Assembly: GCA_016779325.1 (NCBI GenBank)
Contig: JADHNU010000006.1
Location: 1 to 64,000 of the forward strand
DNA from: Pseudomonadales bacterium
GTDB lineage: Bacteria > Pseudomonadota > Gammaproteobacteria > Pseudomonadales > Azotimanducaceae
DNA: 64,000 bases
Direction of reading: 5' to 3'
Shown: piece by piece, positions 1-64,000 of the stretch
Position numbering within the stretch: the first letter of the stretch is position 1
Layout: every line of letters begins with the position of its first letter
The notes under the pieces: model-generated
The model's database searches: none
What the model was told of the DNA's origin: nothing
The model's input: only the letters and a program-made list of their open reading frames with translations
Translations under genes and position numbers: made by a program

Positions 1-1344
1 ACCTATCTTTCGGGCCTCGCCCGCTACGGCCTCGGCGTGTCCTGGGTGTACTTCAGCATCCAGGAGCACGGCGGGGCGTCGCCCCTTCTTGCCGGCGCCC
101 TGGTCGCCGCGTTTGTCGCCTTCCTGGCGCTGTTGCCGGCGCTCTTTGGAGGCCTTTTTGCGATGCTCGCCCCGCGAGCGGGCCTGGGCCGGGGCGCGGC
201 CTTTGCCCTGACGTGGTTGGGCCTCGAGGCGCTCTATGGCGTCTTCTTCTCGGGTTTTCCCTGGTTGCGGCTCGGCTATACCCAGGAGTTTACGGCGCTG
301 GCAGGCTACGCACCGGTATTCGGGGTGCTTGGGGTCTCCCTGGTGACCGTGCTGCTCGGCGCGCTCTTGGGCGTTGCCTTGGCGGAGAGGGGCGGTGGGC
401 GTCACCTTCTTCCCATACTGGGGCTCTGGGGGCTGCTATGGGGCATGGGCTGGAGTCTCGGGCAAGCGACGTTCACGACCCCCGCGGGCCCGGCCCTTCG
501 GGTGGCCTTAGTGCAGGGGGCCGTGCCGCAGGCGATGAAGTGGGACCCGGCGGCGCGCCAGGCCATCATCGATCGCTATGAGCGCTTGTCGGCGCCCTAT
601 CTTGGCTATGACGTCGTGCTCTGGCCGGAAGCCGCCCTCCCCGTCTTTGCGGCCCGGGCCCCAGCGCTTTTAAATCGGCTAGATCGCACCTTTCAGGGGG
701 CGGGCAGTGGCCTGCTCCTGGGAATTCCCGACCTCGCACCGGATCCGGCGGATCCAGCCCGCTATCGTTTTTTGAACACGGCGCGGGCCCTGGGGAACGG
801 GGAGGGGCGTTACGTCAAACAACACCTTGTGCCCTTTGGGGAGTACGTGCCCTGGGAAGGGGTGCTTCGGGGTCTCATTGCCTTCTTCGATTTGCCCATG
901 GCTCGGGCGCTGCCGGGCGCGCCGGCGCAGGCGCCGCTCATGCTTGCGGGGCAGCGCTGGGCGACGCCCATTTGCTACGAGGTGGTCTTTCCAAGCCTCG
1001 TTCGATCCCTTGCCGAGGACGCCACGGTGCTGGCAACCCTCTCGAACGACGCGTGGTTTGGTGATTCCCTAGGGCCCGTGCAGCACCATCAAATGGCGCG
1101 CTTTCGGGCTCGGGAGCTCGGCCGCCCGCTGCTGCGGGTGACCAACGATGGGATGACGGCCCTCGTCGACCACCGGGGTCAGGAGCAGGCTCGCCTGCCG
1201 CGTTTCGAGGCGGGGGTGCTTCAGGGCGAGATTCAGCCTCAGCAGGGGCTCACGCCCTATGCGCGCTTCGGCGAGGGCCCCCTTTGGGCGCTGGCCCTGG
1301 GGCTGTTGCTGTGGGCCGTGCGGGGGCATCGGGAAGACGCCTAG
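1..1344 (+). CDS. lnt: Apolipoprotein N-acyltransferase, 5' end outside window
   Basis: Inner-membrane enzyme that adds the third acyl chain to the N-terminal cysteine of lipoproteins. The reading frame is open from base 1, and the residues before the GTG at 37 (YGLGVSW) fit the Lnt family, so the true start lies upstream. Several hydrophobic segments precede a carbon-nitrogen hydrolase domain beginning near base 500. The Glu-Lys-Cys triad is visible: Glu in LWPEA (codon 628), Lys in YVKQH (817) and Cys in ICYE (973). A final membrane segment closes the protein. It lies directly upstream of leuS, as in many gammaproteobacteria. Confidence 0.95.
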
Positions 1345-1430
1345 GAAGGGGTCCGTGCTATTCTTTGCCCCTTGGGTTCGTCGTCGGTCCCCACTCCCGT
1401 AGCCTGGCCGCAAAGGAAACTCGTCCCGTC

Positions 1431-3926
1431 ATGTCCGCTCCGTCCCTACCCGCCTATGACCCCGCCGCCGTGGAAGCGAAGGCGCAAGCCCGCTGGATGG
1501 AAGACCGCGTCTTCGAGGCGGATGACCAGGGCGATCAGCCCTTCTACTGCCTTTCCATGTTCGCCTACCCAAGTGGGCAGATGCACATGGGTCACGTGCG
1601 CTGCTACACCCTGGGGGATGTCATTGCGCGCTATCAGCGCCTGAAGGGACGGACCGTCCTCCAACCTGTGGGCTGGGATGCCTTCGGGTTGCCTGCGGAG
1701 AATGCCGCGATCAAGAACGGCGTGCCGCCGGCGGAATGGACCTACGCCAATATCGATGCCATGCGGGGGCAATTTAAGCGCCTAGGGCTGGCGCTGGATT
1801 GGTCGCGGGAATTTGCCACCTGCGATCCCAGCTATTACCGCTGGGAACAATGGATGTTCCTGAAGCTGGTGGAAAAGGGCCTGGTGGAGCGACAAACCAC
1901 GGTGGTGAATTGGGATCCCGTGGACCAGACCGTGCTTGCCAATGAGCAGGTGGAAAATGGGCGCGGTTGGCGTTCCGGGGCACTGATTGAGCGCCGAGAA
2001 ATGCCCCAGTGGACGCTCAAAATCACCCGCTACGCCGATGAGCTTGTCGATGCGCTGGAAACCATGGACGGCTGGCCCGAGCAGGTCCGCACCATGCAGC
2101 GTAACTGGATCGGGCGCTCCGAGGGGGTCGATATCGACTTCGTCGTTGAGGCGCCGGCGGGGCAGCCCCCCGTTTCTACCCTAACGGTATATACCACTCG
2201 ACCAGACACCTTCTTCGGCTGCACCTACGTGGCCGTAGCGCCGGACCATCCCCTGGCCAAGGCGGCGGCGGAAACGGATCCGGAGCTGGCCGCCTTCCGC
2301 GCGGAATGCCAAAAAGTGCGGGCGGCGGAAGCCGATCTCGCCACCCAGGAGAAGCTCGGCAGGCCCACCCCCTTCACCGCCATCCATCCCCTGACGGGGG
2401 TAGCGCTGCCCATTTGGGTGGCGAACTTCGTGCTGATGGAATACGGCACCGGCGCCGTCATGGCCGTGCCCGGCCACGATGAGCGGGATTTTGAGTTCGC
2501 GCAAAAGTACGGCCTGCCCATCGTGCAGGTGGTGGCGCCCCAGGACGGAAGCGATGAGCTTGCCGATCTGACCCAAGGTGCGTACACGAGTAAGCAAGGA
2601 CAGCTGGTGAATTCTCCGGGCTTCGATGGCCTGGCCTTTGCCGAGGCGTTTGATGGCATCGCCAGCGCTCTGGAGGCGAAGGGCGCGGGGCGACGTCGAG
2701 TGAACTATCGCCTGCGCGATTGGGGCGTTTCCCGGCAGCGCTACTGGGGATGTCCCATCCCCATGATTTTGTGCGGTAGCTGTGGTCCGGTCCCCGTCCC
2801 CGAGGCCGATTTGCCCGTGGTATTGCCCACGGAGGTGGTCTTCGAAGGGGTTTCTTCGCCCTTGAAAACCGATGCCCTCGCGGCCTGGCGCCAGGTGGCC
2901 TGTCCTCGCTGTGGCGCTGCTGCGGAGCGGGAAACGGACACCTTTGATACCTTCATGGAATCGAGTTGGTACTACGCGCGCTTTGCCTGCGCCGACAACG
3001 ACACGGCCATGCTCGATGAGCGCGCTAAAAAATGGACGCCCGTGGACCACTACGTCGGTGGTATTGAGCACGCCGTACTCCACCTGCTCTACAGCCGCTT
3101 CTATCACAAGCTCCTCCGCGATGAGGGGCTGGTGGATTCGGATGAACCCTTTAAGCGCCTGCTCCTGCTTGGCATGGTGTTGAAGGACGGCCGCAAAATG
3201 TCGAAATCGGCGGGAAATATCGTGTCCCCGAACGAGCTGATCGATCGTCACGGCGCCGATGCCCTCCGCACCTTTATGATGTTCGCGGCCCCGCCGGATC
3301 AGACGGTGGAGTGGAGTGATTCCGGGGTCGATGGCGCAACGCGCTTCCTGCGCCGCCTTTGGGCGCAGGTGCAAAGCCACATCGCCGACGGGCCTGCGCC
3401 AGCCCTTGATCCGTGCGCGCTGGATGACGCGGGTAAAGCCCTGCGGCGTCTGGCCCACGAAACCCTGGCTAAGGCCGACGACGACTTTGGCCGGCGCCTC
3501 GCGTTCAACACGGTCGTCTCGAGCGTGATGAGCCTGTCCAACGAACTCGGTCGCTACGACGGCGCCGGGGAGACGGCCCGGGCCCTCCGGCAAGAAGTGC
3601 TGACCATTGCCGTCCAAGTGCTCTCGCCCATTGCGCCCCATATCTGTCATCAGCTGTGGCTCGCTTTGGGCCATGCGCGCCCCGTCTTGGAAGGGCCCTG
3701 GCTCGCCGTCGATGAAGCTGCGCTCGCGCGGGATGAGGTGGATCTGGTGGTGCAGGTGAACGGTAAGCTCCGGGGTAAGCTTTCCGTGCCCTCTGGGGCT
3801 GATCAGGACGCGGCCCAAGCCCTCGCCCTGGCAGAGGAAAACGTGCAACGGCACGTCGAGGGAAAGACCTTGCGCAAGGTCATCTACGTGCCCGGTAAGC
3901 TCTTAAACTTTGTGGTAGGAGGCTAG
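1431..3926 (+). CDS. leuS: Leucyl-tRNA synthetase
   Basis: Class I aminoacyl-tRNA synthetase charging tRNA-Leu; 831 residues, close to the roughly 860 of Escherichia coli. The HIGH signature is HMGH at residues 52-55 and the KMSKS signature is at 589-593. Between them lies the CP1 editing domain, with TTRPDT and [15 protein letters not shown]. The ATG at 1431 is chosen because [11 protein letters not shown] begins the family alignment; AAAGGAA lies upstream. An in-frame ATG at 1284 would add 49 low-complexity residues inside lnt and is rejected. lptE follows almost immediately, giving the usual leuS-lptE-holA order. Confidence 0.98.
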
Positions 3927-3930
3927 GGTG

Positions 3931-4413
3931 ATGGCCCGTACGCTCGTCGCCCTTGGCATGGCTTTCCTGTTGGTGGGATGCGGCTTTCGCCCGGCCGGCA
4001 CTTTGGCCCTAGATCGGCTTGCCAACACGCAAGTCGAAGATCTCACGGGACGTTCGGAGGTGGCCTTCGAACTCGTCCAGCAGCTTGATTTGGAGGCCCG
4101 AGGGCGCCGGGAGGACGTGCCGGCGCTGCGCCTGCGCATTCTTGAGGAACGCTACGACGAACGCCCTCTGACCATCACCTCCGGAGCGCGGGTGGGCGAA
4201 TTCGAGCTGATCGCAACGCTCCGCTTTGATTTGCTGGGGGAGGACGGCGCAGTGCTGCTCGCGCCCCAAACCCTCACCACGGACGCGCTCTACCTGCGGG
4301 ATCAGGGCCAGCTCCTGGGCTCCCGGGAGGAAGCGCGGACGCTCAAGAGTGAAATGCGCGCCCGCCTGGCCCGCCGGGTTCTGCAAGCCGCCATGATTAA
4401 GGCGGCCCCCTAG
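3931..4413 (+). CDS. lptE: LPS-assembly lipoprotein LptE
   Basis: Outer-membrane lipoprotein that plugs the LptD barrel during lipopolysaccharide insertion. The short N-terminal hydrophobic stretch ends in the lipobox LLVGC followed by GFRP, the usual start of mature LptE. Length is 160 residues, slightly under the family norm. AGGAGG overlaps the leuS stop, and the ATG at 3931 is preferred over the GTG at 3928. The gene sits between leuS and holA as in most gammaproteobacteria; sequence similarity in this family is weak, so the call rests on the lipobox and position together. Confidence 0.9.
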   Translation: MARTLVALGMAFLLVGCGFRPAGTLALDRLANTQVEDLTGRSEVAFELVQQLDLEARGRREDVPALRLRILEERYDERPLTITSGARVGEFELIATLRFDLLGEDGAVLLAPQTLTTDALYLRDQGQLLGSREEARTLKSEMRARLARRVLQAAMIKAAP

Positions 4414-4417
4414 GCTC

Positions 4418-5470
4418 ATGCGCCTGCGCGATGAGCGCCAGCTCGACGCCACCTTGCGCGAGGGGATGCCCCGCGCGGTACTGCTTAGCGGTGACGAACC
4501 GCTGTTGGTGCAGGAAGCCGCCGGGCAGGTGCGCGAGGCGGCCCGAGCTTCCGGCATCGATGAGCGGCTGCCCTTTCACGTTGAAAACGCCAGCTTTGAC
4601 TTTCGCCAGCTCCTTGATAGCGGCGCCTCCCTCTCGCTTTTTGCCTCCCGGCGCCTTCTCGAGTTGCGCCTCAGTACGAGCGGCCTTGGCCAGCAAGGGT
4701 CTGGAGCGGTGCTGGAATGGCTGGCCCAGGGCGGCGATGACGTCCTGCTCGTGCTGTCTCCTCGCCTTGATGCGCGGTCGCAAAAGGCGAAGTGGGTACT
4801 GGCTCTAGAGGAGGCTGGCGTGCATTTGCCGCTTTGGCCGCCGGGGCTCGACGGCATGGGCCGCTGGCTTCGGGAGCGGCTGCGCCGCGCGCAGGTGACG
4901 GTGGACGAGGACGGGCTGAGCTTCTTGGTGAGCCGGCTTGAAGGGAATTTGCTTGCTGCGGCGCAGGTGGTGGATCGGCTGGCGTTGCAAGGGGCCGGTA
5001 AGGGATGGAATGTCGAGGCCCTGGCGGAAGAGCTCGACGACGACGCGCGCTATACGCCCTTCGAACTGATCGATGCGGCCCTGGCGGGGGACGGGGCCCG
5101 AACCCACCGTATGCTTGCGGTGCTTCGGGAGGAGGGTCTTGAGCCCCTTGCCCTCGTGGCCCTGCTGGCCCGGGAGCTTCGCAGCCTGCTTTCGCTGCGG
5201 GAGGCGATGGACCGGGGCGCTGGGTTGGCCAGTGCCATGGGCCAGGCACGGGTGCTCCGCCGTCGCCAACCCCTGCTGGAGCGGGCCCTGCGGCGCCTGT
5301 CCCGAGCCGTCCTCGCCGGTGCCCTGCGCGATCTCGCCCTCGTTGATCAGGGCGCGAAGGGCATGAATGCGGTGGTGCCCTTTGAGGAGCTAGACCGCCT
5401 TCTTCTCCGCCTCGCGGGCTTTCGCACCACGCCCTTGGCGCTGCGGGCGCGCCGCTACCTCGAGCCCTAG
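4418..5470 (+). CDS. holA: DNA polymerase III delta subunit
   Basis: Clamp-loader subunit that opens the beta clamp; 350 residues against 343 in E. coli. The N-terminal region (residues 1-140) resembles the delta AAA-like fold, with PRAVLLSGDEPLLVQEAA and LELRLSTS typical of HolA. The C-terminal part (about 210-330) matches the clamp-loader collar domain, with TPFELIDAALAGD. It starts 5 bases after lptE and converges on sixA with only 4 bases between the stops and no hairpin terminator. Confidence 0.93.
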   Translation: MRLRDERQLDATLREGMPRAVLLSGDEPLLVQEAAGQVREAARASGIDERLPFHVENASFDFRQLLDSGASLSLFASRRLLELRLSTSGLGQQGSGAVLEWLAQGGDDVLLVLSPRLDARSQKAKWVLALEEAGVHLPLWPPGLDGMGRWLRERLRRAQVTVDEDGLSFLVSRLEGNLLAAAQVVDRLALQGAGKGWNVEALAEELDDDARYTPFELIDAALAGDGARTHRMLAVLREEGLEPLALVALLARELRSLLSLREAMDRGAGLASAMGQARVLRRRQPLLERALRRLSRAVLAGALRDLALVDQGAKGMNAVVPFEELDRLLLRLAGFRTTPLALRARRYLEP

Positions 5471-5474
5471 GGGC

Positions 5475-6035
5475 TCAGTTCACCACGCTCGCGGCCTCAG
5501 CCCCGAGCGCAACCAAATACAGCCGCTCCCCATCGGTCTGCAAGTGGGTGATCGACCCATTCCCAGGCCGGAAGGAGACCATGGCCGTGCTGCCTGAGGC
5601 CGCCCCGACGGCCAGATTGATGGCCACAAAGTGGCTGAACAGCACGGTGGGTTCCGAGCGCTCACACAGGGCCGCCATCAAGGCCCTGCGCCAGGCCGCC
5701 TGCGCCGGAGGCAGGGCGTTGGTGGTGCCCGCCATGACGCTCGCGAGCCACCGGGAGCGCTCGCTCAGGGCCTCGTCAGGGGCGGGAATTTCGCTGATGC
5801 GTGGTTCAAGAAGGGGTGCGGTCTTAAGGGCGGCTGCGAAGGGGGCGGCCGTTTCCTGGGCCCGGGCCAAGGGGCTTGAAACGATTTGCGCCTCACCAAG
5901 GCCTCGGCCCAGCAGCGCGTCCGCGGCGTCCCGGGCTTGCGCGTGACCGAGGGCGCTCAGGCCCGGATCGCGGTGTTCGGCATAGCCCGCCGCAGCTTCC
6001 CCGTGGCGAACGAGATAAAGATCAATGCGGCCCAT
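5475..6035 (-). CDS. sixA: SixA-type phosphohistidine phosphatase
   Basis: Histidine-phosphatase family member; SixA removes phosphate from phosphohistidine in HPt domains and in the nitrogen-PTS protein NPr. The catalytic RHG motif is in [11 protein letters not shown] near the N-terminus, and LFSHFVAIN near the C-terminus supplies the second conserved histidine. Length is 186 residues, a little longer than the 161 of E. coli. The ATG at 6035 is chosen because the family begins at the RHG strand; upstream in-frame sequence is not family-like. Specific substrate assignment within this broad superfamily is inferred. Confidence 0.8.
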
Positions 6036-6128
6036 GGCCTCTCCTGTCCTTGCTTGAAATGGGGTGCCCCTTGGGGCCCAATAGGGTCGTGCCTTCGGCT
6101 TTTGACGTCTGCTGCTATTGGAACCCCT

Positions 6129-7133
6129 ATGAACCATCAAAACTCGGCGTTGTCCGTGGACAGCCAGCCCGATTCGCAGTGCTCCGTGCGGGATGTGTTT
6201 GGCCTCGATCTGGACCTAAAGGTCCCCGCATTCAGCGAACGGTCGGAGTACGTTCCGGACCTCGACCCCGCCTATCGGTTTGACCACGATACCACGCTCG
6301 CGATTCTGGCTGGCTTCGCCCATAACCGCCGCGTGATGGTTCAGGGGTACCATGGCACCGGTAAATCCACGCACATTGAGCAGGTGGCCGCCCGCCTGAA
6401 CTGGCCCTGCATCCGCATCAATCTCGACTCCCACATCAGCCGGATTGATCTGATTGGCAAGGACGCCATCGTGCTGCAGGACGGCAAGCAGATTACGGAA
6501 TTCCGCGAGGGGCTCTTGCCCTGGGCGCTGCAGCGTCCCGTCGCGCTCGTCTTCGACGAATACGACGCTGGCCGGCCCGACGTCATGTTTGTCATTCAGC
6601 GGATTCTGGAAGTTGAGGGCAAGCTTACGCTCCTTGATCAAAACCGCGTGATTGCGCCCCACCAAGGGTTTCGCCTGTTTGCCACCGCCAATACGATCGG
6701 CCTGGGGGATACCACGGGGCTGTATCACGGCACGCAGCAGATTAACCAAGGGCAAATGGACCGCTGGAATATTGTGACCACCCTTAACTACCTGCCGGCG
6801 CAGGCGGAGACGGACATCGTCCTGTCGAAGATTCCTGCTTGGAATACGGAGGAAGGGCGGAAGCAGGTCGCGCAGATGGTCTCCGTGGCGGACCTCACGC
6901 GGCGGGGCTTTATTGGCGGCGAGCTGTCGATCGTGATGTCGCCGCGTACGGTTATTTCCTGGGCGCAAAACGCGGAAATCTTCAACGATCTTGCCTTCGC
7001 GTTCCGCGTGTCCTTTCTGAACAAGTGCGATGAAACGGAACGCGCTATCGTTGCCGAGTACTATCAGCGCTGCCTAGGGGAGGACCTCGCAGGGGCCTCT
7101 TCGGCGCTGGCCCTCAAGGCGGTTGAGCGCTAG
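6129..7133 (+). CDS. cobS: CobS-type AAA+ ATPase (cobaltochelatase subunit family)
   Basis: AAA+ ATPase of the MoxR/CobS clade, 334 residues, the size of Pseudomonas denitrificans CobS (332). Walker A is GYHGTGKST at residues 73-81 and Walker B is VFDEYD near 141-146. The N-terminal [11 protein letters not shown] and [11 protein letters not shown] are typical of CobS. In aerobic B12 synthesis CobS and CobT drive the CobN chelatase; no cobN or other cobalamin gene is present here. cobT starts 4 bases downstream, so the two form one unit. The real function in this organism may not be cobalt insertion. Confidence 0.88.
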
Positions 7134-7137
7134 GGGC

Positions 7138-8982
7138 ATGAGCCAGCACGATGGGGAGGGCCCCCTTGAGGCCTTCAAGCGCGCCACCACGGCCACCATG
7201 CGGGCTCTTTCGGGGAACGACGAGCTCGAGGTGACCTTCGGCCAAGGCGCGCCCATGCTTCGAGGGGACCGGGCCCGCGTTCCCCTGCCCCCAGGGAAGG
7301 CCGACGGCGCGCAAATTAACGCAGTTCGGGGGGTTGCGGACGCCTTTGCGCTGCGCCTCGCCCACCACGATGAAGCGCTGCATGGCGCCCAGCGCCCGGC
7401 CCAGGGCATGGCCCTGGAACTCTTCGAGGCGGTGGAAGAGGCCCGCTATCTTTCCCTCGGCATTAATCGCTATGCCGGCGCCGCAGACAATATCGATGCG
7501 CGGCTTCGAGAGGATTGCGTCCGCGCAGCCCTCGACGCGGCGCAAACGCGCAGCGAAGCGCCCTTAGGCCTGGCCGTAGGGCTCATGTTGCGTCAGCGCA
7601 TGACGGGGCGCCCCCTGCCGGCAGAGGCGGAGGCGGTGGTGGCCCCCTGGCGCGATTGGGTCCTTGATCTTGCTGAAGGCGATCTCCAGGCCCTGGTCGA
7701 TCATCAGGGCGATCAAGCCCGCTTTGCTGCCCTGGCCCGCGATCTCATTACCGATCTGGGCTTTGGTTCCGAGCTCGAGGCGCCGCCGGATAGCGCCGAC
7801 CAAGACGGTGAAAGCGATGCCATGGACGAGCAAAGCGAAGGCAGCGCTGAGCTCGAGCCGCAGGACGTGGCGCTAGAAGAGGACGGCAATTCAGAGGAGC
7901 TCGATGACGGTGACCGCAGCCTGCAAGAGATGGATGCCGATGCCCTCGAGGACGCCTCCGATGGCGAAGGCGAAGGGGAGGATGCGCCCCCGGAAACGCA
8001 GGACGAGCAGGGCCGCATTCTCGTCGATATCGACTACGGCGCCTTCAGCACGGCCTTTGATGAAATCGTCAGCGCCGCCGATCTTTGCGAGCCCAGCGAA
8101 TTAGATCGCCTGCGGGCCCTTCTCGATCAGCAGCTCCAAGCGGCCCAGGTGGCCACGTCGCGCTTGGCCAATCGGCTCCAGCGTCGCCTCATGGCCAAGC
8201 AGAGCCGAAGCTGGGACTTCGATTTAGAAGAGGGCCTGCTCGACACGGCGAAGCTGGCCGGGGTCATCGTCGATCCCACCAGCCCCCTTGCTTACAAGCA
8301 GGAGCGAGAGACCCAGTTCCGTGACACGGTGGTCTCTCTGCTGATCGACAGTTCGGGCTCCATGCGCGGGCGCTCCATCGCCATTGCCGCCATGTGCGCC
8401 GATATTCTCGGCCGCACGCTGGAGCGCTGCTCCGTAAAGGTGGAAATCCTGGGCTTCACGACCCGTGCCTGGCGCGGTGGCCAGTCCCGGGAGCTCTGGC
8501 TCAGTCAGGGCAAGCCCAGCGAACCCGGGCGCCTGAATGATCTTCGCCACATCGTTTACAAGGCGGCGGACGATCCCTGGCGCCGGGCCCGACGCAACCT
8601 CGGCCTCATGATGCGCGAGGATGTGCTCAAGGAAAACATCGACGGTGAGGCGCTTATCTGGGCCCACAATCGCCTCGTGGTGCGGCCAGAGCAGCGCAAG
8701 CTGTTGATGGTGATTTCCGATGGCCTGCCGGTCGATAACTCGACGCTGCTCGTGAATCCGAGCAATTACCTCGAGCGGCATCTCAAGTACGCCATCGACC
8801 AGATCGAGAACCACTCCAAGGTGCAACTCGTGGCCATCGGCATTGGCCATGATGTGACGCACCACTACCGCCGGGCCGTCACCATTACGGATGCCGAGCA
8901 GCTTGGTAGCGCTATGACGGAGCAGTTAGCCGCGCTCTTTGATCTCGACGGCATGGCCGCCGCCCGCCGGCCCGCCGCCTGA
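7138..8982 (+). CDS. cobT: CobT-type VWA protein (cobaltochelatase subunit family)
   Basis: Partner of the preceding ATPase, 614 residues. An N-terminal helical domain (1-220) is followed by a strongly acidic, Ser/Asp/Glu-rich linker (about 220-300) and a C-terminal von Willebrand A domain. The MIDAS metal-binding motif DSSGS is at residues 404-408, and VISDGLPVD lies further on. This order matches CobT of aerobic cobalamin synthesis. The stop overlaps the start of the Nudix gene. With no cobN nearby, the pair may act as a general AAA/VWA remodelling module; see findings. Confidence 0.88.
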
Positions 8983-9524
8983 TGCGGGAGACGCTGAAGC
9001 GGCAGCTTGAGGCCTACGGCGCCGCCTGGCCGGAGGAGCAGGACGTGGTGACGCGCTTTCTGGCGTTGCTGGCATCGCGCCAGGACTGCGCCACCCGAGC
9101 CTGCACCGATCCAGGCCATCTCACCGGCTCGGCTTGGATTCTTGCGCCGGAGGGGGACGCGGCGCTATTGACGCACCATCGCAAGCTGAATCTTTGGGTG
9201 CAGCTTGGGGGCCACGCCGATGGTGAGCTCGATCTGCTCGCCGTGGCGCGGCGCGAGGGGCTTGAGGAATCGGGCCTTCCGTCCCTTGAGCCTCTCGCCC
9301 TCGCCCCCTTCGATCTGGATATTCATCGGATTCCGGCCCGGGGCGCAGAGCCGGCCCATGAGCACTTCGATATCCGCTTCGCCTTTCGCGCGCCCTCCCG
9401 GGCCGTCGTGGTGAGCGATGAGTCCCACGACCTCGCCTGGGTCGAACTTGATCGCATGGCCGAAGTGACGGCGGAAGCTTCCATCGCACGAATGGTTCGA
9501 AAATCCCCGTCCCTTTTACCTTGA
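8982..9524 (+). CDS. Nudix hydrolase
   Basis: 180-residue Nudix-fold protein. A Nudix box is present around GGHADGE and REGLEESGL (residues about 76-99); the REXXEE core is intact, while the Glu expected early in the box is shifted by one position, as in the GGHADG subfamily. The substrate cannot be told from sequence. It shares the TGATG junction with cobT and is probably cotranscribed, so a housekeeping role beside the CobS/CobT pair is possible. The 105 bases downstream contain two inverted repeats in front of the HD gene. Confidence 0.85.
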   Translation: MRETLKRQLEAYGAAWPEEQDVVTRFLALLASRQDCATRACTDPGHLTGSAWILAPEGDAALLTHHRKLNLWVQLGGHADGELDLLAVARREGLEESGLPSLEPLALAPFDLDIHRIPARGAEPAHEHFDIRFAFRAPSRAVVVSDESHDLAWVELDRMAEVTAEASIARMVRKSPSLLP

Positions 9525-9558
9525 CCCCTCTCCAGGGGGCGCCTAGGCTGGCTTAGGA

Positions 9559-9582
9559 AAGTTGTTCAGGGAAGATCAACTT
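9559..9582 (+). promoter_or_regulatory. Inverted repeat in leader of HD gene
   Basis: AAGTTG and CAACTT are separated by 12 bases. It sits about 50 bases before the HD-gene start and just upstream of a second hairpin. There is no T-run, so it is not a clear terminator of the Nudix gene. It could be an operator dyad or part of a structured leader. Confidence 0.4.
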
Positions 9583-9588
9583 GTCAGG

Positions 9589-9610
9589 CCGAAGCGCCTA
9601 AAGGCTTCGG
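9589..9610 (+). promoter_or_regulatory. Hairpin in leader of HD gene
   Basis: CCGAAG and CTTCGG flank CGCCTAAAGG, inside which CCT and AGG can also pair, giving a long stem with a small bulge. It ends 19 bases before the ATG and just before the GGGGAGG ribosome site. The absence of a following T-run argues against a terminator; a leader structure that modulates translation is possible. Confidence 0.45.
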
Positions 9611-9629
9611 TCGACCGGGGAGGCAAAAC

Positions 9630-10472
9630 ATGGTTTTTGATCCGCTCGAGCCCCTCTTTCGCGCCTTTTTAGCGCGGCTTGAGGAGAGCCACGGCGCCCT
9701 CTTCGGCACCGGCGGCGCCCCGGAAGCGTTGGAAGCGGTGCGCGCTGCGTCAGCGCTGGCCATCGAGACGATCCATCGTTCCGATGCCTACTACCACAAC
9801 AGCGAGCACACCATGCTCGTGACTTTGGTGGGTCAGCAAATCATCCTTGGCCGACAGCTCGCGGAAGGCGGGGTAAATCCCATCGATTGGGCCCATTACA
9901 CCGTTGCGTTGCTGTGTCACGACATCGGCTATGTAAAAGGCGCGTGCCCGGGGGACAGCGGCCGAGCCATGGTCATTAATCAACAGGGGGACACGGTCTG
10001 CCTACCCCCTGGGGCCACCGATGCGGCGCTCACCCCGCACCATGTGGAGCGGGGCAAGCTGTTTGTGCAAAGCCGCTTCGCGAATCATGCCGTGCTCGAT
10101 CCTGCCCGCATTTGTGACGCCATTGAAAAGACGCGCTTCCCCGTGCCCGAGGCCGCCGATCTTGGCGATGGCGTTGGCTGGGGCGATCTGGTGCAGGCGG
10201 CCGATCTTATTGGTCAGCTTGCCGACCCGGACTACATGCGGAAGTTGCCAGCGCTTTACTATGAGTTCGAAGAGACGGGCGCCAATGCGCGCATGGGCAA
10301 CGAAGTCCCTGGTCGCCTGCGGGAAACCTACCCGAATTTCTTCTGGACCATGGTCAGTGAGCACATTCGCCCGGGGATCGCTTACCTAAAGCGCACGCGG
10401 GAAGGGCGGGATTGGCTGGCGGGCCTGTATTCCCACGTGTTTAGCCAAGAACACCGCAGCCTGCTGGCTTAG
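9630..10472 (+). CDS. HD-domain metal-dependent phosphohydrolase
   Basis: 280-residue protein with an apparently complete HD-type metal site: H56 and H60 in HNSEH, H97-D98 in LLCHDIGY, H137-H138 in TPHHVE and D192 in QAADLIG. HD proteins hydrolyse phosphoesters, often nucleotides or cyclic nucleotides; the substrate here is unknown. GGGGAGG lies 8 bases before the ATG. A paralogue follows 9 bases after the stop, and the pair must be cotranscribed. The later parts (KLPALYYEFEETG and YPNFFWTMVSEHI) are conserved in that neighbour. Confidence 0.85.
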   Translation: MVFDPLEPLFRAFLARLEESHGALFGTGGAPEALEAVRAASALAIETIHRSDAYYHNSEHTMLVTLVGQQIILGRQLAEGGVNPIDWAHYTVALLCHDIGYVKGACPGDSGRAMVINQQGDTVCLPPGATDAALTPHHVERGKLFVQSRFANHAVLDPARICDAIEKTRFPVPEAADLGDGVGWGDLVQAADLIGQLADPDYMRKLPALYYEFEETGANARMGNEVPGRLRETYPNFFWTMVSEHIRPGIAYLKRTREGRDWLAGLYSHVFSQEHRSLLA

Positions 10473-10481
10473 GAGCGCCCT

Positions 10482-11312
10482 ATGTTTACGCCGCGGGATA
10501 TCGTGCTGGAGGCGTTCCTTGCCAATTTGGAGCAGGAAGTGGCGCGGGATCATCCCGCCGCACCCTGGGAGATCACCCAGGCCCTCGAGGAGGGGGGGCG
10601 GACGATCCTCACTCAACTTGCGCGCTCCGATGCCCTGTTCACAAATTTCGATACGGCCCTCACTTTCGGTTCCGTTGCCCTCCGGGTGGCAGAAGGCCGG
10701 CAAGTGGGGGAGGGTGATGTGGCCCCGGAGGATCTCCTCCACTTTATTTTGGCAGCGCTGGCCGTATATGTGGGCTTCGTGCGCGATTTGCTCCCGGGCG
10801 ATGGCCTGGAGACCGTCGATGACGGTCTCGGAGGGCGCTTCACCCTGCCTCCCGGAGGCACCGATGGCACCCTCTTGCCCTGCTTTAATGCCCGGTCCCA
10901 GGCCTTTGTGCGCCAGCGTTTTGCGCGCCATCCGCACATCGACGGCGAACGCCTCGCTGCGCTGATTGCAGCCGTGCCCTTCCCCGAAGCCGGGGAAGGC
11001 GAAGCCCCCGCCTGCGACTGGGCGCGCCTGCTTCGCGGCGCGCAAAGCCTGTCGCTGGCCGCTGATCCGGCCTTCGTGCAGAAAATGCCGCGCTTATTCC
11101 GGCAGCTTGAGGAGGTGGGGCTGGCCGCGACCCTCGGCTATGCCCACGGAGATGACATCGTCGCGGCCTATCCCCGGCTCTTCTGGGGCCCCATGCAGGC
11201 CATGCTCGCCCCCGCCATGCGCTATCTCCGTTACACGTCCCAGGGCAAGATCTGGCTCGCCCGGGTTCACGCGCAAATGCTCGAACTTGAGCACGCCGAG
11301 CTGAAGGGCTAA
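10482..11312 (+). CDS. Inactive paralogue of the upstream HD phosphohydrolase
   Basis: 276 residues that align end to end with the preceding protein: RSDALFTNFD against RSDAYYHNSE, LPPGGTDGTLLP against LPPGATDAALTP, VRQRFARH against VQSRFANH, and YPRLFWG against YPNFFWT. Every metal ligand is changed: T54 and T58 replace the two histidines, V95-Y96 replace the HD pair, C134-F135 replace the two histidines, and Q188 replaces the aspartate. It keeps the fold-forming positions and an open frame, so it looks like a maintained pseudoenzyme, perhaps a regulatory partner. TAGGAG overlapping the upstream stop can serve as ribosome site. Confidence 0.85.
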   Translation: MFTPRDIVLEAFLANLEQEVARDHPAAPWEITQALEEGGRTILTQLARSDALFTNFDTALTFGSVALRVAEGRQVGEGDVAPEDLLHFILAALAVYVGFVRDLLPGDGLETVDDGLGGRFTLPPGGTDGTLLPCFNARSQAFVRQRFARHPHIDGERLAALIAAVPFPEAGEGEAPACDWARLLRGAQSLSLAADPAFVQKMPRLFRQLEEVGLAATLGYAHGDDIVAAYPRLFWGPMQAMLAPAMRYLRYTSQGKIWLARVHAQMLELEHAELKG

Positions 11313-11623
11313 TTGCTTTTACGGCGCGCCGTGCGAAAGCCTGGACGCCGCTGCTTTTGCGCCCAGGCACGGTGCCGCGCCAAGCTTGGATCCTCCCGTA
11401 GGGCCTCCACCGTATTGAGCTGCTCCCCAAGGGTCAGCTCATCATGAAATCGGTGCACGGCCCGGTGGCACAGGTGGCATAGATAGATTCCAGCAGCCAG
11501 CGTCTCCCGATCGTAGCGTTTCTGGAAGCGTGGCCGCCGGGCCACTTTTTTCGGGATGAGGTGGTGGAAGGTGAGGGGTAGGACCCGCTCACACAGCGCG
11601 CACTGACTTGGCCTTTCCGCCAC
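11309..11623 (-). CDS. Small HNH-type zinc protein
   Basis: 104 residues with C8-x2-C11, H20-H21 in LTFHHLIPKK, C49-x2-C52 in YLCHLCHRAVH and H57. This is the layout of the small zinc-stabilised HNH nuclease fold. It starts at a GTG 8 bases after the oppF stop, so it is the last gene of the opp transcript, and its stop overlaps that of the HD paralogue. Nuclease activity is not shown by the sequence alone. Genes of this size and motif order are common near housekeeping loci in gammaproteobacteria. Confidence 0.75.
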   Translation of the reverse strand: MAERPSQCALCERVLPLTFHHLIPKKVARRPRFQKRYDRETLAAGIYLCHLCHRAVHRFHDELTLGEQLNTVEALREDPSLARHRAWAQKQRRPGFRTARRKSN

Positions 11624-11630
11624 GGCGACC

Positions 11631-12602
11631 TCAGGTATAGAGGTGGCAGGCCACGAGTCGCAGGGTCTTGTCTTCCCCGTCGGCTACGGGCTTGAGCGAG
11701 GGCGTAACCCGGCGGCAGTGCTCCGTGGCGTCGGGGCAGCGTCCGGCAAAGCGGCAACCGTCGCCCAGGTTTACGGGGGAGGGGATTTCCCCGCTCATGG
11801 TCGGTCGGGGCGCCCGCGCCAGCGCCGGATCGGGCTCCGGGTTGGAGGCAATCAACAGCTGCGTATAGGGATGCTTTGGCCGGAAGAACACATCATCCGA
11901 GGCGCCGAGTTCGATCAGGCTGCCCAAATACATCACCGCCATGCGATCGGAAACGTAGCGCACCATGGACAGGTCATGGGCGATGAAGAGCAAGGTAAGC
12001 CCGAGGGCCGCTTTCAGCTCTGCAAGCAGATTCACCACCTGCGCTTGCACGGAGACGTCGAGGGCCGAGATCGGCTCATCGCACACCACGAAGGTGGGCT
12101 CCAAGATCATGGCTCGGGCGATGCCGATGCGCTGACGCTGGCCCCCGGAAAATTCATGGGGGTAGCGCCCAGCGTGTTCGGCCCGCAAGCCTACGGCTTC
12201 CAGCCAATGAGTGACGGCAGCGCGGACTTCCTGATCCGATTGACGCCCATGGAGGCGGAGCCCCTCGCCGATGATCTCCCCCGCGGTCATGCGCGGGTTC
12301 AGGGACGAGTAGGGGTCTTGAAAGATCATTTGCATGCGCGTGGCAAGCCGGCGATGGTCCTTCGGCCCGTAGCGCTGGGGCAGGGTTTCGCCCTCGAAGC
12401 GGACGGTGCCGCGGGTCTTCTCGAGAAGCCCTAGCAGGGTTTTGCCCAGGGTAGATTTGCCCGAGCCTGATTCACCTACGAGGCCAAGGATTTCCTCCCG
12501 GGCCAGCCTAAAGCTGACCCCATCGACCGCGTGGAGCGTGCGTCCGCTGCCGAGATCGAAATGACGGGTAAGGCCGTCGACCTCAAGAAGGGGTTCAGCC
12601 AT
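11631..12602 (-). CDS. oppF: Oligopeptide ABC transporter ATPase OppF
   Basis: One of the two nucleotide-binding subunits of the peptide importer, 323 residues. Walker A is GESGSGKST at residues 43-51, the signature SGGQRQRIG lies near 150, and CDEPISALD contains Walker B. The C-terminal CRFAGRCPDATEHC is the cysteine motif found in Opp/Dpp ATPases, often linked to an Fe-S cluster. The start overlaps the end of oppD by 8 bases, so translation is coupled. Confidence 0.95.
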   Translation of the reverse strand: MAEPLLEVDGLTRHFDLGSGRTLHAVDGVSFRLAREEILGLVGESGSGKSTLGKTLLGLLEKTRGTVRFEGETLPQRYGPKDHRRLATRMQMIFQDPYSSLNPRMTAGEIIGEGLRLHGRQSDQEVRAAVTHWLEAVGLRAEHAGRYPHEFSGGQRQRIGIARAMILEPTFVVCDEPISALDVSVQAQVVNLLAELKAALGLTLLFIAHDLSMVRYVSDRMAVMYLGSLIELGASDDVFFRPKHPYTQLLIASNPEPDPALARAPRPTMSGEIPSPVNLGDGCRFAGRCPDATEHCRRVTPSLKPVADGEDKTLRLVACHLYT

Positions 12603-13599
12603 GTTTGTCTCCCGCCGCCGGGGCCTGTGGATGCAAGCGCCAGCAGCGCGCGAATTGATCCGGTGCGGGCGTAAAGCTCGGAGGGGCCTCGCGAACGCAA
12701 AGGGCCATAGCGTCGGGGCAGCGGGCGGCGTAGGCGCAGCCCGGCGGCGGCGCGAAAAGATCCGGCGGGCTGCCGTCGATGGGCCGGAGCACCTGCACCG
12801 CGCCGGGCAGATTCGACGGCGTGGCCCGTCGCAGGCCTTGCGTATAGGGGTGGGCGCTTTGCGCGAAAAGCGTATCTACGGAGGCCGTTTCTACGATCTC
12901 CCCGGCGTACATGACGGCCACGCGATGAGCGACCTGGGCGACCACGCCGAGGTCGTGGGTAATCAGCAAGATCGCCATGCCCTTTTCCGCCTGGAGTTTC
13001 GCAAGCAGCTCGAGAATCTGCGCTTGGATCGTGACATCGAGGGCGGTGGTGGGCTCGTCAGCGATGAGGAGGTCCGGGCCGCAGGCGAGCGCCATGGCAA
13101 TCATGGCGCGCTGCAGCATACCTCCGGAGAATTCAAAGGGGTATTGCTTAGCCCGGGTAGGCGCCTCGGGAATGCGAACTTCTTCGAGGAGTGCCACGGC
13201 CCGCTGGGCGGCGGCTTGGCGGCCGAGGCCCAGATGGATGCGAAGCGTCTCGGAGATCTGCTCGCCAATACGCATAGTGGGGTTCAGGGCGCTCATGGGG
13301 TCTTGGAAAATCATGCCCACGCGCTTGCCCCGCACCGCATTCAGGACCTCCGGGCGATGGGGCAAGAGCGCCGTGCCCAGGAGCGTGGCCTGGCCCCGAC
13401 GAATCTTGCCCGGCGGCATGGGGATAAGGCCAAGGAGCGCCTGCATGGTGACGGACTTGCCGCAGCCAGACTCGCCCACGATGGCAAGCGTCTCGCCGCG
13501 GTTAACCGAGAAGCTGACGCCGCGGACCGCCTCTACGGTGCCGCCTTGGGTGTGGAAATCGACGGCGAGATCGTCGACGGTCAGGACCGGCTTACTCAT
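12595..13599 (-). CDS. oppD: Oligopeptide ABC transporter ATPase OppD
   Basis: Second nucleotide-binding subunit, 334 residues. Walker A is GESGCGKS at residues 42-49; the signature is SGGML-QR, and ADEPTTALD holds Walker B. CAYAARCPDAMALC near the C-terminus is the Opp/Dpp cysteine motif. The start overlaps the end of oppC by 4 bases. OppD and OppF form the heterodimeric motor beneath OppB-OppC. Confidence 0.95.
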   Translation of the reverse strand: MSKPVLTVDDLAVDFHTQGGTVEAVRGVSFSVNRGETLAIVGESGCGKSVTMQALLGLIPMPPGKIRRGQATLLGTALLPHRPEVLNAVRGKRVGMIFQDPMSALNPTMRIGEQISETLRIHLGLGRQAAAQRAVALLEEVRIPEAPTRAKQYPFEFSGGMLQRAMIAMALACGPDLLIADEPTTALDVTIQAQILELLAKLQAEKGMAILLITHDLGVVAQVAHRVAVMYAGEIVETASVDTLFAQSAHPYTQGLRRATPSNLPGAVQVLRPIDGSPPDLFAPPPGCAYAARCPDAMALCVREAPPSFTPAPDQFARCWRLHPQAPAAGDKHG

Positions 13600-15020
13600 T
13601 CCCGCGCCCTCATGCGCGCATCGAGGGCGTCTCGTAGACCATCCCCGAGCAGGTTAAAGGCCAGCACCGTCAAGCTGATCATGAGGGCTGGGAAGAAGAG
13701 CTCATGGGGCGAATTCAGCATGCTCTTCAGCCCCTCGAAGCACATGGACCCCCAGGAAGGCGTAGGCGGGGCAACGCCCATGCCGATGAAGGATAGAAAG
13801 GCTTCCGTAAAGATCGCCGTGGGAATGGCGAAGGTGAGCGTCACCAGAATGACGCCCAGCGTATTCGGGATCATGTGACGGAAGATCAGATAGCGCTGCG
13901 GCGCGCCCAGCAGGCGGGCCGCCTGCACATAGCCCTCTTCCCGAATTTGCAGGATTTGCCCCCGGACCAGCCGCGCCGTGGCCGGCCAGAGGAGCAGAAT
14001 CATGGCAACGAGGATCGCTGTGATGCCGCTTTCCCCTGCCTCGACGCCGCTGGCGACGCGAAAAAGGATCATAAAAAGTAAGAAGGGCAGGGCGACCACG
14101 AAGTCCGCGAGGCGCATGAGCAGGGCATCGATGCGGCCCCCGAAGAAGCCCGCAATGGCGCCATAGGTGGTGCCGAAGAGCACATACAGCAAAGGCGCCA
14201 GAAGGCCAATGAACAGGGAGGTGCGGGCCCCGTGCATGAGCCGGGAGAGCATATCGCGGCCGAGGTAATCCGTTCCCAGGGGGTGCGCTGGGAGCGTGAT
14301 TTGATCGCCGGGCTGGCCCTGGCCGTCGGCAAGTAAGCCGGCCTTCCGGGCCGTTTCCAGGGGCAGAGCGCGGGCTACCTCGACTCGCAGCGTTTGGAAC
14401 TGGCGGCTTTCGCGCTCGCCGTCGGTGGCGGTGACGCTATACCAGTACACCCCTGGCTCAAGGGCGAGGGCATCCTCGTAGCTGGTTTCCGCGCCGCTCC
14501 AGCTATCTCCGAGGGGCAGGCCCAATTCATTGAGGGCCTTGGGCTCGTAGCGGTTCCGATAGATCTGGTAACCGGCGGCGTTCGCGACCGGGTCCCAGCG
14601 CAGGCGCACGGACCAGGTATGTGGCGTAGCCACCGTGCGCAGTGCTTCCGGCGCGGGCAACTCGGGGCGATCGGCCTGGGCCAGCCAGGCCGGGTCCGGG
14701 GCGGCGGGCCAGCCCGACACGACGACTCCTGCCCAGCGCTGGCCCCGGTCGATGAGAAGGGCATCCGCGCCTAAATTCGGTGGCTCGGAGATCCGGTCGA
14801 GGTTCTGCGCGGAGGGGTCCACGGTCCACAGCACGGGGCCAAGGGTGGTGAATAGGCCGAGCGCGAGCAGCAAAAAGAGCGAGCCCATGGCTCGAGGGTT
14901 TCGCCCCAGCCGGGCCCGCGCATCGGCCCAATAGGACAGGGATGGGCGCACGAGCACGGGCGCAGCGCTTTGCGCATCAAGCGGCGCGAAATCGGCTGCG
15001 GTGGGCTCGTAGGTGCTCAT
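13596..15020 (-). CDS. oppC: Oligopeptide ABC transporter permease OppC with FN3-like insert
   Basis: Inner-membrane permease of the peptide importer. The ordinary OppC is about 300 residues; this one has 474. The first membrane segment is at about 45-66. The canonical HPLGTDYLGRDMLSR resumes only at 246, followed by the remaining membrane segments and an EAA-type loop around YLIFRHMIPNTLG. The roughly 165 extra residues fall in the first periplasmic loop. Residues about 118-215 look like a fibronectin type III domain: VRLRWDPVANAAGYQIYRN, then TSYED and YWYSVTATDG. The frame is continuous and overlaps both neighbours, so it is not an assembly artefact. Confidence 0.92.
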   Translation of the reverse strand: MSTYEPTAADFAPLDAQSAAPVLVRPSLSYWADARARLGRNPRAMGSLFLLLALGLFTTLGPVLWTVDPSAQNLDRISEPPNLGADALLIDRGQRWAGVVVSGWPAAPDPAWLAQADRPELPAPEALRTVATPHTWSVRLRWDPVANAAGYQIYRNRYEPKALNELGLPLGDSWSGAETSYEDALALEPGVYWYSVTATDGERESRQFQTLRVEVARALPLETARKAGLLADGQGQPGDQITLPAHPLGTDYLGRDMLSRLMHGARTSLFIGLLAPLLYVLFGTTYGAIAGFFGGRIDALLMRLADFVVALPFLLFMILFRVASGVEAGESGITAILVAMILLLWPATARLVRGQILQIREEGYVQAARLLGAPQRYLIFRHMIPNTLGVILVTLTFAIPTAIFTEAFLSFIGMGVAPPTPSWGSMCFEGLKSMLNSPHELFFPALMISLTVLAFNLLGDGLRDALDARMRARE

Positions 15021-15952
15021 GACAAACGCACCCTTGGATCAATCAAGCCGTAGAGCAGGTCGACAATGATCACCATAAAAACCAGGAAACTGCCATAAAA
15101 CACCGTGGTCCCCATGATGAGGGTGTAGTCCAGCTGTTGGACCGCTTCCACGAAGGCGCGGCCGAGGCCGGGAATGGCGAAGACCAGTTCGACGACAAAG
15201 CCGCCGGTGGTGATGGCCGCGATAGCCGGCCCCAGCACGGTGATCACGGGGAGGCTGGCGTTGCGCAGGGCGTGGCGCCAAAAAATGCCTGCTTCGCTCA
15301 CGCCCTTGGCTCGGGCCGTGCGAATGTAGTCCGCCGTGAGTACTTCGAGCATGGAGGAGCGCATCAGTCGAGTTAGAAAGGCGAGGGTAGACAGGCCGAG
15401 GACCAGGGCCGGCATGATCATCTGGCTGATATCGCCCCAGCCGGCCACGGGCAAAAAGGTGAAGCCCAGGGCTTCGTTGATATTCACCAGCGCAAGCTGG
15501 CCTAAGGCCGCGAAGACAAAGCTTGGAACGCTGATCCCTAGAATAACCGCGAGCATGACCGTGACATCGGGCCAGCGGTTTCGCTTCAACGCCGTGAAGG
15601 CGCCGAGGAGCACGCCCCCGATGGCCGCAAAGGTAATGGCAAGTACCCCAAGCTGGGCCGAAACGGGGAAGGCGTCGCCGATGATGTCGTTCACGCGCCG
15701 ATTCTGCTGGGTGAAGGACAGACCAAAATCCCCCTTTGCCATATTGCCGAGAAAAATCAGGTATTGATCGGGGAAGACGGGGCGATCCAGCCCATAGCGC
15801 GCCTCGAGGTTTTTGCGGATGGCTTCCGTGGTGGCCTTCTCGTTGGAGAGGGGGTCGCCGGGCACCGCATGCATGGCCGCGAAGGTGGCGGTGGCGATAA
15901 ACCAGATGGTGATCAGCCCTTGCAGAAGGCGCTTCAGCGCGTAGCGTCCCAT
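15017..15952 (-). CDS. oppB: Oligopeptide ABC transporter permease OppB
   Basis: 311-residue permease with six predicted membrane segments, the first at about 9-30. The family N-terminus (YALKRLLQGLITIWFI, then HAVPGDPL) is clear, and the cytoplasmic loop DYIRTARAKGVSEAGIFWRH is the EAA motif that contacts the ATPases. Length is normal, in contrast to OppC. The gene shares one base with the oppA stop and overlaps oppC by 4 bases. Confidence 0.95.
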   Translation of the reverse strand: MGRYALKRLLQGLITIWFIATATFAAMHAVPGDPLSNEKATTEAIRKNLEARYGLDRPVFPDQYLIFLGNMAKGDFGLSFTQQNRRVNDIIGDAFPVSAQLGVLAITFAAIGGVLLGAFTALKRNRWPDVTVMLAVILGISVPSFVFAALGQLALVNINEALGFTFLPVAGWGDISQMIMPALVLGLSTLAFLTRLMRSSMLEVLTADYIRTARAKGVSEAGIFWRHALRNASLPVITVLGPAIAAITTGGFVVELVFAIPGLGRAFVEAVQQLDYTLIMGTTVFYGSFLVFMVIIVDLLYGLIDPRVRLS

Positions 15953-17583
15953 TAGGGCTGCTCCAGCCAGGCGCGAGAAAGGTCGGGATCTGGGCTGGTC
16001 TGCCGGCGAATGGTGCCTTTCACGGCAGGATGAATCACGTAGATCTGCCCCCGTTCGTAGGTGGGAATGATGGCGTGATCTTCAAGCAAGATGCGTTGGA
16101 TGCAGCCAAAGGCGTCTACCCGCACCGCGGCGTCGACGGAGTTTTGGGCCGTCCGCACGCAGGCGTCCAGCTCGGCGTTCGCATAGCGCCCGCGGTTGTT
16201 CAGGTTCCAGCTGGCGAACAGATCGCCGAAGGTGAGGGGGTCGAGGTAATCGGGGCCCCAGCCCGCGGCGACGAGGTCGAAGTCTCCGGAGGTCATCTTC
16301 GCCAAGCGCTGCTTGAAAATTTGCCTGTCGATGCGCACGGTCAAGCCAAGGGCCTCTTTCCAGAGGGTTTGGAGAAATTCCGCCTGCTTATTCGCGGTAG
16401 GCGAGTTCCCCGTGAGAAGCACCAGCTCCGGCGCCTCGGCGAGCCCCAGATCCTCCCTAGCTGCCGCAAGATGGCTCCGGGCCAGGGCCCAATCGGTCAC
16501 CGGCTCCGGTGGCGGGATTTCCTGGAGTAGGCGCTGCTCCGCGCCGCGCAGATAGGAGGGATAGAGGGAGAGGCCCGGCAGGTTGCCTGGGGTCCCGATC
16601 ACCCGATTGATGAGCTCGTAGGTATCAAAACTGAGGGCCAGGGCGCGCCGCAGATTCCAGTTCTGCGTGAGTCGCCCTTCGCGATGATTGAACTCGATAT
16701 ACCACGCGGAGCCGTCGTTGAAGCGCTCAATGCGCCAGCGCTGATCGAGGGCATTCTCCATGGTTTCCGAATCGAGGCCGGCGAGGATGATGCGGCCGTC
16801 CTTGAACAGATTGAGGGCGGCGTTCGTATCCGCCGTGATGTAGGGAAACTCGATCCGATTGAGATAAATCTTGTCCCGATCCCAGTAGTGAGGGTTCTTC
16901 GCCATCTCGAGGCGGGCGCCGTGGTCCCAGCGTTCAATGACAAAAGGCCCATTGAACAGCATGTCCTCCGCGTCGGCGCCGTAGCGCCCGTCCCGGGCCC
17001 GGTAGAAATCCTCTTTCAAGGGGTAAAAGGTGGCGAAGGCGACGAGCTTGTCGAAATAGGCAATGGCGCGAGAGAAGCGCACCTCCAGCCGTCGGGGTTC
17101 CGGAGCGCTGACCCCCAGGCTGTCTACCGGGGCCTCGCCTTGGCTGATGGCTTCGGCGTTTTCGATGCCCTGCAGGATAAAGGCGTATTCGGAGGCAGTT
17201 TTCGGGTCCACGGCATTGCGCCAGGAGAAGACGAAATCCCTCGCCAGCACGGGGCTGCCATCGCTCCAGCGGGCATCCTCGCGCAGCCAGAAGGTGGCGC
17301 CGTCGGCGCGGATTTCCCAGCGCTCGGCCACCCCGGGAACGAGCCGGCCTTGGGCATCGAAGCGCGTTAGGGCTTCCATAACGTGCCCCAGGATCCTGGT
17401 ACTGACCTGGTCCGTAGCCTTGCTGGAGTCGAGCTGGGGGGGCTCCTGGGGAAGCACCATGCGGATGATGCGGGCGTCAAAGTCCACGGCGCCTTCTGCA
17501 CTCCAAGCAGGCGCGGCCAGGGCCCCCAGAAGGAGTCCAAGAAGCTTTAGCCAACGGGTCGCCGAGGCGGCTTTCCGTGCCAT
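15952..17583 (-). CDS. oppA: Periplasmic peptide-binding protein OppA
   Basis: Solute-binding protein that delivers peptides to OppBCDF; 543 residues. A basic start followed by LLGLLLGALAAPAWSA is a Sec signal peptide with likely cleavage near residue 29. The mature part has the family features LPQEPPQLDSSKATD, ARDFVFSWRNAVDP (the SBP5 signature region) and FLQTLWKEALGL. First gene of the opp operon; 63 bases separate it from the VWA gene upstream, enough for a promoter. The neighbouring exported amidohydrolases may process the same peptides, which is inference. Confidence 0.93.
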   Translation of the reverse strand: MARKAASATRWLKLLGLLLGALAAPAWSAEGAVDFDARIIRMVLPQEPPQLDSSKATDQVSTRILGHVMEALTRFDAQGRLVPGVAERWEIRADGATFWLREDARWSDGSPVLARDFVFSWRNAVDPKTASEYAFILQGIENAEAISQGEAPVDSLGVSAPEPRRLEVRFSRAIAYFDKLVAFATFYPLKEDFYRARDGRYGADAEDMLFNGPFVIERWDHGARLEMAKNPHYWDRDKIYLNRIEFPYITADTNAALNLFKDGRIILAGLDSETMENALDQRWRIERFNDGSAWYIEFNHREGRLTQNWNLRRALALSFDTYELINRVIGTPGNLPGLSLYPSYLRGAEQRLLQEIPPPEPVTDWALARSHLAAAREDLGLAEAPELVLLTGNSPTANKQAEFLQTLWKEALGLTVRIDRQIFKQRLAKMTSGDFDLVAAGWGPDYLDPLTFGDLFASWNLNNRGRYANAELDACVRTAQNSVDAAVRVDAFGCIQRILLEDHAIIPTYERGQIYVIHPAVKGTIRRQTSPDPDLSRAWLEQP

Positions 17584-17646
17584 GAACCCATTCCTGTTGC
17601 GATGGTGTTGGCGGGAGTGTAGCGCGGTTGTAACGGAGTGCCAGCG

Positions 17647-19149
17647 CTAACGCACGGCGAGCAGTAGATCGTTGATGACCCGCTCCAGATGGTTCAGGGC
17701 ATTACACACGTTGACCTGGTGGCAGCTCGCCCGATAGCGCGGCATTTCCGAATCGCCCGCCCCCCAGCTCCGTTCCGGCTCAGGGTTCAGCCAAATCACG
17801 CGCTGCGCCTTATCAAAGATTTCCCGAAGCGCTTTGCTGTTCGGGTTACCGTAGTTGTTTCGCGCATCCCCAAGGATGATCACCGTGCTCTGGGCATTCA
17901 CCGCATTCCCCGCAAGGCGCAGGAAGTCATCGAAGGCCTGGCCGTAATCGGTAGAGCCGCCGCTATAGTCCGCGAGGGTGGTGGCAATGGCGTCGTCGAT
18001 GGCCATGCGCTGGAAGTTCTCTGTCACTTCGCCGAGATCGGAGGAGAAGGCAAAGGCGCGGACCCGGGGGAGCACGGCTTCCAGACTGTAAAGAAACATC
18101 AGCATAAAACGGGCGTAGGTGGCCACGGAGCCGGAGACGTCGCAGATCGCGAAGACCTTGCTGCGGTCGATCTTGCGCGCCTTCCAGGCTAAATCGATGA
18201 GTTCGCCGTCGTAGCGCAAGTTTTTGCGCAGGGTGCGGCCCACGTGGAGCTCCCCCCGGCGCATTTTTTTCCGTCGGCGGGAGTGGGCGGCAACGAGGCG
18301 CTTCGCCATTTTCTCCACCAGCCGTTTTAGATGGCTGAAGTTTCGATGTTCGACGTTGCTGAGCTTGACGTGCCGGAGCATGGCCTCGCGAAGGCGATGG
18401 CCATCGGCGTCGGCGTGGAGCAGGAATTGGCGCTCCACATAGTCCCGCACGCGCTCCCGGAGATCGTCGCGGAGGCCGCTGAGCTGAGCGGCGGTGCGTC
18501 GGGCCGTAGGGTCGCGCTCCGTGGCCAGCTGGCCGATTTCCGCCTGTAATTCGCTCTGCCCCAAAGCATCCATAATGCGGCGCGTATAGAGGCCTTTCTG
18601 CGTGAAGACCTTGATGCCGGCCACGTTCACCGCTTCCCCCGCTTGGCTAACGGCCAAGGCGAGGGCGGCCCGATCTCCGGCCTGAAGCCGCTGGCCCAGG
18701 GCAGAGGTGGCCGCCTGTACGGGCCCTGGGCCGGGATCGCCGAAGGGATCGCTCTGAGTCTCGCTATCCGGCTCCTCGGGGCCGGCGCCGGGGACGCCGT
18801 TCGCCGGCGCGCCTTGGCCTTCTCCCTGAGGTTCGCCGTTGCCGCCGCCCCCTTGGCCTTCGCCGCCGTCGCTCTCTGAGCCCGCGTCGGGGTCGCTCGC
18901 GCTATCGCCCCCAGCATCCTCGGCGTTGGAAAACTCTTCGAAGCGGAAGAAGGCGTCAAAGCACGCTTCAAAGGCCTGCTTTTCCTCTGCCGTCTTCGGC
19001 AGCACGAGGGCCAGGCTTTCCTTCAGCTGCTGCCGATTACCCATGCCCATGCGCTCGACGGTGCGGAACGCGTCGAGGGTTTCCGCCGGCGAAATGCGCA
19101 CTTCTGCCATGCGCAGGGCGCCGATGAAGCGCTGAAGGGAAGCGTCCAC
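17647..19149 (-). CDS. VWA-domain protein, CoxE-like partner of MoxR
   Basis: 500 residues. An N-terminal helical region (1-90) is followed by a Gly/Ser/Asp/Glu-rich low-complexity linker (about 95-160) and a C-terminal von Willebrand A domain. FAICDVSGSVATYARF contains the MIDAS DxSGS. The layout parallels CobT but the sequence belongs to the CoxE/VWA group that pairs with MoxR ATPases. It begins 2 bases after the MoxR gene. Such pairs mature or remodel metalloenzymes or protein complexes; the client is unknown. Confidence 0.85.
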   Translation of the reverse strand: MDASLQRFIGALRMAEVRISPAETLDAFRTVERMGMGNRQQLKESLALVLPKTAEEKQAFEACFDAFFRFEEFSNAEDAGGDSASDPDAGSESDGGEGQGGGGNGEPQGEGQGAPANGVPGAGPEEPDSETQSDPFGDPGPGPVQAATSALGQRLQAGDRAALALAVSQAGEAVNVAGIKVFTQKGLYTRRIMDALGQSELQAEIGQLATERDPTARRTAAQLSGLRDDLRERVRDYVERQFLLHADADGHRLREAMLRHVKLSNVEHRNFSHLKRLVEKMAKRLVAAHSRRRKKMRRGELHVGRTLRKNLRYDGELIDLAWKARKIDRSKVFAICDVSGSVATYARFMLMFLYSLEAVLPRVRAFAFSSDLGEVTENFQRMAIDDAIATTLADYSGGSTDYGQAFDDFLRLAGNAVNAQSTVIILGDARNNYGNPNSKALREIFDKAQRVIWLNPEPERSWGAGDSEMPRYRASCHQVNVCNALNHLERVINDLLLAVR

Positions 19150-19151
19150 CC

Positions 19152-20096
19152 TTAAGCGCTGCGTTTAGCCGTCGCGAGCAGGCTGGGCAGCTCAGGCAGG
19201 AGGGCATCGATGTCATCCTGGAACTTCAGAATGACATTTAACGTGTCTTGCACCAGCTGGCCGTCGAGCTGCTCCGCATTGAGGAGCATGAGGGTTCGGG
19301 CCCAATCGATGGTCTCGCTGATGGCCGGCACCTTCTTGAGATCCTTCTCCCGCAGGGCCTGAATAAACGCGACCAGCTCTTTTTGCAGCGCCGGGGGAAT
19401 TTCGGGTACCCGGGCATGGACGATGGCGCGCTCGAGGGGCGCCTCCGGGAAGGGAATGTACAGGTGCAGGCAGCGCCGCTTCAGAGCGTCGGACACTTCC
19501 CGGGTGTTGTTCGAGGTGAGAAACACCAGGGGCCGGGGGCCCTGAGCCCGCACCGTACCCAGCTCGGGAATGGACACCTGAAAGTCCGAGAGCAGCTCGA
19601 GGAGCATGGACTCGAACTCCTGGTCGGCCTTATCGATTTCATCGATAAGCAGCACGGCGCCGTGCTCCTCCTTGAGGGCCTTCAGAAGCGGCCGGGGCTC
19701 GAGGAAGGCCTCGGAGAAGAAGATGTCGCCGAATTCGTGGAGTCGGGCGATGGAGGCGTCCAGCCCCTTCGCGCCCGCGAGCACATCTCCCAGCTGCTCC
19801 TTGAGCACCTGGATATACAGGAGCTGCTTGGCGTACTTCCATTCATAAAGGGCCTTCGCTTCATCGAGCCCTTCGTAGCACTGCAGGCGGATGAGGGGAT
19901 GGCCGAGCAGCGCCGCGGTGGTTTTAGCGAGTTCGGTTTTGCCGACGCCGGGCGGGCCTTCTACTAGGATGGGCTTCTCGAGCTCGAGGGCGAGGTACAC
20001 CGCCGTGGCGATCTGCGTCGAGCAAATGTAGTTGGCACTCTCCAGGCCGGCTTGAACCTCGGCCACGGAGCCAAAGGGGGTAGGTGTGGTGGTCAC
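19152..20096 (-). CDS. MoxR-family AAA+ ATPase
   Basis: 314 residues. Walker A is EGPPGVGKTELAKT (about 42-55) and Walker B is VLLIDEIDKAD; SNNTREVSDALKRRC follows as sensor and arginine-finger region. The start is a GTG at 20096. It is cotranscribed with the VWA gene, forming the second AAA/VWA pair in this window. MoxR proteins act as chaperones for enzyme activation. A G+C-rich hairpin lies between this gene and the enoyl-CoA hydratase upstream. Confidence 0.9.
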   Translation of the reverse strand: MTTTPTPFGSVAEVQAGLESANYICSTQIATAVYLALELEKPILVEGPPGVGKTELAKTTAALLGHPLIRLQCYEGLDEAKALYEWKYAKQLLYIQVLKEQLGDVLAGAKGLDASIARLHEFGDIFFSEAFLEPRPLLKALKEEHGAVLLIDEIDKADQEFESMLLELLSDFQVSIPELGTVRAQGPRPLVFLTSNNTREVSDALKRRCLHLYIPFPEAPLERAIVHARVPEIPPALQKELVAFIQALREKDLKKVPAISETIDWARTLMLLNAEQLDGQLVQDTLNVILKFQDDIDALLPELPSLLATAKRSA

Positions 20097-20116
20097 GCGA
20101 TCTCCAACGCAGCGGT

Positions 20117-20137
20117 GCCCCGGGGGTGCCCCGGGGC
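20117..20137 (-). terminator. G+C-rich hairpin between hydratase and moxR
   Basis: GCCCCGG and CCGGGGC are separated by 7 bases, within a short tandem duplication of TGCCCCGGGG. It follows the hydratase stop on the minus strand and precedes moxR. No T-run follows, so it may only attenuate transcription. Confidence 0.4.
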
Positions 20138-20156
20138 CTAGAGGGGTTTAGGGGAC

Positions 20157-21005
20157 CTAGCGTCCCGTAAAGCGGGGGGCACGCTTCTCAAGGAAGTGGG
20201 CAACCCCTTCCTTGAAGTCTTCCGTGCCGAAGGTGGCTTTCATTTCTGTCTCCGCCCGGTCGAGGGCGGTGCCCAGGTCGGCAAAGACGTCATTCCAAAG
20301 CTGTCGCTTCATCACCCGGAGGGAGCGCGGCGAGACGTTCTGGGCCAGGTTCCGCGCGTAGGCCATGACCTCCTCCTCGAACACCGCTTCGTCGTAAACG
20401 GCGTTGGCAAGGCCCAGGCGCAGCCCCTCCTCGGCGCCAACGAAACGGGCGGAGAAGAGCAAATCGGCGGCGGCAGCGGGCCCGCATAGCTGATTGAGGG
20501 TCCAGGTGAGGCCCCACTCGGCAATGAGGCCGCGTTTGGCGAAGATCGTCGACATGCGGCCGGCGCTCGACCACAGGCGGAGGTCGCAGAAGAGCGCGAT
20601 GGCCATGCCCATGCCGGCCGTGGCGCCGTTGATGGCGGCGATCACGGGCTTGGGGACGGAAGCAAAGTAGCTATAGCGGCCACCGAAGGCCGCGGGGACG
20701 TCCGGATCGATGCGGCGGTCGGTGTCGCCGTCGGCGATGCCCCCACCGCTCTGGCCGTCCTTTGCGGCGGCTTGAATGGCCAGCAAGTTATCCATGTCGG
20801 CGCCGGCGCAGAACCCTCGGCCCGCGCCTGTGAGCACAATCACCCGGACCGCCTCATCGGCAGAGGCGGCTTGCATGAGCGCGTACACCTCGGCGTCCAT
20901 GGTGCCCGTCCAGGCGTTCATTTTATCCGGGCGATTCAGCGTGACGGTGGCCACCCCGTCGACGACGCTGTAGCGCGTGTGTTCAAGCTTATCCAGTGCG
21001 GTCAT
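20157..21005 (-). CDS. Enoyl-CoA hydratase/isomerase family protein
   Basis: 282-residue crotonase-fold protein acting on an acyl-CoA. The oxyanion-hole motif GRGFCAGADMDNLL and the second INGATAGMGMAIALFCDLRL are clear. Active-site glutamates are not placed with certainty. The ATG at 21005 is preceded by GGAG; an in-frame ATG 27 bases further up lacks support. Substrate is unknown; a second, different crotonase is at 57761-58540. Confidence 0.85.
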   Translation of the reverse strand: MTALDKLEHTRYSVVDGVATVTLNRPDKMNAWTGTMDAEVYALMQAASADEAVRVIVLTGAGRGFCAGADMDNLLAIQAAAKDGQSGGGIADGDTDRRIDPDVPAAFGGRYSYFASVPKPVIAAINGATAGMGMAIALFCDLRLWSSAGRMSTIFAKRGLIAEWGLTWTLNQLCGPAAAADLLFSARFVGAEEGLRLGLANAVYDEAVFEEEVMAYARNLAQNVSPRSLRVMKRQLWNDVFADLGTALDRAETEMKATFGTEDFKEGVAHFLEKRAPRFTGR

Positions 21006-21111
21006 GGGCGTCTCCTCTCCCCAGGCTCCCAACGGCGGCGCCTAGCATGGCGTGCCTTGCCGTTTGGGTCCAGCGCAGGGAAACTCGATGACGGTCACAA
21101 GGAGGTTATCC

Positions 21112-22410
21112 ATGAACGGTTCCTTTTCTCGCTGGGGCGCCCTGGCCGTCCTCGCCGTCGCCCTCGGTGCGCTGCCCGCCCAGGCGCGTTTACTCATTCA
21201 CGCCGGCGCCTTACTCGAGGGGTCGGGGGCGCCGCTGAGGGGTCCCAGTACGGTGGTACTAGAGGGCCAGCGCATCATCGACGTGGCGGAGGGTTACCTT
21301 TCGCCGGGTCCGGGCGACGAACTCCTCGCTCTGCCGAATCATACGGTCATGCCGGGGCTGATCGATATGCACGTACATCTGCGGAGCGAGAGCAACCCCA
21401 AAGCTGCGCTCGATCGGTTCCGCCTGAACCCCGAGGATCACGTACTTCGGGCGGCTAAGCACGCCCGTACCACGCTCCAGGCGGGCTTCACGACGGTTCG
21501 CGACCTCGGCGGCGCCGAGGTGTTGGCCCTGCGCGATGCCATCAACGGCGGCTGGGCCGAGGGGCCACGGATTTTCGCGGCCGGGCGCAGCATTGCGACC
21601 ACCGGTGGTCACGCGGATCCCACCAACGGGGGGCGGGATGATCTATGGGAAACCCCGGGCCCTACGGAAGGGGTCATTAATGGTCCCGTGGAAGCCCGGG
21701 CTGCGGTCCGGCAGCGCTATAAAGACGGCAGCGATGTGATCAAGGTGACCGCCACGGGCGGCGTTTTGTCCCAGGCGCGTAATGGTCAGAATGCTCAGTT
21801 TGCTCTTGATGAGCTGAAGGCCATCGTGGAAACGGCTAAGGACTACGGCTTTCATGTGGCGGCCCATGCCCATGGGGAAGAGGGGATGCGCCGGGCCGTC
21901 CTCGCCGGTGTCACGTCCATTGAACATGGCACGTTTATGAGTGATGAGGTGATGGCCCTCATGCGCGAGCGCGGCACGTGGTACGTGCCCACCATCATTG
22001 CCGGGAAGTTCGTGGCCGAGAAGGCCGAAGTCGATGGCTTTTTCTCCGAAGTGGTGCGCCCCAAGGCCCGGGCCATCGGCCCTTTGATTCAGGAAACCTT
22101 TGCCCGGGCCTATGCCCAGGGGGTGCCCATTGTGTTTGGTACGGATACGGGCGTCTCGCCCCACGGCGATAACTGGAAAGAGTTCGTTTATATGGTGGAA
22201 GCGGGCATGCCGCCCCTGGAAGCCCTTACTTCGGCCCAGGCCGTCGCCGCGGGGGTGCTAGGACAGGGCGATGCCCTGGGGCAGCTGGCGCCGGGCTATT
22301 ACGCCGATCTCATCGCCGTCCCCGGGAACCCCTTAGACGATATACGCCGCATGGGTGAGGTGTCCTTAGTCATCAAAAACGGAGAGGTGGTACGTCATGC
22401 GGCGCCGTAA
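21112..22410 (+). CDS. Exported amidohydrolase, peptidase-like
   Basis: 432 residues. The ATG at 21112 is chosen because AAGGAGG lies 6 bases upstream and a signal peptide (LAVLAVALGALPAQA) follows at once. The binuclear amidohydrolase site looks complete: HVH in GLIDMHVHLR, Lys in VIKVTATGG, His in HVAAHAHGE and SIEHGTF, and Asp in VFGTDTG. The sequence resembles the imidazolonepropionase-like group that includes Xaa-Arg/Lys carboxypeptidases and Xaa-Pro dipeptidases; that assignment is inferred. It overlaps the next gene by 14 bases. Confidence 0.85.
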   Translation: MNGSFSRWGALAVLAVALGALPAQARLLIHAGALLEGSGAPLRGPSTVVLEGQRIIDVAEGYLSPGPGDELLALPNHTVMPGLIDMHVHLRSESNPKAALDRFRLNPEDHVLRAAKHARTTLQAGFTTVRDLGGAEVLALRDAINGGWAEGPRIFAAGRSIATTGGHADPTNGGRDDLWETPGPTEGVINGPVEARAAVRQRYKDGSDVIKVTATGGVLSQARNGQNAQFALDELKAIVETAKDYGFHVAAHAHGEEGMRRAVLAGVTSIEHGTFMSDEVMALMRERGTWYVPTIIAGKFVAEKAEVDGFFSEVVRPKARAIGPLIQETFARAYAQGVPIVFGTDTGVSPHGDNWKEFVYMVEAGMPPLEALTSAQAVAAGVLGQGDALGQLAPGYYADLIAVPGNPLDDIRRMGEVSLVIKNGEVVRHAAP

Positions 22411-23830
22411 ACTTTCCCTCGGTCTGGCGCCGGCTCTGTGGGCCCTGGGCGCCCTGGCCTGGGCCGAAACCAGTCCCCCCAGCTACTACGAAGCTGACCC
22501 TTCCCGCGCCGGGGCTGAGGTGCGCGGGGCTGGCCCCTTACCCTATAGCAGTCGCTATGCGCCCGCGGCCTCCGGCGCTGTGCTGCTTAAGGATGCCACC
22601 GTCCTTCTCGGGGACGGCGGTCGGCTCGATGAGGGTGACGTGCTATTCGACGCCGGGCGGATCGTCGCGGTGGGCGCGGAGCTTACCGCGCCGCCTGAGG
22701 CGGAGGTGATCGACGCGGCGGGACGTTGGGTGACCCCGGGGCTTATCGATGTGCACTCCCATCTTGGGGATTATCCCTCTCCGGGGGTGGAAGCCCACTC
22801 CGATGGCAACGAAGCCACCGCGCCGGTCACGGCCCGGGTATGGGCGGAGCATTCCGTTTGGCCCCAGGATCCCCAGTTTCCCTTAGCGCTCATGGGGGGC
22901 ATTACCACGCTGCAGATCCTGCCCGGGTCGGCCAACCTCGTCGGGGGCCGCGGCGTCACGCTGAAAAACGTGCCGGCCCGCAGCGTCATGGACATGAAAT
23001 TTCCCGGGGCGCCCCATAGCTTGAAGATGGCCTGCGGCGAGAACCCTAAGCGGGTCTATGGGCGCCGGCGTTCCGCCCCCTCCACCCGCATGGGCAATGT
23101 CGCCGGCTATCGGGAAAGCTGGATTAAGGCCCGGGCCTATCAGGCAAAACTCGATGAAGCGGCGGCCTCGGGGGAGGCGCTGCCGGATCGAGACCTCGAA
23201 ATGGAAACGCTTGCGGGGGTGCTTCGCGGCGAGATTCTCATTCATAACCACTGCTATCGCGCCGACGAGATGCTGATCATGCTCGATATCGCGCGGGAGT
23301 TTGATTACAAGATCACCGCCTTCCACCATGCGACGGAGGCTTACAAGATCGCCGACGTGCTGGCGGAGGAGGGTGTTTGCGGCGCCCTGTGGGCCGATTG
23401 GTGGGGCTTCAAGATGGAATCGAACGACGCCATCGAGGAGAACATCGCGCTCATGGAGAAGGCCGGCGCCTGCGCCATTGTCCATTCCGATTCGGCGCGG
23501 GACATTCAGCGGCTGAACCAGGAGGGGGCGAAGGCCCTCATGGCGGCGCAGCGCATGGGTTTGCCCTACGACGAAGCGCTCGCCATCCGCTGGCTGACCC
23601 AGAACGCTGCCCAGGCCCTTGGGATTGCTGATCAAACGGGGGTCCTTGCTCCCGGGCTCATGGCCGACGTGGTGCTTTGGTCTGGTAACCCCTTCAGCGT
23701 GTACAGCCGTGCAGAGCGGGTGTGGATTGACGGCACGCTCCACTACGCGGCTGGGGAGGGGGGCGTGCGGCCTACCACGGACTTCGACCTTGCGCAGACG
23801 CCCGCGGGGCGTGGGGAGGCCAGCCGATGA
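22397..23830 (+). CDS. Exported amidohydrolase
   Basis: 477 residues with an N-terminal signal (LAPALWALGALAWAE). The metal-site HxH is in GLIDVHSHLGDYP; IHNHCYRADE, TAFHHATEAY and IVHSDSARD supply later ligands. LAPGLMADVVLWSGNPF near the end is the common C-terminal beta-domain motif. Substrate is unknown; the family overlaps with periplasmic peptidase-like amidohydrolases. It overlaps both flanking amidohydrolase genes, so all three are translated as a unit. Confidence 0.85.
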   Translation: MRRRKLSLGLAPALWALGALAWAETSPPSYYEADPSRAGAEVRGAGPLPYSSRYAPAASGAVLLKDATVLLGDGGRLDEGDVLFDAGRIVAVGAELTAPPEAEVIDAAGRWVTPGLIDVHSHLGDYPSPGVEAHSDGNEATAPVTARVWAEHSVWPQDPQFPLALMGGITTLQILPGSANLVGGRGVTLKNVPARSVMDMKFPGAPHSLKMACGENPKRVYGRRRSAPSTRMGNVAGYRESWIKARAYQAKLDEAAASGEALPDRDLEMETLAGVLRGEILIHNHCYRADEMLIMLDIAREFDYKITAFHHATEAYKIADVLAEEGVCGALWADWWGFKMESNDAIEENIALMEKAGACAIVHSDSARDIQRLNQEGAKALMAAQRMGLPYDEALAIRWLTQNAAQALGIADQTGVLAPGLMADVVLWSGNPFSVYSRAERVWIDGTLHYAAGEGGVRPTTDFDLAQTPAGRGEASR

Positions 23831-25107
23831 AAGCCGTAACCCAACTCCTTTTAGGCCTAAGTGCCCTACTGGGCGCAAGCGCCGCGTCCGCCGCGGTGAT
23901 TGCCATCACCGGCGCCACCGTCCATACCCTTGATGACCAAGGCACTTTGGCCCAAGGCACGGTGCTGGTGCGCGATGGGGTGATTGAGGCAGTCGGCACG
24001 GACCTCGCCTTGCCCGCCGATGCTACGGTGATTGATGGCACGGGCATGGTCCTCACCCCGGGGCTGCTCGCGCCGCTGAGTGATGTGGGGCTCGTCGAAG
24101 TGTCTGGGGTGGCCAGCACGAACGATCAGCGGCTGAAGGACGTGGCCGTGGGTCCGGCCTTTTCCGTACGCCATGGGGTCAACCGTTACTCTGTCCTGTT
24201 CGGTGTGGCGCGCACCGGGGGCGTCACCCGTGCCCTCGCCGGGCCCACGCCGGGCCCGGGGGTGTTTGCGGGCTTTGGCAGCGTGCTGCGCCTTGACGGC
24301 GCGCCGGGGGTGGTTACGGGACCGGACCGCATCATGGTGGCCGCGCTCGGCGAGCCCGGCGCCGACCGTGCGGGCGGAAGCCGCGCCCAGGCGCTCCAAA
24401 CCCTGCTCCGCGGCTTCGAGGAGGCAGCGCGCTATAGCCGCAGCAGCGATCTCGCCCGGCGAGGCCTTGCGAGCGGTTTTTCCTTGCCCTACTACGACCT
24501 CGAGGCCCTGAAGCGGGTGCGGGAGGACGACGTCCCCCTTTGGGTCCACGTCGATCGCGCTGCGGATATCGAGGCCCTCCTGGCCGCTACGGAGGACCTG
24601 GAGCTGACCTTAGTCATTGTCGGCGGCGCGGAGGCCTGGCGCGTGGCGCCGGCCCTGGCCGAGCGCAAGATCCCCGTAGTGCTTGACCCCCTCGGCAATC
24701 TGCCGGAAAGCTTCGACCGCCTTGGGGCTCGGCTTGATAACGCCACCTTGCTCCATGAGGCGGGGGTGACCATCGCCTTCAACGAGCTGACGGGCCACGA
24801 AGTGCGGGAGTTGCGTCAGTACGCAGGCAATGCGGTGGCTCAAGGGGTGCCCTGGGACGTGGCGCTCGCGGCGATTACGCGCGTCCCGGCGGCGCTGTGG
24901 GGCGAAGAGGACCGCTTGGGTCGCATCGCCCGGGGCTATGCCGCCGATCTGGTGCTCTGGACCGGTGACCCCCTTGAGCTGACGAGCTGGGCGCGCTGGA
25001 CCATGATTGAAGGGCAGATCTTTGAGCCCGCCTCCCGCCAGCTTCAGCTGCGGGATCGCTACGTCGAGCCGACGACGCGCCTGGCGCCGCCGGCGCCCAA
25101 ACCCTAG
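23827..25107 (+). CDS. Exported amidohydrolase-like protein lacking metal ligands
   Basis: 426 residues with signal peptide LLLGLSALLGASAASA. The fold is recognisable from DGVIEAVGTDLALPADATVID and GRIARGYAADLVLWTGDP. At the metal site TPGLLAPLSDVG stands where the neighbour has TPGLIDVHSHLG, so both histidines are gone. IVGGAEAW and IAFNELTG occupy other ligand positions without the usual His and Asp. It probably does not bind the binuclear centre and may be a structural partner of the gene before it. Confidence 0.8.
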   Translation: MKAVTQLLLGLSALLGASAASAAVIAITGATVHTLDDQGTLAQGTVLVRDGVIEAVGTDLALPADATVIDGTGMVLTPGLLAPLSDVGLVEVSGVASTNDQRLKDVAVGPAFSVRHGVNRYSVLFGVARTGGVTRALAGPTPGPGVFAGFGSVLRLDGAPGVVTGPDRIMVAALGEPGADRAGGSRAQALQTLLRGFEEAARYSRSSDLARRGLASGFSLPYYDLEALKRVREDDVPLWVHVDRAADIEALLAATEDLELTLVIVGGAEAWRVAPALAERKIPVVLDPLGNLPESFDRLGARLDNATLLHEAGVTIAFNELTGHEVRELRQYAGNAVAQGVPWDVALAAITRVPAALWGEEDRLGRIARGYAADLVLWTGDPLELTSWARWTMIEGQIFEPASRQLQLRDRYVEPTTRLAPPAPKP

Positions 25108-25224
25108 GGGTCGCCAGCGGGCGAGGGACTGATTACCATGCGCCCTCGCCCCGGCCCTGTGCCGGGAAGCCCGGGTGCGTTCCGGTGCCCCGTTTACCAC
25201 CCACTACCAGCAAGGAGTCATGCC

Positions 25225-25809
25225 ATGGCTTTTGAGTTGCCCGCTCTGCCCTATGCCCGTGATGCCCTCGCGCCCCACATCAGCGCCGAGACCATCGACT
25301 TTCACTACGGTAAGCATCACCAAACCTACGTCGACAAGCTCAACGCAGCGGTCGAGGGGAAGCCCGAGGCGAACGCGACCTTGGAAGAGCTGATCAAGAC
25401 CAGCACCGGCGGTGTGTTTAACAACGCGGCGCAAATTTGGAACCACACCTTTTACTGGAATTCCCTCAGCCCGAACGGCGGCGGTGCGCCCTCCGGTGCC
25501 CTGGCTGAAGCCATCGACCGGGATCTCGGCGGTCTGGCAGCGTGCAAGCAAGCCCTGGCGGACGCCGTGGGTACGCACTTCGGCTCCGGCTGGGCCTGGC
25601 TCGTGCTGGACAACGGCGAGTTGAAGGTGGAGTCGCTCCACGACGCCGGCAACCCCATGACCTCGGGGCAGACGCCGCTCCTGACCATCGATGCGTGGGA
25701 GCACGCCTTCTACATCGACTACCGCAACGCGAAGCCCAAGTACTGCGAAGCCGTCCTCGAGCACCTCATCAACTGGTCCTTCGCGGAGGCGAACTTCGCT
25801 AACGCTTAA
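25225..25809 (+). CDS. sodB: Iron superoxide dismutase
   Basis: 194 residues. Metal ligands are H27, H74, D156 and H160, and Q70 within AAQIWNHTFYW is the position that marks the iron form. AAGGAG lies 8 bases before the ATG at 25225; a longer frame from 25138 would start inside a hairpin and lacks family support. The leader has GGGCGAGGG and CCCTCGCCC (25119-25151) able to pair. It disproportionates superoxide in the cytoplasm. Ends at a strong bidirectional terminator shared with nadK. Confidence 0.97.
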   Translation: MAFELPALPYARDALAPHISAETIDFHYGKHHQTYVDKLNAAVEGKPEANATLEELIKTSTGGVFNNAAQIWNHTFYWNSLSPNGGGAPSGALAEAIDRDLGGLAACKQALADAVGTHFGSGWAWLVLDNGELKVESLHDAGNPMTSGQTPLLTIDAWEHAFYIDYRNAKPKYCEAVLEHLINWSFAEANFANA

Positions 25810-25826
25810 ACGGCCAGGATCCCAGA

Positions 25827-25864
25827 AAAGCCCCCGGCGCCTTAGGGTGTCCGGGGGCTTTTTC
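25827..25864. terminator. Bidirectional rho-independent terminator between sodB and nadK
   Basis: Perfect 11-base stem AAAGCCCCCGG / CCGGGGGCTTT with a 13-base loop and T-rich flank on the plus strand; the complementary A-run gives T residues on the minus strand. It serves the convergent sodB and nadK genes. Confidence 0.9.
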
Positions 25865-26632
25865 TTAGGGGACAAACTGCTCCTGCAGGATGCGCTCTTC
25901 CAGATTGTGCTCCGGGTCGAAGAGGATATGGAGCTCCGTTTCGCTGTCCTGAGCAATGCGCACTTCCACCACGTTTCGCACTTCCGTGGCGTCGGCCACG
26001 GCAGAAACGGGGCGCTTGTAGTGGTCGAGCACCTCGAAGGTAATTTCCGCACTGAGGGGCAGCACGGCCCCGCGCCAGCGCCGGGGGCGAAAAGCGCTGA
26101 TCGGGGTGAGGGCTAGGGCTTGGGAACCAATGGGCAGGATGGGCCCGTGCGCCGAGAGGTTATAGGCCGTGGATCCGGCCGGCGTGGCCACGAGGGCGCC
26201 ATCGCAGATGAGCCGATCAATGCGAGTTTTGCCGTCGATGGCCACGCGAAGGTTTGCCGCCTGGCGCGTTTGGCGCAGCAGGGACACCTCGTTGATGGCT
26301 TTGGCTTGCTGTTCCGAACCCGAATCGCTGATCGCCGTCATGGCCAGGGGGTGGAGGATGGCCCGGGCTGCGCTATCGATCCGTGCCGGTAGGTCATCTT
26401 CATTGTAGGTATTCAGGAGGAAGCCCACCGTGCCCCGGTTCATGCCATAGATGGGCACGCTGCGATGCATGGTGCGGTGGAGGGTTTCCAGCATAAAGCC
26501 ATCGCCGCCGAGGGCGATGATAACGTCCGCCTCGTCTGGGGCCACATGAGCATAACGCTTCTCCAGGGCCTCTCGGGCCGCTTGGGACTGGGGGCTTCGG
26601 CTGCTAACGAAGGCAAGACGGGTGGCGCTCAT
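25865..26632 (-). CDS. nadK: NAD kinase
   Basis: Phosphorylates NAD to NADP; 255 residues. The catalytic [11 protein letters not shown] and the NEVSLLRQ and [15 protein letters not shown] motifs are present. The protein lacks the N-terminal 30-40 residues of the roughly 290-residue gammaproteobacterial enzyme and is nearer in size and opening sequence to the compact alphaproteobacterial form. It overlaps tesB by 4 bases and ends on the terminator shared with sodB. Confidence 0.93.
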
Positions 26633-27513
26633 GAGGCAGATTCCCGGTGGAGGCGGATGAGGCCTTCCTGAGCTACGGAGGCGACGAGGGCGCCGTCCTG
26701 GCTATAAATCAGGCCGCGATTAAAACCCCGGGCACCGCCCGCGGCAGGGCTATCTTGCACGTAAAGCAGCCATTCGTCAGCGCGGAAAGGTCCGTGAAAC
26801 CACATGGCGTGATCGAGGCTTGCCGTTTGGAAATTCGGCTGCATAAAAGACACGCCGTGGGGCCAGGTGCAGGTGTCCAGTAAGGTCCAGTCTGACAGGT
26901 AGGCTAGGGCGCACTGGTGGAGCCGGGGATCGTCGGCCATGGGCTCCTTCACTCGCATCCATCCCACTTGCTGGGGAGGACGCTTTTCCGGTTTGAAATC
27001 GTTCTGTGGGTTGAGCGCGCGGTATTCGATGGGGCGCTCCCGGGTGAAGTGCGCCAGGGTCTGGGCATCGAGCCCCGCTTCTTCGCCGTGGCGGCGCCGC
27101 AGCTCCCACTCTGGTGTCAGCGTTTCCGGGTCCGGGACGTCTTCCGGCATGGCGAAGGCATGCTCGAGCCCCGGTTCATCGCGCTGGAAGGAGATGGACA
27201 TATTGAACATGGGGCGCCCGTGCTGAATGGCCACCACCCGGCGGGTGGTAAAGGAACGGCCATCGCGAATCCGGTCGACGGTATAAAGAATCGGTATGGA
27301 CGGATCGCCGGGGCGCAGAAAATAGGCGTGAAGCGAGTGGGCGCTTCGGGCGACATCCTCCACTGTTCGGGAGGCCGCCACGAGGGCCTGCCCCAGGACC
27401 TGGCCCCCATAGACCCGTTGCCAGGAGTCATTCGGGCTGCGTCCCCGGTAATGGTTCTGTTCTAGCTCCTCCAGGTCTAGGACCTGAAGCAGCTCGTCTA
27501 GCCGTTCTGTCAT
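26629..27513 (-). CDS. tesB: Acyl-CoA thioesterase II
   Basis: Double hotdog-fold thioesterase, 294 residues against 286 in E. coli, hydrolysing medium- and long-chain acyl-Co[36 protein letters not shown]-region [14 protein letters not shown] and a C-terminal [18 protein letters not shown] are diagnostic. The ATG at 27513 fits the family start; an upstream in-frame codon would add proline-rich sequence unlike TesB. It heads a two-gene unit with nadK. Confidence 0.93.
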
Positions 27514-27616
27514 GGTGCACCTCGCCCGTGGGGGAGGGGGAATTGTACGGCCCCCAGGCCCCCGCGCCAGCCCTCTCACTCCGCGCTAAACTGGGGCCCT
27601 GACGAGGGAGGTGAGC

Positions 27617-28537
27617 ATGACGCAGGTAGAGCCAGGCAGCGCACCGGGGTGGTTTCGACGGGCCCTGGAGGTTCCCTTCGAGGATCGCGAGGTGACCGTC
27701 GCCGGGACGCCGATTCACTATCTATATTGGGCCCAGCGGGAGGACCTTCCGGGGCTCGTGCTGGTCCACGGCAATGGCGCTCACGCCCACTGGTGGCGCT
27801 TTCTGGCGCCCTTTTTCTTGAAAGAGTACCGGGTGGCCGCACTCGATCTGTCTGGAATGGGCGATTCGGGGCATCGGGATCACTACAGCCCGGAACTCTT
27901 TGCCGAGGAAGTGATGGCCGTCGCGCGGCACGCCGGCTTCGGGCCCGACACCATTGTGGTGGGCCACAGCTTCGGCGGCTTTGTCACCATTCAAACCGCT
28001 TTGCGCTTCGGCCAGGAGCTCGCAGGGGTGGTGCTCGTCGATTCTCCCGTGCGGCCTCCCGATTACGCCTGGGAGCGGGATCCCAAGCGCTCCCCTATTC
28101 GGGCGAAGCGCGTTTATCGTGATCGGGCCACGGCCGAGGCGCGCTTTCGCCTCATGCCGCCCCAAGATTGCGAGAATGCCTACATTCTTCGCTATATCGC
28201 GAGCCACTCGGTCACCGAAGTCCCCGGCGGCTTCACCTGGAAGTTTGATGACCGCATGTTTGAAAAGCTGCGTTTTGAGAACCGCGGTGAGGACTTGCGC
28301 CGCCTGCCTTGTCGCGTGGCGGTAATGTACGGCGATGACTCCTATCTGTTTGACCAGGAGATTGCGGACTATATGTTTAAGGTGCTCGATGAGTCTGTGC
28401 CCTTTATGGCGCTTCCGGAAGCGCAGCACCACGTCTTCCTCGATCAGCCCCTCGCGTTTGTGGCCGCGTTGCGCATGCTCCTGGCCGAGTGGCGTCATTC
28501 TCGGCCCGATCGCTTACCGCCCGGACGGAGCGCTTAG
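27617..28537 (+). CDS. Alpha/beta-fold hydrolase
   Basis: 306 residues. The oxyanion-hole region VLVHGNGAHAHWW, the nucleophile elbow VVGHSFGGF, the acid in MYGDDSYLFD and a late His in EAQHHVFLDQP make a complete Ser-Asp-His triad likely. GAGGGAGG precedes the ATG at 27617. No substrate can be assigned. The YaiI-type gene begins 3 bases after the stop. Distinct in sequence from the hydrolase at 51398. Confidence 0.85.
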   Translation: MTQVEPGSAPGWFRRALEVPFEDREVTVAGTPIHYLYWAQREDLPGLVLVHGNGAHAHWWRFLAPFFLKEYRVAALDLSGMGDSGHRDHYSPELFAEEVMAVARHAGFGPDTIVVGHSFGGFVTIQTALRFGQELAGVVLVDSPVRPPDYAWERDPKRSPIRAKRVYRDRATAEARFRLMPPQDCENAYILRYIASHSVTEVPGGFTWKFDDRMFEKLRFENRGEDLRRLPCRVAVMYGDDSYLFDQEIADYMFKVLDESVPFMALPEAQHHVFLDQPLAFVAALRMLLAEWRHSRPDRLPPGRSA

Positions 28538-28539
28538 CG

Positions 28540-29010
28540 GTGGCCGGCCCTCGGGTTTGGGTGGACGCCGATGCCTGCCCGCGCCCCGTGCGCGACGTAG
28601 TGTGTCGAGCCGCGGAGCGGCGCCAGGTACCGACGATTTTTGTGGCCGCTTCGCCGCTGAATCTCCCCCGGGGGCGCTACGTGAGTGCGCGCACCGTGGC
28701 AGCGGGGTTTGATGCGGCCGACGACGCCATTGTTGAGGAGGTGGCCGAAGGAGATGTGGTGGTCACCCAAGACATCTTGCTGGCCCAGCGGCTGGTGGAG
28801 AAGGGCGCCCGGGTAACCAATCCCCGCGGTGAGATCTACAACGCGGAAAACATCGGGCCCCGAGTATCGCAGCGCAACTTCATGGAAGAGGCCCGGGGGG
28901 CAGGGCTTGCGGGCGGCGGGCCGCCCCCCTTTGATGATCGCGATAAGCAGGCCTTTTCCAACAGCTTTGACCGGCTGCTGACGGCGTCGCTGCGGGCGGT
29001 GCAGCGCTAG
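28540..29010 (+). CDS. yaiI: YaiI/YqxD family (UPF0178) protein
   Basis: 156 residues with WVDADACPRPVRDVV, DAADDAIVEEV and GDVVVTQDILLA, the signature of the PIN-like UPF0178 family. Function is unknown in any organism to my knowledge. A GTG at 28540, directly after the hydrolase stop, gives the family start; an ATG 51 bases upstream lies inside the hydrolase. It converges on mtnC with a 4-base overlap. Confidence 0.88.
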   Translation: MAGPRVWVDADACPRPVRDVVCRAAERRQVPTIFVAASPLNLPRGRYVSARTVAAGFDAADDAIVEEVAEGDVVVTQDILLAQRLVEKGARVTNPRGEIYNAENIGPRVSQRNFMEEARGAGLAGGGPPPFDDRDKQAFSNSFDRLLTASLRAVQR

Positions 29011-29717
29011 GGGAGGCGTTCGAGGGGGAGATCCGTTAGCCGGGCAACGGCCAGGTGGGTGGTTTCCGCAGCCCGGGTGAGGGTGAGGGGGCTATCCTCC
29101 GGCCGGACCAGCAGTGCCGTGCGGAAGCCCGCGGCCCGGGCAGCGTCGAGCTCCTCGACGATGTCGGAAAGAAATAGGATCGCCTCTCCCGGTAGCTCGA
29201 GGGTTGCGGCGATGGTTTGGTAACTCCCCACCTCTCGTTTTGCCCCGACGCGCGTATCGAAGTAACCGGAAAAGAGCGCCGTAAGATCGCCAGCTTCGCT
29301 ATGCCGAAAGAGAAGCTGCTGGGCCGCCACGGACCCCGAGGAGTACACGTAGAGAGCGAGCCCGCTCTCGTGCCAGCGCTGTAGGGCTGTGCTGGCATCC
29401 TCGTAGATATGGCCCTTCAGCACGCCTTCCGCATAGCCCTGGGCCCAAATTAGGCCCTGCAGGGTTTTTAAGGGTGTCCATTTTCGGTCTTCGTGCATGA
29501 AGCGTTCCAGGGCGTCGGCCACGGCGTCGAGGTCGTCCGGGGCCACGCCCGTTTCCTCGGCCACGGCCGTGCAAACCGCCTGGACGTCAGCCAGGGTCTC
29601 GTGGGCCTTGAGATAGCTCCGGAGCGCCTGACGCGCGTAGGGGAACAGCACATCGTGGACAAAGCGGATGCTGCTGGTGGTGCCTTCGATATCGGTGACG
29701 ACGGCCTTTAGACGCAT
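29007..29717 (-). CDS. mtnC: Enolase-phosphatase MtnC
   Basis: HAD-superfamily enzyme of methionine salvage: it enolises and dephosphorylates diketo-methylthiopentyl phosphate to acireductone. 236 residues. Motif I is VVTDIEGTTSSIRFVHDVLF; VYSSGSVAAQ is motif II and LFLSDIVEELDAA motif III. It overlaps the 3' end of mtnD by 10 bases and is the last gene of mtnB-mtnD-mtnC. Confidence 0.96.
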   Translation of the reverse strand: MRLKAVVTDIEGTTSSIRFVHDVLFPYARQALRSYLKAHETLADVQAVCTAVAEETGVAPDDLDAVADALERFMHEDRKWTPLKTLQGLIWAQGYAEGVLKGHIYEDASTALQRWHESGLALYVYSSGSVAAQQLLFRHSEAGDLTALFSGYFDTRVGAKREVGSYQTIAATLELPGEAILFLSDIVEELDAARAAGFRTALLVRPEDSPLTLTRAAETTHLAVARLTDLPLERLP

Positions 29718-30265
29718 GGGCTCGGCTCGAAGCGAGGGAACCGCTCGGCGATGGGGCTAGCGGTGAAGTTCGCCGCCCAGCCGTCCGGATTGGAGAAGAT
29801 GCGAATGGCCAAGAAGTGGGGCGTGGGCCCCATATCGAACCAATGCTTCGTGTTTGCGGGTACGCGGAGGAAATCGCCCCGTTCGCACAGCACTTCATAG
29901 ACCTGCGCGCCCAGGTGCAAGGTAAAGAGCCCCGCCCCATCCACAAAAAATCGGACTTCGTCTTCTTCGTGCGTATGTTCGGCAAGAAACTTGCCGCGGG
30001 CTTCGCCGGCGCTGGGGTTCTCCGGCGTCATGCTGACCACGTCGCAGCTTTGGTAACCCCCGTCCTCCATGATGCGGCGCACCTCCTCGGCATAGCGCTG
30101 GAGGACCGTGTCCTGGGTTGCGCCGGCGCACACGTCGTCATGGGTGGGCCAGCGCTCGAAGTGAATGCCGACTTCGGCAAGAGCTGTCGCGATGGCGTCG
30201 CCGTCGTGGTGCTCCGCCAGGGCGTGGCTTCCGTCAGCGTCTGGGAAAATCCTAAGTCGACTCAT
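29708..30265 (-). CDS. mtnD: Acireductone dioxygenase MtnD
   Basis: Cupin enzyme that converts acireductone to 2-keto-4-methylthiobutyrate and formate (iron form) or to an off-pathway product (nickel form). 185 residues. Metal ligands H97, H99 and E103 in EHTHEEDEV and H141 in ANTKHWFDMG are intact. Its product is the substrate of the YbdL-type aminotransferase at 37337. Middle gene of the mtn unit, 15 bases downstream of mtnB. Confidence 0.96.
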   Translation of the reverse strand: MSRLRIFPDADGSHALAEHHDGDAIATALAEVGIHFERWPTHDDVCAGATQDTVLQRYAEEVRRIMEDGGYQSCDVVSMTPENPSAGEARGKFLAEHTHEEDEVRFFVDGAGLFTLHLGAQVYEVLCERGDFLRVPANTKHWFDMGPTPHFLAIRIFSNPDGWAANFTASPIAERFPRFEPSPCV

Positions 30266-30280
30266 GGCTGGGCCTCCAAG

Positions 30281-30928
30281 TTAAGCAGCTGGGATTCGGC
30301 GGAGGGCTTGGGCGAGGAGTGCCTCCAAGGCCTCCATGTGACGTTCCGCATCGAAGAGGGTTGCTCCCCAACAATAGGCACCGTGGCCGGCGATAAGGTA
30401 GGCGGGCGGGGCGCCGGCAAGGCCGCGCTGGGCGGTAAGCACCGCGCCGTCTAGCGTCGCCATGTCCTGGCTATTTGGCACCACGGGCACGGCCAGGTGC
30501 GTGGCATGGGTGCTCACTCCAGGGAACGCTTTTAGGAGCTCCTGCTCGGCCAGCGCCACCGCCGCCCCGGCGGACGGCTGAAGGGTCCAGGCGACGCAGC
30601 TGGGGGCGTGGGTATGGAGTACGGCACCGATGGCCGGATCGCGGGCGTAGAGCGCCAGGTGCAGTGCTGCCTCGGCGGAGGGCCTCGCGCCGTCAGCCCC
30701 GTCCAGCGGCGTCCCGTCGAGGTCCATGAGGACGAGGCCGGCGCCCGTGAGGCTTCGCTTGTGGCCGCCGGAGGCGGTTACCAAAGCGCGCCGCTCATCA
30801 ACCCGCAGGGACAGATTGCTGCTCGTCGCCGGGGTCCAGCCGCGGCCATAGAAGCGCTCCGCCACGGGGCTTAAGGCCTGGGCGCCGTAAAAGCGCAGGA
30901 GCGGTGCAGGTAAGTTGGGGCTCAGCAC
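30281..30928 (-). CDS. mtnB: Methylthioribulose-1-phosphate dehydratase MtnB
   Basis: Class II aldolase-family enzyme that dehydrates methylthioribulose-1-phosphate. 215 residues. TPATSSNLSLRV and VTASGGHKRSL are family motifs, and VLHTHAPSCVAWT plus IAGHGAYCWG supply zinc ligands. The GTG at 30928 with GGAG a few bases upstream gives a family-length protein; a longer frame to 31036 adds unrelated residues. First of the three mtn genes; the mtnA and mtnK/mtnP genes needed upstream in the pathway are not in this window. Confidence 0.93.
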   Translation of the reverse strand: MLSPNLPAPLLRFYGAQALSPVAERFYGRGWTPATSSNLSLRVDERRALVTASGGHKRSLTGAGLVLMDLDGTPLDGADGARPSAEAALHLALYARDPAIGAVLHTHAPSCVAWTLQPSAGAAVALAEQELLKAFPGVSTHATHLAVPVVPNSQDMATLDGAVLTAQRGLAGAPPAYLIAGHGAYCWGATLFDAERHMEALEALLAQALRRIPAA

Positions 30929-31056
30929 GGGGGTCTCCGAGCAGGGAACAGCAAGGCTCGGAGTGTACCGCGCTCCGCCACGCTTTTTCAGCCAAGTGCC
31001 GTGCCTGGGCCCCCCCCTCGGGCTACAATGCGGCAACGCGGGAAGAGACGACTGCC

Positions 31057-31608
31057 ATGGATCAAGGGGAAGGGCTGGGCGCTGGGCGCCCCTGGCCCAT
31101 CATGTTAGACGTGGAAGCGTCGGGTTTCGGCCGCGGCAGCTATCCCATCGAGATCGGTCTCGCCTTTCCCGACGGTTCGTCCCTTGCCTATCTTTTGCGC
31201 CCGGAACCGGACTGGGTGCACTGGGATGGCGCTGCTGAGCAGGTCCATGGTATTCCCCGGTCCCGACTCCTTGAGGACGGGCGCCCGGTGCTGGAGGTGG
31301 CGGCACTTCTGAATGCCCAGCTGGCGGGCAACCGGGTCTATAGCGATGCCTGGGGCTTCGATTCGGCGTGGGTGGCGCGGCTCTTTGACGCTGCGGGCCT
31401 CAGCCAGCACTTCCGCATCGACACGGTTCGTAATCTGCTTTCTGAAGGGGATCTCCCCCTTTGGTCTAAGGCTCGGGCACAAGCGGAAGCCGAGCTCGGG
31501 AAGGCAACTCATCGGGCGGAACACGATGCCAAGCTACTTCAGGCCAGCGTGCTCGCGCTTTGGACCCTGCGCGCTGCGGCGCCGCCGGAAGAAGGCAGCA
31601 CACTATGA
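31057..31608 (+). CDS. DEDDh-type 3'-5' exonuclease
   Basis: 183 residues. [18 protein letters not shown] gives the first Asp and Glu, [10 protein letters not shown] the second Asp, and [10 protein letters not shown] the His and last Asp of the DEDDh site. This is the fold of RNase T and proofreading exonucleases. The ATG at 31057 is used because upstream residues lie in the mtnB promoter region. The stop is inside the start of the transporter gene (ATGATG). The nucleic acid target is unknown. Confidence 0.8.
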
Positions 31609-32852
31609 TGAGCTTGCTTGGAGTTGGAGTTCTCCTTGCCTTGGCATGGCTCCTGTCCATCAATCGCGGCGCCATTGCCTGGCGGACCGTGCTCGGCGCC
31701 TTGGCGCTGCAAGCGCTTATCGGGGGCTGGGTATTGGCCATGCCGTCGGGCATTGCCACCCTGGAAGCCGTTTCCGCGGGGGTGGGGCAGGTGCTGGCCT
31801 ACAGCCGTGAGGGCATCGAGTTCATGTTCGGCTGGACCGCCAATGGCGCCATGGGCTCCCTTGCTGATTCCGTGAAGGCGCAGGGCTTCGCGCCGATCTT
31901 TGCGGTGAATGTCCTGCCCGTGATTGTGATCTTCTCGGCCCTCGTCTCCGTGCTTTACCACTTGGGCGTCATGAGCTGGACCATCCGTATTCTCGGGGGG
32001 GCGCTGCAGCGGGTGCTGGGGACCAGCCGGCCCGAGTCCCTGTCCGCGGCGGCGAATGTATTCGTGGGGCAAGCGGAGGCGCCCCTGGTGGCGCGACCCT
32101 TCATTCCCACCATGACGTCCTCCGAGCTCTTTGCCATCATGGTGGGGGGGCTGGCGAGCATCGCCGGCTCGGTGATGGCAGGTTACGCCGCCATGGGCAT
32201 CGAGCTGAAATACCTTATCGCGGCCTGCTTTATGGCAGCCCCGGGGGGGCTCCTCATGGCGAAGATGGTCATGCCCGAGACGGAGTCGCCGAAGAACGAC
32301 CTGGCCGAGCTCGATGACCTCGAGAGCATGAAAAGCGTGAACCTCTTTGATGCCGCGGCATCCGGAGCGCTTTCGGGAATGCACATCGCCCTGGCCGTGG
32401 GCGCCATGCTGGTGGCGTTCATTGCGCTTATGGCGATGGTCAACGGGCTGCTGGGCGCTGTGGGCGGCTGGGTGGGTCAGCCCGACCTCACTTTAGAGAT
32501 GATTCTCGGTTGGCTCTTCCGCCCCCTTGCTTGGCTCTTGGGCGTGCCCTGGGCTGAAGCGGAGGCGGCGGGGAGCTTCATCGGGCAGAAGCTGGTGCTG
32601 AATGAATTCGTGGCCTATCTCTCCTTTACGGAGCAGCGCGAAGCCTTCGCGCCCCTCAGCCAAGCCATCATTACCTTTGCCCTGTGTGGCTTTGCCAATT
32701 TCTCTTCCATCGCCATTCTGCTTGGGGGGTTGGGGGCCGTGGCGCCCAACCGGCGCGAGGACATTGCGCGCTTCGGCTTTAGAGCGCTCCTGGCGGCCAC
32801 GCTGGCAAACCTCATGAGCGCAGCCCTGGCCGGGTTCTATCTCAGCCTATGA
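31605..32852 (+). CDS. CNT-family nucleoside transporter
   Basis: 415-residue inner-membrane protein with 8-10 hydrophobic segments. [18 protein letters not shown] is the substrate-binding motif of concentrative nucleoside transporters (NupC type), and [19 protein letters not shown] follows as expected. These use a proton or sodium gradient to import nucleosides. ATG codons at 31605 and 31608 are both possible. Placement between mtnBDC and the ahcY unit would fit uptake or recycling of adenosine-type nucleosides, which is inference. Confidence 0.9.
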
Positions 32853-33691
32853 ACGAAGCCCTTCGTCCAATCCCCTTTGGCGCCGCCGATGCGCCGGCCC
32901 GCCTCACGCAGGATCTGCGAGAGATTGGCTTTGCCGTGCTGGAGGGGGCGCCGCTCGATCACGCGGCCATCGACCGTATCTATGACGCCTGGCTGGCTTT
33001 CTTCCAAAGCGAGGAAAAGCAGGCCTTTCGCTACGATAAGGTGCAGCAAGACGGGTTCTTCTCCACGGAAGAGGCGGAACATGCGAAGGGCCAAACCCTT
33101 CGGGATTTGAAAGAGTACTTTCACTACTATCCCTGGGGTCGATGCCCGGCCGCGCTCAAGCCCGACCTGGAGGCCTACTACGCCGCGGTGCTCGCCCTTG
33201 GCCAGACGCTGCTGCAGTGGGTTGAAGCCCAGGCGCCGGCTGCGGCCACTGCCGCCCTTCACGAGCCGCTCTCGTCCATGATCGCCGGGAGTGACGTGTC
33301 GCTCCTGCGCATCCTGCATTACCCGCCTCTGGATGAAACGGCGCGGGCGGGAGTGCGGGCAGCCGCCCATGCGGATATCAACTTGCTGACCATCCTGCCC
33401 GCGGCCAGTGCCCCGGGCCTTGAGGTGAAAAGTCGCGATGGCCGGTGGCTGACTGTCCCGTGCACCCCGGGGCTCGTGGTGGTGAATACGGGGGATATGC
33501 TGCAGGAAGCGACCGGGGGTTATTTTCCTTCGACCATTCATCGGGTGGTGAATCCCGAGGGCTCGGCGGCGCGGGGACGGCGCCTGTCCTTGCCGCTCTT
33601 TCTCCATCCTCGCCCGGAAGTCATCCTTTCTGCACGCCATAGCGCGGGGAGCTATCTCCAGCAGCGTTTAGAAGAGCTTGGGGTGGTCTAA
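32849..33691 (+). CDS. 2-oxoglutarate/Fe(II) oxygenase, isopenicillin-N-synthase-like
   Basis: 280 residues. The iron site is HAD in [12 protein letters not shown] (His codon at 33368) and His in TIHRVVNP (codon at 33539); the arginine that binds 2-oxoglutarate is in RRLSLPLF. The N-terminal [12 protein letters not shown] is the conserved non-haem dioxygenase domain. Substrate unknown. It overlaps the transporter by 4 bases. On its own strand no terminator with a T-run follows; the hairpin there points the other way. Confidence 0.88.
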
Positions 33692-33717
33692 AAAAACGGG
33701 GGCCCGAAGACCCCCGT
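33691..33717 (-). terminator. Rho-independent terminator of ahcY
   Basis: ACGGGGG and CCCCCGT with an 8-base loop; read on the minus strand the stem is followed by a run of T residues (the A-run at 33690-33696), so it terminates the ahcY transcript. Confidence 0.88.
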
Positions 33718-33741
33718 GCGCATGCCCTAGCCTGCGGCTGC

Positions 33742-35109
33742 TTAGTACTTGTAGTAATCGGGCTTAAAGGGCCCTTCCGTGGTCACGCCGATATAGCCCG
33801 CTTGCGTTTCCGTGAGCTGGGTCAGCACCCCGCCAAAGCCCTGCACCATATAGCGCGCCACTTCTTCGTCGAGATGCTTGGGGAGCACTTCCACGCTGAT
33901 GGGCGGCCGCTGCTGAGGGTCCTGATCGGCCCAGCGCTGATCAAAAAGGTGCATTTGCGCCAGCACCTGATTGGCGAAGGAGCCATCCATGACCCGGGAC
34001 GGGTGACCCATGGCGTTGCCCAGGTTCACCAGGCGGCCTTCCGACAGCAGGATGATGAAATCGGCGGGGTCGTCGCTGCGGAAAATGCGATGGACCTGAG
34101 GCTTCACTTCTTCCCAGCGCCAGTTTTCACGCATGTAGGCGGTATCGATTTCGTTATCGAAGTGGCCGATGTTGCAGACCACGGCGCCGGCCTTCACGGC
34201 AGCCAGCATGTGCTGGTCGCAGACGTTCGCGTTGCCCGTGGTGGTGACGATGAGGTCCGTGTTCTTCAGGAGCGCCTCGTCGATGTCTTCCCGACGCCCC
34301 GTGTTGCGGCCGTTCTTATAGGGAGACACCACTTCGAAGCCGTCCATGCAGGCTTGCATGCCGCAGATGGGATCGATCTCCGTGATGCGAACGATCATCT
34401 TCTCGGCGTCGAGGGACTGGGCCGAGCCCTTGCCTACGTCCCCGTAGCCAATGACCAGGGCCTTCTTGCCGGACATCAGCATGTCCGTCGCCCGCTTGAT
34501 TGCGTCGGAGAGGGAGTGGCGGCAGCCATACTTGTTGTCGTTTTTCGACTTGGTGACCGAGTCGTTTACGTTGATGGCCGGCACCTTCAGCGTGCCTTCG
34601 CGCATCATTTCGTAGAGGCGATGGACGCCCGTGGTGGTCTCTTCGCTGATCCCGTGGATGCGGTCCAGCATGGCCGGATAGGCGTCGTGGATGCGCTGGG
34701 TGAGATCGCCGCCGTCGTCGAGGAGGAGGTTGGCTTCCCAGGGGGCGCCGTCCTTCATGATGGTTTGCTCGATGCACCACCAGTACTCCTCTTCCGTTTC
34801 CCCTTTCCAGGCAAAAACGGGAATGCCCCGGGCCGCCACGGCCGCGGCCGCGTGGTCCTGGGTGGAGAAAATGTTGCAGGAGCTCCAGCGCACTTCGGCG
34901 CCGAGGGCCACTAGGGTTTCGATCAGCACGGCGGTTTGGACCGTCATGTGAATGCAGCCGATGATGCGGGCGCCCGCAAGGGGGGCGCTTTCCGCATAGC
35001 GGGAACGAAGCGCCATGAGCGCTGGCATTTCCGCTTCAGCCAGTTCGATTTCCCGGCGGCCAAATTCCGCCAAGCTCATATCAGCGACTTTATAGTCGGT
35101 AAAACTCAT
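33742..35109 (-). CDS. ahcY: Adenosylhomocysteinase
   Basis: NAD-dependent enzyme that splits S-adenosylhomocysteine into adenosine and homocysteine, closing the SAM cycle. 455 residues, the long form with the insert seen in many proteobacteria. [32 protein letters not shown] and the Rossmann motif [13 protein letters not shown] are unmistakable; the protein ends in KPDYYKY. It overlaps the regulator gene upstream by 4 bases and so shares its promoter. Confidence 0.98.
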
Positions 35110-36155
35110 GGAGTGCTCCTTGCTTCGGCCGCGCCGAGGGGTGTGTCTCGCCGCTCATAGCGGCTGAGGTGGATTTGAAAGCCATTACGAAGGGTCAGGA
35201 ACTGCCGTTCCTCGAGCAGGGCGCCGCCCTCGGCGGCCCAGCGGTCTTGCTGCTCGGGCTCGATGCCAAGCCAGAGATCGCCGCAGGCGTCCCCCACCCA
35301 GGCTTGTTCGTGGGGGCTGAGCTCTGCGATGAGTAGGGCCCCCTTTGCAGCCAAGGCTTGGGCCGCGGCGGCCGCCAGCTGGGCCGGCGTGGGGCAGTGG
35401 TGGAGGACCATGGCCAGCACCACGACCTCTTGTCCTCCGGGCACAGGGGTGTTTTGAGGCAGGCGCTCAAAGGCCCCGCAGTGGAACTGGGGGAGGGGGT
35501 GCCCCTCGGCTTGAAGCCGGTCCGCACAGCGCCGAAGCATCTCCTCCGAATTGTCCACGGCCCAAACCTGCTCAAAGCGGCGCAGGAGCGTAGGCAGAAA
35601 GGCCCCGAGGCCCGGACCAATTTCCAGAGCGCTGCGCCCCCGCACGGGAAGCCACTCGGCGAGGAGCGGTAGGTAGCGATCGGGCAGGGCGATGAGGTCC
35701 TGGCTGGCTTCGAAGGCTTCCGCGTTGCGGGCGAAAAAGGCTTGGCTCCGGGCGCCTCGCTCGGCCAGGACCGCAGTGACGCCGGCGGCGAGGTCGTCGC
35801 TTAGGGGGGCCTCATCAAGCTCTTCGAACAGGGCTGTGAGCGTTCGATCCCCAAGAGCGGGCGGATTCGGACGATGCGCCCGGCGATAGAAGCGGTGGGT
35901 ACCGTCGCGCTGGAGCCGAAGCAGGCCCGTATCGGCCAGGGTCTTGAGATGATGGCTGACCGTTGCTTGGCCGAGCCCGAGGATTGTGGCCAGCTCCTGC
36001 ACGCTATAGGCGTCCCGCGCGAGCAGCCGCAGGATGGCCAGGCGAGCGCCGTCAGCGCAGGCCCGAAGGCAGGCGAGGAGCTGGGGGTCGAGCGCGGCGC
36101 TGGGTAGGGCGTGAGCCTTAGGCACGGGCGTTCCTTCAAGGAAGACGGCGCGCAT
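35106..36155 (-). CDS. ArsR-family regulator fused to SAM-dependent methyltransferase domain (SahR-like)
   Basis: About 349 residues. Residues 25-95 form an ArsR winged helix ([20 protein letters not shown], then [17 protein letters not shown]). From about 165 a class I methyltransferase fold follows, with motif [13 protein letters not shown] and [11 protein letters not shown]. No metal-binding cysteine pair is evident, so a SAM/SAH-sensing role fits better than metal sensing. SahR, an ArsR-type regulator of SAM-cycle genes including ahcY, is the closest known concept. A GTG at 36125 preceded by AAGGAA is an alternative start. A 24-bp palindrome lies 30 bases upstream. Confidence 0.85.
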
Positions 36156-36184
36156 TGTCCGCGCCGAACGGGCCTCTGGCAAGT

Positions 36185-36208
36185 ATTAATCGATAAGCAT
36201 CGATGAAT
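36185..36208. promoter_or_regulatory. 24-bp AT-rich palindrome, candidate operator of the ArsR-type regulator
   Basis: Two arms, ATTAATCGAT and ATCGATGAAT, flank AAGC and differ from perfect symmetry at one pair. It is much more A+T-rich than its surroundings and sits 30 bases before the regulator-ahcY start and 95 bases before the divergent reductase, so it could control both. Confidence 0.65.
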
Positions 36209-36302
36209 TTTTTGCGACGCCGGTGTCGTCCTGCGCAGGGTCGCGCTAAGCTGCGCAGCCGGTGCGCGATCGCGTGCCCCTAGCCACTCTGGGAGAGCTT
36301 TC

Positions 36303-37340
36303 ATGAGCCAAACGTTAAGCCATGCTTGGGTGCTCAAGCGCCGCCCGGCGGGTCGCATCACGCGCAATGACTATGATTGGGTAGAAATGCCCCTCGCCGC
36401 CCCTCAGGCCGGAGAGGTGCTCGTGCGCACCGTCTATTTGTCCCTCGACCCGACCAATCGCATTTGGGCGAGCGACATGGCGCAGTACATGCCGCCAGTG
36501 GAACTTGGCGATGTGATGCGCGGGGGCACCCTGGGCGTGGTGGAGGCGAGCGGTGATGACAACTTTGCCGTCGGTGACGTGGTGCAGGGCTTTTGGGGCT
36601 GGCGCTCCCATGCGCTGCAGCCGGGTATGGCGCTGAACAAGCTGCCGGCCCAGGCCGGAGTGCCCTGGGATGCCTATTTGAGCGTGCTCGGCGCGACGGG
36701 CATGACGGCGTATTTCGGCCTGATGGATATCGGCGCCCCGAAGGCGGGGGAGACCCTGGTGGTCTCCGCGGCCGCCGGTGCCGTGGGCTCCCTGGTGGGC
36801 CAGATCGGCAAGATTATGGGGTGCCGGGTAATCGGTACGGCGGGAAGCGATGAGAAATGTGCTCACCTCCTGAACGATCTCGGCTTTGATGCGGCCATCA
36901 ATTACAAAACTGCCGACCTCCGTGCTGCCTTCGATGAAGCGGCCCCCAAGGGCATCGACATTTACTTCGAGAACACCGGCGGCCCCGTCACCGACGCGGT
37001 TTATCCGCGCCTCAATTTGAACGCCCGCATTCCCCTCTGCGGTTTGATCGCGCACTACAACGATGAGGAGACGGGGGAGGGCACGCCGGGACCGAAGAAC
37101 TTCCAGATGGCCCTCATGCGGCGCGCGCTCATTAAGGGCTTTATTGTCACGGATTATATGCCTCGGTTCCCGGAAGGCATTGCTGCGATGGCCGGCTGGC
37201 TCGCCGAGGGCAAGCTCACCTACCGCACCGATATGGTCGATGGGCTCGAAAACGCGGTGGAGAGCGTGAATCGACTTTTTGATGGAGCGAATACCGGCAA
37301 GCTGCTCGTCCGCTGCAGCGAGGAGCCCGCGACGCCATGA
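36303..37340 (+). CDS. NADP-dependent MDR oxidoreductase (CurA/YncB type)
   Basis: 345-residue medium-chain dehydrogenase/reductase without the catalytic zinc cysteines. YLSLDPTNRIWASD, GYxFWGW-like VVQGFWGW, AYFGLMDIGAPKAGETLVVS and the nucleotide-binding AAAGAVGSLVGQIGK place it with enone/alkenal reductases such as CurA and leukotriene B4 dehydrogenase. GGGAGAG precedes the ATG. It overlaps the aminotransferase by 4 bases and starts a plus-strand unit of at least three genes. Confidence 0.9.
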   Translation: MSQTLSHAWVLKRRPAGRITRNDYDWVEMPLAAPQAGEVLVRTVYLSLDPTNRIWASDMAQYMPPVELGDVMRGGTLGVVEASGDDNFAVGDVVQGFWGWRSHALQPGMALNKLPAQAGVPWDAYLSVLGATGMTAYFGLMDIGAPKAGETLVVSAAAGAVGSLVGQIGKIMGCRVIGTAGSDEKCAHLLNDLGFDAAINYKTADLRAAFDEAAPKGIDIYFENTGGPVTDAVYPRLNLNARIPLCGLIAHYNDEETGEGTPGPKNFQMALMRRALIKGFIVTDYMPRFPEGIAAMAGWLAEGKLTYRTDMVDGLENAVESVNRLFDGANTGKLLVRCSEEPATP

Positions 37341-38506
37341 CGGCGGTAGGGTCCCTGCCCCCGCTGGAGAGCAAGCTGCCCGCAGTCGGCACGACCATCT
37401 TTACAGTCATGTCTCAGTTGGCTCAGGCCCACGGGGCTCTGAATTTGTCTCAGGGCTTTCCCGACTTCGACGGCCCGCCGGAGTTGCTCGATCGGGTGAC
37501 CTTTTACCTTCGTCATGGGGCCAATCAGTATGCGCCCATGATGGGTGCGCCGGCCTTGCGCGCGGCGCTGGCCGAGAAGGTGGCGCAGGACTATGGCGCC
37601 ACCGTCGATCCGGATCAGGAAGTGACGATCACCTCCGGGGCGACGGAAGCCCTTTTCTGCGCCCTTCAGGCGGTGGTGCGCTCGGGGGACGAGGTGGTCA
37701 TTTTTGATCCCGCTTACGACTCCTACGATCCCGCGGTCGTGATGGCGGGCGGTACGCCGGTGCACTGTCCTTTGCAGGCGCCGAGCTTTTCCTTAGATTT
37801 CGAGGCTCTGGAAGCCCGTCTGTCCTCCCGGACCCGAGCCGTGGTGATTAACGCGCCCCACAACCCCACGGGGACGGTTCTGAGCGAGGCGGAGCTTTTA
37901 CGCCTGGGGGCGCTGGCCGAGCACTGGGGCTTTTGGATCATCTCCGATGAGGTGTACGAGCACATCATTTTCGACGGGGTTCGTCATGAAAGCGTCCTGC
38001 GTCACCCCGCCCTCGCGGCGCGCAGCTTTATGGTTTCGTCGCTGGGGAAGACCTATCACACTACGGGCTGGAAAATAGGCTATTGCATTGCGCCCGCGGC
38101 GCTGACGGCGGAGTTTCGCAAGATTCACCAGTACGTCACCTTTTGTACCCACCATCCGACGCAGCTTGCTCATGCTGATTTTCTCCGGGCGCACCCCGAG
38201 CATCACCAGGGGCTACCGGCTTTCTACCAGGAAAAGCGCGATCGCATGGCGGCTTTGCTAGCGCCTTCGCGCTTTCGTTTTACCCCGAGTGCAGGCACCT
38301 ACTTTCAATTGTTGGAGTACGACGCGATCTCCGATGAGCCAGACCAGGCGCTGGCAGAGCGCCTCACCAAGGAGGTGGGGGTGGCAACCATTCCCGTGAG
38401 TGTTTTCTATGCCGAACCGCCGGCGAAGCAGCGCTTACTCCGCATCTGTTTCTGCAAGGATGACCGCACCCTCGAGCAGGCCGCGGAGCGCCTATGCGCG
38501 ATCTAA
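37337..38506 (+). CDS. ybdL: Methionine aminotransferase, YbdL type
   Basis: PLP-dependent class I aminotransferase, 389 residues (E. coli YbdL 386). The PLP lysine is in SSLGKTYHTTGWKIGY, and NAPHNPTGTVLS and LSQGFPDFDGP are family motifs. YbdL prefers methionine and aromatic donors and can carry out the last step of methylthioadenosine salvage, keto-methylthiobutyrate to methionine. The next gene overlaps by 13 bases and encodes the matching omega-amidase, which supports the pairing. Confidence 0.9.
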   Translation: MTAVGSLPPLESKLPAVGTTIFTVMSQLAQAHGALNLSQGFPDFDGPPELLDRVTFYLRHGANQYAPMMGAPALRAALAEKVAQDYGATVDPDQEVTITSGATEALFCALQAVVRSGDEVVIFDPAYDSYDPAVVMAGGTPVHCPLQAPSFSLDFEALEARLSSRTRAVVINAPHNPTGTVLSEAELLRLGALAEHWGFWIISDEVYEHIIFDGVRHESVLRHPALAARSFMVSSLGKTYHTTGWKIGYCIAPAALTAEFRKIHQYVTFCTHHPTQLAHADFLRAHPEHHQGLPAFYQEKRDRMAALLAPSRFRFTPSAGTYFQLLEYDAISDEPDQALAERLTKEVGVATIPVSVFYAEPPAKQRLLRICFCKDDRTLEQAAERLCAI

Positions 38507-39282
38507 AGCTGGCCCTGGTGCAGCGGGCCACGGCCTGGCACGACCCGGCGGGCAATCGGGAAGCCCTGCAGGCCACCCTGGCCACCTTGCCCGTTGGCCT
38601 CGATGTGGTGCTGTTGCCGGAGATGTTCACCACAGGCTTCACCATGGCCATGCCGGAGCAAGGGGAGCTGCACCCCGGGCCTACGGTGAGCTGGCTCACC
38701 GCTCAGGCCCGGAGCCTGGGGGCTGCCGTTGCCGGTAGCGTGGCCGTGCTCGACGCCGGCGGCGCAGCGCGCAATCGTTTTTACTTCGCCACCCCCGATG
38801 GCGAGGTAACTTTCTACGATAAGCGCCACCTCTTTCGCATGGCTGACGAGCACCATCACTACACCGCGGGCACGGCCCGGGTTGTCGTGCCCTGGCGCGG
38901 CTGGCGCCTGGCCCTGCAGGTTTGCTACGACCTTCGCTTTCCCGTGTTTATGCGGCAGCGCGGCGACTACGACGCCCTGCTGCTTGTCGCAAACTGGCCC
39001 GCTCCGCGGCACGCCCAGTGGCGGGCGCTGCTGCCGGCTCGCGCGATTGAAAATCAGTGCTGGTTGGCCGCGGTGAACATCGTTGGCGAAGACGGCACGG
39101 GCAAGACCTATCGCGGGGGGACCACGGTGATCGATTGCCTGGGGCAGCGTCATGGAGAATTGGCGGAAAGCCCGGGGGTGCTGTTCGGCACCTTCTCCGC
39201 GAGCCACCTCGCGGCGCAGCGCACGGCCTTCCCCGTGAGCCAGGATGCCGACGCCTTCGTGCTTAGTGATGGCGCGGCCTAA
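38494..39282 (+). CDS. yafV: Omega-amidase, YafV/Nit2-like
   Basis: 262-residue carbon-nitrogen hydrolase. The triad is Glu in LLPEMFTTGF, Lys in YDKRHLF and Cys in QVCYDLRFP; ENQCWLAAVN is also typical. Omega-amidases hydrolyse 2-oxoglutaramate produced when glutamine donates its amino group, pulling the transamination forward. Its coupling to the YbdL-type gene supports a glutamine-methionine transaminase/omega-amidase pair. Confidence 0.9.
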   Translation: MRDLKLALVQRATAWHDPAGNREALQATLATLPVGLDVVLLPEMFTTGFTMAMPEQGELHPGPTVSWLTAQARSLGAAVAGSVAVLDAGGAARNRFYFATPDGEVTFYDKRHLFRMADEHHHYTAGTARVVVPWRGWRLALQVCYDLRFPVFMRQRGDYDALLLVANWPAPRHAQWRALLPARAIENQCWLAAVNIVGEDGTGKTYRGGTTVIDCLGQRHGELAESPGVLFGTFSASHLAAQRTAFPVSQDADAFVLSDGAA

Positions 39283-39324
39283 GTCACCGCTCCCGATCCA
39301 CAGAAGTAAAAGGAACTCGCCTTT

Positions 39325-41025
39325 ATGAGTTATGTCCTCAGTTGGGAAACGGCCCTGGCGGAAATTACCGCGGAAGGTATGCCCCATGAGCTTGCGCCGC
39401 GCGCCTTTGAAGGCTACCGCGTGCCCAGCTTCAAGCATCTCCCAGCCCACCTGTCGGCGATCTATCGCCACGCGGCGGATGCTCACGGGGAAAAGCCCTT
39501 TCTGGTGTACGAAGAGGAACGGCTGACCTTCTCCGAAGCTTGGGCCAAAGCCCAAGCCCTGGCGGCCGCCTTGGAGACGCGCTTTGCCGTAGCGCCGGGG
39601 GATCGGGTTGCCATCGCCTTGCGTAATTACCCGGAATGGATCCTGGCCTTTATGGCGGCAACGGCCTTGGGCGCCGTGGCCGTACCCATGAATGCCTGGT
39701 GGACGGCGGAGGAGCTGGCTTACGGTTTAAAGGACAGCGATGCCAAGGTCGTCGTGGTCGATGACGAGCGCTTAGCGCGGCTCGGCCCGGCGCGGGCACA
39801 GAAGCCGGAATTGGCGGTGGTGACGGTGCGCAGTGCCGAGGACGATGCCAGCACCACGCCCCTGGCGTCACTGCTTGAGGCCTTCGCGGGGCAACCCTGC
39901 CCGGCCCACGCCCTCTGCGTCGATGATGACGCCATGATTCTGTATACCTCGGGGACAACGGGCTTTCCCAAGGGGGCGGTGTCTACCCATTACGCGGTGC
40001 TCAGCGCGCTGCTGGCCTTCGAGTCCAACCAGGCGATCTTTGCCCGCCGGGCGCCGGCGCCCCCGGAGGCGCCGGCATTCGATCCGGCCATGTTGGTGAG
40101 CGTGCCTCTTTTCCATGTGACCGGGTGCAATGCGATTTTTCTCACCGCTTTCCGCCCGGGGCGAAAGCTGGTGCTGATGTACAAATGGAACGCTGAGCAG
40201 GCTCTCGCCTTGATCGAGCGGGAGCGCGTGACGTCTTTCACGGGCGTGCCCACCATGACCTGGGAAATGCTGCAGTGCCCCACCTTTGATCAGTACGACA
40301 CCTCAAGCCTTCAGTCCATTGGCGGGGGCGGGGCCCCGGCGCCCCCGGAGCAGGTTCGTCAGGTTGAGGCCCGCTTCAAGGGGCGACCAGGCATTGGCTA
40401 TGGCTTAACGGAAAGCAACGCCGTGGGGGCGCAGAACAACGGTGATGATTATCTTGCCAAGCCCCGGAGCACGGGGCGCTGCCCCTGCGTGGTGGCTATC
40501 GAAGCCTTCGACGACGCCGGTCAGCAATGCCCCCGGGGAGAACTGGGGGAGCTGTGGATGAAGGGGCCCCACCTCTTCCGCGGCTACTGGAACCGCCCGG
40601 AGGCCACGGCGGAGGTACTTCAAAACGGCTGGTTCAAAACGGGCGATATTGGCCGGGTTGACGAAGAGGGCTTCGTTACCATCGAAGATCGAAAGAAGGA
40701 CATGGTGCTCCGAGGCGGTGAGAACGTGTACTGCGCTGAGGTCGAAGGGGCCCTCTATGAGCTGCCTGGCGTGAGCGAAGCTATCGTCTTTGGCTTGCCC
40801 CATGAACGCCTCGGAGAGGAGGTGGCGGCGGTGATTGTGCCGAACGAGGGCGCTCAGTTCGAGGCAGAAGCGGTGCGGGCTCGCCTTCGGGAAACCCTCG
40901 CGCATTTTAAGGTGCCTTCCCAGTTTTTCTTCCAGCGCGAGCCTTTGCCGCGGAATGCGTCGGGCAAGTTCTTAAAGCGCGCGGTGCGCGATGCCCTGCT
41001 GGCGGCGGGGGCCCAGGGGGCGTGA
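39325..41025 (+). CDS. Acyl-CoA synthetase (AMP-forming)
   Basis: 566-residue ANL-superfamily ligase. The P-loop is ILYTSGTTGFPKGAV, followed by YGLTESNAVG, WFKTGDIGRVDEEGFVTI and the C-terminal hinge and lysine region DRKKDMVLRGGENVY and RNASGKFLKRAV. These enzymes activate fatty or aromatic acids to CoA thioesters in the cytoplasm; chain preference cannot be read from sequence. It overlaps the cytochrome gene by 4 bases. Confidence 0.92.
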   Translation: MSYVLSWETALAEITAEGMPHELAPRAFEGYRVPSFKHLPAHLSAIYRHAADAHGEKPFLVYEEERLTFSEAWAKAQALAAALETRFAVAPGDRVAIALRNYPEWILAFMAATALGAVAVPMNAWWTAEELAYGLKDSDAKVVVVDDERLARLGPARAQKPELAVVTVRSAEDDASTTPLASLLEAFAGQPCPAHALCVDDDAMILYTSGTTGFPKGAVSTHYAVLSALLAFESNQAIFARRAPAPPEAPAFDPAMLVSVPLFHVTGCNAIFLTAFRPGRKLVLMYKWNAEQALALIERERVTSFTGVPTMTWEMLQCPTFDQYDTSSLQSIGGGGAPAPPEQVRQVEARFKGRPGIGYGLTESNAVGAQNNGDDYLAKPRSTGRCPCVVAIEAFDDAGQQCPRGELGELWMKGPHLFRGYWNRPEATAEVLQNGWFKTGDIGRVDEEGFVTIEDRKKDMVLRGGENVYCAEVEGALYELPGVSEAIVFGLPHERLGEEVAAVIVPNEGAQFEAEAVRARLRETLAHFKVPSQFFFQREPLPRNASGKFLKRAVRDALLAAGAQGA

Positions 41026-41399
41026 GGGCGCTGCCTTGGGGCGCGGTGTTGGCCGGAATCCTGGTCGCCGGGTGCAGCGATGGGGGGGCTGGGCTGGCGC
41101 GAGGCGGGACATTGCCGGTGCCCGAGGGTGCGCTGGCCCAGCCCTATCAGCAGCACTGCCAGATGTGCCATGGTCGCGGCGTCGCTGGCGCCCCCCGGGT
41201 CGGCTCGGCGGAGGCCTGGGCGTCCCGGGCGACCCAGGGCCTTGCGACCTTAACGGCTCACGTGGTGCAGGGGATCGCCCCAGCCATGCCTGCCCGGGGC
41301 GGCTGTTTGCGGTGTGACGACGCGACCCTCGAGGCCCTCGTGGCCTGGATGATCGAAGCAAGTTTGCCGACCGAGCAGCGGTCAAAAGAGGAGGGCTAG
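41022..41399 (+). CDS. Cytochrome c5-like monohaem lipoprotein
   Basis: 125 residues starting at a GTG that overlaps the previous stop. The hydrophobic N-terminus ends in lipobox LVAGCS, so the mature protein is membrane-anchored and periplasmic. One haem site is QHCQMCHG. GAPRVG, HVVQG and MPARGGC-x2-C are features of the cytochrome c5 family, with Met of the MPARGG as probable sixth ligand. Likely an electron carrier. Its presence between an acyl-CoA ligase and NAD synthase has no obvious pathway logic. Confidence 0.88.
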   Translation: MRALPWGAVLAGILVAGCSDGGAGLARGGTLPVPEGALAQPYQQHCQMCHGRGVAGAPRVGSAEAWASRATQGLATLTAHVVQGIAPAMPARGGCLRCDDATLEALVAWMIEASLPTEQRSKEEG

Positions 41400-41403
41400 G
41401 GCC

Positions 41404-43329
41404 ATGGCCGGCGCAGCGATGCTAGGAGATTACGGGTTTTTTCGGGCCCAAGCGGTCAGCCCGGTTCTGAGCCTCGGTCAGCCTCGGGAAAACGCTCAGC
41501 GTATCGCCGAAGCCGCGACGGCGGCAGCGGAGGCTGGGGTGGCCCTTATGCTGACTCCGGAACTGAGCCTGACGGGCTATAGCTGCGAAGATCTCTTTCT
41601 CACCGATGCGCTGCTTGAGGAAACCCGCCACGCGCTGGCGGTGCTCTTGACCAAGACGGCGGAGCTGCCCCTCACCCTCGTGGTGGGGTTGCCCTGGCCC
41701 GTGGCCGATGGCCGCGTATTCAACGTTGCGCTCGTCATGAGCGAAGGGCAGGTTCGGGGTGCGGTTCCCAAGGGCGCTTTGCCCACCTACGGAGAGTTCT
41801 ACGAGCAGCGCTGGTTCGACAGCGGTGATGACGTTGATCTCGTTATTGATGATCCGCGCTTCGGCACCTTCCCCCTGGCGCAGAACCAGGGTTTTGAGAC
41901 CCTCGGCGTGCGCTGGGCCCTGGAGCTATGCGAAGACCTCTGGGCGCCGGCGCCGCCGGGGGTGCGCCACGCCCTGGCGGGGGCGTTGCTGCTTTTGAAC
42001 CCCTCTGCGAGCCCGGAAGGCGTGGGCAAGGCCGCCTACCGCCGCGATCTGGTCCGCCTCGCCAGCGGTCAGCGCCTGTGTGGCTATCTTTATGCCGGCG
42101 CGGGGCCCTTCGAATCCACTAAGGACCTTGTCTACGGCGGCCATTTGCTGGCGGCGGAAGCGGGCACGACGCTGGGGGAAAGTGAGCGGTTTCGCCTCGA
42201 TGGCGCGGTGCTGACCGTCGACTTCGATACGCAGCGCCTGGCGTTTGATCGCCGGCGTAACGGCACCTTCCGGCGCCAGGCCCAGGGCGCCGCCCATCGC
42301 TTTGGGTCGGCGCCGGCCGCACCCACGCCCGCCGCGGACCCCCTGTATCGGACGATCGATCCTCATCCCTTTATCCCTGGGGATCGGGACGAGGCGGCCC
42401 GCCGCGCTCGGGATATCCTCGCGATTCAGGCTACGGGCCTGGCGCGACGGATGAAGGGCGCCCACGCCGAAACCCTAGTGGTCGGTTTATCCGGCGGCCT
42501 CGATTCTACCTTGGCGCTGCTGGTGGCCTTGGAGGCGCTCACGCGCCTGGGGCTGCCTCGGGGGAATCTCACGCTCTTGACCCTGCCGGGCCCGGGTACC
42601 AGTGAGAAAACCCTGGCGGTGGTGGAACGTCTCGCCGAGGTGTTGGGGGTAGCCCTGAAGCGTATCTCCATTCATGCCGCGGTGGCGCAGCACCTTGCGG
42701 ATCTTGGCCACGACGGCGCTACCCCGGACGTGGTGTACGAGAACGCCCAAGCTCGGGAACGCACCCAGATCCTCTTTAATCGGGCGAATCAGGTGCGCGG
42801 TCTGGTCGTTGGCACGGGGGATTTGTCCGAGCTGGCCCTGGGCTGGTGCACCTTCAACGCCGATCACATGGCCAGCTACAACGTGAATGCCAGCGTGCCG
42901 AAAACCCTCATCGCGGATTTAGTGCGGGCTTACGGCGCGCTCCAGCAGGACCCGGCGCTCACCGCGGCCCTGGAGGCGGTGCTCGCTTTGCCTATCTCTC
43001 CTGAGCTCATTCCCGGCGAAGATCCAGAGGAAGTGGGCCAGCTGACGGAAGCGGTGCTCGGCCCCTATGAGGTTCATGACTTTTACCTCTATCACGCCCT
43101 ACGCTTTGGGACGGCCCCGGAAAAGCTGCGCTTTCTCGTGCGTCGGGCCTTCGGCGATCGCTACGCGCCGGACGCCTTGGACGAGTGGCTTGCCCGCTTC
43201 CTGAACCGCTTCCACGCCATGCAATTTAAGCGCACGACCTTGCCCCCGGGGCCGAAGGTGGGGACGGTCAGTCTGTCGCCCCGAGGCGATTGGCGAATGC
43301 CGGACGAGACGCGGCCCGCTCAGCGCTAG
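41404..43329 (+). CDS. nadE: Glutamine-dependent NAD synthase
   Basis: 641 residues in two domains. The N-terminal nitrilase-like glutaminase has Glu in LTPELSLTGYSCEDLF, Lys in VPKGALPTYGEFYE and Cys in LELCEDLW. The C-terminal amidotransferase domain has the pyrophosphate loop VVGLSGGLDSTLALL. It converts deamido-NAD to NAD using ammonia tunnelled from glutamine. Its 3' end overlaps the convergent pseudouridine synthase gene by 62 bases, so the last 20 residues share DNA with that gene. Confidence 0.96.
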   Translation: MAGAAMLGDYGFFRAQAVSPVLSLGQPRENAQRIAEAATAAAEAGVALMLTPELSLTGYSCEDLFLTDALLEETRHALAVLLTKTAELPLTLVVGLPWPVADGRVFNVALVMSEGQVRGAVPKGALPTYGEFYEQRWFDSGDDVDLVIDDPRFGTFPLAQNQGFETLGVRWALELCEDLWAPAPPGVRHALAGALLLLNPSASPEGVGKAAYRRDLVRLASGQRLCGYLYAGAGPFESTKDLVYGGHLLAAEAGTTLGESERFRLDGAVLTVDFDTQRLAFDRRRNGTFRRQAQGAAHRFGSAPAAPTPAADPLYRTIDPHPFIPGDRDEAARRARDILAIQATGLARRMKGAHAETLVVGLSGGLDSTLALLVALEALTRLGLPRGNLTLLTLPGPGTSEKTLAVVERLAEVLGVALKRISIHAAVAQHLADLGHDGATPDVVYENAQARERTQILFNRANQVRGLVVGTGDLSELALGWCTFNADHMASYNVNASVPKTLIADLVRAYGALQQDPALTAALEAVLALPISPELIPGEDPEEVGQLTEAVLGPYEVHDFYLYHALRFGTAPEKLRFLVRRAFGDRYAPDALDEWLARFLNRFHAMQFKRTTLPPGPKVGTVSLSPRGDWRMPDETRPAQR

Positions 43330-44089
43330 CTTCTGGGAAATCTTCCGGCAGCGGGCTGCGAAACGCCTGGGGCCGGGGAAGACCATCGCCGAGGTCCGGT
43401 AGGCCCAGGCGATGGCAATGGAGGGCCAGGCGCGATGCATGCTGCGCCGGCGCCTTCGGCGCGCCATAGCGGGGCTCCCCTAGAAGGGGGGCCCCCAGCC
43501 ACGCGAAGTGCACGCGAATTTGATGGGTGCGGCCAGTATGGAGGCGAATAAGGTAGCGCTGGTGCCCCAGGTGCCGGGCCTCCGTCAGCGCAGCCAGCGC
43601 GCCGGCCTGTTCTGCGCCTGGGGCTAAGCGGTGTAGCCACCGCCCGCCTTCTGGCACGCTTTCGATATGTTCTCGCAATCCGGCAACGCGCATGAGTCCC
43701 TTCCGTCCCGTGCGCAGGGGCAGGTCGATGCGATGACGCTCGGCGCCCCGGCGTCGATCGCCAGGTAAGGGGACGGTGGTTTGAGCCACATACCACTTCC
43801 GCACGCTGCGTTGCTCGAACGCCGCGCCCAGGGCCCGCTCTACGGCGTCCGAGAGGGCGACCAGGAGGAGTCCAGAGGTGTCCTTGTCGATGCGATGCAC
43901 AAGCCTTGGGCGGGGGCGTTGGGGGCGCGCGCCGCGCCAGGCGCGGAGGGCGTCGAGGAGGCAAGGGGTACCTGTGCGATCGGTGAGCACGGGCACCCCC
44001 GAGGCCTTCTCGAGCACCCACAAGCCGCTGTCGCACCAGAGCCAGCGCACGCCGGGCATGAGGGCGTCGCCTGCCTGGGGAGTGGGCAT
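43268..44089 (-). CDS. RluA/TruC-family pseudouridine synthase
   Basis: 273 residues. The catalytic aspartate is in LVHRIDKDTSGLLLVA, and HTGRTHQIRVHFAWLGAPLLGEPRYG is the second family signature. It isomerises specific uridines in rRNA or tRNA; whether it is TruC-like (tRNA position 65) or a RluA-type enzyme is not settled by sequence. There is no S4 domain. The C-terminal 20 residues are encoded in the overlap with nadE. The GST-like gene lies 3 bases upstream. Confidence 0.9.
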   Translation of the reverse strand: MPTPQAGDALMPGVRWLWCDSGLWVLEKASGVPVLTDRTGTPCLLDALRAWRGARPQRPRPRLVHRIDKDTSGLLLVALSDAVERALGAAFEQRSVRKWYVAQTTVPLPGDRRRGAERHRIDLPLRTGRKGLMRVAGLREHIESVPEGGRWLHRLAPGAEQAGALAALTEARHLGHQRYLIRLHTGRTHQIRVHFAWLGAPLLGEPRYGAPKAPAQHASRLALHCHRLGLPDLGDGLPRPQAFRSPLPEDFPEASAERAASRPAFANRLGATD

Positions 44090-44092
44090 GGC

Positions 44093-44911
44093 TTAGGCCG
44101 ATGCCCCGGGGTGGGAGAAGGGTTCGGTGAAGCGAATATTGCCGCGCGCGAGCCCTTCTTGAACCACGGCTAGGCCGCCGTGCCGTAGCATCCATTCCAG
44201 GCGATGATCGCGGTATTCCCGCTTAAATAAACCGGCTTCAAGGGCTGCGCGGACCGCTTCGAGGCTGGCGCCGCCGCTGCCCAGCGCGGCAATTTCCTCC
44301 CGGCCTGCCACCACGCTGGGGCGTAGGCGGCCCCGGGTGAGATAGGCGCCGAGGGGGCGGTCTGGGTCGGGCCCGAGCCCAAAGGCTTCGCTGCCCAGGA
44401 GATGCGGGAGCACCGCGGCGTCAGCCCAACCAAAGGTGTTGCCCCCAAACCAGGGGTCGGCGCCAAGCTGATGCTCGAGCCAGCCGTACCAGCGCCGTAG
44501 GTCCGCTTCGGCGCCCGCGAGGAGCTGGTCGCGCAGGGGGCCATCGCTGCGGCCGAAATGGTGAATTTCGCCGAGGGCCCAGTTGATGGCCTCGTAGTGC
44601 GTATCCATGGCGTCTTCGATCATGCGCGCGTGGGCCCGGTCGAAGGGTGTCGCCGGGGCCAGGGGCGGCGTGGGCCAGCGCTCCTCCACGTATTCAAGAA
44701 TAATGGTGGATTCAAACAGGCCCGCCCCGTCCTCCAAGACCAAGGCGGGCACTTCTCCCCGCGGGTTGGCAGCCAGGAGCTCGTCAGCCTGGGCGCCGCT
44801 CCCGAGCCCCGTGGGCAGGCGGGTTTCAAAGGCGATCCCCTTCTCCCGCAGGGCAATTTTGATTTTCTGGCTGTAGGGGGAGAGGGGATGGTCAAACAGG
44901 CGCAGACCCAT
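44093..44911 (-). CDS. Glutathione S-transferase family protein
   Basis: 272 residues. An N-terminal thioredoxin-fold domain has LFDHPLSPYSQKIKIAL, then NPRGEVPALVLEDG and the cis-proline and ESTIILEYVEERW elements that bind glutathione. An all-helical C-terminal domain follows, longer than usual by about 40 residues. The catalytic residue is probably Ser in SPYS. Cotranscribed with the pseudouridine synthase; substrate unknown. Confidence 0.88.
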   Translation of the reverse strand: MGLRLFDHPLSPYSQKIKIALREKGIAFETRLPTGLGSGAQADELLAANPRGEVPALVLEDGAGLFESTIILEYVEERWPTPPLAPATPFDRAHARMIEDAMDTHYEAINWALGEIHHFGRSDGPLRDQLLAGAEADLRRWYGWLEHQLGADPWFGGNTFGWADAAVLPHLLGSEAFGLGPDPDRPLGAYLTRGRLRPSVVAGREEIAALGSGGASLEAVRAALEAGLFKREYRDHRLEWMLRHGGLAVVQEGLARGNIRFTEPFSHPGASA

Positions 44912-44987
44912 AGCAGACTCCTTCCGTGCCGAGGCAAGACGGCGTGATGTGAGGGCGCTATCATCGAGGCCGTCGGAGGAGAGCGCA

Positions 44988-45890
44988 ATGGATCCTAAAA
45001 CTTGGTTGAGCGCGGAAGAGCTGGCTTCCGTGACCCGTCGTAGCGACCTAAAAGGGGGCTTTTTGGTGCTGTCCCAGTGGGTTCAGGTGCTTGGGCTCTT
45101 CTACCTCATGGCGGTCTTCCCCAGCCTAACCACCTGGCTTCTCGGCACCGTGCTTCTGGGAAGCCGTCTGCTGGGCTTCGGCATTCTGGTGCACGAATGC
45201 GGCCATCGAACTCTCTTTCGTACGCCGGCGCTGAATGACTTCGTCGGCCGCTGGCTGGTCGCGCCGCCAACTTTTAACAACATGCGGGCCTACATGCGGG
45301 GCCACCTCGAGCACCATCGGCTTGCGGGGACGGCGGAGGATCCGGACCTCCCCAACTATCGCGATTACCCCATCTCCCGCGCGCGGCTTTGGCGCAAGCT
45401 GCGTCGGGATTTAACGGGGCAGACGGGCTGGCGGACCCTTCAGGGCGTAGGCCGAAGCCTGGCGAACTATAGCCGCTTGAGTCCCGAGGCCCGGGGGGCG
45501 CTGGGGCGCGCCGTGCTTATGAACGCCGCCGTGTTCCTAGCGTTGCTGCTTGCGGGGGTGCCCGCGCTCTACCTCACCTGGTTTCTCGCCTATATTTTTG
45601 TCCTGCCCCTCGTGAGTCGCATTCGTCAGGTGGCGGAGCACGGCGCCGTGCCTGACTTGTTTAGCGGCGATGCGCGACACAACACACGCAGTGTGCGTTC
45701 GAACTGGCTCATGCGGGCCCTGTTCTCCCCCCACGGAGTGAATTGGCACCTGGAGCACCACCTCATGCCCTCCGTGCCCATCTACCACCTTGGCCGGCTC
45801 CATCGTCTGCTGACCACGAAGGGCGCTTATGAGGGCATGCACTTCGAAACCAGCTACCCGCGGCTCCTCGCGGCGGTCAGCCATCCCTAG
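44988..45890 (+). CDS. Membrane fatty acid desaturase family protein
   Basis: 300 residues with four to six hydrophobic segments. The three histidine boxes are HECGH (in LVHECGHRTLF), HLEHH (in RGHLEHHRLAG) and HLEHH (in NWHLEHHLMPS), giving a complete di-iron site. GGAGGAGAG lies upstream of the ATG. Members introduce double bonds or hydroxylate lipids. The closest-looking uncharacterised relatives are short bacterial desaturases; substrate cannot be named. oxyR follows after 8 bases. Confidence 0.88.
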   Translation: MDPKTWLSAEELASVTRRSDLKGGFLVLSQWVQVLGLFYLMAVFPSLTTWLLGTVLLGSRLLGFGILVHECGHRTLFRTPALNDFVGRWLVAPPTFNNMRAYMRGHLEHHRLAGTAEDPDLPNYRDYPISRARLWRKLRRDLTGQTGWRTLQGVGRSLANYSRLSPEARGALGRAVLMNAAVFLALLLAGVPALYLTWFLAYIFVLPLVSRIRQVAEHGAVPDLFSGDARHNTRSVRSNWLMRALFSPHGVNWHLEHHLMPSVPIYHLGRLHRLLTTKGAYEGMHFETSYPRLLAAVSHP

Positions 45891-45898
45891 GGGCCGTT

Positions 45899-46810
45899 AT
45901 GAACCTCCGCGATCTGAAGTATCTGGTGGCGGTGGCCGATCTGCGCCATTTTGGCCGGGCGGCAGACGCGTGCTTTGTCTCCCAGCCCACTTTGTCGACG
46001 CAAATTCGGAAGCTCGAGGAATTCCTAGGGGTCACGCTCATTGAGCGTAACAACCGTCAGGTACTCCTTACGGCCACGGGGGAAAAGATCGTGGCCCGGG
46101 CGCGTATCGTGCTTCGGGAGGCCGATCAGCTCGTACGTCTGGCGCGCCAGGCCAGCGACCCCCTTGGTGGAGAATTCCGTTTAGGCGTGATTCCCACGGT
46201 TGCCCCTTACTTGCTACCGCGCATGCTGCCGGCGCTGCGGATGCGCTTTCCCGAGCTTGAGGTGCAGCTGGTGGAGGCGCAAACATCCGTGATTACCCGG
46301 GAACTGCGCCTTGGGCATCTCGACGCCATCATTCTCGCCTTGCCGCTCCTCGAAGAGGGCGTGCGTAGCGAGGGCCTCTACGACGAGCCCTTCTACCTCG
46401 CCGTACCCGAGTCGGATCCCCTGGCTAGGCAAGCGGCGGTCAGGGCAGAGGATCTGGCGCATCGTCAGGTGCTGCTGCTTGAGGATGGCCATTGCCTGCG
46501 CGACCAGGCCTTGGACGTCTGCACCCAGGTGGGGGCCGTAGAGAATCTTAATTTTTCCGCGACCAGCATCGAAACGCTGCGCCACATGGTGGTGGCGGGC
46601 ATTGGGGTGACGCTCATTCCCGAATTGGCTCGGCAGGACAGCGATGGCATGCGCTACGTCCCCTTCGAAGGGGCGGGACCTCAGCGACGCATTGGCCTCG
46701 CTTGGCGGAGCACCTCCACCCGGGAGTTACTTCTCGGTCCCCTAGCGGAGTTGGTGCGGGTTGCCGTCTCCGCGAGCCTGGGGCCCGCGGATCGGTGCCG
46801 GGTGCTTTAG
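45899..46810 (+). CDS. oxyR: Peroxide-sensing LysR regulator OxyR
   Basis: 303 residues. The N-terminal LysR helix-turn-helix is at about 18-37 (HFGRAADACFVSQPTLSTQI). The redox cysteines C199 and C208 fall in DGHCLRDQALDVC at exactly the E. coli numbering, so disulfide activation by hydrogen peroxide is expected. It lies 8 bases after the desaturase and its stop overlaps that of the DUF3501 gene. A dyad at 49441-49455 upstream of rubrerythrin is a candidate target. Confidence 0.95.
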   Translation: MNLRDLKYLVAVADLRHFGRAADACFVSQPTLSTQIRKLEEFLGVTLIERNNRQVLLTATGEKIVARARIVLREADQLVRLARQASDPLGGEFRLGVIPTVAPYLLPRMLPALRMRFPELEVQLVEAQTSVITRELRLGHLDAIILALPLLEEGVRSEGLYDEPFYLAVPESDPLARQAAVRAEDLAHRQVLLLEDGHCLRDQALDVCTQVGAVENLNFSATSIETLRHMVVAGIGVTLIPELARQDSDGMRYVPFEGAGPQRRIGLAWRSTSTRELLLGPLAELVRVAVSASLGPADRCRVL

Positions 46811-47394
46811 GCGGCGGTCAGATCTGTAGCCAGGGCGGCATGCTGCGCTGCGTCCAGCGTGAGTTCGCAGGTGAGGGCCGCGTGGTCTGCACCAAAGGTG
46901 ATGGCCGCGCCAGCGTGGACGGCCTTGGCCTGCTCGGTCGTGAGTTCGAAGCGCATGAAGTGCACGGAGGAGGTCTTCTCTTCCGTGGCCCGGTCGAGGT
47001 CTTCGTCGGCGATGGCGTAGGTTTTTTCCCCGTCGCCGATGCGCACGTAGACCTGATTTTCCACGCCCACCAGTTCGGCGAGGGCAACCTTCCGCTCCGC
47101 CACGTCGGCGTACTCGAGCATGAAGGTGGCTTTCCAGTTTTGCCCGTCGGGAATGAGCGGGTTGTAGGCCTCAATCTCCTCCATGATGCCCTCCACTTCG
47201 AAGATCCGCTCCACCCGGAGCATCTCCTGCACCTGGTACTGCATGGTGAGGAAATCTTCAAAGTACAGGGTGGCGTTCGGCGAGAGCGCCACCCGCCGGG
47301 CTACCTTGTGGGCAATCACCTGGGCCCGAAAGGCCGGGCGCGCCTCGGCGTATTGCTCGAGGCTCATGAGCGTTTCCCGGGATAGCTTTTGCAT
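46807..47394 (-). CDS. DUF3501 family protein
   Basis: 195-residue protein of unknown function. Recognised by KLSRETLMSLEQYAEARP near the start and FEDFLTMQYQVQEMLRVERI in the middle. The rest is rich in acidic residues and no known catalytic motif is seen. The ATG at 47394 has GGGAG upstream and gives the family start. It follows the Fe-S protein by 13 bases; DUF3501, this Fe-S protein type and rubrerythrin recur together in proteobacterial genomes, which suggests a common task. Confidence 0.88.
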   Translation of the reverse strand: MQKLSRETLMSLEQYAEARPAFRAQVIAHKVARRVALSPNATLYFEDFLTMQYQVQEMLRVERIFEVEGIMEEIEAYNPLIPDGQNWKATFMLEYADVAERKVALAELVGVENQVYVRIGDGEKTYAIADEDLDRATEEKTSSVHFMRFELTTEQAKAVHAGAAITFGADHAALTCELTLDAAQHAALATDLTAA

Positions 47395-47407
47395 CAGTGA
47401 ATCTCCC

Positions 47408-48751
47408 TTAGGCGGCGGCAAGGCCGTAGGCAATGCGAAGCATGGTAAGGGGATGGGACGCTTCCCCCTGATCCGTGAGCCCGTGTTGGATCATGCGGCC
47501 CGCCATGGGGCAGTCACTGCCGTAATGGTCGGGGTTTTCCTGTTTCACCTTGTTCACGATGGGGCGGGCAATCTTCACCGCGTGGTCGTGGGTTTCCTCC
47601 CGATAGGCGTAGGTGCCGTCGTGGCCCGAGCAGCGCTCAATGAGGGTCACCTTAGTGTCGGGAATGAGCGCAAGCAGCTCCCGGGTCTTTTGGCCGATGT
47701 TCTGCACGCGCTGGTGACAAGCGGCGTGGTAGGTGACCTTGCCCAGGGGCTGGGGGAAATCGGTTTTGAGTAGCCCGTCTTTATGGCGCAGCATGAGGTA
47801 TTCGAAGGGATCGAAGAGATGCGCCGCTACCTTCTGCACCGCCTCGTCTTCCGGGAACATAAGCGGTAACTCCTGCTTGAACATGAGTACGCAGGAGGGC
47901 ACGGGGGCGATGATATCGAAGCCCTCTTCGATAGCCGCGAGGAGAACGGGGATGTTGTGCTCCTTTAGGCGCTTCACGGCCGTCAGGTCGCCCAGTTCGA
48001 ACTTGGGCATGCCGCAGCACTTTTCGCCGTCAAGGACCTTGACGGGAATGTCGTTGTGCAGGAATACGGCCGCAAGGTCGGCGCCGAGCTGGGGCTCGTT
48101 GTAGTTGCCGTAGCAGGTGGTGAAAACGGCGACGCGGCCCTGGGTGCGACCGCTGGCAGTCACGGGCAGCTGGGCGCCGAGGGTCCCCTTATGGGTCCGC
48201 TTGAAGGTCTTGCTGTGAAACTGAGGCAGGGGCGCCTTTTCATGAATGCCCACGACCTTTTGGAGGGCGCTGCGCAGCGTTTCCTGGCCGTTGGCAAAGT
48301 TCACCGCATCGGCGATGCCCGGCTGGCCGAGCACGGAAAAGACGGCGTCGGTGCTGGTGATGAGGCGGTCCCGCCATTTCGCCTGCCCCTTCGAGAACTT
48401 CACGGCCTTCGCCCGCAGCATAAGGTGGGGGAAGTCGAGGTTGAATTCGTGGGGCGGCAGGTAGGGGCACTTGGTTTCGGCGCAGAGGTCGCAGAGGTAA
48501 CACTGGTCGACGACCTTGCCGTAGTCCTCTTTAGCAACGCCGTCCACTTCCATGGTGTCTGATTCGTCAACCAAATCGAAGAGCACGGGGAAGGACTGGC
48601 ACAGGCTGACGCAGCGCCGGCAGGTGTGGCAGATGTCAAATACCCGCTCGAGCTCTTGGTTGAGGGCGTCCTCATTCCAGAACTCCGGAGTTTGCCAGTG
48701 ATGGGGCTCGCGCTTTGCTTTTTCGAGATTGCCTTCACGATAGCCTGCCAT
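47408..48751 (-). CDS. Fe-S protein with two CCG domains (GlpC/HdrD-like)
   Basis: 447 residues. Two 4Fe-4S sites: C41, C44, C47 and C51 in CHTCRRCVSLC, and C84, C87, C90 and C95 in CYLCDLCAETKC. Two CCG-type domains follow, with CCGMPKFELGD and YHAACHQRVQNIG then CSGHDGTYAYRE. This is the plan of GlpC, GlcF and heterodisulfide reductase subunit D. No flavin partner is encoded nearby. Inferred role: passes electrons to or from rubrerythrin, or repairs a thiol or persulfide. AAGGAAG precedes the ATG. Confidence 0.88.
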   Translation of the reverse strand: MAGYREGNLEKAKREPHHWQTPEFWNEDALNQELERVFDICHTCRRCVSLCQSFPVLFDLVDESDTMEVDGVAKEDYGKVVDQCYLCDLCAETKCPYLPPHEFNLDFPHLMLRAKAVKFSKGQAKWRDRLITSTDAVFSVLGQPGIADAVNFANGQETLRSALQKVVGIHEKAPLPQFHSKTFKRTHKGTLGAQLPVTASGRTQGRVAVFTTCYGNYNEPQLGADLAAVFLHNDIPVKVLDGEKCCGMPKFELGDLTAVKRLKEHNIPVLLAAIEEGFDIIAPVPSCVLMFKQELPLMFPEDEAVQKVAAHLFDPFEYLMLRHKDGLLKTDFPQPLGKVTYHAACHQRVQNIGQKTRELLALIPDTKVTLIERCSGHDGTYAYREETHDHAVKIARPIVNKVKQENPDHYGSDCPMAGRMIQHGLTDQGEASHPLTMLRIAYGLAAA

Positions 48752-48804
48752 GCTCGCGCTTCCTTCGCTGTGCTAAGAATTAGGGGGATGGTCGTCTGAC
48801 AAAA

Positions 48805-48828
48805 TCAAAGCGCCCGGACGGGCGCCTT
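48805..48828 (-). terminator. Terminator-like hairpin after rubrerythrin gene
   Basis: GCGCCC and GGGCGC with a 4-base loop, followed on the minus strand by TTTGATTTTG. It lies 58 bases after the rubrerythrin stop and 54 bases before the Fe-S gene, so it probably yields a short abundant rubrerythrin message with partial read-through. Confidence 0.65.
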
Positions 48829-48840
48829 GAGAAGCGGGAA

Positions 48841-48860
48841 GGGGCAGCCTAGCTGGCCCC
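48841..48860 (-). other. Second hairpin after rubrerythrin gene
   Basis: GGGGC and GCCCC flank AGC-CTA-GCT with one bulged base, giving a stable stem-loop 26 bases after the stop. It has no T-run and may protect the 3' end of the message. Confidence 0.45.
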
Positions 48861-48885
48861 CGCCCGCAGGGCGGTCGGAGTGACC

Positions 48886-49302
48886 TTAGGCCATGGCGTC
48901 CAGGGCTTTCTGGAAGCGGTTGGCGTGAGACCGCTCAGCCTTGGCGAGGGTTTCGAACCAATCAGCGATTTCGTCGAAGCCTTCGTCGCGGGCGGTTTTC
49001 GCCATGCCCGGATACATATCGGTGTACTCGTGGGTTTCGCCGGCGATGGCGGCCTTGAGGTTGTCGGCGGTGGTGCCGATGGGGAGGCCGGTGGCGGGAT
49101 CGCCCACTTGCTCCATGTACTCAAGGTGGCCGTGGGCATGGCCCGTTTCGCCTTCGGCGGTGGAGCGGAATACGGCGGCAACGTCGTTTTCCCCTTCCAC
49201 GTCGGCCTTGGCCGCGAAGTAGAGGTAGCGGCGGTTAGCTTGAGACTCACCGGCGAAGGCGGCCTTCAGGTTTTCGAAAGTTTCGCTGTCTTTCAGATCC
49301 AT
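48886..49302 (-). CDS. Rubrerythrin without rubredoxin domain
   Basis: 138-residue four-helix-bundle di-iron protein; [28 protein letters not shown] and [13 protein letters not shown] carry the ExxH-type ligands. The C-terminal rubredoxin domain of classical rubrerythrin is missing. It reduces hydrogen peroxide but needs an external electron donor, plausibly the Fe-S protein downstream. GAGGAAG lies 8 bases before the ATG. Promoter and candidate OxyR site are in the gap upstream. Confidence 0.92.
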
Positions 49303-49390
49303 GTGATCGCTTCCTCATAACAAATTAGGGGGAAGAGCACGCAGCGCGGGCGCCGCGGCTGTCCAGTGAACGGGCACTGAAACAGCCGGC

Positions 49391-49419
49391 AGTATACGGT
49401 CTTCCCGACGGGCTGCCAG
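49391..49419 (-). promoter_or_regulatory. Candidate promoter of rubrerythrin
   Basis: Minus-strand TATACT at 49391-49396 and CTGGCA at 49414-49419 with a 17-base spacer. The -10 is strong and the -35 weak (4 of 6), the pattern expected of an activated promoter. Transcription would begin near 49384 with an 80-base leader. Confidence 0.5.
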
Positions 49420-49440
49420 TTGTTCTTTTTGATTGGAGTG

Positions 49441-49455
49441 ATAGGCATTGCCTAT
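49441..49455. promoter_or_regulatory. Candidate OxyR-binding dyad
   Basis: ATAGGCATTGCCTAT is a perfect 7+1+7 palindrome and matches the ATAG-N7-CTAT half of the OxyR consensus. A weak second copy is centred 22 bases away at 49426, next to the -35 element, the usual OxyR geometry. Its inner bases differ from the consensus T and A. Confidence 0.55.
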
Positions 49456-49472
49456 GAATGGAGCGTCTGATC

Positions 49473-49493
49473 CCCTCCGCCAAGGGCGGAGGG
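49473..49493. other. Perfect 9-bp hairpin
   Basis: CCCTCCGCC and GGCGGAGGG with a 3-base loop. Neither strand shows a good T-run after it. It could be the 3' structure of the ald transcript or of a small RNA started further up. Confidence 0.5.
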
Positions 49494-49581
49494 CTTGGTA
49501 TTTGCTGGGCTAGGCTAAATGACAAGCGTATGAAAGCTATGGATTTATTTTGATTTTCCGGCTCTGTCCGGGATCTGTCGA

Positions 49582-49612
49582 AGTATAGATTAAATGAATG
49601 AAAATCATTCTT
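49582..49612 (-). promoter_or_regulatory. Fur-like dyad with adjacent -10 element
   Basis: GAATGA-AAA-TCATTC at 49596-49610 is a perfect inverted repeat; 13 of 19 bases match the classical Fur box, including 12 of the central 13. A minus-strand TATACT lies at 49582-49587, so the dyad would cover the -35 region of a minus-strand promoter. What it would transcribe is not clear. Confidence 0.4.
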
Positions 49613-49616
49613 ATCT

Positions 49617-50708
49617 CTACGCGGCGACCCCGGTGAGGGCTTCGGCAACGGCCGGGTGGCGGACCTGCCCGCCTTGGATGTTGAGCCCTGCCGCCAGGTG
49701 CGGATCGCGCGCCAAAGCCGTCTCCGTGCCGAGGTTCGCCAAGGCCCTGACGAAGGGGAGGGTGGCCGCGTTCAGGGCATAGGTGCTGGTGCGGGCCACG
49801 GCCCCAGGCATGTTCGTGACGCAATAGTGCACGATGCCGGCTTCGAGGTAGGTCGGTTCGGCGTGGGTGGTCGGCCGGCTGCTTTCGAAGCAGCCTCCCT
49901 GATCGATCGAGATATCGACGAGTGCGGCGCCGGGGCGCAGCGTTTCGAGCTGGGCCCGGGATAGGAGCCGGGGCGCCTTTGCGCCCGGTACGAGCACGGC
50001 GCCAACGATGAGGTCCGCCTGAGCGCAGGCATCGGCCACGGCTTGGCTGTTGGCATGAAGGCTGCGCACCCGCCCCTGAAACTGGGCGTCGATGCGTCGG
50101 AGCGCCGGCAGGGCTCGGTCGAGCACCGTGACCTCTGCGCCCAGCCCGACGGCCATGGTGGCCGCCTGGGTGCCGGAAACGCCGCCGCCGAGAATCACCA
50201 CCTGGCCTGGGGCGACCCCGGGTACGCCGCCGAGCAGCACGCCTCGGCCGCCGTTGGCCTTCTGTAGGCAAGCCGCCCCGACCTGAATGGCCATCCGTCC
50301 GGCAACCTCGCTCATGGGGGTGAGGAGAGGGAGCGCGCCTTCCCGACTCGTGACCGTTTCGTAAGCGATGGCCGTGACGCCGCTGGCCTTGAGGCCTTCG
50401 GCCTGGGCAGGGTCTGCGGCAAGGTGGAGATAGGTGAACAGGGTTTGCCCGGGGCGGAAGCGGGCGCATTCAATGGCCTGCGGTTCCTTCACCTTGACGA
50501 TGAGCTCGGCTTGCTGGAAGACCTCGTCTAGGGTGCAGAGGGTCGCACCGGCGGCCGCATAGGCCTCGTCGTCGCAGCCGATGCCCAGCCCTGCGCCGGT
50601 TTCCACGAGCACCGAGTGACCGTCTCCGATGAGTTCTGCCACCGCTTCCGGGGTAAGGCCCACGCGGTATTCGTGATTCTTAATTTCCTTGGGGACGCCA
50701 ACGATCAT
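49617..50708 (-). CDS. ald: Alanine dehydrogenase
   Basis: Interconverts L-alanine with pyruvate and ammonia using NAD. 363 residues. [20 protein letters not shown] is the family start, with the substrate-site Lys and His later in KVKEPQ and [25 protein letters not shown] binds NAD. It is divergent from the Lrp-type gene across an A+T-rich gap, an arrangement known for alanine-responsive control. Confidence 0.95.
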
Positions 50709-50891
50709 GAGCCCTTCTCCAACGGGGGTTTGAGGCGCCTATGGTGACGGGAATTTCGCGAAATAACCTTGCTTTTTTTGATCCTATTCCCGTTATGTGG
50801 CAATTAAATTGTGCATATAAGAATAAAAAAGCAATAATCTTGCTTTTGGGCCAGGGGGCGCTGTGGCGTCGCCTAGGGGAGGACCGAGGCC
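50709..50891. promoter_or_regulatory. A+T-rich divergent control region between ald and lrp-type gene
   Basis: The 183 bases drop sharply in G+C. Short repeats recur, such as CTTGCTTTTTTTG, AAGCAATAATCTTGC and GCAATTAAATTG, with TATAAG at about 50816. This suits several Lrp-type binding sites and two promoters. I cannot place single promoters with confidence. Confidence 0.5.
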
Positions 50892-51359
50892 ATGGAGCTG
50901 CTGCCCTTAGACCGCATCGATCGGCGTATGCTCGAGGCGCTTCAGGAAGACGGGCGACTGGCAAATAGCGCCCTGGCGCGTCGCATTGGCCTATCGGAAT
51001 CGGCCACCCTGCGCCGGCTTCGTCGCTTGGAAGACAGTGGTCTGATCGAGGGCTACGTGTTGCTCGTGAACCAAGCGAAGGCGGGCAAGCCAGGCAACAT
51101 CTTCGTGGAAATCGCGCTGACGGCGCAGGAAGAGGCGGCGCTGACGGCCTTTGAAACCGCCGTTTTGGAGCGGCCGGAGATTCTCGAGTGCTACCTCATG
51201 AGCGGGGAATACGATTACTTGCTGCGCGTGGTGGTGGCGGACTTCGCCGATTTTGAACGCATCCATCGGGAACATTTAACGCGCCTGCCCCACGTGGGGC
51301 GCGTCCGCTCGAGCTTCACCCTGCGCACCGTGCTTCGACGCACCTCTATCCCCCTCTAA
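50892..51359 (+). CDS. Lrp/AsnC-family transcriptional regulator
   Basis: 155 residues. The N-terminal helix-turn-helix is in LDRIDRRMLEALQEDGRLANSA-type sequence (residues 5-60) with LARRIGLSESATLRRLRRLE, and a C-terminal RAM ligand domain follows (VLECYLMSG-like ILECYLMSGEYDYLLRVVV). Divergent from ald, so it probably activates ald in response to alanine; this is inferred from position and family habit. Confidence 0.93.
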   Translation: MELLPLDRIDRRMLEALQEDGRLANSALARRIGLSESATLRRLRRLEDSGLIEGYVLLVNQAKAGKPGNIFVEIALTAQEEAALTAFETAVLERPEILECYLMSGEYDYLLRVVVADFADFERIHREHLTRLPHVGRVRSSFTLRTVLRRTSIPL

Positions 51360-51397
51360 GCGGGTAAACTTCGCGTTTTTGTGCGTGGGAGGCAGCG

Positions 51398-52264
51398 GTG
51401 AACCAGGGGCCAGCGGAGCAGGCAGCGGTACTGAACGGAGTTTCCCTTCATTGGTTCGAGTGGGGTGCCCCGGGGCCCGAGCCCTCCATCATTCTCATAC
51501 ATGCCACGGGCTTCCACGCGCGTTGCTGGGATCAGGTGGTGAAGGCCCTGCCGGACCGGCACGTGCTCGCCCTCGATATGCGCGGCCACGGCCGCTCTGG
51601 CAAAACGCCGCCCTTCTCCTGGGATAGCTACGGCAATGACCTGCTAGCCTGGCTCGCCTATCTAGGCCTAGAAGGCACCATTGCCGTTGGCCATTCCATG
51701 GGGGGCTACGCGTTGGCCGATGCGGCGGCCTCCGGGGGGCCTTTCTTTGAGCGGCTGCTGCTCATCGATCCGGTCATTCTGCCGCCAGAGCTCTACGCCG
51801 CCCGGGCCACGGGCCCCCAGGATCCTTCCGAGCACCCCACCTCCAAGCGCAAGAACCACTGGGAAGACTGGCGCGCCATGGAAGCCCGGTTTGCCGACCG
51901 TCTTCCTTTTAAGCGTTGGGAGCCGGCGGTGCTGGCGGACTACTGCCGCTACGGCGTCCTGCCCGATGGGCAGGGGGCCTTTGTGCTCGCCTGTCCGCCG
52001 GAGGTGGAAGCGTCGATTTACCTGGGCAGTGCGGGCCGGGATCTGTACAGCCGCCTGCCCCGGGTGACCCAACCGGTCACGGTTCTGCGGGCGCCGCCGC
52101 GCGTGGGGCCTCGGGACGTGATGGATTTCAGTGCGTCCCCGACCTGGCCGGAGCTGGCTGGCGCCTTCCCCCAGGGCCGCGATGTGGTGCTGGCGGAGCA
52201 CAGCCATTTCATTCCCATGGAAGCGCCAGAGCTGACGGCGCGCTATATCCTCGGGGAGCTCTAG
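51398..52264 (+). CDS. Alpha/beta-fold hydrolase
   Basis: 288 residues starting at a GTG with GGGAGGC upstream. ILIHATGFHARCWDQV gives the oxyanion hole, AVGHSMGGYAL the nucleophile serine and EHSHFIPMEAPE the histidine. The acid is probably in the region DVMDFSA. It is close to the broad group of esterase and haloalkane-dehalogenase-like proteins. A Nudix gene begins 3 bases after the stop. Confidence 0.87.
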   Translation: MNQGPAEQAAVLNGVSLHWFEWGAPGPEPSIILIHATGFHARCWDQVVKALPDRHVLALDMRGHGRSGKTPPFSWDSYGNDLLAWLAYLGLEGTIAVGHSMGGYALADAAASGGPFFERLLLIDPVILPPELYAARATGPQDPSEHPTSKRKNHWEDWRAMEARFADRLPFKRWEPAVLADYCRYGVLPDGQGAFVLACPPEVEASIYLGSAGRDLYSRLPRVTQPVTVLRAPPRVGPRDVMDFSASPTWPELAGAFPQGRDVVLAEHSHFIPMEAPELTARYILGEL

Positions 52265-52267
52265 GCC

Positions 52268-52651
52268 ATGGAGGTGGTGGCCGGGCTGCTCTGCCACGGC
52301 CCCTGGCTTTTGTGTCTTCGGCGCGGGCCGGGGGAGCGGCACGCCGGTGCTTGGGAATTTCCTGGTGGCAAGGTGCAGGCGGGGGAATCCCTGGTGGAGG
52401 CCCTGGCTCGAGAGCTCGAGGAGGAGCTCGGCCTGGCTATCGCGCCCCCCACCTTCCTTGGCACGGCCACGGGCCATCGCGATGGCGCCGCGCCCTTTGC
52501 GCTGCACGGGTTTTCCGTGCCCGTGGCCCTCGAAGCCCTGACCCTGACGGTCCACGACCGCGCGTTCTGGGTGCCCCGGGCGCGCTTAAATCCGGCCGCG
52601 CTGCTCCCCGCCGACCGCAACCTCTACGCCCGCTTACCGGTCTTGCCCTAA
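52268..52651 (+). CDS. MutT-like Nudix hydrolase
   Basis: 127 residues. The Nudix box is canonical: GGKVQAGESLVEALARELEE then ELGL. WEFPGGK and the short length match MutT-type 8-oxo-dGTPases, which remove oxidised nucleotides from the pool; that substrate is plausible but not proven. Sits between a hydrolase and ileS on the same strand. Confidence 0.88.
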   Translation: MEVVAGLLCHGPWLLCLRRGPGERHAGAWEFPGGKVQAGESLVEALARELEEELGLAIAPPTFLGTATGHRDGAAPFALHGFSVPVALEALTLTVHDRAFWVPRARLNPAALLPADRNLYARLPVLP

Positions 52652-52699
52652 GGGCGCAGCCACCACCCTGCGGGTGTACAATCGCCGGCTTTCCAGCCG

Positions 52700-55600
52700 A
52701 TGGTGATCATGACAGTGTCTGAGGGAGCTCGCCCCACCGCGCCCAGCCAGGGCCCCTTTTCCTTCGTCGAGGCGGAGCACGAGGTGTTGGCCTTCTGGGA
52801 ACGAGAAAAGATATTTGAGGAAAGCCTCGCGCAGACCGAGGGCGGCGCCCCGTACATTTTCTATGACGGCCCGCCCTTCGCGACGGGCCTGCCCCACCAC
52901 GGCCACCTCGTCGCCTCCACCATCAAGGACATTATCCCCCGCTACTTCACCATGAAGGGGCGTTACGTTTCCCGGCGCTTTGGCTGGGATTGCCACGGCT
53001 TGCCCGTAGAGCATGAGATCGACAAGCAGCTGGGCTTAAGCGCGCAGGACGCTGTGGAACAGCTCGGGGTAAAGGGCTACAACGACGCCTGCCGGGGCAT
53101 TGTGCAGCGGTATACCCAGGAGTGGCGCAGCACCATCACGCGTCTCGGGCGCTGGGTGGATTTCGATCACGACTACAAGACCATGGACCCCTGGTTCATG
53201 GAGTCCGTGTGGTGGGTGGTCAAGCAGCTCTTTGATAAGGGGCTGATCTACCAGGGGCAGAAGATCGTCCCCGTATCCACGGCTCTGGGCACGGGCCTGT
53301 CCAACTTCGAAGCCAACCTGAACTATAAGGAAGTGCAGGATCCGGCGGTGACGGTGCTGCTTAAGCTCTGTGACGAAGAGGCCCATCTGGCGATCTGGAC
53401 CACCACGCCCTGGACCCTGCCTTCGAACCTCGCCGTTTGCGTGAACCCCGAACTGACCTACGCCAAGGTGCGGGACCATGAGCGCGGCCTCACCTTCTAC
53501 CTCGCCGAGGGTCGCGTGGCCGCCTACGGGGCCCGCCATAGCCTGGAGGTGCTCGAAACCGTTTCCGGGGCCGCCCTTGCGGGGCGCCGTTACGAACCGG
53601 CTTTCTCTTACTTCGAAGACCAGCGCGCCGGCGGCGCCTTCACCGTGATCACCGGGGATTACGTCACCGCCGATGACGGTACGGGCCTCGTTCACCAGGC
53701 CCCGGCCTTTGGGGAAGATGACTATAACGCCTTCCGCGCCGCGGGCCTCGACGCCTTCGCCATGCCCGTGGGGCTGGATGGGCGCTTCGATGAGCAGGTG
53801 CCCGATTTTGCCGGGCTGCATGTTAAGGATGCGGACAAGGAGATCATCCGTACCCTGAAGGACCGGGGTCTGCTTTACGAGCAGGACGTCATCGTCCATA
53901 GCTATCCCTTCTGCTACCGCTCCGAGACGCCGCTGATCTACCGGGCCGTGCCCAGCTGGTACGTGAAGGTGGAGCAGCTTAAGGATCGCCTGCTGGCCGC
54001 TAATCGGCAGGTGCGCTGGGTGCCGGACCATATCCAGGAGGGCCGCTTTGGCAAGTGGCTTGAAGGCGCTCGGGATTGGGCCATCTCCCGCAATCGGGTG
54101 TGGGGCACGCCCTTGCCCCTGTGGGTGAACGATGAGTCGGGCGCGGTGCACTGCATGGGGTCCCGGGATGAGCTGGCGGAACTCACGGGCACGCGGGTGG
54201 AGGATCTCCATCGGGAGTTCGTCGACGACCTCACCTTTGAGCGCCCTGGCGAAGCCGGCGTTTATCGCCGGGTCCCGGAGGTGCTGGATTGCTGGTTTGA
54301 GTCCGGCTCCATGCCCTATGCCCAGCTTCACTATCCCTTTGAAAACGAAGCGCTGTTCCAGGAGGGCTTTCCGGCGGAGTTTATTGCCGAAGGTCTCGAT
54401 CAAACCCGGGGCTGGTTTTATACCCTCACGGTGCTCGGGGTCGCGCTGTTCGATCGTCCGGCGTTCCAGAACGTCATCGTGAACGGTCTGGTGCTGGCGG
54501 AAGATGGCACCAAGATGTCGAAGTCGAAGCGCAATTTCACGCCCCCGGACGATCTTATGGAGCGCTACGGCGCCGATGCGCTGCGCCTCTACCTAATCAA
54601 TTCCGGGCTAGTGCGCGCGGAAGAGCAGCGCTTCGCCGATACCGGGGTGCGGGAGCTGACCCGCCGGGCGCTGCTTCCCTGGTACAACGCGTTTAACTTC
54701 TTCCACACCTATGCGGAGATCGACGGCTTCTCCCCTGGCGCCGGCTTAAGCGAGCCTGCGGCCGTACTCGATCGATGGATTCTCTCGCGGCTCCAGACCC
54801 TGAAGACCACGGTGAGCGAAGAAATGGAGGGCTACCGGCTCTACAATGTGGTGCCTCGGCTCTTTGAGTTCATCGAAGAGCTCACCAACGTCTACATTCG
54901 CTACAACCGGGAACGATTCTGGACCGAGGGGCCCAGCGACGATAAGCACGCGGCGTTCTCGACGCTCTATCGCGCCCTGCTTGAGCTGTCCCAGACCATG
55001 GCGCCCTTTGCCCCCTTCCTGTCCGAGTCGCTTTATCAGCGGTTGCGGGCCCTGGGGGCAGGCGACGATTTACCCCGGTCCGTGCACCTTTGCACTTACC
55101 CCGAGGCGGCCCCGGCGCGCATGGATCCGCGCCTCGAAGTGGCCGTGGACCGCATGCAGCAGGTGATTTTGCTGGGGCGGCAGAAGCGCGAGGACGCGCG
55201 CCTGGGGCTTCGCCAGCCCCTCGCCGAACTCACGGTCATTCATCGCGATGCGGCCTTGCTGGATGACATCCGTGCCCTGGAGGTCGAACTGGCGCGCGAA
55301 CTTAACGTGAAGCGAGTGGCGTACAGCACGGACGAAGCCGCCTTCATCCGTCTTTACGCGAAGGCGAACTTTAAGCAGCTGGGAAAGCGCCTTGGCAAAG
55401 AGATGAAGCGCTACGCTGCGGCGATTGCGGCCCTCGGGCCAGAGGCCCTCGAGGCCTACGTGGAGTCGGGATCGCTGGAGGTGGAGGGGGAACGGTTCAG
55501 CGAAGGGGATGTCGATGTGTTCCGTGAGCCCCAGCCCAATACGGAAGCGGTGAGCAACCGCTATATCACCATCGATCTCAAGACCGAGCTCACCCCCGAG

Positions 55601-55867
55601 CTACGGCAAGAGGGCTTGGCCCGCGAGGTGGTGAACCGAATTCAGCGTGCGCGTAAGGATGCGGACTTCCACGTGAGTGACCGCATCGCGGTTCACTATG
55701 CGGGCGCGCCGGAGTTGGAAGCGGCCCTGGCCACTTACGCCGATTATATCGCCGGGGAAACGCTGGCCGTGGTGCTGGAGCGGTCCGAAGCCTTAGCCGG
55801 AGAAGTGCTCGAGGCGAACGTGGACGGGGCGGCTCTGCGCTTTACCCTCGTCCGACAAAACGTCTAG
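52700..55867 (+). CDS. ileS: Isoleucyl-tRNA synthetase, eukaryote-like (type 2)
   Basis: 1055 residues against about 940 for the ordinary bacterial enzyme. The HIGH motif is HHGH at 66-69 within FATGLPHHGHLVAST, followed by IKDIIPRYFTMKG; KMSKS is at 605-609 and continues KRNFTPP. These are features of the type 2 clade shared with eukaryotic cytosolic enzymes, some of which resist mupirocin. The C-terminal zinc cysteines of type 1 are missing. There is no ribF or lspA next to it. An ATG at 52709 is an alternative start; no good ribosome site is seen for either. Confidence 0.93.
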   Translation: MVIMTVSEGARPTAPSQGPFSFVEAEHEVLAFWEREKIFEESLAQTEGGAPYIFYDGPPFATGLPHHGHLVASTIKDIIPRYFTMKGRYVSRRFGWDCHGLPVEHEIDKQLGLSAQDAVEQLGVKGYNDACRGIVQRYTQEWRSTITRLGRWVDFDHDYKTMDPWFMESVWWVVKQLFDKGLIYQGQKIVPVSTALGTGLSNFEANLNYKEVQDPAVTVLLKLCDEEAHLAIWTTTPWTLPSNLAVCVNPELTYAKVRDHERGLTFYLAEGRVAAYGARHSLEVLETVSGAALAGRRYEPAFSYFEDQRAGGAFTVITGDYVTADDGTGLVHQAPAFGEDDYNAFRAAGLDAFAMPVGLDGRFDEQVPDFAGLHVKDADKEIIRTLKDRGLLYEQDVIVHSYPFCYRSETPLIYRAVPSWYVKVEQLKDRLLAANRQVRWVPDHIQEGRFGKWLEGARDWAISRNRVWGTPLPLWVNDESGAVHCMGSRDELAELTGTRVEDLHREFVDDLTFERPGEAGVYRRVPEVLDCWFESGSMPYAQLHYPFENEALFQEGFPAEFIAEGLDQTRGWFYTLTVLGVALFDRPAFQNVIVNGLVLAEDGTKMSKSKRNFTPPDDLMERYGADALRLYLINSGLVRAEEQRFADTGVRELTRRALLPWYNAFNFFHTYAEIDGFSPGAGLSEPAAVLDRWILSRLQTLKTTVSEEMEGYRLYNVVPRLFEFIEELTNVYIRYNRERFWTEGPSDDKHAAFSTLYRALLELSQTMAPFAPFLSESLYQRLRALGAGDDLPRSVHLCTYPEAAPARMDPRLEVAVDRMQQVILLGRQKREDARLGLRQPLAELTVIHRDAALLDDIRALEVELARELNVKRVAYSTDEAAFIRLYAKANFKQLGKRLGKEMKRYAAAIAALGPEALEAYVESGSLEVEGERFSEGDVDVFREPQPNTEAVSNRYITIDLKTELTPELRQEGLAREVVNRIQRARKDADFHVSDRIAVHYAGAPELEAALATYADYIAGETLAVVLERSEALAGEVLEANVDGAALRFTLVRQNV

Positions 55868-56865
55868 GCAGGATAGGCCGGGCGGGGCGCTAGCCCCGCT
55901 GCTGCATAAAGCGCATCGAGTACGGTCGCCGTGGCGAGGGCGTCCTGGCCATCTGTTGGGGGGCGCTGCCCAGTTTTTACGGCGTCCGCAAAGGCTTGAA
56001 GCTGGTAGCAGTAGCTCGGCGTCGGATCCACGGACTCGCGCAGCGTTTCCCCCGCCCGTTCCAAGCGGAGTTCATGGCCGAGCTGAGGCGCTACCGGGTT
56101 GTCCACTCGGAGTCGGCCTTCCGTTCCTTCGATTTCAAACCATGCTGCCAGCGGCGTATCGGGCGCCATGGAGGCCGTCACCGTCGCCGTGAGGCCTGGG
56201 AAAGCGGGGTGGGTCATGACCCCCTCAAACTGTTCGTCTACCGCGTCCTCAAGCACCACCGCCTTGGCGTGCTGCACCGTGAGGGGGTCGCCGAGAAGGC
56301 TGCGAAACATGTGTACCCCGTAAATGCCCAGATCGAGGAGAGCGCCCCCGGCGGTGGCAAAGCGCCGACGAATGTCTCCCGCCGGGATGTGGGGCACGGC
56401 GAAGTGCATGGTAAGTGCCTTGAGGGCGCCGAGGGTGCCGGCGTCGCTGAGCGCCTGCACTCGGCCCCAAAGCGGGTGGTAACGATAGTGCATGGCTTCC
56501 ATGAGGAGCGGATCCCCGGGCCGCTGGGCCCGCCGCGCCAGGAGCGCGCGGAGGGCAGGGGCGTTGCCGCTCAGGGGCTTTTCGCAGAGTACGGCCTTGC
56601 CGGCGTCGAGGGCCCGCTCCACCCACAGCAGATGGTGGCTGGCGGGTAGGGCGATGTAGACCGCATCGATATCGTCCCGTTCCACGAGGGCGGCGTAATC
56701 GTTCGCCACATGAGGAATGCCGTGATCGGCGGCAAAGGCCATCGCCCGGGGCGGGTCCCGAGCGGCCACGGCCTGCAAGGCGACCTCAGGTACGGCTTCC
56801 GCAGCGTAAATGAGGGCCGCGGGGGTGATCCGAGCCGCACCGAGCAGGCCGAGGCGGAGCGTCAC
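55864..56865 (-). CDS. Gfo/Idh/MocA-family oxidoreductase
   Basis: 333 residues. N-terminal Rossmann domain with LGLLGAARITPAALIYAA, and the family motif CEKPLSGNAPALRALL containing the catalytic-region lysine; MEAMHYRYHPLWGRV follows. It uses NAD(P) on a sugar or related alcohol or aldehyde; substrate unknown. Overlaps the SDR upstream by 4 bases and the convergent ileS stop by 4 bases. Last gene of the minus-strand six-gene run. Confidence 0.9.
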   Translation of the reverse strand: MTLRLGLLGAARITPAALIYAAEAVPEVALQAVAARDPPRAMAFAADHGIPHVANDYAALVERDDIDAVYIALPASHHLLWVERALDAGKAVLCEKPLSGNAPALRALLARRAQRPGDPLLMEAMHYRYHPLWGRVQALSDAGTLGALKALTMHFAVPHIPAGDIRRRFATAGGALLDLGIYGVHMFRSLLGDPLTVQHAKAVVLEDAVDEQFEGVMTHPAFPGLTATVTASMAPDTPLAAWFEIEGTEGRLRVDNPVAPQLGHELRLERAGETLRESVDPTPSYCYQLQAFADAVKTGQRPPTDGQDALATATVLDALYAAAGLAPRPAYPA

Positions 56866-57749
56866 CCTTGACCGCGTTCCGGCAGAACGCTGTCGAGGTC
56901 CGCAGCGCTCTCGGCGCCGAAGGCCTTGGCGAGCAAATCCATGCCGCCTTCCTGGCCCTCTGGGGGCAGCGGTGCGCAGGCCGTGAGGCCGCCGTCCACG
57001 GCCAGGGCCTGGCCCGTAATAAAGCTCGCTTCGTCGCTGGCGAGGAACGCGGCGGCGTTGGCGATGTCGCTGCCTTCCCCGGCGCGGCGAATGGGTTGGT
57101 TGCCCGCGAGCACCGCACGCATGATGCCCGCGTGGTCGACGTTACCGCCCCCCTGCTGGGCCAATCGCCCTGCGAAGATGGGGGTGGCGATACCCCCGGG
57201 GCAGATGGCGTTCACGCGAATTGCCGCCGGGCCGAGCTCCCGAGCCAGGGAGCGGGTCATGCCAATGACCCCCGCTTTAATGGCGCTGTACACGTGGGGG
57301 CCGTAGCCACCCTTTAACCCGGCGACGCTGGCCGTGGTCAGAATCGTGCCGCCGCCTGCCGCTTTAAGGTGCGGGGTAGCGTGGCGGATGCCCATGAGGG
57401 GTCCCGTGAGCATGGCGTCGACGGTGCGGCGATAGCGTTCATCGAAGGTGAGCGTTTCAATTTCCCCGCTCACACCGCCGAAGCCGGCGTTGTTGAAGAG
57501 GCAATCGAGGCGCCCGAAGGTGCTCACGGCGGCTTCGATGAGGGCTTGCACTTCCTCTTCCCGAGCCACGTCACAGGGCACGAAGTGGAAGGCCGGTCCC
57601 AGCCGTTCCGCTAGGGCTTGGCCCCGCGCCTCTTGAAGATCGCCGCCCACCACCTTGGCGCCCTCAGCCAGAAATTTTTCCACCGTGGCTTCGCCGATGC
57701 CGCTGGCCGCGCCTGTGATGACCGCGACCTTCCCCTCAAGCCTTCCCAT
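56862..57749 (-). CDS. Short-chain dehydrogenase/reductase
   Basis: 295 residues. Cofactor motif TGAASGIGE at about 13-21, NNAG in CLFNNAGFGG, and the catalytic Tyr-x3-Lys in VYSAIKAGV. The C-terminus has about 40 residues beyond the usual end. GAGGGG precedes the ATG at 57749. It reads as a unit with the enoyl-CoA hydratase upstream, consistent with an acyl-CoA or alcohol pathway, but no substrate is evident. Confidence 0.9.
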   Translation of the reverse strand: MGRLEGKVAVITGAASGIGEATVEKFLAEGAKVVGGDLQEARGQALAERLGPAFHFVPCDVAREEEVQALIEAAVSTFGRLDCLFNNAGFGGVSGEIETLTFDERYRRTVDAMLTGPLMGIRHATPHLKAAGGGTILTTASVAGLKGGYGPHVYSAIKAGVIGMTRSLARELGPAAIRVNAICPGGIATPIFAGRLAQQGGGNVDHAGIMRAVLAGNQPIRRAGEGSDIANAAAFLASDEASFITGQALAVDGGLTACAPLPPEGQEGGMDLLAKAFGAESAADLDSVLPERGQG

Positions 57750-57760
57750 GCTGTTCCCCT

Positions 57761-58540
57761 CTAATTGCCGGTAAAGTGGGGCGTGCGCCCCTCGCGGAAA
57801 GCGGCCATGCCTTCCGCGTAATCCTCCGATTGGGCCGTTAAAGCCCACTGGTCTGAGTCCATGTGCATAATGGCGCTGTCTAAGGCGTCGCTTAAGGCGT
57901 TCACGCTTTCCTTGATCATCTGCAGGGCCAGGGGCGGCTTCCCGGCGTAGCGCTCGGCCCAGCGCAGGGCTTCGTCCAGTGCCTCCCCGGGGGCCGTGAC
58001 CTCATCCACAAAGCCCCAGCTTTCCAGTTTTTGCACTCCGTAAGGGTCTCCCGATCCCACCATCTGCTTGGTGCGCGATGGACCGATCAGGCGGAGGCAC
58101 AGGGCGAGGCCGCCCCACTGAAGATTCATGCCCCGGTCGATTTCGGGGTAGGCGAAGCGCGCGTTCTCGGCGGCGATGCGAAAGTCGCAGGCTGTGGCCA
58201 TGCAGGCGCCGCCGCCCATGGCCGCCCCTTCTACGGCGCAAATCGTGATCTGGGGAATGGCCCGGAGTGCCCTAAGGAGTTCCCCGCCGAGCCGCGCCCG
58301 GCGCCGGCGCTCGAGGCCGTTGCCGTCCTGGCGCGCTTCCCGAAGGTCCGCGCCGCCGCAGAAGTGCTTCCCCGTCCCCGTGAGGATCACGACCCGCACG
58401 GCGGTCTCGCGGCCCACGGCCTGGGCCTTGGCGATTATGGCTTCCATGACGTCCGTGGAGAGGGCGTTGGCCGCCTCCGGGCGGTTCAGGGTGATGATCC
58501 CGAGGGCGCCGTCAAGGGTCAGGGTGACTTGGTCGCTCAT
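57761..58540 (-). CDS. Enoyl-CoA hydratase/isomerase family protein
   Basis: 259 residues. ITLNRPEAANALS, GKHFCGGADLREARQ and VEGAAMGGGACMATACDFRIA form the crotonase CoA-binding and oxyanion-hole elements. The ATG at 58540 overlaps the stop of the SDR upstream by 4 bases. The final REGRTPHFTGN is typical of fatty-acid and terpene catabolic hydratases. Substrate unknown. Confidence 0.9.
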   Translation of the reverse strand: MSDQVTLTLDGALGIITLNRPEAANALSTDVMEAIIAKAQAVGRETAVRVVILTGTGKHFCGGADLREARQDGNGLERRRRARLGGELLRALRAIPQITICAVEGAAMGGGACMATACDFRIAAENARFAYPEIDRGMNLQWGGLALCLRLIGPSRTKQMVGSGDPYGVQKLESWGFVDEVTAPGEALDEALRWAERYAGKPPLALQMIKESVNALSDALDSAIMHMDSDQWALTAQSEDYAEGMAAFREGRTPHFTGN

Positions 58541-59307
58541 GACGCGTCCTCTGCAGCGTGAATGCGCCGCCATAGAAGATCGGGGAACCAGCGCCGGAGG
58601 CGCCAACCTAGTCGCGTGCCTTTACCCGGAAACACGAAGAATTCGCCGCGCTCAAGGGCCTGCTCGATCGCATCGAGGACTGTTTCAGGTTCGAGGTGCG
58701 CAATCTGATCGAAGAACTTGGGCCACACCGTATCTCGCGCCTGGTTGAGCAAGGGGGTGCGCACCGGGGGCGGGCAGACGCAGGCAAAGCGCACACCCCG
58801 GTTACGGTTCTCGTGATAGAGAATTTCCGAGAAGGCCACCACTGCAAACTTCGAGGCATCGTAGGCGCCCATGTAGAGGGTGGGGAGCCAGCCGGCCATG
58901 GAGGCGAAGTTGATGAAGTCTCCCTCGCCCCGCTCCAGCATGGGGGGCAGGGCCGCCTTAGCCACGTTCACCACCCCGCTGTAGTTGATCTCCATGACCT
59001 TGTGGATGACTTCCCGGGGCTGATCCAGGATGCGCCCGAGGGGCATGATCGCCGCAGCGCTGTAGACCCGTTTCACCGGGCCCTGGTCTCGCTCGATGCG
59101 CGCCACCGCTTCGGCGACGGCGTCGCCGTCGGTGACATCGACGCTGTGGGGCGTGATCAGCTGCTGGGCCTTGCAGGTTTCTTCCAGGCCCGCCTCGTTG
59201 ACGTCTAGCGCGGCGACGCTGGCGCCTCGGTGGGCCCAGCGCTGGGCCGCCAAGCGCCCCATCCCGCTTCCTGCGCCCGTGATTAAGGTGACCCCGGCGT
59301 CGCTCAT
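58537..59307 (-). CDS. Short-chain dehydrogenase/reductase
   Basis: 256 residues. TGAGSGMGR binds the nucleotide, AAIM replaces the usual NNAG, and the catalytic Tyr-x3-Lys is in MGAYDASKFAV. VCPPPVRTPLL is also characteristic. The ATG at 59307 has GGGGAGG about 9 bases upstream; an ATG at 59316 would sit too close to it. It starts 26 bases after mnmH. Confidence 0.88.
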   Translation of the reverse strand: MSDAGVTLITGAGSGMGRLAAQRWAHRGASVAALDVNEAGLEETCKAQQLITPHSVDVTDGDAVAEAVARIERDQGPVKRVYSAAAIMPLGRILDQPREVIHKVMEINYSGVVNVAKAALPPMLERGEGDFINFASMAGWLPTLYMGAYDASKFAVVAFSEILYHENRNRGVRFACVCPPPVRTPLLNQARDTVWPKFFDQIAHLEPETVLDAIEQALERGEFFVFPGKGTRLGWRLRRWFPDLLWRRIHAAEDAS

Positions 59308-59333
59308 GGACCGCATCCTCCCCGTTTCTGGCG

Positions 59334-60446
59334 TTAGGGCTCGAGCTCGGGAAGCAGGGCCTCCCGAAGGGCGTCCCAGGTTCCGGAAAACACGACCCGG
59401 TCCTGCTTCTTCTCGAGCTGATAGTCGTACATGGGATCGTAGTAGTCCGTCAGGAGGGTTTCGATCCAAACCCGGTGCAAAAGGCCCTCGCCCCCCTGGG
59501 CTTGATCATCCAGGGCCTCATTTAAAACGAACAGTAGCGTTTGGTATCGGGCCCCGCCCAGGCGGCGCTCGATCTTACCCAGGGCGCCGCGCAGGTAGAT
59601 CGCAAAGGCGTCGAAGCCGGCCCCTTCTCCGTAGGCTGCGAGGTGATCGGCCAGCCCATCGGTTATGTACTCCTCAAAGGTGAGGTCGACGCGGGCTTCC
59701 AGATCCGCCTCCAGCAAGTAGAGGGGCGCGGCCTTCATGGCCTCAGCCAGGGGCTCGGGGACGGACAGGCGGCCAATGGCGCGGGATTCGTCTTCGATGG
59801 CGATCCCCCCCGGGGCCTGAGCCAAGCGAAGGAGCGCCACCGCCAGGGCATTTTCAAAGTTTATGGGCGTGGGCTGAGGGGTGGCCTTAGGGCCGAAGGC
59901 GCTTCCCCGGTGCACGGCCAGGCCTTCCAGATCGAGGGCCCGGGGCAGGGTGTCGAGAAAGCGCGTTTTGCCGACGCCGGTGCGTCCGCCCACAACCCGC
60001 CAGGGGAGGCGCGGACTTTCCCGGTCGATGATCGCAAGCAGATGCTGACGAAGCGCTTTATAGCCGCCGCTGAGGCCCGGCACCACGGCTCCGGCTTCGG
60101 CTAGCCATCGTTGGGTAATTTGGGAACGCTGGCCGCCCCGAAAGCAGAAGAGGAGGCCTTCGGGGTTTTCCTTGGCCCACCGGTACCAGGCCTCGATGCG
60201 GGCCTCGCGGGTGGCGCCACTCACGAGTTTGTGGCCCAGGGCGACCGCGGCATCGTGGCCTTGCTGCTTATAACAGCGCCCCACCCGTTCCCGTTCGTCG
60301 TCCTCGAGGAGGGGCAGGTTGCAGGCGCCGGGAATCGAGCCCTTTTGAAACTCCATGGGCGCGCGTACGTCGAGCAGGGGGTGCTCAGCAAGGAGCAGGG
60401 CGTGGAAGGTTTCGGGGCCAAGCCAGGGCAGGCTGGCCTGGGTCAT
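59334..60446 (-). CDS. mnmH: tRNA 2-selenouridine synthase
   Basis: 370 residues in two domains. The N-terminal rhodanese-like domain has catalytic C101 in LLFCFRGGQRSQ; the C-terminal P-loop domain has GGRTGVGKT at 153-161. The enzyme geranylates and then selenates 2-thiouridine at the tRNA wobble position, using selenophosphate. selD is not in the window. It overlaps the Sel1 lipoprotein gene by 4 bases. Confidence 0.94.
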   Translation of the reverse strand: MTQASLPWLGPETFHALLLAEHPLLDVRAPMEFQKGSIPGACNLPLLEDDERERVGRCYKQQGHDAAVALGHKLVSGATREARIEAWYRWAKENPEGLLFCFRGGQRSQITQRWLAEAGAVVPGLSGGYKALRQHLLAIIDRESPRLPWRVVGGRTGVGKTRFLDTLPRALDLEGLAVHRGSAFGPKATPQPTPINFENALAVALLRLAQAPGGIAIEDESRAIGRLSVPEPLAEAMKAAPLYLLEADLEARVDLTFEEYITDGLADHLAAYGEGAGFDAFAIYLRGALGKIERRLGGARYQTLLFVLNEALDDQAQGGEGLLHRVWIETLLTDYYDPMYDYQLEKKQDRVVFSGTWDALREALLPELEP

Positions 60447-62134
60447 GGAACGGCCTCAAAGACGGCTTCTCCCGCCCGGAAGCGCTCTAGATGGGCGCGC
60501 AGGACGGGAAGGAAAGGGGGATTGTCGAGGGCCTCGGCCGCGGCAAGGGCTTCCTCCTGCAACGCCACGGCCCGATCGAAGGCGCCCATTGCGGCGGCCG
60601 CCGCAGCCCAGGTGTCCAGATAGGCGGGGTTCCGGGCCGCGGCTTCATCTCGGGTCATCATGGCATCCATGAGGCGCAGGGCCAGGGCCGGTTCGCGGAG
60701 GCTGGGGCGTTCGGCGACGGCCAGAATCCAGGCAACCGTGTTCACCGTTTCCGCGTCCCGGGCCGTAAGGCCGGCGCCGCTCAGCCAGCGCTTCGCCGCG
60801 GCGTCATCCCGCGGGTAGTGCTGCCCCTCGGCGAGCAGCGAGCCCAGGAGCAGCATGGCATCGGGGAGCCCACCGTTGGCCGCGCCTTCGAGCCAGCGTT
60901 GACCTGTCTCATCGAGGCTGTCCTGCGTGCTCAGCTGTTCCCGGGCGGAGAAGAGCTGCGCTTCGTGATGGCCCGCGTCGGCAGCCGCGTGTAACCGTGC
61001 CAGGGCGCGCGCTGGTGCCTTGGGCACGAGCTGGCCGTTGTACTCAAGCCGGGCCAGCAGCACTTCCGCGTCAAGACTGTTTCGCTGGGCCGCCTGCTTC
61101 AGGAGCGCTACGCCGGCGCTGCGGTTTTCGTCGCCGAAATGGCCGCTGAGGTGCAATTTGGCCAGGTTGACCATGGCCTCGGCGGACCCTTGGGCCACGG
61201 CCAGTAGCAGCTGATCCACGGCTGCTTCGAGGAAGCGCCCTTGCTCCTCCCCATCCCGGCGCGAGGCCAGGGCCAGATAGACGGTGGCAAGCAGTTCCCG
61301 GGCGATTAAGTTGCCCGCATCGCTGGCGCTTTGCAGCCAGCCGACGGTTTCCGGTGCGAGTCCGGCCCCTTCTCGCCACAGCCGCAGGGCGTGGGCCGTT
61401 TGCGCGGCGGGGTCGCCTTGCTGGGCGCGGGTAGCCAGATAGGCCGAGGGGGTGCTTTCCGCCCCCATGGCCTGGGCCCACTGGGCGCCAGCGGCGAAGG
61501 TGGGAGTGAGGTCGAAGCGCCAGTTTTCTAAGGCGCCATTTTGATCGCGCTGAATGCGGACAAGGAGCTGGAGGGCTCCGGTGTCGTCGTTGCCCTCGTA
61601 GAGGGCGCCTACCATGGGGATTTTCCGGTGCCGGAGCCAATCGAAGGCATCCTGAGCCGTGAGTACTTGATAGGGCTGGGCGTCTGAACCATCGCCGGAG
61701 TGATCGATGCGGTGGTCGAGGGCGTCTAGGGCGCGCTGGTGTTCCGCCGCCGAGTCTGTTTTATCGAGGCTGAGGGCCGCGCGAAAGGCCTGGGCGTGCG
61801 CGTCTAAATCGCCGTAGTAAACCTTGAGCCGGTCCTCCGCCCGTCTTAGCCGGTTTTCTTCGCTATCGGGGCCGTTGCGGGGGCTTCGGCTTCGGGCGCT
61901 CGCGCGGCCGCTAAGTCGCTCGCTGCTGTCTGGGCTCGCTAAAAAGGTGGGGTCGAGCTCGGCCCAGCGCGGGGCGCCGGCTTTGAGATCGGCCACCAGC
62001 GCTTCATAGGGCGACGCCGGCGCGTTTGTGGTGGCGCAGCCCGCCAGCAAGGCGAAAAGGGCTAACGCGCTGGCGAAAGCGCGCAGGAGAGGGGGCAGCG
62101 GGCCCCGGCCGTGGGAAGGGCGATCCGGGCTCAT
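60443..62134 (-). CDS. Sel1-repeat lipoprotein
   Basis: 563 residues. A signal region ends in lipobox LLAGCATT, so it should be lipid-anchored. From about residue 230 there are Sel1/TPR-like helical repeats, such as DAGNLIARELLATVYL, QGSAEAMVNLAKLHLSG and NGGLPDAMLLLGSLLAEG. An N-terminal Arg-rich patch follows the anchor. The ATG at 62134 is chosen; a longer frame back to 62782 runs antisense through msrA. Such proteins often act as scaffolds in the envelope. Role unknown. Confidence 0.85.
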   Translation of the reverse strand: MSPDRPSHGRGPLPPLLRAFASALALFALLAGCATTNAPASPYEALVADLKAGAPRWAELDPTFLASPDSSERLSGRASARSRSPRNGPDSEENRLRRAEDRLKVYYGDLDAHAQAFRAALSLDKTDSAAEHQRALDALDHRIDHSGDGSDAQPYQVLTAQDAFDWLRHRKIPMVGALYEGNDDTGALQLLVRIQRDQNGALENWRFDLTPTFAAGAQWAQAMGAESTPSAYLATRAQQGDPAAQTAHALRLWREGAGLAPETVGWLQSASDAGNLIARELLATVYLALASRRDGEEQGRFLEAAVDQLLLAVAQGSAEAMVNLAKLHLSGHFGDENRSAGVALLKQAAQRNSLDAEVLLARLEYNGQLVPKAPARALARLHAAADAGHHEAQLFSAREQLSTQDSLDETGQRWLEGAANGGLPDAMLLLGSLLAEGQHYPRDDAAAKRWLSGAGLTARDAETVNTVAWILAVAERPSLREPALALRLMDAMMTRDEAAARNPAYLDTWAAAAAAMGAFDRAVALQEEALAAAEALDNPPFLPVLRAHLERFRAGEAVFEAVP

Positions 62135-62218
62135 GGCAAAAGCATAGCAGAGCCTTAGGAAGGCTTGTCTCTTTCTGCAGGAATGCTCACCATCTGGCGT
62201 CACAAAAGGAGGTTCGTC

Positions 62219-62878
62219 ATGGCACTGTTTTCGAAACCGAAGACCCTTCCCACGGCTGAGACGGCGCTGCCCGGGCGTGCGGCGCGCATGCCCGTGCCCG
62301 CGACGCACCACGCGCTGGGTACCCCGCTCGAGGGGCCCTGGCCCGAGGAGCATGAGGTGGCCTACTTCGCTCTGGGGTGCTTTTGGGGCGCGGAGCGTCT
62401 GTTCTGGCAGCTTCCCGGGGTATACACCACGGCCGTGGGCTATCAGGGCGGGTTCACGCCTAACCCCACCTACGAGGAAGTCTGCAGCGGCCAAACGGGC
62501 CATGCGGAAGTGGTGATGGTGGTGTTCGATCCCGCCGTCATCCCGTTCGAGACGTTGCTGGCGCGCTTTTGGGATGAGCACGACCCCACGCAGGGCATGC
62601 GCCAGGGCAATGACATTGGCACGCAGTATCGCTCCGCGCTTTATCTGACGACTCCGGCCCAGCAGGATGCGGCAGAGGCCTCTAAGGCCGCTTTCGAGCC
62701 GGCTCTGCGGGCAGCGGGCTATGGCCCCATTACGACGGAAGTGGCGCTGGCGCCGGCGTTCTACTATGCCGAGCCCTACCACCAGCAGTATCTGTCGAAG
62801 ATCCCCGACGGCTATTGCGGCCTGCGCGGCACGGGGGTGGCCTGCCCCATGCCCACGGGCGTTCGCGCTTCAGCCTAG
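62219..62878 (+). CDS. msrA: Peptide methionine sulfoxide reductase MsrA
   Basis: Reduces methionine-S-sulfoxide in proteins. 219 residues. The nucleophile C54 is in LGCFWGAER, and [20 protein letters not shown] and AEPYHQQYL are conserved. Near the C-terminus [10 protein letters not shown] supplies recycling cysteines. AAAAGGAGG precedes the ATG at 62219. Adds to the oxidative-stress functions in the window. The 3' end overlaps the HIT gene by 9 bases. Confidence 0.96.
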
Positions 62879-63289
62879 GACGGCGCCCAAAGCAGCCTGC
62901 CACTGAGCCACGATCTGCTCTGGTTTGGCGTAGGCCGTGGCGCCGGGCCGGCCCCAGACCGGATCGGGCCAGGCCGGATCCCCGGGCCAGCGCAGCACAT
63001 GATGCAGATGAAGCTGGGCGACCCGGTTCCCGAGCACGCCCACGTTCAGCTTCCCCTCTGCGGGCCCTGCCCGCAGCAGTGCTTCGCTGATCGCAGCACT
63101 CGCGGACCACAGCTGGGTCCGCGCTGCCTCATCCAGCTCATGCAGTTCGCGTAGGCCTGGTCGCTCGGGAATGAGCAGCAGCCAAGGCCAGCGCGCATCG
63201 CGATGCAGGCGCACCTGCCCCGCTGCGCTATGGCCTACGAGGAGGCTATCGCGTTCTAGGGCCGGGTCTAGGGTGAACGATTCGGTCAT
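62870..63289 (-). CDS. HIT-family protein
   Basis: 139 residues. The triad region is [16 protein letters not shown] followed by [11 protein letters not shown], matching the gammaproteobacterial HIT subfamily in which the first position is Gln. [12 protein letters not shown] is also family-typical. These are nucleotide hydrolases or transferases of uncertain substrate. The ATG at 63289 gives the family start. 209 bases without a gene separate it from the next gene; I see no clear element in them. Confidence 0.87.
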
Positions 63290-63498
63290 GGGAGCGGGGT
63301 TTCCTCTATGCCTCAGCGGTGGCCGCGCCCGAAGGGTGTGGCTCTGGGGGCGCAAGCCCTGTCTGCCGAATTGACCCTTGAGCATTTGGTGGCTTAAAGA
63401 TTACTGCCCCCTGCCCTTCTTCAAAAGCACTAGACTGAGACCCGCGGTATGGGGCGTCGAGATCGTTGAGCCCGCCTTACAGAAAAGGGACTTTTTCC

Positions 63499-64000
63499 AT
63501 GCAGATAGGATTGATTGGGGGCATCGGCCCCGCGGCGACTGACTACTACTACCGTCGACTGATATCAAACTTCGCAAGCAGGCGTGAGCCGCTCGAGATG
63601 ACGATCGTCCATGCCGATACGCCCACCTTGCTCAGCAATCTCGAAAAAAACGATATTGAGTCACAGGTCCGGGTTTATAACCGCCTAACGAATCGCCTTG
63701 CCCTCGCAGGGGCGGAATGCGTCGTAGTGACCTCAATTGCCGGTCATTTTTGTATCGATGCCTTCAAAGAGCACTCCCCGTTACCGGTGATCGACTTGCT
63801 CCGAGAGGTAGACGAAGCCATAAGCCAGCGAAGACTGGAGCGTGTTGGCCTACTGGGTACAAGAACGGTGATGGAAACGCATTTTTATTCCGGCCTGAGC
63901 AGCGCAGAAGTGATTACTCCGAAGGGAAATGCGCTCGACGAGGTACACACCGCCTATGTGTCTATGGCGGCCGCAGGCCGTGTCTCGGACGATCAGCGCG
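63499..64000 (+). CDS. Aspartate/glutamate racemase-like protein, cut by window end
   Basis: Open to the end of the window (167 residues visible). IGLIGGIGPAATDYYYRRL is the N-terminal motif of the Asp/Glu racemase family, and VGLLGTRTVMETHFYSG follows later. At the first catalytic position, where the family usually has CNTAH, this protein reads SIAGH, with S79 in place of Cys; C74 and C85 are close by. AAAAGGGA precedes the ATG. Composition looks less G+C-rich than the rest of the window. Substrate and activity are uncertain. Confidence 0.75.
   Translation, partial: MQIGLIGGIGPAATDYYYRRLISNFASRREPLEMTIVHADTPTLLSNLEKNDIESQVRVYNRLTNRLALAGAECVVVTSIAGHFCIDAFKEHSPLPVIDLLREVDEAISQRRLERVGLLGTRTVMETHFYSGLSSAEVITPKGNALDEVHTAYVSMAAAGRVSDDQR

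Follow-up and report, generated by a model that had tools for sequence, protein, structure and literature searches.

Analysis of a 64,000-nt stretch of DNA from a Pseudomonadales bacterium (hereafter, the window) points to a probable OxyR-induced operon for peroxide reduction, belonging to the aerobic-type rubrerythrin systems already described; we regard this as the best reading of the locus. Genes encoding a rubrerythrin (rbr), an Fe-S/CCG protein (RFO) and a DUF3501 protein all lie on the minus strand, with 134 bases between rbr and RFO, and a plus-strand oxyR converges on this trio, its 3' end overlapping that of the DUF3501 gene by 4 bases (Table 1). The first-pass annotation had described a peroxide regulator converging on three genes, and both the coordinates and the gene identities hold, as judged from Pfam and NCBIfam matches. 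With its co-localized RFO (COG0247/CCG) and DUF3501 genes, the window carries what Cardenas, Quatrini and Holmes named and counted in 2016 as the 'aerobic-type rubrerythrin system' (RBR, RFO, DUF3501; PMC5114695). That work describes the same three families, the same co-localization and co-occurrence, and the same idea that RFO compensates for loss of the rubredoxin domain. The terms OxyR, Irr, PerR and 'regulat' do not occur in its main text; here, in contrast, oxyR adjoins the operon and promoter types were compared. What we add is the OxyR-box link, an alternative Irr-type box, and the cysteine loss and EtfD/LutA-like fold of RFO.

Table 1. Features of the rubrerythrin locus, numbered from the first base of the window.
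Feature	Position	Strand	Description
oxyR	45899-46810	+	LysR-type peroxide-sensing regulator; convergent with the operon; best NCBIfam family OxyR
DUF3501 gene	46807-47394	-	195 aa; Pfam PF12007, 225.9 bits
RFO	47408-48751	-	447 aa; GlpC-like Fe-S/CCG protein; Pfam CCG, 48.5 bits; 15 invariant Cys
Terminator-like hairpin	48805-48830	-	In the rbr-RFO gap; may act as a partial terminator
rbr	48886-49302	-	138 aa; Pfam PF02915 Rubrerythrin, 107 bits; single-domain ('aerobic-type') ferritin-like di-iron protein
Sigma-70-like promoter	49391-49419	-	CTGGCA-17-TATACT; consensus scan
Second OxyR dyad (weak)	49419-49433	-	+22 tetramer register; overlaps the -35-like hexamer; 4/8 consensus bases
OxyR half-box	49441-49455	-	ATAG-N7-CTAT; upstream of rbr; relatives carry it at the same place

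Rubrerythrins are known mainly as peroxidases of anaerobic organisms. The rbr product is, as first annotated, a rubrerythrin without its rubredoxin: this domain is absent and the sequence has no cysteine at all. Its PDB matches are the rubrerythrins 4di0 and 9onm and sulerythrin, and residues E19, E52, H55, E89, E92, E123 and H126, which by other rubrerythrins we take to be the di-iron ligands, are invariant in all 25 trio-bearing genomes. Against an aerobic-type profile made from 25 of these proteins, its own sequence among them, the window protein scored 285.9 bits. Across 398 genomes of the phylum this profile recovered 25 members at 281 bits or more and placed all other rubrerythrins at 182 or below; both the profile score and the missing rubredoxin domain thus assign the window rubrerythrin to the aerobic lineage. 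DUF3501 was found in exactly the same 25 genomes, all of which have the trio in identical order. The phyletic co-occurrence that had been proposed as a check therefore proved tight far beyond close relatives, also on inspection of one order, in which DUF3501, the marker of the system, is present in 184 of 399 genomes. The aerobic branch is thus common, and it reaches protists, in which the trio has predicted mitochondrial targeting (PMC7050145); the trio has also been noted in Acidihalobacter (PMC7760498). Two loci depart from the rule, one (L070) having rubrerythrin and DUF3501 without RFO, and the other (L115) RFO and DUF3501 with no rubrerythrin within its 14.6 kb. L070 and the 25 genomes listed in PMC5114695 as having rubrerythrin and DUF3501 but lacking RFO indicate that RFO is not always needed.

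The claim that the group recurs but has no defined biochemistry stood for the recurrence, and needs amending otherwise, since the system had already been named and counted and a relative has been assayed. This is ferriperoxin, a single-domain rubrerythrin of Hydrogenobacter thermophilus with measured NADPH/FNR-dependent peroxidase activity, the disruption of which abolished aerobic growth and rendered cells H2O2-sensitive (PMC3317640). The assay donor was, however, NADPH/FNR and not RFO, the gene for which lies apart from the other two in that organism (PMC5114695). Our literature search retrieved no published biochemistry of RFO or DUF3501, and no work showing the electron source in trio-bearing bacteria. 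Ferriperoxin activity, co-occurrence and the OxyR box described below all support the earlier suggestion of a self-contained peroxide reductase.

The window regulator has the LysR DNA-binding and substrate domains, with OxyR as its best family, and is the only OxyR of the genome at E <= 1e-50. Its score of 316.4 bits falls below the NCBIfam cut-off of 329, which is strict for these bacteria, as no OxyR exceeds it in any of the 25 trio genomes. A cysteine pair spaced nine residues apart matches C199/C208 of E. coli OxyR. Of 81 loci with enough flanking sequence on either side, 13 have oxyR next to the trio, in four different arrangements, and none of 24 other loci of the phylum (12-17 kb each) carries an OxyR gene at 100 bits or more to that of the window. 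OxyR is thus not a general neighbour of the trio; general synteny is ruled out, and adjacency is rather a lineage habit. Clustering of OxyR with rubrerythrin, COG0247 and DUF3501 was previously reported in Sideroxydans lithotrophicus (PMC7852563), in the portion consulted for one genome and with no binding site given, as opposed to the 13 loci and the boxes documented here. Other neighbours were discarded: a desaturase at 150 bits or more, considered with oxyR as part of the module, occurs in the window alone among 105 loci, and the GyrB/ParE-type (25 loci) and ParC/GyrA-type (20 loci) genes beside the trio, identified as neighbour clusters by scanning one representative of each, look like clade synteny.

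The promoter of rbr furnishes the predicted link between OxyR and the operon, which we consider real. The ATAG-N7-CTAT half-box upstream of rbr is the sole perfect match in the window (0.16 expected). Since the whole genome contains 4 perfect half-boxes versus 7 matches to the reversed control pattern, its weight comes from place and recurrence. Indeed, 22 of 90 homologous rbr genes have a perfect OxyR box upstream, where ~0.1 would be expected (shuffle rate 0.0011); these upstream regions derive from 89 of 105 loci, the other 16 having no rubrerythrin or fewer than 200 bases upstream. At exactly +22, a second dyad scored 4.52/8 versus 1.39-3.13 at the other offsets tried (23 sites), so that the group as a whole shows the half-box followed by a dyad 22 bases on, although that of the window is weak (its consensus bases were counted by eye). 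The overlapping sigma-70-like promoter is a weak call by itself, given 2 found in the region and 1.1 expected. Terminator-like hairpins in the region likewise number 6 against 6.3 expected, but with stricter settings they were found in 22 of 85 rbr-RFO gaps (2.7% in shuffles) and in none of the 56 (shorter) RFO-DUF3501 gaps. We infer that H2O2-oxidized OxyR would bind the half-box and turn on the minus-strand promoter just downstream; rubrerythrin, the di-iron site of which would reduce H2O2 or organic peroxides, would then be made in excess, and RFO in smaller amount, through read-through of the partial terminator.

In this peroxide reductase, RFO would take the place of the lost rubredoxin domain, handing electrons on to rubrerythrin by way of two [4Fe-4S] clusters and a single CCG-domain cluster. 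It would itself probably be fed by the quinol pool or by a soluble flavoprotein or ferredoxin. RFO had been annotated as a two-cluster CCG protein; the CCG identity was borne out but not the cluster count, as the protein has two complete ferredoxin-type cysteine motifs plus two CCG sites, one with four cysteines and a degenerate one with three. The ferredoxin-type motifs and the first CCG motif, with its four cysteines, are shared with GlpC, a subunit of anaerobic glycerol-3-phosphate dehydrogenase. Unlike GlpC, RFO has lost two of the five cysteines of the second CCG motif, at the places of E. coli GlpC C330 and C372, in all 25 genomes, its genomic partners are rubrerythrin and DUF3501, and it scores 226 bits against the NCBIfam GlpC model, under the cut-off of 278. 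The structural model of an RFO homologue shares its fold with EtfD and LutA (361 residues aligned with EtfD, Z 21.3; CCG part with LutA, Z 23.9). By cysteine pattern and fold, RFO is accordingly the best candidate for the missing electron donor proposed at the outset. An elaboration that we hold tentatively, as a possibility, is a quinol-driven aerobic peroxide reductase in which an EtfD-like RFO would connect the quinone pool to rubrerythrin, its switch having been repeatedly swapped between an OxyR activator and an iron/haem-responsive Irr repressor; the signal calling up the same enzyme would then be peroxide or iron status, depending on the lineage.

A different route, which we judge unlikely, is that rubrerythrin takes its electrons straight from ferredoxin/FNR or free rubredoxin, with RFO and DUF3501 serving otherwise, e.g., in metal loading or rubrerythrin repair. 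The NADPH/FNR activity of ferriperoxin (PMC3317640), the Thermoproteales, which have rubrerythrin and DUF3501 but not RFO (PMC5114695), and the presence of a rubredoxin in 16 of the 25 trio genomes would fit such a route, but RFO is within the operon in all 25, its architecture is of the electron-transfer type, and rubredoxin went undetected in the remaining 9, which discards it as universal donor. RFO could also be an HdrB-like disulfide reductase in an operon repairing peroxide-damaged thiols or persulfides, rubrerythrin merely protecting it. HdrB is indeed among the fold relatives (Z 18.7), and HdrB subunits are the sole PDB sequence matches of RFO, albeit weak (E 0.007-0.009). The HdrB-type heterodisulfide reductase motif consists of five cysteines (CX31-39CCX35-36CXXC), whereas RFO has four at site 1 and three at site 2, and LutA and EtfD rank above HdrB as fold relatives. 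The cysteine loss, the EtfD/LutA-like fold and the 9 genomes with no detected rubredoxin thus favour electron supply over thiol repair, an option of the first-pass annotation that now appears improbable.

In the electron-supply scheme, DUF3501 may be a non-redox adaptor, either bridging RFO and rubrerythrin or assisting in metal loading. Its AlphaFold2 model (pLDDT 93.3) matched PDB 3fjv, also a sequence match, with a TM of 0.93; Foldseek returned no other fold relative at E up to 0.001, which does not amount to proof of a new fold. Natural RFO-DUF3501 fusions, present in 4 genomes of one family, argue for physical contact between both proteins, although the model of a fused protein (pTM 0.67) has a disordered linker and no interface predicted with confidence. 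Along with the cysteine pattern and fold of RFO and the promoter types, these fusions turn the electron-source question into specific tests.

Many other rbr genes are preceded by a 15-bp palindrome, TTAGA-N5-TCTAA, that tracks an Irr-type Fur regulator. Among cultured carriers, Thioalkalivibrio sp. ALJ21 (L092) shows this palindrome in perfect form, whereas the box of Sedimenticola hydrogenitrophicus (L120) is of the OxyR type, with one mismatch. Of the further genomes compared, 34 of the 41 with Irr have a perfect box of this Irr type, as do 4 of the 31 without; the tally omits L218, in which no rbr was found, and L262, which offers just 166 upstream bases. Collapsed by majority to 26 families, the link persists (12/15 versus 2/11, p = 0.004). 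Three of the four Irr-lacking exceptions belong to families whose sister genomes have Irr, and 3 of the 7 Irr-bearing genomes devoid of a perfect Irr-type box have a perfect OxyR box. No promoter among the 161 examined combines the two boxes in perfect form. The Irr-lacking genomes show no enrichment of perfect OxyR boxes (2/31 versus 3/41 Irr-bearing); OxyR boxes with up to one mismatch occur in 12/31 versus 5/41, and 15 of the 31 have neither box at this stringency. In the 28 promoters (of 161) that lack both boxes even with one mismatch allowed, no shared palindrome was seen that could serve as a third operator. Across whole genomes, the Irr-type palindrome is not more frequent than its reversed control (sites: 1, 1, 1 and 2 versus 1, 0, 5 and 2 in G103, G191, G312 and G219). 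Five regulators were scanned; L145 (206.8 bits) and L147 (211.9) passed the NCBIfam IrrA cut-off of 150, and L144 (149.5), L146 (126.5) and L149 (116.9) fell under it, their best family being Irr or IrrA. Co-occurrence and neighbourhood suggest an Irr-type regulator as the predicted controller of this branch, and hence that the operon switch may be either OxyR, as in the window, whose genome yielded no Irr, or an Irr-type iron regulator, seldom both. If confirmed, the swap would provide a cheap prediction of which stress uses the operon in a given genome. Our search found no literature on OxyR or Irr control of the trio beyond the Sideroxydans neighbourhood; a 2006 paper on the alpha-proteobacterial Irr regulon lay outside it, so Irr control of the trio may have been published already for alpha-proteobacteria.

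Control by Irr in many species would be a pointer towards iron; mbfA, another ferritin-like gene, is under Irr control (PMC3413700), and the rubrerythrin of Burkholderia pseudomallei binds Mn, Co and Fe (PMC12585693). Yet the OxyR-type promoters of the other branch, window included, and the H2O2 sensitivity of the ferriperoxin disruptant (PMC3317640) make it very doubtful that the protein acts chiefly in iron balance, as an iron/O2-handling oxidase or ferroxidase, instead of as a peroxidase. In B. pseudomallei, oxidative stress raises bpss1837-1839 jointly, and these genes are listed as sigma-E-dependent (PMC4175613); if they are the trio, as their names and PDB 3fjv lead us to infer, the joint rise supports the peroxide reductase reading and sigma-E dependence is a third kind of control.

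The first-pass annotation had described an oxyR gene converging on genes for a rubrerythrin without rubredoxin, a CCG protein and a DUF3501 protein, and coordinates, Pfam and NCBIfam all bear this out (Table). The 3' ends of the convergent oxyR and DUF3501 genes overlap by 4 bases. As judged by Pfam and the protein sequence, the window rubrerythrin has neither a cysteine nor a rubredoxin domain, and its sequence matches are solved rubrerythrins lacking that domain and sulerythrin. Upstream of rbr is a gene for alanine dehydrogenase, and the fatty-acid desaturase gene is possibly co-transcribed with oxyR; with a threshold of 150 bits, neither reappeared in any of the 104 other loci compared.

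Table. Genes at the rubrerythrin locus
Feature	Position	Strand	Remarks
fatty-acid desaturase gene	44949-45890	same as oxyR	ends 8 bases 5' of oxyR
oxyR	45899-46810	+	Pfam family; NCBIfam names OxyR
DUF3501 gene	46807-47394	-	Pfam family
RFO (GlpC-like Fe-S/CCG protein)	47408-48751	-	Pfam family; GlpC kinship in NCBIfam
rbr (aerobic-type rubrerythrin)	48886-49302	-	Pfam family; rubrerythrin kinship in NCBIfam

The trio is an already known module. Excerpts of Cardenas, Quatrini and Holmes (2016; PMC5114695) describe a lineage of aerobic-type rubrerythrins accompanied by DUF3501 and RFO, count all three genes in 185 of 4461 genomes and rubrerythrin with DUF3501 only in 25, record RFO-DUF3501 fusions in Nitrosomonas, and propose that RFO makes good the loss of the rubredoxin domain. 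Excerpts of other reports place the module in Andalucia, where mitochondrial targeting is predicted (PMC7050145), in Sideroxydans, together with OxyR (PMC7852563), and in Acidihalobacter (PMC7760498); those of a B. pseudomallei transcriptome study show bpss1837-1839 going up together in oxidative stress and list them as sigma-E-dependent (PMC4175613). From PDB entry 3fjv and gene order, we infer that bpss1837 is the DUF3501 gene. The earlier interpretation of the trio as a self-contained peroxide reductase or thiol-repair system beside a peroxide regulator is sound yet incomplete. What is new here is regulatory, namely OxyR-type or Irr-type promoters that are almost exclusive, and anatomical, namely an RFO with a degenerate second CCG site and an EtfD/LutA-like fold.

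Phyletic co-occurrence, proposed earlier as a check, proved tight: of 398 genomes sampled from the phylum, the same 25 carry DUF3501, the trio and the aerobic rubrerythrin, whose profile scores at least 281 bits in exactly these genomes and at most 182 in the other matching ones. The order rbr-RFO-DUF3501 on a single strand holds in all 25, the window among them, and 184 of 399 genomes from the taxonomic order to which genome G312 belongs have DUF3501. Among the 25, rubrerythrin is by far the best conserved of the trio (79-88% identity to the window protein, versus 37-63% for RFO and 29-61% for DUF3501). In the best 80 of at least 582 named loci, the trio is complete in 65, although in two the rubrerythrin is cut short. 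In another 13, no more than 480 bases separate the first gene found from the end, which means that the absent gene may be off the contig; the real exceptions within the stretch covered are L070, without RFO, and L115, without rubrerythrin. At L070 (6518-7525), rubrerythrin adjoins DUF3501 downstream of an OxyR-like gene, which makes this locus a natural test case for the electron-donor question. L115 (5670-8314), on a Thiotrichales chromosome, has an Irr-type gene alongside RFO and DUF3501, and no rubrerythrin in 14.6 kb. In 25 loci (among L053-L129) DUF3501 is followed by a topoisomerase gene of the GyrB/ParE type, and in 20 by one of the ParC/GyrA type, as scanned with one representative of each type; this is probably clade synteny.

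The perfect OxyR box ATAG-N7-CTAT occurs once in the 64-kb window (49441-49455). It begins upstream of rbr, with 153 bases between its far end and the start codon, and a -35/-10-like pair (49419-49391) lies directly downstream of it. We collected 250 bases upstream of rbr from 89 of the 105 loci (90 regions, since L077 gives two), and 22 of the 90 contain the perfect box, versus 0.11% of dinucleotide shuffles. When promoters were anchored on 23 perfect boxes, a further dyad scored 4.52 of 8 at exactly +22 bases and 1.39-3.13 at the other offsets tried; +22 is the register of the OxyR tetramer. One promoter, upstream of rbr in L029, bears two perfect half-boxes 34 bases apart. Among 81 loci with enough flanking sequence on either side, 13 have an oxyR gene, recognized by similarity to the window OxyR, next to the operon: upstream on the same strand in four, downstream on the same strand in two, convergent in six (the window included) and divergent in one. 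OxyR was the best NCBIfam family for all five of these neighbors that were scanned, at 228-316 bits, all below the cut-off of 329. The window OxyR is the sole OxyR at E <= 1e-50 in its genome, where half-boxes showed no genome-wide enrichment (four sites versus seven for the reversed control). Judged from sequence, the link between operon and OxyR is real. In L077 (3588-5598; uncultured Pseudomonadales), an oxyR-like gene sits between two aerobic-type rubrerythrin genes upstream of RFO, a duplicated form of the operon centred on OxyR.

A different palindrome, TTAGA-N5-TCTAA, is perfect in 36 of the 90 regions, none of which has both perfect boxes, and is absent, even with one mismatch, from all 16 whose locus contains an OxyR-like gene. 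Four genomes with this Irr-type box have 1, 1, 1 and 2 sites genome-wide, one in each upstream of rbr (reversed control: 1, 0, 5 and 2), and six other whole genomes, including that of the window, have none. Eight loci encode a Fur-family protein (one scanned in Pfam) no more than about 0.3 kb from the trio, and Irr or IrrA was the best NCBIfam family for five Fur-family proteins, of which one comes from these eight loci. The Irr profile splits the 25 trio genomes cleanly into 11 with best scores of 185-211 bits and 14 with nothing above 64; the box, allowing one mismatch, occurs in 8 of the 11 and none of the 14 (Fisher p = 1.5e-4). OxyR at E <= 1e-50 is missing from six of the 25, five of them Irr-bearing.

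Rbr upstream regions were also taken from 74 further genomes in the same order as G312: 60 came from the DUF3501 list by E-value (excluding genomes already covered and those whose match sat at the start of a contig), and 14 were chosen for fused-looking frames or as family members of those; two were dropped. The perfect palindrome was found in 34 of 41 Irr-bearing versus 4 of 31 Irr-lacking genomes (n = 72; p = 2e-9), which share their order with some of the first set and are not fully independent; by family majority, the counts were 12 of 15 versus 2 of 11 (p = 0.004). Together, the 161 promoters include 27 with a perfect OxyR box and 74 with a perfect Irr-type box, and none with both; treating promoters as independent, although those of relatives are not, gives this exclusion a chance p of 7e-9. 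Neither box, at up to one mismatch, was found in 28 of the 161, including 15 of the 31 Irr-lacking further genomes. A 7-1-7 shape is typical of Fur-family sites; this shape, co-occurrence and neighborhood suggest that the Irr-type protein binds the palindrome. In L076 and L084, from Ctena symbionts, the OxyR box is perfect and is accompanied by an Irr-type box with one mismatch and by an adjoining irr-like gene (~3.9-5.2 kb), which makes dual control by OxyR and Irr possible.

RFO has 15 cysteines invariant in 25/25 genomes, forming two ferredoxin-type sites (C41, 44, 47, 51 and C84, 87, 90, 95), a first CCG site (C213, 245, 246, 287) and a second (C345, 374, 414). In none of the 25 does this second site have a Cys at the positions matching C330 and C372 of E. 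coli GlpC; the first of these is an invariant Ser. In the model of the natural L213 fusion, LutA (Z 23.9) and HdrB (Z 18.7) are fold relatives of the CCG domain, and over 361 residues the RFO part resembles mycobacterial EtfD, a menaquinone-linked protein (Z 21.3). The cysteine pattern and LutA/EtfD-like folds disfavour an HdrB-type disulfide reductase and favour RFO as a conduit that would carry electrons from a soluble or quinone donor to rubrerythrin. Rubredoxin was undetected in 9 of the 25 trio genomes, although this 47-residue family can be missed, and the window genome has one. Feeding rubrerythrin is a candidate role for RFO that the findings here make sharply testable.

A redox role is unlikely for DUF3501, which has no conserved cysteine. 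Its model (pLDDT 93.3) matches PDB 3fjv (TM 0.93) and no other PDB entry at E <= 0.001. RFO and DUF3501 are fused in four (L212, L213, L214, L217) of seven genomes examined from family f18, which comprises nine DUF3501-bearing genomes; the fused model (pTM 0.67) resolved no interface. DUF3501 may be an adaptor, which would suit both this fusion and its presence with rubrerythrin without RFO, as in L070 and in excerpts of PMC5114695.

A terminator-like hairpin lies between rbr and RFO in the window, in a region without hairpin excess (6 found versus 6.3 expected). Under a stricter rule, this gap is positive in 22 of 85 loci (2.7% of shuffles) and none of 56 RFO-DUF3501 gaps longer than 20 bases is, a contrast partly due to the latter being shorter. 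Such a hairpin would set rubrerythrin output above that of RFO, as expected for an enzyme and its reductase.
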